Assembly: GCA_946617625.1 (NCBI GenBank)
Contig: CAMOKF010000010.1
Location: 1-35,686, forward strand
Reading direction: 5' to 3'
From: an uncultured Bacillota bacterium
GTDB lineage: Bacteria; Bacillota_I; Bacilli_A; RF39; UBA660
DNA: 35,686 nucleotides
The translations under genes were made by a program, and so were the position numbers. The notes below the pieces were generated by a model, which had not been told where the DNA came from, searched no databases, and worked only from the letters and a program-made list of their open reading frames with translations. How positions within the stretch are numbered: position 1 is the stretch's first letter; the number at the start of each line of letters is the position of its first letter. Below are positions 1 through 35,686 of the stretch, piece by piece.

Positions 1-2
1 TT

Positions 3-98
3 GAGTTACTTTCATCAAACTATTCTTATGAACCTGATATATGGTATTCCATGATGTTATGTTTAACAAAAAACTTTACTGATTATGTTTATATCTAG
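3..98 (+). CDS. C-terminal end of an unidentified protein (partial)
   Basis: Frame 3 is open from the left edge for 31 codons and stops at TAG (96-98). The residues include the stretch EPDIWYSMMLCLTKNF, which looks coding rather than random AT-rich sequence, and a terminator follows at 151-180. The other two rightward frames close early. Too little remains to name a family. The gene body lies outside the window. Confidence 0.4.
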   Translation, partial: ELLSSNYSYEPDIWYSMMLCLTKNFTDYVYI

Positions 99-150
99 TT
101 CAATAGAAAATAAAATATATAAAAAAATTAGTAAGATAGAATTATATTAA

Positions 151-180
151 AAAAGACTCAGTGTATATACTGAGTCTTTT
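151..180. terminator. Bidirectional intrinsic terminator
   Basis: A perfect 12-bp stem, AAAAGACTCAGT (151-162) with ACTGAGTCTTTT (169-180), and a 6-base loop. A-runs on one side and T-runs on the other let it work on both strands. It ends the gene at the left edge and the leftward acyltransferase, whose stop codon (180-182) overlaps the stem. Confidence 0.88.
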
Positions 181-755
181 TATGGAACTATTTTCTTTAT
201 TATTGGTATTTTTCTAAGTATATATGTAATTATTATGCATACTGGAATAATTATGAATGGAAAGCCTAATCTAAATATTATTGAATGACTATTTAAATGA
301 AATAATTTTATTGATATATCCATAATGAACCAATGCATTAAATATAGAGAAAACGTATATTTTTTTAATATATTAATTATTTTATCAGTAAATTTGTTTT
401 TTATTAGATAAAGTTTATTTTTTATAAAAGTGAATATAGCTACTGAGTAAAGTATACATGGAATATTACAATATCCTTTGTATGTTGTTACTATAGTGTT
501 TGCTTTAAATGATAGATATTGTGTTCCTATAATATGCATTAATAAACCAACAATACCTAGAATATAAATAATTATTTCTTCTTTTTTACTAATATTATGC
601 TTGTTTAGTAGATATCCTAATAATACATATATTATATATTGTGTTACTATTGTGAATGAAAGTGGTGTTGTTAGTCCTATATTAAAAATATTATTTATAA
701 ATGGAATTATGCAATTTAGTATTAAAAACGTTGATATTATATATATATATATATA
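180..755 (-). pseudogene. Acyltransferase-3 family protein, C-terminal part, out of frame
   Basis: Read leftward, this frame is open from the (TA)n tract (about 755) to TAA at 180. It carries the hydrophobic C-terminal half of an acyltransferase-3 (WecH/OafA-like) integral membrane protein, including the segment SLYLMHWFIMDI, which matches the family's late transmembrane helix with its conserved His. It has no ribosome site of its own. The first in-frame ATG is at 539, deep in the domain. Removing one TA unit from the tract at 738-756, or adding two, joins it to the N-terminal part (737-1219) to give about 345 residues, normal for the family. Such enzymes O-acylate surface polysaccharides or lipids. 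Phase variation, a real decay mutation and an assembly error at the repeat are all possible. Confidence 0.8.
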
Positions 756-1219
756 TCATTTCTATTATTTTTATTTATCATTGATAAAAATGGAATACAC
801 AAATAAATTTGAAATAGAGGGATAAAGAACCAATATATTGATAAATATTTTGTCGATAGAATTCCATTAATTATGTTTATTAAATTTAAATCATTTAAAC
901 TGATACTTTTATTAATAAGTTTATATGCTATAGCGATAAAACTCCAAACTATAAATGGTATTACAGTTTTAGTAATTCTCTTTTTAAAGTATGTTTTTGT
1001 ATCATATCTATCTCTATAATCTAATAATGTAATACCAGTAATCATGAAGAATATTGGTACTGCAAAATAAAAGGCACATTCAATAATATTTGCGGTTATC
1101 CATAGTCTAGCTTTACTAAATGACCAGAATACTCCGTTAGTATGAAGTATAATTACAGCTATGGCAGATATTACTGATAAATAAGATATATATTCAATAT
1201 TATTAACTTTTTTCTTCAT
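737..1219 (-). CDS. Acyltransferase-3 family protein, N-terminal part (frameshifted)
   Basis: The start ATG (1219) follows an AAGGTG ribosome site (1225-1230) and a TGATATAAT extended -10 (1238-1246) on the minus strand. The 160 residues begin like Acyl_transf_3 proteins: a first membrane helix ISAIAVIILHTNGVF containing the conserved His, then FFMITGITLLDYRD, then further helices. The frame runs into the (TA)n tract, is read as DIYIYI and stops at TAA. The rest of the enzyme is in another frame at 180-755. As read here the product lacks about half of its helices and should be inactive. Family membership is clear; substrate is unknown. Confidence 0.85.
   Translation of the reverse strand: MKKKVNNIEYISYLSVISAIAVIILHTNGVFWSFSKARLWITANIIECAFYFAVPIFFMITGITLLDYRDRYDTKTYFKKRITKTVIPFIVWSFIAIAYKLINKSISLNDLNLINIINGILSTKYLSIYWFFIPLFQIYLCIPFLSMINKNNRNDIYIYI
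738..756. repeat. (TA)n dinucleotide tract inside the acyltransferase gene
   Basis: Nineteen bases of strictly alternating T and A lie exactly where the leftward reading frame breaks. Loss of one 2-base unit or gain of two restores a full-length acyltransferase. This is the expected layout of a slipped-strand contingency tract. Confidence 0.9.
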
Positions 1220-1237
1220 ATTTTCACCTTCTTTTTC

Positions 1238-1246
1238 ATTATATCA
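1238..1246 (-). promoter_or_regulatory. Extended -10 promoter of the acyltransferase gene
   Basis: On the minus strand the sequence reads TGATATAAT, ending 18 bases before the ATG at 1219. No clear -35 box is seen. The same nonamer occurs ahead of the genes at 1388 and 6394. Confidence 0.65.
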
Positions 1247-1361
1247 TTTTTTAAAAAATAATTATCTTTTATTTATTTTACACTTTTTTACAGATGATAC
1301 TTTTTATTAATAAATATGATGTTTTATTTTTGTTATGATTTTTATTAATTATTTATTATTA

Positions 1362-1370
1362 TGATATAAT
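1362..1370 (+). promoter_or_regulatory. Extended -10 promoter of the hydrolase-murF-ddl operon
   Basis: TGATATAAT ends 17 bases before the ATG at 1388. The leader would be about 10 nt, so the GTGGTGA ribosome site (1377-1383) sits at the very 5' end of the mRNA. It is divergent from the promoter at 1238-1246. Confidence 0.65.
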
Positions 1371-1387
1371 AATCTTGTGGTGATTTA

Positions 1388-2116
1388 ATGAAAATTAATG
1401 TTAAAGATGTTGATATTAATTACATACAATATGGTGAAGGAAAAGATATTTTGTTATTACATGGATGGGGACAAAATATTGAAATGATGAGATTCCTAGG
1501 TGATAATTTTTCTTCAAAATTTAGAGTAACTATTTTAGATTTACCTGGATTTGGAGAAAGTGGTGAACCTACGTATGATTGGAGTATTTCTGATTATTCT
1601 GATATGTTAGAAATATTTGTAAATAAACTTAATATTAAAAAACCAATTATTATAGGTCATTCTTTTGGAGGAAGATTAGCTATTAGGTATTCTTCTAATC
1701 ATCCAATAGAAAAGTTAGTTTTATTAGGAGCTCCTTGTATTAGAGTGGAGACTAAATTACCATTATATATTAAAATATTAAAATACTTGAAAACTCTACC
1801 ATTTTTAGATTCTTTTGGAGAATATATGAAAAAGTATATAGGATCTAGAGATTATAAAGCTGCTAGTCCTATTATGAGAAAAGTATTGGTTAATACTGTT
1901 AATGAAGATTTATCTAATTATGCTAAACAAATAGAAGAGCCTACACTTTTAATATGGGGAGATAGAGATACAGAGGCTCCAGTAGAAGAGGCTAAGGAAT
2001 TAGAAAAGATTATGATAGATGCTGCTTTAATTATTTTGCCTGGTTCTCATTATGCTTATATTGAAAATTTGCAACAAGTAGTTAATATACTAAATAATTT
2101 TTTTGGAGGTGAGTAG
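1388..2116 (+). CDS. Alpha/beta hydrolase fold protein
   Basis: This 242-residue protein is a typical single-domain alpha/beta hydrolase. The oxyanion-strand motif LLLHGWGQ is at residues 23-30, the nucleophile elbow GHSFGG puts the catalytic Ser at 92, WGDRD carries the acidic residue (about Asp 194), and GSHYAY gives the catalytic His at 221. No signal peptide, so cytosolic. The exact substrate (ester, lactone or other) cannot be read from the sequence. Its stop is 2 bases before the MurF-type gene and its last codons contain that gene's GGAGGTGAG ribosome site, so the two are translationally close. Together with ddl they form a cell-wall precursor operon, which suggests but does not prove a wall or lipid-linked role. 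Confidence 0.9.
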   Translation: MKINVKDVDINYIQYGEGKDILLLHGWGQNIEMMRFLGDNFSSKFRVTILDLPGFGESGEPTYDWSISDYSDMLEIFVNKLNIKKPIIIGHSFGGRLAIRYSSNHPIEKLVLLGAPCIRVETKLPLYIKILKYLKTLPFLDSFGEYMKKYIGSRDYKAASPIMRKVLVNTVNEDLSNYAKQIEEPTLLIWGDRDTEAPVEEAKELEKIMIDAALIILPGSHYAYIENLQQVVNILNNFFGGE

Positions 2117-2118
2117 TT

Positions 2119-3720
2119 ATGTTAAAATATCTTGTAATTATAGGTTTTTTATTAGTAATTATCCCTAAATCAAAAAATAGTTTACATATGTTACAACAGA
2201 ATTTATATAATGAAAATAATAGATATTTAAAATGGGTATTTCAAAATTCTAAGAATTTGTTTGATTTAGATTTAATCTTTGTTTTTATATCTTTAATTGG
2301 TTTCTTAGTAGTTTTTGATATTAGCTTCATTAGTAATTCTTTATTAATAGCGTTATTTATTTTATCAGTTATACTATCTATGAAGATTAATAATAAAATA
2401 AAGAATAATCAAAATAAGAAGCCTTTAGTTTATACTAAAAGAATTAAAAGATTAATATTTACTACTAGTGTTTTATATTTAATACCTATTATTATATTAG
2501 TTTTTAATAATAATTTTAAAATGACATGGTTCTTAATATTTATATTAAGTATTATGATTTTATTAAATAATTATATTGTATTTATTTCTAATATAATTAA
2601 TTATCCTTATGAAAGAGGAGTATATTATTATTATAAACATAAAGCTCAAAGTAAATTGAAAAGTATGAGTAATCTAAAGATTATTGGTATTACTGGTAGT
2701 TATGGTAAAACTAGTAGTAAAAATATACTAAGTGAAATATTAAATGTTAAATATAATGCGTTACCTACACCTAAAAATTTAAATACTTTTAATGGACTTA
2801 TTATGACTGTTAATAATTATATGGATAAGTTTACTGATATATTTATTGCTGAAATGGGTGCTTATGTAAAAGGTGAGATTGCTGGTTTATGTAGATTAGT
2901 TAAACCTAAGTATGGTATTTTAACTACTATAGGAACTGCTCATTTGGAAACATTTGGTAGTGAACAAAATATTATTGATGGAAAGTTTGAATTAATAGAA
3001 TCTTTACCTTCTGATGGATTTGCTATTTTAAATGGTGATGATCCTAAACAAGTTTCTTATAAATTAAAGAATAAAGTTAGAACTATTTGGATAGGCATTA
3101 ATAATAAAGATGTTGATATTAGAGCTACTAATATTCATTGTTCTAGTAAAGGTACTACCTTTGATGTAATATTAAAAGATAAAAGTAAGTATACTTTTAC
3201 TACTAAATTGTTAGGTAATCATAATGTTTATAATATATTAGCTGGTATTGCCTGTGGTATTGAATTTGGAATTGATATGGAAGATTTAGTACATGCTGTT
3301 CATGGAGTTACTCCTGTTGAACATAGATTAGAACTTAAAAAACTAGGTAATTTCTATATGATAGATGATGCTTATAATTCTAATCCTACAGGGGCTAAAA
3401 ATGCTTGTGAAGTTTTAGGAATGATGGATGGTATTAAAGTAGTAGTTACACCTGGTATGATTGAATTGGGTGAAAAAGAAGATGAGTACAATAAAACATT
3501 TGGTACTCAAATAGCAGATGTTGCTGATTATGTAGTTTTAATTGGTGAATCTAAAACTAAGCCAATTTATGATGGTTTATTAGAAAAAAGGTTTGACAAG
3601 GATAAAATTGTGATATTTAATGATGTTAGAGATGCTTATCCTTTTATATCTTCTTTAACAGGAAAAGAAGAAGTATATGCATTGTTTGAAAATGATTTAC
3701 CTGATACATATAATGAATAG
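2119..3720 (+). CDS. murF: MurF-type Mur ligase with N-terminal membrane domain
   Basis: This 533-residue protein should join D-Ala-D-Ala to UDP-MurNAc-tripeptide. From about residue 188 it is a Mur ligase: P-loop GITGSYGKTSSKN, then the central-domain segments EMGAYVKGEIAGL and GTAHLETFGS, then the C-terminal domain with DDAYNSNPTGA and TPGMIELG. The first 170 residues are not the usual soluble UDP-binding domain of MurF. They contain about five hydrophobic helices (roughly 3-15, 52-66, 73-86, 111-126, 133-157), so the enzyme appears anchored to the membrane. Position directly before ddl, which makes its dipeptide substrate, supports MurF over MurT, MurE or another ligase. The start ATG follows GGAGGTGAG. 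Confidence 0.85.
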   Translation: MLKYLVIIGFLLVIIPKSKNSLHMLQQNLYNENNRYLKWVFQNSKNLFDLDLIFVFISLIGFLVVFDISFISNSLLIALFILSVILSMKINNKIKNNQNKKPLVYTKRIKRLIFTTSVLYLIPIIILVFNNNFKMTWFLIFILSIMILLNNYIVFISNIINYPYERGVYYYYKHKAQSKLKSMSNLKIIGITGSYGKTSSKNILSEILNVKYNALPTPKNLNTFNGLIMTVNNYMDKFTDIFIAEMGAYVKGEIAGLCRLVKPKYGILTTIGTAHLETFGSEQNIIDGKFELIESLPSDGFAILNGDDPKQVSYKLKNKVRTIWIGINNKDVDIRATNIHCSSKGTTFDVILKDKSKYTFTTKLLGNHNVYNILAGIACGIEFGIDMEDLVHAVHGVTPVEHRLELKKLGNFYMIDDAYNSNPTGAKNACEVLGMMDGIKVVVTPGMIELGEKEDEYNKTFGTQIADVADYVVLIGESKTKPIYDGLLEKRFDKDKIVIFNDVRDAYPFISSLTGKEEVYALFENDLPDTYNE

Positions 3721-3732
3721 GAGATGTTGAAT

Positions 3733-4950
3733 ATGAAAATTAAAGTTGGTGTTATTTTCGGTGGAGAGAGTGTAGAGCATGAAGTAAGTATTATTTCTGC
3801 TATACAAGCTATGAATAAAATGGATTTGGAGAAATATGAAGTTGTTCCAATCTATATTACTAAGGATCGTGAATGGTATACTGGTGAAATACTAAAGGAT
3901 ATTGAAACGTATTCTGATTTTGATTTAATTAAAAAGTATTGTGCTAATGTTGTTTTATACTATAAGAATGGTTCTTATGTTTTACAAAAGAAAAATGGAT
4001 TATTTAAGTCTGTAGTTAAGGATATTGATATTGCTTTTCCTGTAGTGCATGGAACTAATGTAGAAGATGGTGTATTACAAGGATATTTACAAACAATTGG
4101 TATTCCATTCGTTGGAAGTAATGTTTATGCATCTGTTGTTGGACAAGATAAGGCTTTTATGAAAGATGTTTGGAAGTCTGCTGATATTCCTATGACTAAA
4201 TATGTTTGGTTCTATGATGTAGACTATAAAGAAGATAAAGATGCAGTTTTAAAGATGGTTTCTAAATTAAAATATCCTGTAATTGTTAAGCCTGCATGTA
4301 CAGGTTCATCTGTAGGTATTAGTGTTTGTGATAAAGAAGATAAATTATTTGAGTCAATTGATGAAGCTATTCAATATGATAGTAAAATTGTTGTTGAGGA
4401 AGTAGTTAAAAATTTAAAAGAAGTTAATATTGCAGTAATGGGTAATTATGAAAGACAAAAAGTTAGTGAAATAGAAGAAGTATTATCTGCAAATAAGTTT
4501 TTAACATTTGATGATAAATATATTGGTGGTGGAAAAGGTAAAGTTAAAGGAGCTAAAAGTTCTAAGACTGTATCTTCTAAAGGAATGGCTTCTACTAATA
4601 GAAAACTTCCTGCCGAATTAGATCCTAAAGTAAGAAGTAAAGTAGAGGATATTGCTGTTAGAGCATTTAAAGCTTTAGGTTCATCAGGAAACTCTAGAAT
4701 AGACTTCTTAATAGATGATAAAACTAATGAAGTATATATTAATGAAATTAATTCTATCCCTGGTAGTTTAGCTTTCTATTTATGGGATGCTAAAGATATT
4801 AATTTTACAAGTCTTTTAGATGAGATGATTCAAATAGGTATAAAAGACTATAAAAAACGTGTTAGCAAGACTCATTCTTTTGAAAGTAACATTTTACAAG
4901 GATTTGCTGCTAACGCTGGTACGAAAGGAATGAAGGGAAAATTAAAATAA
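3733..4950 (+). CDS. ddl: D-alanine--D-alanine ligase
   Basis: An ATP-grasp ligase that makes the D-Ala-D-Ala dipeptide for peptidoglycan. Motifs seen: GGESVEHEVSIISA near the N-terminus, HGTNVEDGVLQGYL, VKPACTGSSVGISV (ATP and substrate binding) and NEINSIPGSLAFYLW (metal-binding end). The loop between DDKY and RKLPAEL is long and rich in Gly, Lys and Ser. An ATG also lies at 3724, but the AGGAG site (3719-3723) touches it; the ATG at 3733 has proper spacing and gives the usual start MKIKVGVIFGG (405 residues). It is 12 bases after the MurF-type gene. A terminator overlaps its stop codon. Confidence 0.95.
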   Translation: MKIKVGVIFGGESVEHEVSIISAIQAMNKMDLEKYEVVPIYITKDREWYTGEILKDIETYSDFDLIKKYCANVVLYYKNGSYVLQKKNGLFKSVVKDIDIAFPVVHGTNVEDGVLQGYLQTIGIPFVGSNVYASVVGQDKAFMKDVWKSADIPMTKYVWFYDVDYKEDKDAVLKMVSKLKYPVIVKPACTGSSVGISVCDKEDKLFESIDEAIQYDSKIVVEEVVKNLKEVNIAVMGNYERQKVSEIEEVLSANKFLTFDDKYIGGGKGKVKGAKSSKTVSSKGMASTNRKLPAELDPKVRSKVEDIAVRAFKALGSSGNSRIDFLIDDKTNEVYINEINSIPGSLAFYLWDAKDINFTSLLDEMIQIGIKDYKKRVSKTHSFESNILQGFAANAGTKGMKGKLK

Positions 4951-4961
4951 TTTTCCTTTTT
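4936..4961 (+). terminator. Intrinsic terminator overlapping the ddl stop codon
   Basis: Stem GGAAAATTA (4936-4944) with TAATTTTCC (4948-4956), loop AAA, then TTTTT. The TAA stop of ddl (4948-4950) is inside the stem. The next start codon is only 7 bases beyond the T-run. Confidence 0.85.
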
Positions 4962-4968
4962 AAGTTAT

Positions 4969-5562
4969 ATGAAAGTTTTGGTATTAATTAGAAAAGAAAA
5001 TTCTGAATATGTTAATAATTGTTACTTTAAGGCAATTGAAAAGTATGGTGGAGAAGTTGTTAAATGTAATTATAATGATCACTACGAAGATATTTTATCT
5101 AAGTTGTCAGATGTTGAAGGTGTATTATTAACTGGTGGTGATGATATATCTTTAATTGGTCTCTTTATTATAAATTATTGTGTAAGACATGATTTGAGAC
5201 TTTTAGGAATATGTCTTGGAATGCAAGAAATGTGTGTTTATTCTTCTGATGATAAGATTATTTCTATTGGTGATTTATCTCACTCTGTAGAAGAGGAAGG
5301 ATATGTACATGATGTTAAAATTAATAAAGATTCTATGCTTTATAAACTATTTAATAGAGAAACAATAAAAGTTAATTCTCATCATAAACAAACTTTGCTT
5401 AGATCAAATTATTTTGATCCTGTTGGTTATAGTGATGATGGATTATTGGAAGCAGTAGAGGGGAAGGGCAGTTTTCAGGTTGGTGTTCAGTGGCATCCTG
5501 AGAGAATGCTTGATTATGATGAAATAAGTAATAAGTTATTTGAGGCATTTTTAAACAAATAA
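4969..5562 (+). CDS. Compact class-I glutamine amidotransferase (peptidase C26-like)
   Basis: This 197-residue protein has the class-I glutaminase triad: nucleophile Cys 82 in LGICLGMQE, and His 176 and Glu 178 in QWHPER. LLTGGDDI (53-60) is the usual oxyanion-loop strand. It resembles gamma-glutamyl-GABA hydrolase (PuuD/C26) proteins but is about 40 residues short: the loop normally between the TGGDD motif and the helix before the Cys is nearly absent. It probably hydrolyses gamma-glutamyl bonds or supplies ammonia, and its place behind ddl may tie it to wall precursors. The start MKVLVLIRK fits the fold, yet no ribosome site precedes it and a terminator lies immediately upstream, so its expression is unclear. 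Confidence 0.85.
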   Translation: MKVLVLIRKENSEYVNNCYFKAIEKYGGEVVKCNYNDHYEDILSKLSDVEGVLLTGGDDISLIGLFIINYCVRHDLRLLGICLGMQEMCVYSSDDKIISIGDLSHSVEEEGYVHDVKINKDSMLYKLFNRETIKVNSHHKQTLLRSNYFDPVGYSDDGLLEAVEGKGSFQVGVQWHPERMLDYDEISNKLFEAFLNK

Positions 5563-5587
5563 AAAAGGACGATTTATTCGTCCTTTT
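5563..5587. terminator. Bidirectional terminator between the amidotransferase and tRNA-Lys
   Basis: Perfect 10-bp stem AAAAGGACGA (5563-5572) with TCGTCCTTTT (5578-5587) and a 5-base loop. T-runs on both strands serve the rightward amidotransferase gene and the leftward tRNA-Lys. Confidence 0.88.
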
Positions 5588-5597
5588 GTTTTCTATA

Positions 5598-5673
5598 TGG
5601 TGGACTGTTAGGGATTCGAACCCTAGACCCACTGATTAAGAGTCAGTTGCTCTACCAACTGAGCTAACAGTCC
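5598..5673 (-). tRNA. tRNA-Lys (CUU)
   Basis: On the minus strand the acceptor stem GGACTGT/ACAGTCC closes a full cloverleaf with D arm AGCTCAGTTGGTAGAGC and T-loop GTTCGAATC. The anticodon loop CTCTTAA gives anticodon CUU. Discriminator A and the 3' CCA are encoded. It is transcribed opposite to its four neighbours. Confidence 0.97.
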
Positions 5674-5693
5674 GTTTTTTCAATTGCAAATAT

Positions 5694-5722
5694 ATTTTAT
5701 ATCATTTTTTATTATTTTACAA
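5694..5722 (-). promoter_or_regulatory. Promoter of tRNA-Lys
   Basis: On the minus strand: TTGTAA (5722-5717), 17-base spacer, TAAAAT (5699-5694). The decamer TATATTTGCA follows directly and is repeated exactly after the rightward promoter at 5772-5801. Confidence 0.6.
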
Positions 5723-5771
5723 CCTTTTTTTAATAATGTTTGTATTTTTTTATTATTTTTGAAGAAAAATG

Positions 5772-5801
5772 TTGACTTTATTATAAAAATTATAGTATTC
5801 T
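5772..5801 (+). promoter_or_regulatory. Upstream promoter (P1) of the Ile-Asn-Glu tRNA operon
   Basis: TTGACT (5772-5777), 18-base spacer, TATTCT (5796-5801), followed by TATATTTGCAGTTG, nearly identical to the sequence after the tRNA-Lys promoter on the other strand. Transcription would begin about 75 bases before tRNA-Ile. Confidence 0.5.
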
Positions 5802-5834
5802 ATATTTGCAGTTGTGAAAATTATTAAATTTCTC

Positions 5835-5863
5835 TTGCAATATTACTTAAAATGATGTATCAT
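5835..5863 (+). promoter_or_regulatory. Proximal promoter (P2) of the Ile-Asn-Glu tRNA operon
   Basis: TTGCAA (5835-5840), 17-base spacer, TATCAT (5858-5863), 19 bases before the tRNA-Ile acceptor stem. With P1 it forms a tandem stable-RNA promoter arrangement. Confidence 0.5.
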
Positions 5864-5882
5864 TAAGAAGTATTCGTAATTT

Positions 5883-5959
<77 letters not shown>

Positions 5960-5967
5960 TTTTAAAT

Positions 5968-6044
5968 GCCTCAATAGCTCAGTTGGTTAGAGCACTTGAC
6001 TGTTAATCAAGGGGTCCTAGGTTCAAGTCCTAGTTGGGGCGCCA
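5968..6044 (+). tRNA. tRNA-Asn (GUU)
   Basis: Acceptor GCCTCAA pairs with TTGGGGC (one G-U pair). The anticodon loop CTGTTAA gives GUU. Discriminator G is usual for Asn, and CCA is encoded. It lies 8 bases after tRNA-Ile and 3 before tRNA-Glu, so the three are one transcript. Confidence 0.97.
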
Positions 6045-6047
6045 TAT

Positions 6048-6124
6048 GGCGAGTTGGTGAAGTGGCTTAACACACTGCCCTTTCACGGCAGCATTCACGG
6101 ATTCGAATTCCGTACTCGTCACCA
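6048..6124 (+). tRNA. tRNA-Glu (UUC)
   Basis: Acceptor GGCGAGT/ACTCGTC, anticodon stem CTGCC/GGCAG with loop CTTTCAC giving UUC, T-loop ATTCGAATT, CCA encoded. Last gene of the tRNA operon. Confidence 0.96.
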
Positions 6125-6133
6125 ATATGAAAT

Positions 6134-6154
6134 AAACTCCAATGGAGTTTTTTT
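6134..6154 (+). terminator. Terminator of the Ile-Asn-Glu tRNA operon
   Basis: AAACTCC (6134-6140), loop AAT, GGAGTTT (6144-6150), running into a T-tract to 6154. Confidence 0.8.
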
Positions 6155-6162
6155 ATTTATTA

Positions 6163-6191
6163 TTGACAAATATTATCATTTAAGGTAATAT
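6163..6191 (+). promoter_or_regulatory. Promoter of tRNA-Ser
   Basis: Consensus TTGACA (6163-6168), 17-base spacer, TAATAT (6186-6191), then TGTATTTGCGG, resembling the sequence after the other tRNA promoters. This is the strongest -35 box seen in the window. Confidence 0.75.
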
Positions 6192-6216
6192 TGTATTTGC
6201 GGAAGCACATTGGTAT

Positions 6217-6307
6217 GGAGTAGTACTCAAGAGGCTGAAGAGGCGCCCCTGCTAAGGGTGTAGGTCGGGCAACTGGCGCGAGAGTTCAAATCTCTCCTAC
6301 TCCGCCA
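6217..6307 (+). tRNA. tRNA-Ser (GCU)
   Basis: A 91-base type-II tRNA: acceptor GGAGTAG/CTACTCC, anticodon loop CTGCTAA giving GCU, a long variable arm as expected for Ser, discriminator G and encoded CCA. It has its own promoter and terminator. Confidence 0.96.
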
Positions 6308-6318
6308 TTTTTTAAATT

Positions 6319-6343
6319 ACTCAAGTTGATTGAGTTTTTTTTT
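6319..6343 (+). terminator. Terminator after tRNA-Ser
   Basis: ACTCAA (6319-6324), loop GTTGA, TTGAGT (6330-6335), followed by a run of T to 6343. Confidence 0.75.
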
Positions 6344-6370
6344 GCATTTTTTTACTAAATATGATATAAT
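6342..6370 (+). promoter_or_regulatory. Promoter of the PP2C-like gene
   Basis: TTGCAT (6342-6347), 17-base spacer ending in TGA, then TATAAT (6365-6370). The -10 is 23 bases from the ATG, with a GGGGTGG ribosome site between. Confidence 0.65.
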
Positions 6371-6393
6371 ATGCTTGCTTTTGGGGTGGTTTA

Positions 6394-7896
6394 ATGAATT
6401 TTAGTTATTTAATAAATAAGTTTAATAAAGGTGATATTAGTTTAGAGTCTTTATTATGTTCTATTTATAAAGATTATGATAAAGAATATAATACTGGAGC
6501 AGTTAAATATTTTGTTAAAGATATACAACGTAAAGTAGGTAAGATATCTCATATTGATGCTACTTATGATGATAATGATTCAGTATGCAAATTTTATAAT
6601 GATAATAATGAATTATTTAGATTTGAAAAAAAGCCATTTAATATTTTAAATTCTAATGATTCATTATTAAAAACAACTGCTTATCCTTGTCTAAATAATG
6701 AAAACTGTGATTATGAAATATCCAATGATCAATTTATATTAGGTACAAATGGTTTGTATGAACATCTTATTGGTGATAACTATAGATATATAACTTTTGA
6801 TAAAAAAGATGAAGTTTATTATATAGCATATGTTGATAAGGAAAATGGAATAATTAAAAAGAGCTTTTATAAGGGTGGAGGAGTTAATTCTAATTATTTT
6901 TATACTTTTACTAAAAAGAGTAATGACGTAGAAAACTTATCATCTGCTATTAATAAAGTTAGTTCTTTTTTAGATTCAGATTTTCCTAAATTAAAAAGTA
7001 GTGAATATAGAAGAGAATTTAGTGATTTAATAGATCAAAATTTTTATAATATAAAATTAAATAATAAAACTAAAACATATAAAGATTTATATTTAGTTAG
7101 AAATTCTAATATTTTAATAACTCCTAGGGATGATAAATATTTATATGGTACTTCTATTAAAGGTACTAATAATAGAAATAAAGAGGATTTTATTGCTATT
7201 ACAAATCCATCTAATAAAAATCTAAAGCTATTATGTGTTACTGATTTTGCAAATGATAGTAAATTATCTAAATCATATAAAAAGTATATTTGTAATGAAT
7301 TATCTGATTGGTTTATTAATCTTGAAAGTAAAGAATTAAAGTCTGATAAGTTTTTAATAAATTCTTTAACTGAAAAAATTATTAATCTTAATAAGAATGT
7401 ATATAACATGATTAATGATTCTAAAATAAAAAGTGATTATAAGAAGAGTATTTTTGGATCTTCTTTAGGACTTGCTTTAATATCTAGTGATAGAACATAT
7501 TATATAAATTATGGTGATACTAGATTATGCTTAGATAAAGATGGTGTTTTAGAAGCTTTAACTATAGATGACAATTCTGCTTGGGATTTATATAAGACTA
7601 AGCAAATATCTAAAGAAGAGGCTGAAAGTTATCAAAGAGGTTCAACTTTAACTAATTATGTTGGTAAACCTATAAATAATATAAATGTACCTGAATTCTC
7701 AATAATACCTAATGATTCTTATGATAAGTTATTTGTATTTAGTGATGGAATAACTGATAATATTAATAGTATTACATTATCTTCTATTATTAAGGCAAAT
7801 AATAGTAATGAGGTTTTAAGAGAAATAGCTTTCCAAGCATATAGAAATCAATCTAGACATGATGATATTACTGGATGTTGTTATATTAAAAAATAA
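6394..7896 (+). CDS. Divergent PP2C-family protein phosphatase with N-terminal extension
   Basis: A 500-residue protein whose C-terminal 250 residues follow the PP2C (PPM) Ser/Thr phosphatase order: NNRNKEDF (for RxxNED), LLCVTDFAND (for the usual ADGMGG, about residue 283), NYGDTRLCL (about 372), TIDDNS, FSDGITDN (about 449) and HDDITG (about 489). The metal-binding Asp residues are kept, but the Gly-rich GMGG turn is lost. The first 230 residues match nothing I know and contain no membrane segment or signal peptide. It could be an active cytosolic phosphatase with an altered pocket or a sensor-type variant. No Ser/Thr kinase gene is nearby. A second, canonical PP2C is at 22530. Promoter and terminator make it monocistronic. 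Confidence 0.75.
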   Translation: MNFSYLINKFNKGDISLESLLCSIYKDYDKEYNTGAVKYFVKDIQRKVGKISHIDATYDDNDSVCKFYNDNNELFRFEKKPFNILNSNDSLLKTTAYPCLNNENCDYEISNDQFILGTNGLYEHLIGDNYRYITFDKKDEVYYIAYVDKENGIIKKSFYKGGGVNSNYFYTFTKKSNDVENLSSAINKVSSFLDSDFPKLKSSEYRREFSDLIDQNFYNIKLNNKTKTYKDLYLVRNSNILITPRDDKYLYGTSIKGTNNRNKEDFIAITNPSNKNLKLLCVTDFANDSKLSKSYKKYICNELSDWFINLESKELKSDKFLINSLTEKIINLNKNVYNMINDSKIKSDYKKSIFGSSLGLALISSDRTYYINYGDTRLCLDKDGVLEALTIDDNSAWDLYKTKQISKEEAESYQRGSTLTNYVGKPINNINVPEFSIIPNDSYDKLFVFSDGITDNINSITLSSIIKANNSNEVLREIAFQAYRNQSRHDDITGCCYIKK

Positions 7897-7919
7897 GCTA
7901 GTTTATACTAGCTTTTTTT
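7895..7919 (+). terminator. Terminator of the PP2C-like gene
   Basis: AAGCTAGT (7895-7902), loop TTAT, ACTAGCTT (7907-7914), T-run to 7919. The stem begins in the TAA stop (7894-7896). Confidence 0.85.
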
Positions 7920-7940
7920 GTGGTACTAATTACTGATTTA

Positions 7941-7949
7941 TGTTATACT
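7941..7949 (+). promoter_or_regulatory. Extended -10 promoter of the glucan synthase-like gene
   Basis: TGTTATACT ends 21 bases before the ATG at 7971. It lies inside the 5' extension of the open frame, which argues for the start at 7971. Confidence 0.65.
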
Positions 7950-7970
7950 TTCTTTAGGAGAGTAGATAGA

Positions 7971-10900
7971 ATGGCAAATTATTTAAAAAAATTCATTAAT
8001 GATTTTAATGATATTAATACATATTATAGTGCTCTTGTTGACAAAACAAAGAATAAAGAATATGTTGGTATTACTAACGAGTGGCTTATAGATAACTTTT
8101 ATATTGTTGTTGAACATAAAACCAATTTTGTTCAAAATAAAAAAGCTATTAAAAAAAGAATTAAAATGATTAACAATATTTATTATATTATTAGAGATAT
8201 TGTTATTAAAAATAATTATAATGTTAGCTTAAAAATATTAGCTGATGAATTAAAAAAATATCAAAAAGAAAATAATACTTATTTATCATATTTAGAAATA
8301 GAAAGTATTAAAGACGTTTTGGTATTTTTATATATTGATAAATTAAATCAAATATGTTTAGAAGAGTCTAAAAAATTAACTGATAAAGGAAAAATTCTTT
8401 CAATTATAAATGACAGACAAGATAAAGAGGTAGAGTTATCACATTTTATTAAGTCTGATTTTGTATGTGAAAATAATTATAATTATTTGTTTGAATTAAA
8501 TTTTGAATTAAAGTCTTTAGGTAGTAAAAGTAATAAAATATTTAAACAGTTAAATGAATACTTAGAGAGTAAAAATATTAGTTTAAAAGAATTAATTAAT
8601 GATGAATATCAAAGAAAAATAGAAAATGATATTTTAATTTCTAATATATTTGGAGATTTGAAAGAATTTTTTGAAATCTCTAGAGAAGATTTATTTGAAA
8701 AGATAAGTAATACTGAAAAGATACTTATGGATGATGATATATATGATTCTATGACTAATGAGTCTAAAGATTTATATAGAAAAAGATTATTAAAAATAGC
8801 TAGAAAAAAGCATTGCTCAGAATTAGATTTACTTAATAAAATGATAGAAAACTCTGATAGTAAAGAGTATCATATTGGATATCAGTTATTTAAGAAAAAA
8901 AATAGTTCTATTTATGTTGTTTTATATATTTTAGCCATTTTATTATTTACTACTGGTATAAGTTATCTTTTGTCATATTTCTTTATTAAATGGAGAGTTT
9001 TAGGATTCATTATTTTATTTGTACCGGTTAGTCAATTATTTGTACAATTCTTTAATCAATTTCTTATTAATGTAGTACCAACTAATGTATTACCAAAAAT
9101 TGATTATTCTAAAGGTATTCCTGAAGAAGCTTCTACAATGGTAGTAATTCCTACTATAGTTTCTTCTAGAGAAAAAATTAAAGAAATGTTTGATATTCTT
9201 GAAACATTCTATATTATTAATAAGACTAATAATTTGTATTTTACATTATTAGGTGATGTTAAGGCTTCTAATCAAGAAATATGTGATTATGATGCTGATC
9301 TTAGTGAATACGGTAGAGAATATGCTACTAAATTAAATCAAAAATATAAGAAGGATATTTTCTACTTTATTTATAGAAAAAGAATCTGGAATGAAGGAGA
9401 AGGTCAATTCTTAGGATTTGAAAGAAAACGTGGTGCTTTACTTCAATTTAATAAGATTTTATTAAAACAAATGGATAAGGTTAATGAAGAAAAGTATTTT
9501 AATACTAATATGCTTCATGATCATAATTTAAAAATTAAATATGTTATTACACTTGATACTGATACTAGATTTGTTCTTAATACTATCTTGAACTTAGTTG
9601 GTTGTATGTCTCATCCTTTAAATAGACCTGTACTTAATAAAGAAGGTACTAAGGTTATTAGTGGTTATGGTTTAATGCAACCTAGGGTAAGTGTTGATAT
9701 TGAGGCTACTAATAAGAGTTTATATAGTCAGATATTTGCTGGTATAGGTGGATTTGATACTTATTCATCTGTAGTTCCAAATGTTTATCAAGATTGCTTT
9801 GGAGAAGGTAGTTTCGTTGGAAAAGGAATCTATGATTTAGAGGTATTTGATAAAATACTATCTAATACTTTTCCTGATAATTTGATTCTATCTCATGACT
9901 TATTAGAAGGTAATTATTTAAGATGTGGTTATGTTTCTGATATTGAATTAATTGATGATTTTCCTTCTAAATTTTTAATTGATATTACTAGACATCATAG
10001 ATGGGCTAGAGGAGATGTACAAATTGTTAATTGGTTATTTAATAAAGTTCCTAATAGAGCTGGTAGAAAAATTAATAATCCAATTAATTTACTTGGAAAA
10101 TATAAAATATTAGATAATATTGTAAGAATGTTCTTATATCCATCATTATTATTAATCATTGTTTTATCATTATTCTTTGGAGTTGTTTCTCCATTATGGT
10201 GGGCTGGATTTGTAGTATTAGAAATAGCTGTACCTGTAATATTCTACTTAAAGAGTAAGATGCATACTAAGAATAAAGATAATACTACAGTTTATTATAA
10301 AAACTTATTTTTTGGTGGTAAGAGTTTAGTTGCTAGATGTTATATTGTTTTCTGTACTATTCCTTTCTATACAAAGTTATATATGGATGCTTTCTTTAGA
10401 ACTTTATATAGAATGTTTATTAGTCATAAAAATTTACTTAATTGGATTACAGCTGAAGAGGTAGAAAAAACTGTTAGAGGAGATTTAAAAAGTTATTTTA
10501 GAAACTTTATACCTAATTTAATTGCAGTTATTTTACTTGTTATATTTGGATTTATTTTCAATAATTATGTTGCTTACTTATTTGCTTTTTGTTTCTTAAC
10601 TGCTCCTTTTGTATTATATTTTGTAAGTCATGATATTGATTATGATAGAGTTGAGTTAAGTGAGAAGAAAGTAAATGATTTAACTGATACTGCAAGACTT
10701 ACATGGAAGTATTTTGAAGATAATTTAACAGAAGAAAATAATTATTTAATTCCTGATAATTATCAAGAGAATAGAGAACAAAAACTTGATTTAAGAACAT
10801 CTCCTACTGCTATTGGATTCTCACTAACAAGTATTGTAGGAGCATATGAATTAGAGTTCATTGATAAAGATAAGGCAATCTTCTTAATTGATAAAATATT

Positions 10901-13900
10901 AAATAATGTAGATTCTTTAGAAAAATGGTTTGGACATTTATATAACTGGTATGATGTTAAGACTATGTCTGTTATGTCATCAAGATTTATTTCTTCAGTT
11001 GATTCTGGAAACTTTGTTGCAAGTTTAATTGTTGTTCGTGAGTTTTTAGTTCAATTTGATGAGGAAAAACTTATTAAATTATGTGATAAGTTAATTAATG
11101 CTTCTAACTTTAAAAAATTCTATACTAAGAGACATGTATTTAGTATTGGATTTGATGAGAATGAGGGTAAACTATCTATTTATAATTACAATAAGTTTGC
11201 TAGTGAAGCTAGATTATTAAGCTATTTAGCTATATGTTTAGGGGATGTTCCTTCTAAGCATTGGTTCTGTTTAGATAAATCTTTAACAACTTATAAAGGT
11301 AGAAAAGGTTTAATTTCATGGAGTGGTACTTCTTTTGAATATTATATGCCTTTACTATTTATGAAAGAATATCCTAATACATTATTAGATGAATCTTATC
11401 AATTTGCTAGATTCTGTCAAAAAGATTACATTGAGAGTGTTTCTCGTAATCTTCCTTGGGGTATTAGTGAATCAGCTTATAATGAATTAGATAATGCATT
11501 AAACTATAAATATAAAGCTTTTGCTACTCCATATCTAAAAGCAAAAGAGGATAAGGATAATAGAATTGTTCTTGCTCCTTATGCATCTTTAATGGCTTTG
11601 GAATTATTTCCAGAAGATGTTTATGAAAATATGGAAAAGTTTAAGAAGATGGGAATGTATGGTAAGTATGGTTTCTATGAATCATATGATTATGATAATA
11701 AAGGTGTTGTAGAAGCATTCTTTGCTCACCATCAAGGTATGATTTTAGCTGGAATAGTTAATTATTTAAAACCTAATGCTATCAAGAATTATTTCCATCA
11801 GAACGTTTATATTAATACTTTTAATATATTGTTAAAAGAAAAAGTTCAAGTTAAGACTAATATTGATATGAAGATGGCTAAATACAAGAAATATAATTAT
11901 GATAAAGAGTCTATTGAAAATGATATTAGAGCATTTGATTATATTTCTTATTTACCTGAAGTATCTGTATTATCTAATAAAAAGTATTGTTTACTTATGA
12001 ATGATAGAGGAAATAGTTTCTCTAGATATAGAACTTTACAACTTAATAGATATAGAAAAGTAACAGAACAAGACTATGGTGTATTCTTATATATCAAAGA
12101 TAAAGATAGTGATAGAATTTGGAGTAATACTTATGCTCCAATAAATGAGAAACCTGAAAAATATGAAGTAGTTTTTGCTAGTGATAGAATTAAGTATTCT
12201 CGTAATGATGGTACTATTAATACTAAAACTGAGATTACAGTATGTAAAAATCATAATGCTGAAATTAGAAAAATAACATTCAAGAATAATGGAGATTCTA
12301 TTAGACATTTACAATTAACTACTTATACTGAACCAATATTATCTGAAAATATGGATGATGTTAGTCATAGAGTATTCAATAATATGTTTATTTCTACTGA
12401 GTATGATAAAAAGAGTAATTCATTAATAGCTCGTAGAAAGTCTAGAGGAGATACTAATATTAGTAGTTATATGCTTCATAGATTATTGGTATTAAACTCT
12501 AATTATGAATATTCTTATGAAACTGAAAGAAGAAGATTTATTGGTAGAAATAATTCAGCTTCTAATCCTGAAGCATTAAATAAAGATTTATCTAATTATT
12601 GTGGAGATAATCTTGACCCTGTATTAAGTATGAGAAATGGAATTGATTTAGCTCCTGGAGAAAGTAAAACTGTTTACATAATTATGGGATTTGGTAGAAG
12701 TAAGGAACAAATAATGGATATTATAAGTTCTTACAATTCTGTTTCAAGTATAGAAAATGCATTTAAAGTTGCTACTTTGATGAATATTATTAATACTAAA
12801 GATATGAATTTATCTGGTGGAAACATGCGTATTTATAATATGATGTTGAATTATTTATATCAAACTACTAGAATTAGTGCAGATGGAGATAGAATGGATT
12901 TACTAAGAAAGAATGCATTAGGTCAATCTGGATTATGGAAGTTTGGTATAAGTGGAGATAGACCAATAATATTAGTTGAGATTAGTGATATAAGCGATAT
13001 GAGTTTTATTAATGAAATTCTAAAAGCTTTTGAATATTATAAGAATCATTCAATATTTGTAGATATAGTAATTATTAATAGAGAGAATAGTCAATTTGCT
13101 AATATTATTAAAAAAGAAATAGATGAAGAGATGTATAGAATGTATACTCTTAATAGTTTCTATCATACTCCAGGTAGTATTACTGTAATAGATGGTTCTT
13201 TAATAGATGAAAAAGAATATTTATTACTACAAATTGTTCCTAGACTTAAGTTTATTATTAATAATCATCAAACATTAAAAGAGGCAGTAGAAGAATTACA
13301 AAGTAATAACTATATTAGTGATTATTCTAGAACTAAGTATGAAGTTAATTTAAAATTACCTAACAAAGAAAAATTAGATTTTGATAATGGTTATGGTGGA
13401 TTTAAATCTAATGGAGAAGAGTATGTTATTTACAATAAAGATACTCCAACTCCATGGAGTAATATAATTGCTAATAAAAATTTTGGTACTATAGTAACTA
13501 ATAATGGTTGTGGATTTACATATGCATATAATTCTGGGGAATTTAAGATTACATCTTGGACTAATGATATGGTATGTAATGATAAATCCGAAGGATTTAA
13601 ATTTAATGGTAGAGTATTTGATCCAATGAAATGTGTACATGGATTTGGATATTCAGTTTTATCTAGTGAAACTGAAGAGAAGTTAACTGAGATTACTGAG
13701 TTTGTTGCTCATGAGGATAATGTTAAGATTTATTTAATGAAATTAGTTAATAAAGATGATAAAAAGATTGACTATGATATAGATTTCTGGATTAATCCTA
13801 CTTTTGGTAATTTTGAAGAAAAAACATCTCGTCATATATTAACTGAATTTATGGGTGATGATAATTATCTTAAGATGAGAAATGTTTATAGTATTAACTT

Positions 13901-15623
13901 TGGAGATGTTAATGTATTTATGACTTCTTCATTACCAATAGAATCTGCTGAGTTAAATAAAATGCTTGTTAAGTCTATTCGTACTCCTTTAAGCTTAGAA
14001 GCACATGAAGAAAAATATGTTGTGTTTGCTTTAGGATGTGGAATGAGTGATAAAGAAAATTTAGCTTTAATTAATAAATATTGTGATGTTGCTACAGCTA
14101 AAAAAGAATTAAAAATAGTTAAAGAAAAATGGCAAAAAACTTTAAATACAATTAAAGTTAAATCACCTGATCTTAGCTTTGATTATATGATAAATGGTTG
14201 GTATTTATATCAGACTTTATCTTCAAGAATTTTTGCTAAAAGTGGTTTTTATCAAGTAAGTGGTGCCTTTGGATTTAGAGATCAGTTGCAAGATTCTATG
14301 AATGTTGCTGTTATTAAACCTGATATTGCTAGACGTCAAATTATTATTAATGCTGCTCATCAATTCCCTGAAGGAGATGTATTCCACTGGTGGCATGAAA
14401 AGAATAGATTTGGTCTTCGTAGTAAATATAAAGATGATTATTTATGGTTAGTTTATGCTACTCTTCATTATATTGATATTACTAAAGATGTTGATATATT
14501 AAAAACAGAAGTTCCTTATGTTACTGGTGATGAATTAGGTGAGTATGAGAGTGAAAAAGGTATGATGTTTAACTATACTGATTACAAAGAAACTTTACTT
14601 GATCACTGTATAAAATCATTACAATTATCTATGAATTCTTTAGGTCATCATAAGATTCCACTTATGGGTGGTGGTGATTGGAATGATGGAATGAACAAAG
14701 TTGGTATTAAAGGAAAAGGAGAATCAGTATGGTTAGGTTTCTTCTTATACTTAATTATTGATCAGTTTGTTAAATTAATGAGACTTCATTATAAGAGTTT
14801 TGATGTTTCTCCTTATGTAGAATTTAATGAAAAATTAAAGAATAATTTAAATAAAAAGACATGGGATGGAAATCATTATTTACGTGCTTTCTTCGATAAT
14901 GGAGATAAGTTAGGAAGTAGTGAAAACTCTGAATGTAAGATTGATTTAATTTCTCAAAGTTTTGCTATTTTAAGTGGCGTTGCTCCAAAAGATAGGATTC
15001 AAAGTGTTATTTCTTCTGTTGAAGAAAATTTAGTAGATGATAATGCTAAAATTATCAAGCTATTAACTCCTGCATTCCATAGTTCTTTAAATAATCCTGG
15101 ATATATTATGAATTATCCTAGAGGAATTAGAGAAAATGGTGGACAATATACACATTCTGTTGCTTGGTATTTGATGGCTTTGATAAAGAGTGGTTATTCC
15201 GATAGGGCATATAGATATTATCAAATGATTAATCCTGTTAATAGAGCTTTAGATAAAGATAGTTCATATCATTATAAAACTGAACCTTACGTAATTGCTG
15301 CTGATATTTATTCTGCTAAAGGACGTGAAGGTAGAGGTGGATGGACATGGTATACTGGTTCAGCTGGATGGTTCTATCGTGTAGGAACTGAAGAAATATT
15401 AGGTTTACATAAACATGGTGAATCATTAAAAATTACTCCTAATCTACCAATTCATTGGGAAAAACTAGAAATTACTTATCGTTATATGGATACTGAGTAC
15501 CATATAAAGGTTATTAAAGATAAGAAAGATGAATTAATCTTAGATAACCATTCACAAGTAAGTAATAGTATAGATTTAGTAAATGATGGTATATTGCATG
15601 AAGTAGTTGTTTATACAAGATAA
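7971..15623 (+). CDS. GT84-GH94 cyclic beta-1,2-glucan synthase-type protein
   Basis: A 2550-residue multidomain membrane protein with the NdvB/ChvB/Cgs order. Residues 1-310 form a helical N-terminal region, and the first membrane helices are at about 311-370. A GT84 glycosyltransferase follows (about 389-690), with LDTDTRF (about 523) and RHHRWARGD (about 675). More helices lie at about 715-890. A glycoamylase-like domain (about 940-1290) contains FFAHHQGMIL. A double GH94 region follows with FGFRDQLQDSMN (about 2093) and GGGDWNDGMN, where Asp 2239 is the expected GH94 catalytic acid. In known family members GT84 polymerises UDP-glucose into beta-1,2-glucan while GH94 phosphorolysis sets chain length. 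Whether this product is cyclic or linear cannot be told. The frame is open from a GTG at 7920, but AGGAG (7957-7961) and the promoter select the ATG at 7971. It is flanked by glucose-6-phosphate isomerase. Confidence 0.88.
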   Translation: MANYLKKFINDFNDINTYYSALVDKTKNKEYVGITNEWLIDNFYIVVEHKTNFVQNKKAIKKRIKMINNIYYIIRDIVIKNNYNVSLKILADELKKYQKENNTYLSYLEIESIKDVLVFLYIDKLNQICLEESKKLTDKGKILSIINDRQDKEVELSHFIKSDFVCENNYNYLFELNFELKSLGSKSNKIFKQLNEYLESKNISLKELINDEYQRKIENDILISNIFGDLKEFFEISREDLFEKISNTEKILMDDDIYDSMTNESKDLYRKRLLKIARKKHCSELDLLNKMIENSDSKEYHIGYQLFKKKNSSIYVVLYILAILLFTTGISYLLSYFFIKWRVLGFIILFVPVSQLFVQFFNQFLINVVPTNVLPKIDYSKGIPEEASTMVVIPTIVSSREKIKEMFDILETFYIINKTNNLYFTLLGDVKASNQEICDYDADLSEYGREYATKLNQKYKKDIFYFIYRKRIWNEGEGQFLGFERKRGALLQFNKILLKQMDKVNEEKYFNTNMLHDHNLKIKYVITLDTDTRFVLNTILNLVGCMSHPLNRPVLNKEGTKVISGYGLMQPRVSVDIEATNKSLYSQIFAGIGGFDTYSSVVPNVYQDCFGEGSFVGKGIYDLEVFDKILSNTFPDNLILSHDLLEGNYLRCGYVSDIELIDDFPSKFLIDITRHHRWARGDVQIVNWLFNKVPNRAGRKINNPINLLGKYKILDNIVRMFLYPSLLLIIVLSLFFGVVSPLWWAGFVVLEIAVPVIFYLKSKMHTKNKDNTTVYYKNLFFGGKSLVARCYIVFCTIPFYTKLYMDAFFRTLYRMFISHKNLLNWITAEEVEKTVRGDLKSYFRNFIPNLIAVILLVIFGFIFNNYVAYLFAFCFLTAPFVLYFVSHDIDYDRVELSEKKVNDLTDTARLTWKYFEDNLTEENNYLIPDNYQENREQKLDLRTSPTAIGFSLTSIVGAYELEFIDKDKAIFLIDKILNNVDSLEKWFGHLYNWYDVKTMSVMSSRFISSVDSGNFVASLIVVREFLVQFDEEKLIKLCDKLINASNFKKFYTKRHVFSIGFDENEGKLSIYNYNKFASEARLLSYLAICLGDVPSKHWFCLDKSLTTYKGRKGLISWSGTSFEYYMPLLFMKEYPNTLLDESYQFARFCQKDYIESVSRNLPWGISESAYNELDNALNYKYKAFATPYLKAKEDKDNRIVLAPYASLMALELFPEDVYENMEKFKKMGMYGKYGFYESYDYDNKGVVEAFFAHHQGMILAGIVNYLKPNAIKNYFHQNVYINTFNILLKEKVQVKTNIDMKMAKYKKYNYDKESIENDIRAFDYISYLPEVSVLSNKKYCLLMNDRGNSFSRYRTLQLNRYRKVTEQDYGVFLYIKDKDSDRIWSNTYAPINEKPEKYEVVFASDRIKYSRNDGTINTKTEITVCKNHNAEIRKITFKNNGDSIRHLQLTTYTEPILSENMDDVSHRVFNNMFISTEYDKKSNSLIARRKSRGDTNISSYMLHRLLVLNSNYEYSYETERRRFIGRNNSASNPEALNKDLSNYCGDNLDPVLSMRNGIDLAPGESKTVYIIMGFGRSKEQIMDIISSYNSVSSIENAFKVATLMNIINTKDMNLSGGNMRIYNMMLNYLYQTTRISADGDRMDLLRKNALGQSGLWKFGISGDRPIILVEISDISDMSFINEILKAFEYYKNHSIFVDIVIINRENSQFANIIKKEIDEEMYRMYTLNSFYHTPGSITVIDGSLIDEKEYLLLQIVPRLKFIINNHQTLKEAVEELQSNNYISDYSRTKYEVNLKLPNKEKLDFDNGYGGFKSNGEEYVIYNKDTPTPWSNIIANKNFGTIVTNNGCGFTYAYNSGEFKITSWTNDMVCNDKSEGFKFNGRVFDPMKCVHGFGYSVLSSETEEKLTEITEFVAHEDNVKIYLMKLVNKDDKKIDYDIDFWINPTFGNFEEKTSRHILTEFMGDDNYLKMRNVYSINFGDVNVFMTSSLPIESAELNKMLVKSIRTPLSLEAHEEKYVVFALGCGMSDKENLALINKYCDVATAKKELKIVKEKWQKTLNTIKVKSPDLSFDYMINGWYLYQTLSSRIFAKSGFYQVSGAFGFRDQLQDSMNVAVIKPDIARRQIIINAAHQFPEGDVFHWWHEKNRFGLRSKYKDDYLWLVYATLHYIDITKDVDILKTEVPYVTGDELGEYESEKGMMFNYTDYKETLLDHCIKSLQLSMNSLGHHKIPLMGGGDWNDGMNKVGIKGKGESVWLGFFLYLIIDQFVKLMRLHYKSFDVSPYVEFNEKLKNNLNKKTWDGNHYLRAFFDNGDKLGSSENSECKIDLISQSFAILSGVAPKDRIQSVISSVEENLVDDNAKIIKLLTPAFHSSLNNPGYIMNYPRGIRENGGQYTHSVAWYLMALIKSGYSDRAYRYYQMINPVNRALDKDSSYHYKTEPYVIAADIYSAKGREGRGGWTWYTGSAGWFYRVGTEEILGLHKHGESLKITPNLPIHWEKLEITYRYMDTEYHIKVIKDKKDELILDNHSQVSNSIDLVNDGILHEVVVYTR

Positions 15624-15651
15624 GAAAGAATTAAATTCTTTCTTTTTTTTT
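15622..15651 (+). terminator. Terminator of the glucan synthase-like gene
   Basis: AAGAAAGAA (15622-15630), loop TTAAA, TTCTTTCTT (15636-15644), followed by T. The stem overlaps the TAA stop. Confidence 0.82.
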
Positions 15652-15692
15652 ACGTTTTTATTTACACTTTTTTTTACTGTATATTGTTTATA

Positions 15693-15701
15693 TGGTATAA
15701 T
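15693..15701 (+). promoter_or_regulatory. Extended -10 promoter of the pgi operon
   Basis: TGGTATAAT ends 28 bases before the ATG at 15730, with AAAAGGAG as the ribosome site between. Confidence 0.65.
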
Positions 15702-15729
15702 TTTAATAGAATTTAAAAGGAGTTTATTT

Positions 15730-16902
15730 ATGGTAGAATTTGATTTTTCGGGTATTGATTATGCTAATTTAGATTTAATGTCTAGAAAGGATGAAGTGTT
15801 AAATAGTTTTAATAATAGTTATATGACTGGATGGACAAGAAGAATAGATCAATCTTTGGTAGATGATATAATTTCTGTTCGTGATAAAGTTATTAATAAT
15901 TCTAAATGTCTTGTTGTTGTTGGAATTGGAGGATCTTTTTTAGGTAGTTATGCTGTATCTAAAGCTTTAGCTCCATATTTTAATGATGAAAAATTTAAAG
16001 TTATTTATGCGGGTACTTCTTTAAGCAGTGATTATATGACTGAGCTATTAGATTATTTAAGAAATGTTGATTTCTCACTTAATGTTATTAGCAAGAGTGG
16101 AACAACAATGGAACCAACTATTGCCTATACATTAATTCGTGAGTTAATGGAAGAAAAATATTCTGATGATGAGTTAAAGGAAAGATTAATCTTTACTACT
16201 GATCCTGTTAAAGGTAGTTTAAGAGAAGAAGCTAATTCTTGTGGATATAAGACTTTTCCTATACCTGATGATATAGGTGGAAGATACTCTATAATGACTG
16301 CTGCTCATTTATTTCCTTTATCATTTAATATTGATATAAGTAAGTTTATTGAAGGTTATTATTCTGGAAATAAGTATATTGATAGTGCTTATAATTATGC
16401 TGTATGTAGAAAGCATTTGTTTGATTTAGGAAAATATGTAGAAAACTTTGTTGTATATGAAGAAAAACTTAGTTATTTTAGTGAATGGTTAAAACAATTA
16501 TTTGGAGAAAGTGAAGGAAAGAATAATGTTGGTATTTTTCCAACTTCTACAGTATATACTCGTGATTTACATTCTTTAGGGCAATTTATTCAAGAAGGTA
16601 ATAAGATTATTTTTGAGACTATTATAAAAGTCAATGAAGCAAGTAAAATTAAATTTAAAGATTATGATTTACATAATATAAATAATATCGTTTTAGATTC
16701 TGTTAGAGTAGCTCATAATAAGGGAGATGTTCATAGTTTAATGATTACTTTACCTTGCATTAATGAGTATTCATTAGGAGAAGTTATGTATTTCTTTATG
16801 TTAAGTGCTGCTTTTAGTGGGTTCCTTTTTAGTATTAATCCATTTGATCAACCTGGTGTAGAGGTTTATAAAAAGGAGGTCAGAGAAAATATAGTTATTT
16901 AG
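15730..16902 (+). CDS. pgi: Glucose-6-phosphate isomerase
   Basis: Interconverts glucose-6-phosphate and fructose-6-phosphate in glycolysis. Family signatures are clear: VGIGGSFLGSYAVSKAL (substrate phosphate region), SKSGTTMEPTIAY, GGRYSIMTAAHLFPLSF, GQFIQEGNK and the C-terminal NPFDQPGVEVYKKEV. With the ATG at 15730, behind AAAAGGAG, it has 390 residues. Firmicute homologues usually have about 450, and the missing part is mostly at the N-terminus. The frame is open back to 15607, but that stretch contains the previous terminator and the promoter, so it is not used. First gene of a four-gene operon ending at 18971. Confidence 0.95.
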   Translation: MVEFDFSGIDYANLDLMSRKDEVLNSFNNSYMTGWTRRIDQSLVDDIISVRDKVINNSKCLVVVGIGGSFLGSYAVSKALAPYFNDEKFKVIYAGTSLSSDYMTELLDYLRNVDFSLNVISKSGTTMEPTIAYTLIRELMEEKYSDDELKERLIFTTDPVKGSLREEANSCGYKTFPIPDDIGGRYSIMTAAHLFPLSFNIDISKFIEGYYSGNKYIDSAYNYAVCRKHLFDLGKYVENFVVYEEKLSYFSEWLKQLFGESEGKNNVGIFPTSTVYTRDLHSLGQFIQEGNKIIFETIIKVNEASKIKFKDYDLHNINNIVLDSVRVAHNKGDVHSLMITLPCINEYSLGEVMYFFMLSAAFSGFLFSINPFDQPGVEVYKKEVRENIVI

Positions 16903-16914
16903 AGAGGTGATTTT

Positions 16915-17604
16915 TTGATTAGAAAAAAAGAAGATGAAAGAGAGTTTCAAAAAGGACTGTATTTGGATGCAGTTGAAAGATTATTTGGTAAAAAATTTGT
17001 AGATGATGATTTTAGATATAATTTTGATTCTAATGTGGAAATTCCCCATGGTGTATTGTTATCTACTGCATATTTTGCTTTTACAAAAAAGATGATTGAA
17101 GTAAATAATAGTAGTAGTCATGAGTTACCACAAAATCTAGTAATTGGTTTATCTGAATCATTATCTAATAAATTGTGGTTTCAAAATATTGATAGTTTAG
17201 CTAATTCGAGAGATAATGTTGATAGTCATTGGTTACAACAACAAGTTGGAGATGCTTTATTTGCAAATATTGGTGAAGAAGAACTAGCAGCTATTTTGTT
17301 AAAAAGGCCAGATTTACTTCATGAATTATTATCTTCAATTAAATTAGATGTAACTGATTATAATGGAGAAAGACACGTTGATTTATTGAGTTATTTAGAT
17401 AATAACTTAGAAATAATGTGTACTTCTTTTGATTGTATCGATATGAAAGGTATTGGTATACCTGCTGCATTATTAAATTGTATGGAAGCAATTGATTCTA
17501 GTAGGGAACATTTAGAAGTCTTTAAGAGAAGAAGAAAAGAAAGAAAAGAGAAAAGGGAAAAGCAAAAGATAAAGAGTTTAGATTATGAAAGGGATTTTGA
17601 GTAA
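16915..17604 (+). CDS. Conserved-looking protein of unknown function
   Basis: I do not recognise this 229-residue protein. The start is TTG (16915) after AGAGGTGA, 12 bases behind pgi. It looks soluble and mostly helical, with no signal peptide, no membrane segment and no cysteine pairs. The sequence is acidic to neutral through residue 200 and then ends in a strongly charged tail (RRRKERKEKREKQK) that could be a coiled coil or a nucleic-acid or membrane-surface binder. Its last 20 bases overlap the PAP2 gene, so the two are probably coupled in translation. No function is proposed. Confidence 0.75.
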   Translation: MIRKKEDEREFQKGLYLDAVERLFGKKFVDDDFRYNFDSNVEIPHGVLLSTAYFAFTKKMIEVNNSSSHELPQNLVIGLSESLSNKLWFQNIDSLANSRDNVDSHWLQQQVGDALFANIGEEELAAILLKRPDLLHELLSSIKLDVTDYNGERHVDLLSYLDNNLEIMCTSFDCIDMKGIGIPAALLNCMEAIDSSREHLEVFKRRRKERKEKREKQKIKSLDYERDFE

Positions 17605-18196
17605 GAAATATTTATTATTAATTTTTTTAATTGTTTTATTTATATTAGATTTAACATTAGTAATTAGTGGTAATACTGAAGTATTTGATAATACTATTTA
17701 TCTACTTGTTAGAAATTTTAATAATGTCTACTTCGACAATTTCTTTAAATTTATTACTATGTTTGGTAATCCAAAAGTAGTTATAATAATTTTGATAATT
17801 TTAAATATCTTATTATCTAGAAAAGATGCATTAATTTGTGATATATTATCAATTACTAGTGTTATTACAAATTTTATTATTAAAAATCTTGTAATGAGAG
17901 ATAGACCTAATGTATTAAGATTAATCAAGCAAGGTGGTTATTCTTTTCCGAGTGGTCATGCCATGATTTCTATAATGTTATATGGTTATTTATTCTATTT
18001 AGTTCATAAGCATATTACAAATAAAAAACTTAAATTTTTATTACAATTTTTTATAATTATATTTATTTTTCTTTTATGCATTAGTAGAATATATGTAGGT
18101 GTGCATTATGCAACTGATATTATTGGTGGAGTATTATTAGGATTATTTTTGTTAATTCTTATTTTAAATTATCAGGATAAGTTTGGTGGTGAGTAA
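17585..18196 (+). CDS. PAP2-family phosphatase (undecaprenyl-diphosphatase or PgpB-like)
   Basis: A 203-residue integral membrane phosphatase with all three PAP2 motifs: K100-x6-R107-P108 (KNLVMRDRP), PSGH at 122-125, and S167-R168-x5-H174-x3-D178 (SRIYVGVHYATD). About six hydrophobic helices. Such proteins dephosphorylate undecaprenyl pyrophosphate (BcrC type) or phosphatidylglycerol phosphate (PgpB type), and the size fits either. The wall-building content of the window favours the undecaprenyl carrier, by inference. Its start overlaps the preceding gene by 20 bases. Confidence 0.9.
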   Translation: MKGILSKKYLLLIFLIVLFILDLTLVISGNTEVFDNTIYLLVRNFNNVYFDNFFKFITMFGNPKVVIIILIILNILLSRKDALICDILSITSVITNFIIKNLVMRDRPNVLRLIKQGGYSFPSGHAMISIMLYGYLFYLVHKHITNKKLKFLLQFFIIIFIFLLCISRIYVGVHYATDIIGGVLLGLFLLILILNYQDKFGGE

Positions 18197-18197
18197 A

Positions 18198-18971
18198 GTG
18201 CCTAAATTATTAATTAGTGATTTTGAAAATACTTTAATAGATCAAGAGGAAGCTATTCCTTTATCAACTATGTTATGCTTAGATAAAGTACGAAGTAAAG
18301 GAAACTTTTTTAGTGTTTTTTCTGAATGTAGTTTTTCTTCATTGATTGCATATAATAGAGATTTTCCTTTTTTAGATTATATTATTCTTTTTAATGGTGC
18401 TTTTATTTATGATGTAAATGCTGAAAAAGAGATATGTAAAGATAATATACCTCTATCTATTATTAAGAAAATAAAGAAATCATTTGATAATTATAATTTG
18501 TGCTTTTATTCATTAGATTGGTGTAATTATACAAAAGAAGAAGTTCCTGGAGATTTTGTTAGAAAAATAGGTGACTTTAGAACTTTTAGTTCTTTTCATA
18601 AAGATAATATATTTAAAATAAGAATTTATTGTTCCAGCAAGAAAGAGCAAACTAGCATTGTAAGTGAATTAAAAGAATTAAAATTAGATCTAACTATTTT
18701 ACCTAAAAAAGATAAAAAATATTTTGTAGAATTATTATATGGTGATTGTAGTAGATTAAATGCTGTTAAATTACTTTGTAATTATAATAAAGTTAAATTT
18801 GAAGATATTGTCTTTTTAGGCTTTAGTGATGATAATATACCATTAGCTAAAAAAATTAAAGATACATATGCTGTTGCTAATGGTGATTCTAAGTTAAAGA
18901 AAGTTGTTAATCATGTAACTGGTTCTAATTATGAAAAAGCAATTGAATCTGTTATAGATGAATGTTTTTAA
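18198..18971 (+). CDS. Cof-type HAD-superfamily protein with degenerate catalytic motifs
   Basis: The overall pattern is that of Cof/IIB HAD phosphatases (about 260 residues), but each motif is altered. Motif I is SDFENTL, with Glu in place of the general acid Asp at +2. Motif II is FSECS instead of TGR. The motif III region reads GDCSRLNAVKLL where SKG is expected. Motif IV is GFSDDNIPL in place of GDxxND. It may have lost phosphatase activity or changed chemistry. The frame is open from TTG 18183, but GGTGGTGAG (18185-18193) points to the GTG at 18198, giving MPKLLISDF and 257 residues. Last gene of the pgi operon. Confidence 0.75.
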   Translation: MPKLLISDFENTLIDQEEAIPLSTMLCLDKVRSKGNFFSVFSECSFSSLIAYNRDFPFLDYIILFNGAFIYDVNAEKEICKDNIPLSIIKKIKKSFDNYNLCFYSLDWCNYTKEEVPGDFVRKIGDFRTFSSFHKDNIFKIRIYCSSKKEQTSIVSELKELKLDLTILPKKDKKYFVELLYGDCSRLNAVKLLCNYNKVKFEDIVFLGFSDDNIPLAKKIKDTYAVANGDSKLKKVVNHVTGSNYEKAIESVIDECF

Positions 18972-18972
18972 T

Positions 18973-18998
18973 AGAAGTATTAATTTAATACTTCTTTT
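18973..18998 (+). terminator. Terminator of the pgi operon
   Basis: AGAAGTATTA (18973-18982), loop ATT, TAATACTTCT (18986-18995). The T-tail is short and interrupted by an A. Confidence 0.7.
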
Positions 18999-19017
18999 AT
19001 TTTTATATATTTTGTAT

Positions 19018-19023
19018 TATAAT
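19018..19023 (+). promoter_or_regulatory. -10 box of the rluA-nagZ-asnS operon
   Basis: TATAAT 25 bases before the ATG at 19049. Unlike most promoters here, the TG is three bases upstream rather than one. No clear -35. Confidence 0.5.
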
Positions 19024-19048
19024 ATCTTTGTTTAAAAGGAGTTTTTCT

Positions 19049-19897
19049 ATGAAATTAATTGTTAAAAATGAAGGAGAGTTATTAGATTATTTATATAATA
19101 ATTTGGATATACCTAAGAAAAGAATTAAACAATATTTAACTCATGGTTCTATTTATGTTAATAATTCTAGAGTAAAACAATATAATTATAAATTGTTTCC
19201 AGGTATGAATATTGTTATAGATACTGATAGTAAGAATAAGAAGAGTTTACCTTTTGATATTGTATTTGAAGATGATAATATTATTGTTGTTAATAAACCG
19301 AGTGGACTTCTTACTATTTCTACTTCAAAAGAAAAAGAGCGTACTTTATTTCATATAGTTAGAGAGTATTTAGTAAGTAAAGATAAGAATTCAAAAGTAT
19401 TTATCGTTCATCGATTAGATAAAGATACTAGTGGAATTGTTATTCTTGCAAAAAATGAAAAAATTAAAAAACAATTGCAAGATAATTGGAATGAATATGT
19501 AAGTTTACGTGAGTATGTAGCAATTGTACATGGACATTTAAAAAAGAAGGATGATAGAATTGTTCAAATGCTTAGTGAGACTAAAACTAATTTAGTTTAT
19601 GTTAGCAAAAAAGATGATGCTAAAGAAGCAATTACAAATTATAAAGTTATTAAAGAAAATGAAGATTATTCTTTAGTTAATATTAATATTGAGACTGGTA
19701 GAAAGAATCAAATTAGAGTTGCTTTCAGTTCTTTAGGTAATCCTATTTTAGGTGATAAAAAGTATAGTAATATAAAAGATGGTCTAAATAGATTATATTT
19801 GCATGCTAATAGACTAAAAATCTATTATCCAATAATTAAGAAGGATATTTTATTTGAAGTAGCTAATCCATCTGAATTTAAAAAGATTATGGAGTAA
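19049..19897 (+). CDS. RluA-family 23S rRNA pseudouridine synthase
   Basis: Isomerises uridine to pseudouridine in rRNA. The N-terminal 60 residues form an S4-like RNA-binding domain (KKRIKQYLTHGSIYVNN), followed by the RluA core with IVVNKPSGLLT and HRLDKDTSGIVILAKN, whose Asp is the catalytic residue, then ETGRKNQIRV near the end. 282 residues, normal for the family; RluA, RluC or RluD subtype cannot be decided. The frame extends upstream to 19028, but that would include the AAAAGGAG ribosome site, so the ATG at 19049 is the start. Two bases separate it from the NagZ-type gene. Confidence 0.93.
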   Translation: MKLIVKNEGELLDYLYNNLDIPKKRIKQYLTHGSIYVNNSRVKQYNYKLFPGMNIVIDTDSKNKKSLPFDIVFEDDNIIVVNKPSGLLTISTSKEKERTLFHIVREYLVSKDKNSKVFIVHRLDKDTSGIVILAKNEKIKKQLQDNWNEYVSLREYVAIVHGHLKKKDDRIVQMLSETKTNLVYVSKKDDAKEAITNYKVIKENEDYSLVNINIETGRKNQIRVAFSSLGNPILGDKKYSNIKDGLNRLYLHANRLKIYYPIIKKDILFEVANPSEFKKIME

Positions 19898-19899
19898 TT

Positions 19900-21075
19900 A
19901 TGAAAAAGTTAATTTTTCTATTACTTTTAATAGTTATTTTTGCTTTTGGTTTAGTTTATTTTAAAGATTTATCTTTAAAAAAACTAGATAAAGTAGATAA
20001 TGTAAAAGAAACGGAAAAGAATAGTATAGTGATAGATAATAAATATAAAGATGATCTTTTTTATGATAAGTATGTAGAAGCTACTAAAATATTAGATAAA
20101 ATGAGTTTAGAAGAAAAGATTGGACAATTATTTTTAGTTAGATATGATAAGAGTATTACAGATGATTATATTAGTAATTATTATGTTGGTGGTTTTATTC
20201 TTTTTGCTAAGGATTTTGAAAATCATACTATGAAGAGTATTAGTGATGAAATAAGTGCTATTCAAAATGAGAGTTCTCTTCCACTTACTATAGCTGTTGA
20301 TGAAGAAGGTGGATATGTTACTAGAGTTAGTAGATTTACTAATTTTAGAGATAGTAAATTCTTATCTCCAAAAGATTATTATGAGACTGGTGGATATGAA
20401 TTGTTAGAACAAATGGAAAATGAAAAGATTTCTTTATTGAAGAATATTGGAATTAATTTAAATTTAGCTCCTGTAGTTGATATTCCAACTTCTCCTAATG
20501 ATTTTATTTATTCTAGAAGTTTTGGATTAGATGCTAAAGAAACAAGTATTTTTGCTAAGAATATGGTAAAATATTCTAAGAATAATTATTTTTCATCTTG
20601 TCTTAAACATTTTCCTGGATATGGTAATAATGTAGATACTCATACTGGAGTAGCTATTGATAATAGAGAATATGAAGTTTTTGAAAAAAGTGATTATTTA
20701 CCATTTAAAGCTGGTATTGATGAAGGTGTACCATTTATATTAATTAGTCATAATATTGTTAATAGTATTGATTCTAATTATCCATCTAGTCTTAGTAATA
20801 AAGTTATAACTGGTGAATTAAGAAATAAATTGAAGTTTACTGGTATAGTTGTTACTGATGACTTGGATATGGATGCAGTAAAGAGTTATGCTATTGATGG
20901 TAATGCTGCAACTTTAGCAATTAATGCTGGTGCAGATATGATAATTACTAGTGATTATATTAATATGTATAATGAAATATTAAATAGTGTATCAACTAAT
21001 ACTATTGATATAAGTGTAATTGATGAGGCTGTTAGAAGAATAATTGCTTGGAAATTAAGTTATGGTCTTAAATAA
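19900..21075 (+). CDS. nagZ: Membrane-anchored GH3 beta-N-acetylhexosaminidase (NagZ-type)
   Basis: A 391-residue family-3 glycoside hydrolase. An N-terminal hydrophobic helix (residues 3-20) with no lipobox or clear cleavage site suggests an outward-facing anchored enzyme. Motifs: EKIGQLFLVR, VDEEGGYVTR (about 132-141), KHFPGYGN (about 236) followed by DTHTGVA (His of the catalytic pair), and TDDLDMDAV (about 320) with the nucleophile Asp. KHFPGYG plus a His/Asp dyad is typical of NagZ, which removes GlcNAc from peptidoglycan fragments. It starts 2 bases behind the pseudouridine synthase gene and its ribosome site is in that gene's end. Confidence 0.9.
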   Translation: MKKLIFLLLLIVIFAFGLVYFKDLSLKKLDKVDNVKETEKNSIVIDNKYKDDLFYDKYVEATKILDKMSLEEKIGQLFLVRYDKSITDDYISNYYVGGFILFAKDFENHTMKSISDEISAIQNESSLPLTIAVDEEGGYVTRVSRFTNFRDSKFLSPKDYYETGGYELLEQMENEKISLLKNIGINLNLAPVVDIPTSPNDFIYSRSFGLDAKETSIFAKNMVKYSKNNYFSSCLKHFPGYGNNVDTHTGVAIDNREYEVFEKSDYLPFKAGIDEGVPFILISHNIVNSIDSNYPSSLSNKVITGELRNKLKFTGIVVTDDLDMDAVKSYAIDGNAATLAINAGADMIITSDYINMYNEILNSVSTNTIDISVIDEAVRRIIAWKLSYGLK

Positions 21076-21088
21076 GGAGGATAAAAGA

Positions 21089-22465
21089 ATGACTGTTTTA
21101 GATTTATTTAAAAATAAAAATGATTTATTAGATAGTGAAGTTACAATAAAAGGTTGGGTTAGAAATCATAGAAAACAAAAGGAATTTGGTTTTATTGATT
21201 TCTCAGATGGTACTTGTTTTAAACATGTACAAATTGTTTATGATAATAAATTAGATGATTTTGAAGCTATTCAAAAGATTCATGTTGGAAGTGCTATAGA
21301 GGTAGTAGGTAAATTAGTTAAATCTATTAATGATCAACAAGAATTTGAGGTACAAGCTATTTCTGTTACATTATTAGGTGATTGTCCTGAAGATTATCCT
21401 ATTCAACCTAAGAGACATACTAGAGAGTTCTTGAGAGAACAAGCTTATTTACGCCCTAGAACAAATTTATTTCAAGCTGTATTTAGAGTTCGTAGTGTAG
21501 CTGCTTATGCTATTCATAAATATTTTCAAGATAGAGGATATGTTTATTTTCATGCTCCATTAATTACTGCTAGTGATTGTGAAGGAGCAGGTGAAATGTT
21601 TCATGTAACTTGTTTTGATTTAGATAATGTTCCTAAGAAAGATGGAAAGATAGATTATGAACAAGATATGTTTGGTACAGAAGCATCATTAACTGTTTCT
21701 GGACAATTAGAGGCTGAGACTTTTGCTTTATCATTTGGTAAAACATATACTTTTGGACCTACATTTAGAGCAGAAAATTCTAATACTAAAGTTCATGCTA
21801 ATGAATTTTGGATGATTGAACCTGAAATTGCATTTTGTGATTTAAATGGTGATATGGAAATCATGGAAGAAATGCTTAAGTATGTAGTTAAATATGTATT
21901 AGATAATTGCCCTGATGAAATGAATTTCTTAGATAATTTTGTTGAGAAAGGCTTATTAGAAAAACTAGAGAAGCTTATTAATTCTAAGTTTACTAGAATT
22001 ACTCATAAAGAATGTATTGATATATTACAAAAAGCTGATGTTAAATTTGAATTTGAACCTAAACAAGGTGAAGATATAGCTAAAGAACATGAAAAATATA
22101 TTACTGAATACTTTAATGGACCTGTATTTATTACTGATTGGCCTAAAGACATTAAAGCATTCTACATGAAGTTAAATCCTGATAATGAAACTGTTGCTGC
22201 TGTTGACTTAGAGGTTCCAGGAGCAGGTGAGATTATGGGTGGTTCTCAAAGAGAAGAAGATTATGATAAGTTACTTTCTCGTATTGATGAATTAAAAATG
22301 GATAAATCTACTTTAGATTGGTATATTAATTTACGTAAATTTGGTGGATGTGTTCATTCTGGATTTGGAATGGGATTTGAAAGATTACTTATTTATTTAA
22401 CTGGTGTTGATAATATAAGAGATGTAATACCTTACCCTAGAACTCCAGGTAATTGTGAATTTTAA
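21089..22465 (+). CDS. asnS: Asparaginyl-tRNA synthetase
   Basis: Charges tRNA-Asn. An OB-fold anticodon domain (VTIKGWVRNHRKQKEFGFI) is followed by a class-II catalytic domain with FRAENSNTKVHANEFWMIEPE (motif 2), VDLEVPGAGEIMGGSQRE and the motif-3 segment GFGMGFERLLIYLTG. Length 458, normal. AsnS rather than AspS by the short insertion domain and EPEIAF context. An AAGGAGG site (21074-21080) overlaps the nagZ stop and selects the ATG at 21089, not the frame's upstream extension. The cognate tRNA-Asn is in the window at 5968. Confidence 0.95.
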   Translation: MTVLDLFKNKNDLLDSEVTIKGWVRNHRKQKEFGFIDFSDGTCFKHVQIVYDNKLDDFEAIQKIHVGSAIEVVGKLVKSINDQQEFEVQAISVTLLGDCPEDYPIQPKRHTREFLREQAYLRPRTNLFQAVFRVRSVAAYAIHKYFQDRGYVYFHAPLITASDCEGAGEMFHVTCFDLDNVPKKDGKIDYEQDMFGTEASLTVSGQLEAETFALSFGKTYTFGPTFRAENSNTKVHANEFWMIEPEIAFCDLNGDMEIMEEMLKYVVKYVLDNCPDEMNFLDNFVEKGLLEKLEKLINSKFTRITHKECIDILQKADVKFEFEPKQGEDIAKEHEKYITEYFNGPVFITDWPKDIKAFYMKLNPDNETVAAVDLEVPGAGEIMGGSQREEDYDKLLSRIDELKMDKSTLDWYINLRKFGGCVHSGFGMGFERLLIYLTGVDNIRDVIPYPRTPGNCEF

Positions 22466-22492
22466 AGTTTGCATATAGTGCAAACTTTTTTT
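22464..22492 (+). terminator. Terminator of the rluA-nagZ-asnS operon
   Basis: AAAGTTTGCA (22464-22473), loop TATAG, TGCAAACTTT (22479-22488), T-run to 22492. The stem begins in the asnS stop codon. Confidence 0.88.
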
Positions 22493-22498
22493 ATTATA

Positions 22499-22507
22499 TG
22501 TTATAAT
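22499..22507 (+). promoter_or_regulatory. Extended -10 promoter of the PP2C gene
   Basis: TGTTATAAT, 22 bases before the ATG at 22530, with TGAGG as ribosome site. Confidence 0.7.
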
Positions 22508-22529
22508 GATTATTAACTGAGGTATTAGT

Positions 22530-23339
22530 ATGAAAGAAGAATTTATTTTACAACAAAAAACTGATATTGGTTTAATTAGAGACAAAAATGAGGATTCATT
22601 AGTTACTATTTCTCATCCTAAAGATAGTAGTATTAAATTACTTGCTATAGCTGATGGAATGGGTGGTAAAGATTTAGGAGATGTTGCTTCTAATTATGTA
22701 ATTACTGAATTATCTAATTGGTTTAAAAGAAAAAAAGTTGATTTACTTAATGATACTTTAACTATTTCTTTAGAGTTAAAAGACTTAATAATTAAATATA
22801 ATAATTATTTAATCAATCATTATGGAGAAAATAAATTAGGTACAACTTTAACTTTAGCTTTAATTAATTTTACTGATACTATAGTACTAAATATTGGTGA
22901 TTCTAGATGTTATATTTACAAAGATGATAATTTGACTCAAATTACTGAAGATGATTCACAAGTATGGTTATATTATAAAACAGGTGAAGTAGATAAAGAG
23001 GATTTGAGATTCTTTTCTACTAGTAATTTTATAAGTGCTTGCATTGGTATTAATGATGAATTATGTGTATCTAATGTAGTTACTATAGATAATAGTAGTT
23101 ATGATATATTACTTCTTTTGACTGATGGAGTTACAGACTTATTAACTGATAAAAAAATAAAAGAGATTATTTCTAATACTAAATCTCAAGTTATATTGGA
23201 TAGATTAATTCAAGAAGCTGTTTATGTTGATCAAAAACAAGTAGTTCCTTCTAGACTAAAGAGATTATTTAAAGAACCTTTCTATGTTCCATTACATGGA
23301 AAAGATAATGCTAGTGGAGTTATTTTTATAAAAAGATAG
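22530..23339 (+). CDS. PP2C-family Ser/Thr protein phosphatase
   Basis: Canonical bacterial PP2C (Stp/PrpC type), 269 residues, cytosolic. Motifs in order: IGLIRDKNEDS, ADGMGG with metal-binding Asp 42, GTTLTLALI, NIGDSRCYIY, TEDDSQ, LLTDGVTDLL and the final metal site GKDNASG. It removes phosphate from Ser/Thr of target proteins, usually opposing a PknB/PrkC kinase; no such kinase is in this window. It normally has about 250 residues; the C-terminal part before KDN carries a short Lys/Arg-rich insertion. It is the partner of the divergent PP2C-like protein at 6394 in family terms only. Confidence 0.93.
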   Translation: MKEEFILQQKTDIGLIRDKNEDSLVTISHPKDSSIKLLAIADGMGGKDLGDVASNYVITELSNWFKRKKVDLLNDTLTISLELKDLIIKYNNYLINHYGENKLGTTLTLALINFTDTIVLNIGDSRCYIYKDDNLTQITEDDSQVWLYYKTGEVDKEDLRFFSTSNFISACIGINDELCVSNVVTIDNSSYDILLLLTDGVTDLLTDKKIKEIISNTKSQVILDRLIQEAVYVDQKQVVPSRLKRLFKEPFYVPLHGKDNASGVIFIKR

Positions 23340-23352
23340 TATAAATAATATA

Positions 23353-23385
23353 AATCTTCTCATTATATTAGTGGGAGGATTTTTT
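23353..23385 (+). terminator. Terminator-like hairpin that buries the lipoprotein ribosome site
   Basis: AATCTTCTCAT (23353-23363) pairs along its whole length with GTGGGAGGATT (23371-23381), including three G-U pairs, with loop TATATTA, followed by T to 23385. The right arm contains GGGAGG, the ribosome site of the lipoprotein ATG at 23386. It can act as the terminator of the PP2C gene, as an RNA switch on the lipoprotein gene, or both. Confidence 0.75.
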
Positions 23386-23958
23386 ATGAAGAAAATATTT
23401 ATTATATTATTAATTTCTATGTCTATTTTAACAGGGTGTGGTACTAATATGAATTCACCTACTAGTGCTGTTGAAAATTATTTAAAAAAATATCAAGATT
23501 TAGATGGAGAAGTTACTTCTCAACTTGATAGTGTTATTTCAAGTGATATAAGTATGACTGATACTCAGAAAAATGATTATAAAGAATTAATGATGAATCA
23601 ATATAAAAATATGTCTTATAAAATTGTTAATGAAAATCTTATGGATGAAGAAGCAGAGGTAGAGGTTGAAATAGAAGTATTAGATTATGCTTCAAGTATT
23701 GGTGAATCTAGAATCTATTATAATAATCATAGAGATGAATTTAGTGAAACTAGTGAGGACGATGATAGTATAAACGATGATGAAGATATTGATAATATAG
23801 CTAGCTTTATTGATTATAAAATAAAGAATATGAAGAATGTTACTAATACTACTAAAGAAACAATAACTTTTTATTTAAATAAAGTTGATGGTGAATGGGT
23901 AGTAGACAATTTATCAGATATAGATTTAGAAAAATTACATGGATTATATGAAGGATAA
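23386..23958 (+). CDS. Small lipoprotein of unknown function
   Basis: A 190-residue lipoprotein with signal peptide MKKIFIILLISMSI and lipobox LTGC (Cys 18), so it is anchored to the outer face of the membrane. The mature part begins with a short linker, then a helical or mixed domain (NYLKKYQDLDGEV; KNMSYKIVNENL) resembling DUF4878/NTF2-like lipoproteins of Firmicutes, and an acidic insert (SEDDDSINDDEDIDN). The family assignment is tentative. The frame opens at GTG 23371, inside the ribosome site; the ATG at 23386 is the start. Translation may be limited by the hairpin at 23353-23385. Confidence 0.85.
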   Translation: MKKIFIILLISMSILTGCGTNMNSPTSAVENYLKKYQDLDGEVTSQLDSVISSDISMTDTQKNDYKELMMNQYKNMSYKIVNENLMDEEAEVEVEIEVLDYASSIGESRIYYNNHRDEFSETSEDDDSINDDEDIDNIASFIDYKIKNMKNVTNTTKETITFYLNKVDGEWVVDNLSDIDLEKLHGLYEG

Positions 23959-23999
23959 AAAGATAGATATTATTAAATAATAATCTTTCTTTTTTTTTT
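23959..23999 (+). terminator. Imperfect terminator after the lipoprotein gene
   Basis: A bulged stem (GATATTATT with AATAATAATC, flanked by AAAGA and TCTTT) ends in a run of nine or more T. The pairing is imperfect, but the position and T-tract are right. Confidence 0.6.
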
Positions 24000-24006
24000 A
24001 TAAATA

Positions 24007-24015
24007 TGTTATACT
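24007..24015 (+). promoter_or_regulatory. Extended -10 promoter of the herA-type gene
   Basis: TGTTATACT ends 24 bases before the GTG at 24040. Confidence 0.65.
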
Positions 24016-24039
24016 AATAATTAGAATAGAGGTGGTTAT

Positions 24040-26133
24040 GTGCTAGGTAGAATTAGTGAGATTATAGATAATACTGTAACCATAAAATTAGCAATAGATA
24101 TTTCATCACAACCTAGTTTAGTAAACTTACATGTTGTTTTTGATGAAGGTGAAGATAAGAAGAAAGTTGTTGGTCAAGTAGTCAATTGTAGTATGACTGT
24201 TATGACTGTAGATATTGTAGGTGAGATAAATAATGGTGTGTTTACTCCTGGATGTAGTAGTAAGCCATCTTTTAAGTCTAAACCTAGAATAGTTAAAATG
24301 GATGAACTAAAACTATTACTTGGAGATACTGAAACAGTTTTTGGTACAACTAATTTTGGTACTAGTAATGTTTATGATGGCTATAAAATTAATGTAAATA
24401 TTAATGATTTCTTTAGTAATCATTTTTCAATATTAGGTAACTCTGGTGCTGGTAAGAGTTGTACAGTTTCATCAATTTTACAAAAGCTTTTCTCTTCTCC
24501 TAAAGCACCAATTTATTCTAATATGTTTTTCTTCGATGCATATGGAGAATATACTAATGCTTTTACAAGATTACATGAAAAAAATCCTAGTGTATGTTAT
24601 AAAGCTCTAACTACTAATGTAGTTGATCCTGATTGTGAAATATTAAGAATACCTATATGGTTATTAGATGTAGATGATTTAGCATTATTATTAGATGTAG
24701 ATTCTCCTTCACAATTACCTATATTAGAGAAAACTTTAAAATTAGTACCTATTCTTACTGGTACTAGTCCTAATGTAGTAAAAAGAAAAAATGATATTAT
24801 AGCAAGAGCTGTACAAGATATCTTACTTAGTGGAGCTGATTCTACTAAGATTAGAGATCAGGTAATTGCTGTTTTGACTAAGTTTAATACAGTTGAATTA
24901 AATTTGGAAAGTCAAATAGTTCAACCTGGATATATTAGATCTTTAAAACAATGTTTATTTATAGATAAAACTGGTAAGATGCAAGAAATGGAACTAGTTG
25001 TTGAATTTATTAGAGGATATATTTCTGATGTTCAAACTGATGTTCCTGAAGAAGAATTAAATAAATTCTATACTTTAAATGATTTAGAGTTAGCAATGGA
25101 TTTTGCTCTTATTAGTGAAGGTATATTGAAGAGTGAAAAAGTATTTGATTATGCTAATGTATTGAGTGTTAGATTACATACTCTATGTACTAGTGAAAAT
25201 AAGGAATACTTTAATTTCCCTTCTTATGTAGATAGAGATCAATATATTGATTATTTAATTACTGATAAAAATACTGGTAGTAGATGTCAAATAGTTAACT
25301 TTAATATTAACTATATTGATGATAGATTAGCTAAAGTAATAACTAAGATATTATCTAGAATGTTATTCTTGAAGAGTTCTACTACTAAACCTAGAGGTAG
25401 TCATGCATATCATATAATTATTGAAGAAGCTCATAGATATGTTCAACATGACTCAGATGTTAAGTTATTAGGATATAATATATTTGAAAGAATTGCTAAA
25501 GAGGGTCGTAAGTATGGTATGTTTATGGCACTTATTACTCAGAGACCTTCAGAGTTGTCAGATACTTGTATTTCTCAATGTATGAACTTTGTTATTCTAA
25601 GAACTATTCATCCTAAGGATTTAGCTTATATTAAAGAAATGGTTCCAAATATTTCTTCTGAAATTGTTTCACAATTGAAGAATTTAAAACCTGGTAACTG
25701 TATTGCTTTTGGTAGTGCTTTTAAAGTACCTATACCAATGTATATAGATTTACCAGATCCTAGACCATTATCTAATAATGTTGATTTAACTAATGTATGG
25801 TATACTGAAAATCCTTATAATACATCTTCAAGAGGTCTAAATGAGAATAATGTAAGTATTGCAAGTGGAGTAGTTCCTACAAATCAATATACTATGCAAG
25901 TACCTGATGCTAATGTATATCAATCAAATAATAATGTTTTTGTTCCAGATATGAATAGTAATGTTGTTTCTGCAGAAAATACTGAGGTACAAAATACTGG
26001 TACATTCTTACCTGGTATAGCTAATACAGGGGTTGTACCAAATAATGGTGTACAGATGGTAGATCAAAACACTACTATTGTCGATCCTAATCAAAGTATG
26101 GGTATAACTGTTGAAACTTCAGTAAATCAATAA
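24040..26133 (+). CDS. HerA-type hexameric ATPase (HAS-barrel plus DUF87)
   Basis: A 697-residue DNA-pumping-type ATPase of the HerA/FtsK superfamily. Residues 1-95 look like the HAS-barrel (LGRISEIIDNTVTIKL). Walker A is GNSGAGKSC (133-141), Walker B IIIEEAHR (about 458), then EGRKYGMFMALITQRPSELS (sensor region about 490-505) and LKNLKPGNCIAFGSAF. In archaea HerA works with the NurA nuclease in end resection; bacterial relatives often pair with nucleases or SIR2-type partners, but none is adjacent here. The last 95 residues are a low-complexity tail rich in Asn, Val and Pro. The start is GTG 24040 after AGAGGTGG; the overlapping ATG at 24038 is followed by a stop after one codon. It lies next to sepF. 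Confidence 0.88.
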   Translation: MLGRISEIIDNTVTIKLAIDISSQPSLVNLHVVFDEGEDKKKVVGQVVNCSMTVMTVDIVGEINNGVFTPGCSSKPSFKSKPRIVKMDELKLLLGDTETVFGTTNFGTSNVYDGYKINVNINDFFSNHFSILGNSGAGKSCTVSSILQKLFSSPKAPIYSNMFFFDAYGEYTNAFTRLHEKNPSVCYKALTTNVVDPDCEILRIPIWLLDVDDLALLLDVDSPSQLPILEKTLKLVPILTGTSPNVVKRKNDIIARAVQDILLSGADSTKIRDQVIAVLTKFNTVELNLESQIVQPGYIRSLKQCLFIDKTGKMQEMELVVEFIRGYISDVQTDVPEEELNKFYTLNDLELAMDFALISEGILKSEKVFDYANVLSVRLHTLCTSENKEYFNFPSYVDRDQYIDYLITDKNTGSRCQIVNFNINYIDDRLAKVITKILSRMLFLKSSTTKPRGSHAYHIIIEEAHRYVQHDSDVKLLGYNIFERIAKEGRKYGMFMALITQRPSELSDTCISQCMNFVILRTIHPKDLAYIKEMVPNISSEIVSQLKNLKPGNCIAFGSAFKVPIPMYIDLPDPRPLSNNVDLTNVWYTENPYNTSSRGLNENNVSIASGVVPTNQYTMQVPDANVYQSNNNVFVPDMNSNVVSAENTEVQNTGTFLPGIANTGVVPNNGVQMVDQNTTIVDPNQSMGITVETSVNQ

Positions 26134-26160
26134 ATTTATCTTTTACTATTTAAAAAAGTA

Positions 26161-26169
26161 TGTTAAAAT
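26161..26169 (+). promoter_or_regulatory. Extended -10 promoter of sepF
   Basis: TGTTAAAAT, 38 bases before the sepF ATG, with GGAGGG as ribosome site. No terminator is visible between the HerA gene and sepF, so read-through is likely too. Confidence 0.5.
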
Positions 26170-26207
26170 GATTACAGATAATATAGATATTAAGATGGAG
26201 GGCATTT

Positions 26208-26660
26208 ATGGATACAGATAAATTAAAAGGATTAAAAAACTTTTTTGGTGGCAATAAAGATGATAATGATTCTGATTCAGCAAAAGATGAAGAATATTAT
26301 AATAAAACAAAAGAAGAATATCATGTAGAGAATGGTATGGCTGGTTCTAAGATGATGTTATTAGAACCTCGTGCTTATTCTGAAAGTCAACAAATAGCTG
26401 ATTATTTGAAAGGTAGAAACTCTGTAGTTGTTAATTTAAAAAGAGTTACTCCTGATGTTGCTAAAAGAATTGTAGACTTTCTATATGGTACTATTTATGC
26501 TATCAATGGAGATATTAAAAAATTAGGTGGCGGTATTTTCTTATGTACTCCAAATAATGTAAATGTCGAAGGAAATATTGCTGATGATCAACCTCCTGCA
26601 AAGAAGGGTTCAAATTCTACTAAAAAAGAAGATAAAGAAGATGAAGATGATTTCTTTTAG
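26208..26660 (+). CDS. sepF: Cell-division protein SepF
   Basis: SepF aligns FtsZ filaments at the division septum and anchors them to the membrane. 150 residues, normal size. The N-terminal helix (DKLKGLKNFFGG) is the membrane or linker part, then an acidic linker. The conserved core from about residue 44 includes LEPRAYSESQQIADYLKGR, VVVNLKRVTPDVAKRIVDF and the glycine-rich YAINGDIKKLGGGIFLCTP, the FtsZ-binding fold. The C-terminus is a charged tail. Clear start after GGAGGG. In many Firmicutes sepF lies just upstream of divIVA and ileS; here ileS is also close by. Confidence 0.93.
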   Translation: MDTDKLKGLKNFFGGNKDDNDSDSAKDEEYYNKTKEEYHVENGMAGSKMMLLEPRAYSESQQIADYLKGRNSVVVNLKRVTPDVAKRIVDFLYGTIYAINGDIKKLGGGIFLCTPNNVNVEGNIADDQPPAKKGSNSTKKEDKEDEDDFF

Positions 26661-26675
26661 AAATTATCTTTTTTT
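26644..26675 (+). terminator. Terminator overlapping the end of sepF
   Basis: AAGATGATTTC (26644-26654), loop TTTTA, GAAATTATCTT (26660-26670, one G-U pair), then T to 26675. It encodes the last residues of SepF and its TAG stop. Confidence 0.82.
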
Positions 26676-26697
26676 ATTTGTTTTTTTTTTAATATTG

Positions 26698-26706
26698 TGT
26701 TATATT
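26698..26706 (+). promoter_or_regulatory. Extended -10 promoter of the Ile T-box transcript
   Basis: TGTTATATT, 12 bases before the first paired region of the T-box leader. Confidence 0.6.
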
Positions 26707-26712
26707 ATTTTT

Positions 26713-26911
26713 CGTAAAGCAAGTGCGAAAGACGGAATATATTGGAATATAAGAGAGCTTGTGGTTAGGTGTGAACAAGTTAGGAAGATATATTTAGATC
26801 ACTTTCAAGTTGCGATTTATGGATAAGATAAATACGGTTACGCGTTATAGTATAGAGTATAAATTAAGGTGGTACCACAGGTTTTTCCTGTCCTTTGGTA
26901 TCACCTTTTTT
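26713..26911 (+). ncRNA. T-box riboswitch, isoleucine (AUC specifier)
   Basis: Classic T-box leader that reads uncharged tRNA-Ile. Stem I base: GAAAG (about 26726-26730) pairs with CTTTC (26802-26806). The internal specifier loop reads TTAGATCA on its 3' side, with specifier AUC at 26798-26800 followed by A. The T-box AAGGTGGTACCACA (26866-26879) has UGGU for pairing with an ACCA tRNA end. The competing terminator pairs GGTGGTACCA (26868-26877) with TGGTATCACC (26896-26905), then six T. Isoleucine identity agrees with ileS in the operon and with tRNA-Ile(GAU) at 5883. The exact 5' end is inferred from the -10 box. Confidence 0.95.
26868..26911 (+). terminator. Regulated terminator of the Ile T-box
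   Basis: 10-bp outer stem (26868-26877 with 26896-26905), an inner CAGG/CCTG helix and a T-run 26906-26911. It is mutually exclusive with the T-box antiterminator, because both use GGTGGTACCA. Confidence 0.92.
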
Positions 26912-26937
26912 ATTTATCTTAAGAATAAGGAGGATTT

Positions 26938-27891
26938 ATGTTTTTACAAATTATTATTTTAGTTATTGGCTTTATTATTTTAATTAAAGGAGCAGATTTA
27001 TTTGTTGATGGTGCTTCTAATATAGCATCTAATTTTAAGGTATCTAAGATGCTGATAGGACTTACTATTGTGGCATTTGGAACAAGTGCTCCAGAATTTG
27101 CTGTTTCTATTAAGTCATTAATATCTAATAATGGTGATATGGTTTTAGGTAATGTTATTGGTAGTAATATTTTAAATATTTTATTAATACTAGGTACTTC
27201 TGCCTTATTTCATTCTCTTAATGTTAAGAATAATACTGTTAAAAAAGAATTACCTATTACTATGTTAATAACTACTTTATTTGCAGTTTTATTATCAGAT
27301 AAGATTTTTGATAAAAATGTAGTAAGTAGTTTTACAAGACAAGATGGTATTATTTTAATGTTATTTTTCTTAGTATTTATTTATTATTTAATTAGTATGA
27401 CTAGAAATAAGATAGATGATGATCAAGATAATAAGGAAACTCTTAGTTTATCTAAGTCATTTATTTATACGGGTATAGGTATTGTTGGAATAGTACTAGG
27501 AAGTAACTTTGTTGTTGAAAGTGCTTCATCTATTGCTTCTATATTAGGAGTAAGTGAGAGAATGATTTCTTTAACAATTGTAGCCTTAGGTACTTCATTA
27601 CCTGAACTTGTTACTAGTGTTACTGCTACTAGAAAAGGTGAATATGATATTGCTATTGGAAATGTAGTAGGAAGTAATATCTTCAATATAGGTATGGTTA
27701 TTGGTGTACCTGTAGCTTTATTTGGGGGCATTCAATCTATTGCATTTAGTTATATAGATTTAGTTGTTATGCTTGCATCAGCATTCTTATTATTTGCATT
27801 TTCTTTTAAAGATTATAAGATTACTAGAAGAGAAGGATTTTTCTTTTTATTAATATTTGTTGTTTATTACAGTTATGTAATATTTATATAG
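26938..27891 (+). CDS. Na+/Ca2+-exchanger-family (CaCA, YrbG-like) membrane protein
   Basis: A 317-residue cation/Ca2+ antiporter with the two inverted alpha repeats of the CaCA family: GLTIVAFGTSAPEFAVS and GNVIGSNILNILLILG in the first half, SLTIVALGTSLPELVTS and GNVVGSNIFNIGMVIG in the second. The GTSxPE acidic residues bind the cation. About ten hydrophobic helices. It exchanges Ca2+ (or another divalent ion) for Na+ or H+ across the cell membrane. The AAGGAGG site is 5-11 bases before the ATG. It is the first gene behind the Ile T-box and is followed 11 bases later by ileS, so its expression should rise when tRNA-Ile is uncharged. Confidence 0.93.
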   Translation: MFLQIIILVIGFIILIKGADLFVDGASNIASNFKVSKMLIGLTIVAFGTSAPEFAVSIKSLISNNGDMVLGNVIGSNILNILLILGTSALFHSLNVKNNTVKKELPITMLITTLFAVLLSDKIFDKNVVSSFTRQDGIILMLFFLVFIYYLISMTRNKIDDDQDNKETLSLSKSFIYTGIGIVGIVLGSNFVVESASSIASILGVSERMISLTIVALGTSLPELVTSVTATRKGEYDIAIGNVVGSNIFNIGMVIGVPVALFGGIQSIAFSYIDLVVMLASAFLLFAFSFKDYKITRREGFFFLLIFVVYYSYVIFI

Positions 27892-27902
27892 GAGGTTAGA
27901 AT

Positions 27903-30900
27903 ATGAAATTTGAAAAATTAGAACAAGGTAGTGTATCTTCTGTTGAAAAGAAGCTTACTGAATATTGGAATAAAATAAATATATTAGAAAAAAGTACAGA
28001 GAATAGAAAAGATGGTCCTAGATTTGTATTTTATGATGGACCTATATATGCAAATGCTAAACCTGGTATTCATCATGTGTTTGCTAAAACTATTAAAGAT
28101 GCATTTTGTAAATTTAAAGTTATGCAAGGTAATTATGTATTAAGAAAGATTGGTCTTGATACACATGGATTACCAATTGAAGTAAATGTAGAAAAGAAAT
28201 TAGGTTTTAAATCTAAGACTGATATTGAAAAATTAGGTGTAGAAAAATTCTGTGAAGCTTGTAAGAATGAAACTGCAACTAATATTGATGAAGTAAAGAC
28301 TGTTACTGATATGATGGGACAATTTATTGATTTTGATGATCCTTATGTAACTTGTGATAATAATTATATTGAGTCTGAATGGTGGATTGTTGATCAATTA
28401 AATAAAAAAGGTTTAATTTATTATGGAAATAAAGTATTACCTTATTGTCCTAGATGTGGTACTGAACTTGCTTCTCATGAAGTTTCTCAAGGATATAAAG
28501 AAGTATCTGTTAATACAGTAATTGTTCCATTTAAATTAGTTGATAGTGATACTTATATATTAGTATGGACTACTACTCCTTGGACTCTTATGGCAAATGT
28601 TGCTTTATGTGTCAATCCTGATTTAGATTATATTAAAGTTGAGAGTATGGGTTATAAATTTATCGTTGCTAAAGAATTGGCTAATTCAGTATTAGGTGAT
28701 GAATATAAAGTACTAGAGTCTTATAAAGGTACAGATTTAGTTGGATTAAAATATGAGCAATTAATTCCTTTTGTTAAGGTAGAAGGAAAAGCTTTTGAAG
28801 TGTTAGCTGATAATTATGTTACTGCTAGTGATGGTACTGGTATTGTACATTTAGCTCCAGCTTATGGTGTTGACGATAATAGAGTATGTACTGAAAATGG
28901 TATTACTTTTGTTAATCCTGTTGGAAAAGATGGATGTTATACTACAGGACCTTGGGAAGGTAGATTAGTAACTGATCCTGAACTTGAAATAGATATTATT
29001 AAGTATTTAAAGAGTGAAGATAAACTATTTAAGAAAGTTAAGATGACTCATGATTATCCTCATTGTTGGAGATGTAAACAACCATTAATCTATTATGCTA
29101 AACCAGCATGGTATGTTAAAAATACTGCATATAAGGATAAGATAATAGAAGAAAATAAAAAAATTAATTGGTATCCTGATTATGTTGGAGAAAAAAGATT
29201 TAATAACTGGCTAGAAAACATGATTGATTGGGGTATTTCTAGAAATAGATATTGGGGATGTCCACTTCCTATTTGGACTTGTGAATGTGGTCATTTTGAA
29301 ACTATTGGTAGTGTAGCAGAATTAAAAGAAAAAGCTATTGAAAAAGTAGCTGATGACTTAGAATTACATAGACCTTATGTAGATAATATTCATATTAAAT
29401 GTCCTGAATGTGGAAAGACTATGGATAGAGTAATAGATGTTATGGATGTTTGGTTTGATAGTGGTGCTATGCCTTATGCTCAATATCATTATCCATTTGA
29501 GAATAAGGAATTATTTGAATCACAATTCCCTGCCGATTTTATAGCTGAAGGTGTTGATCAAACTAGAGGTTGGTTCTATGTTTTACTTGTTTTATCTACT
29601 TTAATTAGTGGTAAGTCAAGCTTTAAGAACGTTGTAGTTAACGATATGATGTTAGATGCTTATGGTAAAAAGATGTCTAAGTCAGTTGGTAATATAATTA
29701 ATCCAGTAGAAATAATGACTGAATATGGAGCAGATACTATAAGATTCTATATGCTATATACATCACCAGTATGGACTCCACTTAGATTTGATGTAGCTGG
29801 TGTTAAGGAAGTTTATTCTAAATATGTATCAACATTTAAAAATGCATATTCATTCTTTGAAATGTATGCTAATGCTGATCACATTGATCCTAGAGAATAT
29901 AATATTCCTGTTAAAGATAGAGAATTAATTGATAGATGGCTAATATCTAAATTAAATAGATTAATTAAGAATGTTACAGAAGCTTTAGAAGAATATGATT
30001 TAAATAAAGCAACTAAATATATTGTTCCATTCTTAAATGATGATTTATCTAACTGGTATATTAGAAGTAATAGAAGAAGATTCTGGGACTCAGAGTTAAC
30101 AGAGAGCAAAAAAGCTGTTTATTTAACTACATATGAAGTACTTGAGGCATTAACTAGATTATGTGCTCCTATAACTCCATTCTTAACAGAAGAAATCTAT
30201 AAGAAGTTAACTGGTAAAGAGTCAGTTCATTTAGCTGATTATCCTAAATATGATAAGAAGTTAATAGATGAAAAAGTTGAAACTAGAATGGATTTAGTTA
30301 GAGATATTTGTTCTTTAGGTAGATATGCTAGAGAAGAAGTAAATATTAAAGTTAGACAACCTATTTCTGAAGTAATTTTACCTTTAAAAGATAAGAAAAT
30401 TATTGGAGACTTATTACCAATAATTAAAGAAGAATTAAATGTTAAAGAAATAGTATTTAAAGAAGATATGAGTGAATACTTAGAATATTCTATTAAACCT
30501 AACTTTAAGGAATTAGGTAAAGTTTTAGGACCAAAGATTAAGACTCTACAAGAAGTATTAAATAACTTCACAAAGAAAGAAATTGAAAAAGTTCAATCTG
30601 GTGAAATAGTAGTTAATTTAGATGGTGAAGACTTTACTTTAACTAAAGATATGGTAATTATTACATTAAAACAAAAAGAAGGTTTTGCAGCTACTACAAA
30701 TGATAAAACTTGTGTAGTATTAGAAACAACATTAACTGATGATTTAATACTTGAAGGATTAGCTCGTGAATTTGTTAGAACTGTTCAAGCTTTAAGAAAA
30801 GATGCTGATTTTGTTATAACTGATCATATTAAAGTTTATTATAATGGTACTCCTAAAGTAAAAGAAATGATGAAGAAATACTATGATTATGTTATGGGTG

Positions 30901-30998
30901 AAGTATTAGGTGATGAATTAGTTGAAATAAATGATGAATTCACTGATGAATTAAATGACGAAAAAGTAACTATACGAGTAGAGAAAATAAATAAATAA
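27903..30998 (+). CDS. ileS: Isoleucyl-tRNA synthetase, type 2 (eukaryote-like)
   Basis: Charges tRNA-Ile; class I, 1031 residues. The signature region is GPIYANAKPGIHH, so the HIGH motif reads GIHH (residues 55-58). The second signature is KMSKS (590-594). The editing domain includes VWTTTPWTLMAN. Zinc-type Cys pairs are CPRCG (about 182) and CPECG (about 500). The pattern THGLPIEVNVEKKLG after the HIGH region, together with the long C-terminal domain, is typical of type-2 (IleRS2) enzymes, not the type-1 form common in Firmicutes. Start ATG 27903 after GGAGG. Controlled by the T-box at 26713-26911. Confidence 0.95.
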   Translation: MKFEKLEQGSVSSVEKKLTEYWNKINILEKSTENRKDGPRFVFYDGPIYANAKPGIHHVFAKTIKDAFCKFKVMQGNYVLRKIGLDTHGLPIEVNVEKKLGFKSKTDIEKLGVEKFCEACKNETATNIDEVKTVTDMMGQFIDFDDPYVTCDNNYIESEWWIVDQLNKKGLIYYGNKVLPYCPRCGTELASHEVSQGYKEVSVNTVIVPFKLVDSDTYILVWTTTPWTLMANVALCVNPDLDYIKVESMGYKFIVAKELANSVLGDEYKVLESYKGTDLVGLKYEQLIPFVKVEGKAFEVLADNYVTASDGTGIVHLAPAYGVDDNRVCTENGITFVNPVGKDGCYTTGPWEGRLVTDPELEIDIIKYLKSEDKLFKKVKMTHDYPHCWRCKQPLIYYAKPAWYVKNTAYKDKIIEENKKINWYPDYVGEKRFNNWLENMIDWGISRNRYWGCPLPIWTCECGHFETIGSVAELKEKAIEKVADDLELHRPYVDNIHIKCPECGKTMDRVIDVMDVWFDSGAMPYAQYHYPFENKELFESQFPADFIAEGVDQTRGWFYVLLVLSTLISGKSSFKNVVVNDMMLDAYGKKMSKSVGNIINPVEIMTEYGADTIRFYMLYTSPVWTPLRFDVAGVKEVYSKYVSTFKNAYSFFEMYANADHIDPREYNIPVKDRELIDRWLISKLNRLIKNVTEALEEYDLNKATKYIVPFLNDDLSNWYIRSNRRRFWDSELTESKKAVYLTTYEVLEALTRLCAPITPFLTEEIYKKLTGKESVHLADYPKYDKKLIDEKVETRMDLVRDICSLGRYAREEVNIKVRQPISEVILPLKDKKIIGDLLPIIKEELNVKEIVFKEDMSEYLEYSIKPNFKELGKVLGPKIKTLQEVLNNFTKKEIEKVQSGEIVVNLDGEDFTLTKDMVIITLKQKEGFAATTNDKTCVVLETTLTDDLILEGLAREFVRTVQALRKDADFVITDHIKVYYNGTPKVKEMMKKYYDYVMGEVLGDELVEINDEFTDELNDEKVTIRVEKINK

Positions 30999-31019
30999 GA
31001 GACATCTTGTCTCTTTTTT
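30997..31019 (+). terminator. Terminator of the T-box/ileS operon
   Basis: AAGAGAC (30997-31003), loop ATCTT, GTCTCTT (31009-31015), T-run to 31019. The stem starts within the ileS TAA stop. Confidence 0.88.
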
Positions 31020-31033
31020 CTTTTATATAAATT

Positions 31034-31042
31034 TGTTATAAT
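31034..31042 (+). promoter_or_regulatory. Extended -10 promoter of the 31065-33497 operon
   Basis: TGTTATAAT, 22 bases before the ATG at 31065, with GAGAGGA as ribosome site. Confidence 0.7.
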
Positions 31043-31064
31043 TTTAATAGAGAGGATTGATATT

Positions 31065-31487
31065 ATGAAATATAAGGATGAAGAATTTATAAAAGCTAGA
31101 AATAAGTTTTTAATTGGTTTTTTTGTTATAGGAATTTTTGTTATAGTTTTATTAATTGTTATAGGAAGAAGATTTTCTACTTCGGGTACTATTAAATCTA
31201 GAATGGATAATAAAGATACATTTATTATTTATATTGAAAAAGATGATTGTAGTAATTGCAACAAAGTTAAGGATTTATTAGATAAAAATAATATTACTTA
31301 TATGAATTATTATGAAAATGATAGTTCTTTAAGAAGCTTTTTAGATAAGTATGATTTTAATTTAAGTAGTGATATCTCTCCGGCAATTATTTATATTAAA
31401 AAAGGAAAATTATATTCTAATATGGTTAATATTAGAGATATAGAAGAATTAGAATTATTTTTAAGAAATTATAAGATAGTTAAGTAG
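31065..31487 (+). CDS. Membrane-anchored thioredoxin-like protein
   Basis: 140 residues. A single transmembrane helix (about 15-34, FLIGFFVIGIFVIVLLIVIG) places the C-terminal domain outside the cell by the charge rule. The domain is thioredoxin/bacteriocin-transport-accessory-like: YIEKDDCSNC with redox pair Cys 62 and Cys 65, and SPAIIYIKKGK with the cis-Pro typical of the fold. It probably reduces or exchanges disulfides on outside proteins, but the partner is unknown. First gene of an operon with a FabG-like reductase (11-base gap) and a PLP enzyme (12-base gap). Confidence 0.8.
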   Translation: MKYKDEEFIKARNKFLIGFFVIGIFVIVLLIVIGRRFSTSGTIKSRMDNKDTFIIYIEKDDCSNCNKVKDLLDKNNITYMNYYENDSSLRSFLDKYDFNLSSDISPAIIYIKKGKLYSNMVNIRDIEELELFLRNYKIVK

Positions 31488-31497
31488 GTGATTTTAT

Positions 31498-32238
31498 ATG
31501 AGTAAAGTAGCTTTAGTAACTGGTGGAAATAGAGGTATAGGTAAAGCCATTATAGAAGAATTTGCTAAGTCTGGACTAGATGTAGTTATTAATTATTGTC
31601 ATCATGAGGATGAAGCTTTAGAATTACAAAAGTATATATCAGAAAAATATAATGTATCAGTTATGGTATGTAAATGCGATATATCAAAAGAAGAAGAAGT
31701 AGAAGAGATGATTAATGATATATGTGATGCTTTTGGAGGAATAGATATATTAGTTAATAATGCTTCTATTTGTAAAGATAATTTATTCTTAGAAAAAAGA
31801 GTAAAGGATTTTAAAAGAATATTAGAAGTTAATGTTATTGGTACTTATTTAGTTAGTAAATATGTAGCTAAAGTAATGTTAGAGAATAAAAGTGGTAAGA
31901 TTATTAATATTAGTAGTACTAATGCTATTGATACTTTCTATCCTGAAAGTTGTGATTATGATGCTTCTAAAGCAGGTATTATTTCTCTTACTCATAATAT
32001 GGCACGTGAATTTTCTCCTTACATTAATGTAAATTGTGTATGCCCTGGATGGACTAAAACTGATATGAATAAAGATTTGACTTTAGAGCAGATAGAAGAA
32101 TATAATAAGAAAATATTAATTGGTAGATTTGCTGAAGCAAAAGAAATAGCTAATGTTGTTGTTTTTTTAGCTAGTAACAAAGCAAGTTATGTCAATGATT
32201 CTATTATTAGAGTTGATGGCGGTAAATTTAATGAATAA
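31498..32238 (+). CDS. SDR-family oxidoreductase, FabG-like
   Basis: A classical short-chain dehydrogenase/reductase, 246 residues. NAD(P) site TGGNRGIG (8-15), NNAS (87-90), the catalytic set Ser 140, Tyr 154 and Lys 158 (YDASK), and CPGWTKTDM after the active site. Closest in type to 3-oxoacyl-ACP reductase (FabG), but there are no other fatty-acid genes beside it and the catalytic loop contains an unusual TFYPESCD stretch, so another carbonyl substrate is possible. Start ATG 31498, preceded by GTAGGTGA. Confidence 0.88.
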   Translation: MSKVALVTGGNRGIGKAIIEEFAKSGLDVVINYCHHEDEALELQKYISEKYNVSVMVCKCDISKEEEVEEMINDICDAFGGIDILVNNASICKDNLFLEKRVKDFKRILEVNVIGTYLVSKYVAKVMLENKSGKIINISSTNAIDTFYPESCDYDASKAGIISLTHNMAREFSPYINVNCVCPGWTKTDMNKDLTLEQIEEYNKKILIGRFAEAKEIANVVVFLASNKASYVNDSIIRVDGGKFNE

Positions 32239-32249
32239 GGAGTTTTATA

Positions 32250-33497
32250 ATGTATAAGGAATTAGGGATTAGAGATGAAGTAGTTACTTTAGTAAATAAA
32301 TGTGAAGAAAAGGTTAAAGAAAGATTTAAAGAAATAGATGAATTATGTGATTATAATAGTTTAAGAGTACTTAGTAGTTTTCATAAGTTTGAAGTTTCTG
32401 AATCATGTTTTAATTCGACTACAGGTTATGGATATAATGATTTAGGTAGAGATACTATTGAGAAGATATTTGCAGATATATTTGGATGTGAAGATGCACT
32501 AGTTAGAAGTCAATTTATATCAGGTTCACATGCTTTAACTGTTTGTTTATTTGGACTTTTAAGACCTGGAGATACTTTACTTAGTATTTGTGGTAAACCT
32601 TATGATACTTTAGATGAAGTTATAGGAATTGTACCTAACTCATCTTCATTAATTAGTTTTGGTATTAAATATGATCAAATAGATTTAGTTGATAATGATT
32701 TTGATTATGATAGTATAAAAAATTATATAATTAATCATAAAGTTAAAGTAATTGAAATACAAAGAAGTAAAGGTTATTCTACTAGAAAGAGCTTAACAAT
32801 AGAGAAAGTAGAAAAAGTTATTAATTATATAAAAAATATAGATAAAGATATTATTATTATGGTTGATAATTGTTATTGTGAATTTGTTAGTAGAGTAGAA
32901 CCTGTAGCAATAGGTGCTGATATCATGGTTGGTTCATTAATTAAAAATCTAGGTGGAGGTATTGCTCCAAATGGTGCTTATATTGCTGGAAGACATGATT
33001 TAGTAGAGTTATGTGCAGAGAGATTAACTCTTCCTGGAGAAGGTAGAGAAGTAGGACCTTCTTTAGGAATTAATAAACAAATACTACAAGGATTATTTAT
33101 GGCTCCTAGTGTAGTTGCATCTGCTACTAAAACAGCTGTTTTAGCTAGTTGTGTATTAGAAGAATTAGGTTATGAAGTTGATCCAAAATTTAATGAAGAA
33201 AGAGCTGATATAGTTCAAAATATTACTTTTAGAGATCCTAATAAATTAATTGAGTTTACTAGAGGTATTCAAGAAGCTAGTCCAATTGACTCTAATGCAG
33301 TAGTTGAAGCATGGGATATGCCTGGATATACTGATAAAGTTGTTATGGCAGCAGGAGCATTTACTCAAGGTTCTTCAATAGAGTTATCATGTGATGGTCC
33401 AATTAGAGAACCATATATTGCTTATATGCAAGGAGCATTGACTTATAATTATGGAAAATTAGGTTTAATGAAAGCTGTAGATAAAATATATAAATAG
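32250..33497 (+). CDS. PLP-dependent lyase, aluminium-resistance/YnbB family
   Basis: A 415-residue fold-type-I PLP enzyme of the family called methionine gamma-lyase-like or aluminium resistance protein (B. subtilis YnbB). Markers: the start ELGIRDEV, FNSTTGYGYNDLGRDTIEKIFADIFG, SQFISGSHAL (cofactor phosphate region), MVDNCYCEF (Asp 206 under the cofactor ring) and SLIKNLGGGIAP with the expected Schiff-base Lys 232. The true substrate of this family is not settled; C-S lyase activity is assumed from homology. ATG 32250 follows AAGGAG. Terminator at 33493. Confidence 0.9.
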   Translation: MYKELGIRDEVVTLVNKCEEKVKERFKEIDELCDYNSLRVLSSFHKFEVSESCFNSTTGYGYNDLGRDTIEKIFADIFGCEDALVRSQFISGSHALTVCLFGLLRPGDTLLSICGKPYDTLDEVIGIVPNSSSLISFGIKYDQIDLVDNDFDYDSIKNYIINHKVKVIEIQRSKGYSTRKSLTIEKVEKVINYIKNIDKDIIIMVDNCYCEFVSRVEPVAIGADIMVGSLIKNLGGGIAPNGAYIAGRHDLVELCAERLTLPGEGREVGPSLGINKQILQGLFMAPSVVASATKTAVLASCVLEELGYEVDPKFNEERADIVQNITFRDPNKLIEFTRGIQEASPIDSNAVVEAWDMPGYTDKVVMAAGAFTQGSSIELSCDGPIREPYIAYMQGALTYNYGKLGLMKAVDKIYK

Positions 33498-33520
33498 AAG
33501 ATAATTCTTCTATTTTTTTT
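33493..33520 (+). terminator. Terminator of the 31065-33497 operon
   Basis: AATAGAAGA (33493-33501), loop TAAT, TCTTCTATT (33506-33514), T-run to 33520. It overlaps the TAG stop. Confidence 0.87.
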
Positions 33521-33527
33521 ATATATT

Positions 33528-33536
33528 TGCTATAAT
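33528..33536 (+). promoter_or_regulatory. Extended -10 promoter of the surface repeat protein
   Basis: TGCTATAAT, 21 bases before the ATG at 33558, with TAGGAG as ribosome site. Confidence 0.65.
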
Positions 33537-33557
33537 TTTTATAGTAGGAGACTTTAT

Positions 33558-35588
33558 ATGAGAAGGTTAAGAATAAATAATAAAAAAATGTTATTGATAC
33601 TTATTTTATTCATTAGTATTGGATTCGCTTATTTATCAGCTGCTTTGAATATTAATGGATTAGCTATTTTTAATCCTGTTAGCTGGGATGTTTATTTTGA
33701 TAATGTTACTTATAAATCTGTAGAAGCTACTGTTAACGAGGAGCCTGAAATAGTAGATAAGACAACTATTAATTTTAGTGTTTTGCTTGAAACTACAGGA
33801 TCTTCATTAATATTAGAAAGTGATATTGTTAATAATGGTACTATAGATGCTATGGTTGATTCTGTTCAAGTATCTGGCTTTGAAGATGTTTCTAGTTTTA
33901 TTGAATATGAGATTACTTATAAAGATGGTGTTCCTATCGAACAGTTTAATCTTCTTAAATCTAATTCAACAGAAAGAATTAAATTAAAAGTAACTTTTAA
34001 GGAAGATATTACAGAAGAAGATTTACCAACTGCTGATGGAACTATTAATGCTTCTATAATTATTAATTACCAAAATGCTACTGATGAAGCTAAAGAAAGA
34101 GAGCACAATAATGGTTTGTTTGTTTCAGGGCCAGACTTTAGAAGCAAAATGTCAAAAATTTATGGTGGTTCTGGGGATGTTGTATACGATATTCGTCAAG
34201 TTAATGTTATTGTAGAAAATGAGTTACCTGATAATATAACAATGACTAATGATAATTTGATTACAATGATTGATGAAGAGAATGGTTATAATAGTCATGC
34301 ATATGTATGGGGTGAAGTACTTAATGAAGAAGATGGCAATCGCTTTTCTGACTGTACTGAATATGATCCAGATACCGATGAGTGTATTAATGAAGTTGAA
34401 TATGTTAGATTTTATAATGTAGATTTACATATGTATTTGGAACCTGGAAAATATTATTTGAATGAGAACTCATCTAAATTTTTTATGGATTTTGTTTTTG
34501 ATGATACTTTAACAGATTTAATTACTGAGTTTGATTCTTCATTGGTTGTGGATGCATCTTATATGTTTTATCATTCTAAAATTGATAAACTAGATTTATC
34601 AAATTGGAATACTTCTAATGTTACAAATATGAGTCATATGTTTGAAGGATATTATCGTGGAAGTGATTTTGGTATTTTATATAGTATAGAAAATATTGAT
34701 GTAAGTAATTTTGATACTAGTAAAGTGACTGATATGAGTTATATGTTTGCTTATTGTGATAAAATTACAGGTTTAGATTTAAGTAAATTTGAAACTGATA
34801 ATGTTACAGATTTTTCTGGAATGTTTTTAGATAATTATTTATTGTTGAATATTCATATGAATCCTAATAAATTTAAAACTGGCAGTGCTTTAAATCTTTC
34901 TTCTATGTTTGAAAATTGTGGTTCATTACAATCCTTAGATGTTTCAAAATTTGATACTTCTAAATGTAAATACTTTGATCTTATGTTTAAATCTTGTTCT
35001 AGTTTATCTACATTAGATGTATCTAATTGGGATACTAGTGAAGCAGTAAGTTTTGCTTACATGTTTAGTTATCTCTCTCATGTTTCTACTTTAGCTGTTG
35101 ATAATTGGAATACTAGTAATGTTACTTCGATTTCTGGAACATTTAGTCGTTGTGAATCAATTACTAGTTTAGATTTAAGTGAGTGGAATACCTCAAAAAT
35201 TACTGGCTTGTTTGAAACGTTTAGTGATTGCTACGCTTTAAGAAATTTAAACTTATCTAATTGGGATACTTCTAATGCTACTACATTTCAATCTGCTTTT
35301 AGGAGGTGTAGAAGTTTAACCACTCTTGATTTGAGTAGTTTTGATACATCTAAAGTTACACAAGCTTATTTTTGCTTTTCTGGATGTACTAGTCTTACTA
35401 CTATTTTTGTATCTAATCTTTGGGATTTTACTCATGTGAGTTCATTGTATGGATTTTCTGTATTTAGTGATTGTACAAGTTTAGTAGGAGGAAACGGTAC
35501 GGCTTATAATTCTAGTTATACTGAATCAAATTATGCTAGAATAGATGGTAAAAATGGTCTTCCAGGTTATTTAACTTTAAAATCTTAA
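33558..35588 (+). CDS. Surface protein with BspA-type/DUF285 repeats
   Basis: 676 residues. An N-terminal signal or anchor helix (MLLILILFISIGFAYLSAAL, about 11-30) is followed by NINGLAIF and a beta-rich domain (to about 180) starting VSWDVYFDNV. A middle region (about 190-330) has a C-x-C-type pair near DCTEYDPDTDEC. Then about eleven repeats of 23-25 residues run to the C-terminus, consensus LDLSNWDTSNVTxMxxMFxxC, as in DUF285/BspA-like leucine-rich surface proteins. The end is LPGYLTLKS. There is no LPXTG motif or lipobox, so anchoring must be by the N-terminal helix or by secretion. Such proteins usually mediate attachment; this role is inferred. Confidence 0.88.
   Translation: MRRLRINNKKMLLILILFISIGFAYLSAALNINGLAIFNPVSWDVYFDNVTYKSVEATVNEEPEIVDKTTINFSVLLETTGSSLILESDIVNNGTIDAMVDSVQVSGFEDVSSFIEYEITYKDGVPIEQFNLLKSNSTERIKLKVTFKEDITEEDLPTADGTINASIIINYQNATDEAKEREHNNGLFVSGPDFRSKMSKIYGGSGDVVYDIRQVNVIVENELPDNITMTNDNLITMIDEENGYNSHAYVWGEVLNEEDGNRFSDCTEYDPDTDECINEVEYVRFYNVDLHMYLEPGKYYLNENSSKFFMDFVFDDTLTDLITEFDSSLVVDASYMFYHSKIDKLDLSNWNTSNVTNMSHMFEGYYRGSDFGILYSIENIDVSNFDTSKVTDMSYMFAYCDKITGLDLSKFETDNVTDFSGMFLDNYLLLNIHMNPNKFKTGSALNLSSMFENCGSLQSLDVSKFDTSKCKYFDLMFKSCSSLSTLDVSNWDTSEAVSFAYMFSYLSHVSTLAVDNWNTSNVTSISGTFSRCESITSLDLSEWNTSKITGLFETFSDCYALRNLNLSNWDTSNATTFQSAFRRCRSLTTLDLSSFDTSKVTQAYFCFSGCTSLTTIFVSNLWDFTHVSSLYGFSVFSDCTSLVGGNGTAYNSSYTESNYARIDGKNGLPGYLTLKS
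34578..35490 (+). repeat. About eleven DUF285/BspA-type repeats within the surface protein
   Basis: Degenerate units of about 70-75 bases encode LDLSxWxTSxVTxxxxMFxxC. The DNA copies have diverged (no long identical stretches), so the array is old rather than freshly expanded. Confidence 0.85.
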
Positions 35589-35614
35589 GAAAGATTTTAT
35601 CTTTCTTTTTTTTT
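35587..35614 (+). terminator. Terminator of the surface protein gene
   Basis: AAGAAAGAT (35587-35595), loop TTT, ATCTTTCTT (35599-35607), T-run to 35614. It overlaps the TAA stop. Confidence 0.88.
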
Positions 35615-35635
35615 CATATTATTTTTCTTTTCTCA

Positions 35636-35641
35636 TATACT
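35636..35641 (+). promoter_or_regulatory. Possible -10 box for the gene at the right edge
   Basis: TATACT 20 bases before the TTG at 35662, in the same spacing as other promoters here, but without the TG extension. Confidence 0.35.
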
Positions 35642-35661
35642 TTGGTAGAGGTGAAGAGGTT

Positions 35662-35686
35662 TTGATTAAGAAAAGAAATCTATGGT
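35662..35686 (+). CDS. Start of an unidentified gene (partial)
   Basis: A TTG at 35662 follows GAAGAGG (35653-35659) at normal spacing and opens a frame reading MIKKRNLW up to the edge. A basic start of this type is typical of a membrane or secreted protein, perhaps another surface protein like the preceding one. Only eight codons are present. Confidence 0.4.

Follow-up and report, generated by a model that had tools for sequence, protein, structure and literature searches.

A gene encoding an acyltransferase-3 (AT3) protein, located at the start of contig 10 in a draft assembly of an uncultured Bacillota bacterium (1.19 Mb, 83% complete, ~25% GC), is interrupted within a repeat of alternating T and A, raising the question of whether it is a dead gene, a gene misread by the assembler, or one state of a genetic switch. 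A preliminary description of the locus had proposed the last of these, namely a phase-variable gene in its off state. We analyzed the first 35,686 nt of the contig (hereafter the window), the rest of the assembly, and a sample of genomes from the same family, in which each species is represented by one genome and the order by this family only. The order, presumably RF39-like Bacilli, belongs to a class in which some genomes are very small and consist of a single contig.

The broken frame and its surroundings

Read directly, positions 738–756 (TATATATATATATATATAT) alternate between T and A over 19 nt, i.e., (TA)9.5. Translation of the minus strand yields a frame of 160 aa, ending in ...NRNDIYIYI*, whose stop codon lies within this tract, and a second frame (YIYIYIISTFLILNC...KKIVP*) that remains open for 191 codons, up to a stop at 180 (Table 1). 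In a Pfam profile search, both halves scored above the curated cut-off of PF01757 (Acyl_transf_3; 31 bits), with the N-terminal part matching profile positions 2–153 (E = 1.4e-20, 74 bits) and the C-terminal part positions 153–323 of 326 (E = 1.4e-11, 44.5 bits), such that the two parts are exactly consecutive in the AT3 domain. The C-terminal frame is no chance opening, since the other two minus-strand frames of this region contain 34 and 14 stops while the coding frame has none before its end, and the probability of 185 codons being open by chance is ~1e-8. These results confirm that the break falls exactly at the 19-nt repeat and that the downstream frame, announced in the preliminary description as ~190 codons long, carries the rest of the family domain.

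The repeat unit is not a multiple of three and is located inside the reading frame. Tracts of 11, 17, 23, or 29 nt join the two frames into a protein of 343–349 aa, while tracts of 19 or 21 nt leave them unjoined, in agreement with the earlier calculation that losing one TA unit or gaining two (17 or 23 nt) gives ~345 residues. The longest TA run elsewhere in the window measures 8 nt, the 1.19-Mb assembly contains no second TA run of 14 nt or more, and Markov models predict ~0.01 TA runs of 19 nt per genome. The same genome also has a G8 run (C1:71807), located where a 133-codon frame ends.

Both the ribosome-binding site and the promoter had been described as intact. The former holds, with AAGGTG at a suitable spacing from the start codon; the latter does not, as no convincing −35 box was found near the TATAAT at 1238–1243 and a promoter scan performed no better than shuffled sequences. 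The neighbors of the AT3 gene in the window encode an alpha/beta hydrolase, a Mur ligase, and a D-Ala ligase, with no capsule cluster. Farther along, positions 7920–15623 encode a 2567-aa protein with GH94 catalytic, supersandwich, and glucoamylase-like domains that resembles cyclic beta-glucan synthases, and it is conceivable that this protein is a source of an acyl acceptor. The window also contains five tRNA genes clustered in an intercoding gap (5601–6304) and, at 33558–35588, a gene for a 676-aa protein with four stretches of DUF285, a family named from Mycoplasma proteins.

Table 1. Features of the window locus and tract-bearing AT3 genes of the family
Feature	Position or locus	Strand	Tract	Remarks
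Inverted repeat AAAAGACTCAGT...ACTGAGTCTTTT	150–182	none		probable terminator, at the gene's stop; read directly
C-terminal part of AT3 gene, other frame	180–755	−		191 codons plus stop; PF01757
N-terminal part of AT3 gene	737–1219	−		160 codons, ATG at 1219; PF01757
(TA)9.5 tract	738–756	none	TA	at the frame break; proposed slippage switch
Ribosome-binding site AAGGTG	1225–1230	−		5 nt upstream of the start codon; read directly
Possible −10 box TATAAT	1238–1243	−		read directly; promoter uncertain
AT3 gene	G000 (window)		TA, 19 nt	broken at tract
AT3 gene	G258:C1		TA	broken at tract; PF01757 2–201 before, 205–321 after
AT3 gene	G258:C6		TA	broken at tract; profile 3–295, then the next frame, open for ~45 codons
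AT3 gene	G294:C6		TA	open through tract, 358 aa
AT3 gene	G220:C1		TA	open through tract
AT3 gene	G249:C35		TA	broken at an A-run ~20 nt upstream of tract
AT3 gene	G027:C45		G8	broken exactly at tract, 240 + 138 codons
AT3 gene	G370:C30		G9	out of frame just after start
AT3 gene	G178:C2		G8–G10	open
AT3 gene	G175:C42		G8–G10	open
Another AT3 gene	G175		G10	in promoter region

Repeat tracts in AT3 genes of the family

Of the 386 family genomes, 41 contain TA runs of 18 nt or longer. Among the tract sites listed, ~75 were read in context, ~16 of which are intragenic, and six of these ~16 (all at least 18 nt) lie in AT3 genes, with two of the six coming from a single genome (G258). In three of the six genes, including that of the window, the frame breaks exactly at the tract; two others read through it in frame, and in the remaining one the break lies a short distance upstream. 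This last gene (G249:C35) was considered as a break at the TA tract and rejected, since its stop codon comes before the tract and the frame shifts at the A-run. In one more AT3 gene (G401:C39), the frame stays open across a TA tract of 14 nt. Given that AT3 genes represent ~0.2% of all genes, finding six among ~16 intragenic tracts has a probability of ~4e-13, which is still ~3e-10 when the AT3 share is tripled to account for composition. The density of short TA runs (8 nt or more) in AT3 genes is only 2.1 times that of the flanking sequence.

Further AT3 loci contain independent runs of eight to ten G, in genomes of ~75% A+T (Table 1). In total, 79 AT3 loci were read in the 41 genomes, a set picked for its TA tracts, which inflates the per-gene TA rate while leaving the intragenic share and the G tracts uninflated; about 12 AT3 loci, those of the window and G258:C1 included, bear a switch-like tract. 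By comparison, 0 of 30 loci of a control membrane family, MatE, had such a tract in the same genomes (Fisher P = 0.016). A search for the L060 gene in another species of the G258 genus gave no match.

TA tracts in promoters and variation in tract length

Most of the ~75 TA tracts read are located within ~130 nt upstream of an ORF. A frequent arrangement is TTGAC(A)-(TA)n-TATAAT, in which the TA tract forms the promoter spacer in front of genes for lipoproteins and other secreted proteins, and such spacers are probably promoter-spacing phase switches. They occur in several genera, at L055 (1501–1521 and 2184–2200), L051, L075, L084, L067, L063, and L066. They resemble the (TA)9–11 promoter tract of hifA/hifB in Haemophilus influenzae, a slippage switch (PMC2651432) that, in contrast to the tract of the window gene, alters promoter spacing and not a reading frame.

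Paralogous promoter tracts differ in length, measuring 19/21/21/21/25, 17/21/21, and 17/23 nt in three sets. Likewise, a phage-tail-like site present in two genera has a tract of 20 nt in one (L050, 1500–1519; G194) and of 18 nt in the other (L072, 36–53; G349), i.e., one TA unit apart, within flanks that are 98–100% identical over 60 nt per side. Since near-identical flanks and paralogues thus enclose tracts of different lengths, the length of TA tracts in this size range is mutable in this lineage. The phage-tail-like TA site was also sought in viral contigs, where none was found.

Other tracts lie in coding sequence. L052, L076, and L077 of G280 are paralogues with a common 5′ coding end whose TA tracts (23, 19, and 19 nt) fall in different frames and are possible translational switches. 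At L056 (1500–1521), a 158-codon frame, presumably resembling a DUF1016-type protein, ends within a 22-nt TA tract. In genus g46, the 18-nt TA pattern matches 36 and 44 times, with overlaps, in two genomes (G316 and G433) and zero times in most other members, indicating that TA tracts have multiplied in a burst in certain species.

A switch or a fixed break

The closest homologue of the window gene (L021) has an intact 357-codon frame with 47% identity, in a genome of 48% GC, and contains no repeat. The N-terminal part aligns to it with 46% identity and the C-terminal part with 38%, with an overlap of two residues at the tract; with one TA unit fewer, the join is gap-free and has the same joined length, which fits a single-unit change. 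A comparison of solved structures with this homologue returned nothing relevant, and no finer function can be assigned because the only NCBIfam matches, VanT-like and NolL-like, fall far below cut-off. No orthologue was found by protein or DNA in the five remaining genomes of the genus, the best protein match there being weak and partial (30%), and no AT3 gene was found in viral contigs.

The strongest alternative to a switch, although an unlikely one, is that a TA unit was gained once and that the gene is now dead in this lineage, with its decay still to come. The single copy seen is indeed out of frame, and the gene may be dispensable because the genus holds no orthologue of it; however, the 191 codons 3′ of the tract contain no further stop or frameshift, such that certain TA unit numbers give a full AT3 frame that no other mutation inactivates. 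Damage of this kind, alongside a fixed repeat number in all reads and strains, had been named in the preliminary description as evidence against phase variation. The lower similarity of the C-terminal part to the homologue would agree with a dead gene, but may as well reflect normal AT3 conservation. Moreover, a tract so long itself implies repeated slippage, and relatives hold both open and broken tract-bearing AT3 genes.

Less probable still is a consensus error, in which the assembler would have miscalled or collapsed a tract whose prevailing true length keeps the frame. Tracts of dinucleotides are prone to error, the assembly is an incomplete draft, and the tract lies 740 nt from the contig end; yet 19 nt fit well inside one read, and the consensus is not generally frameshifted, since the remaining large genes in the window have unbroken frames. 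In addition, a mixed population would give the same picture, as phase variation predicts. Slippage of the ribosome or RNA polymerase on the tract, yielding the full protein with no change in DNA, is highly improbable, for although the needed shift equals one repeat unit and both frames look selected, it is unnecessary given the in-frame tracts of relatives (G294 and G220), and slippage on an alternating TA tract should be inefficient.

Because relatives carry such repeats in their AT3 genes, either readable or broken, a random on/off switch is probable, and we favor with fair confidence the reading that the window gene is a slipped-strand phase-variable surface acyltransferase caught in the off state. 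The phase variation put forward in the preliminary description is thereby supported at the level of sequence, by the undamaged C-terminal frame, the gap-free join to the homologue, the tract-bearing AT3 genes of the family, and the length differences elsewhere. According to this model, a stand-alone AT3 membrane acyltransferase, predicted to acylate probably a surface glycan, would gain or lose TA units by slipped-strand mispairing at replication. One tract length in three would be in frame, with 17 or 23 nt giving a protein of ~345–347 aa (“on”), while other lengths would end translation in or just after the tract, as with the 19 nt seen here (“off”), whose 160-aa product has no second half of the AT3 domain and should be inactive. 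Such switching may be reversible in this species, and might offer a benefit in evading phages or immunity.

The nearest precedent is wciZ of Streptococcus pneumoniae 15B/15C, a surface-polysaccharide O-acetyltransferase gene with a TA tandem repeat, in which a change in repeat length causes a frameshift and the reversible loss of acetylation (PMC5028725, PMC10327508). The likeness, drawn from descriptions, lies in a TA repeat within an O-acetyltransferase gene; however, wciZ belongs to the capsule locus of a cultured pathogen and has a known phenotype, whereas the window gene is outside any capsule cluster. The AT3 protein OafA of H. influenzae is also subject to repeat-based phase variation, its gene being frameshifted in the first sequenced strain and intact in others (PMC9558356), but it differs in its tetranucleotide repeats and its known acceptor, lipooligosaccharide. 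Within the Bacilli, icaC of Staphylococcus aureus encodes an AT3-only membrane protein that is inactivated by slipped-strand mispairing (PMC4432689, PMC9558356). Unlike the window gene, icaC is part of the ica operon. Its repeat unit is also other than TA.

The window gene thus appears to add to a known kind, exemplified by wciZ and oafA, while the lineage appears to possess a TA- and G-tract phasome not described so far, a search of openly accessible papers having returned no account of such switching there. We lean, somewhat less firmly than for the gene itself, toward a lineage-wide phasome of (TA)n and (G)n tracts, comprising the frames of surface-modifying enzymes, led by AT3, and the promoter spacers in front of lipoprotein and other secreted-protein genes, through which single cells would differ in surface make-up. 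Repeat-driven switching of surface acylation has so far been documented mainly in cultured pathogens. Its apparent recurrence in a lineage still uncultured, where TA and G tracts act as interchangeable triggers within one enzyme family, suggests that bacteria may quite generally hedge their bets against phages or host immunity through surface acylation.
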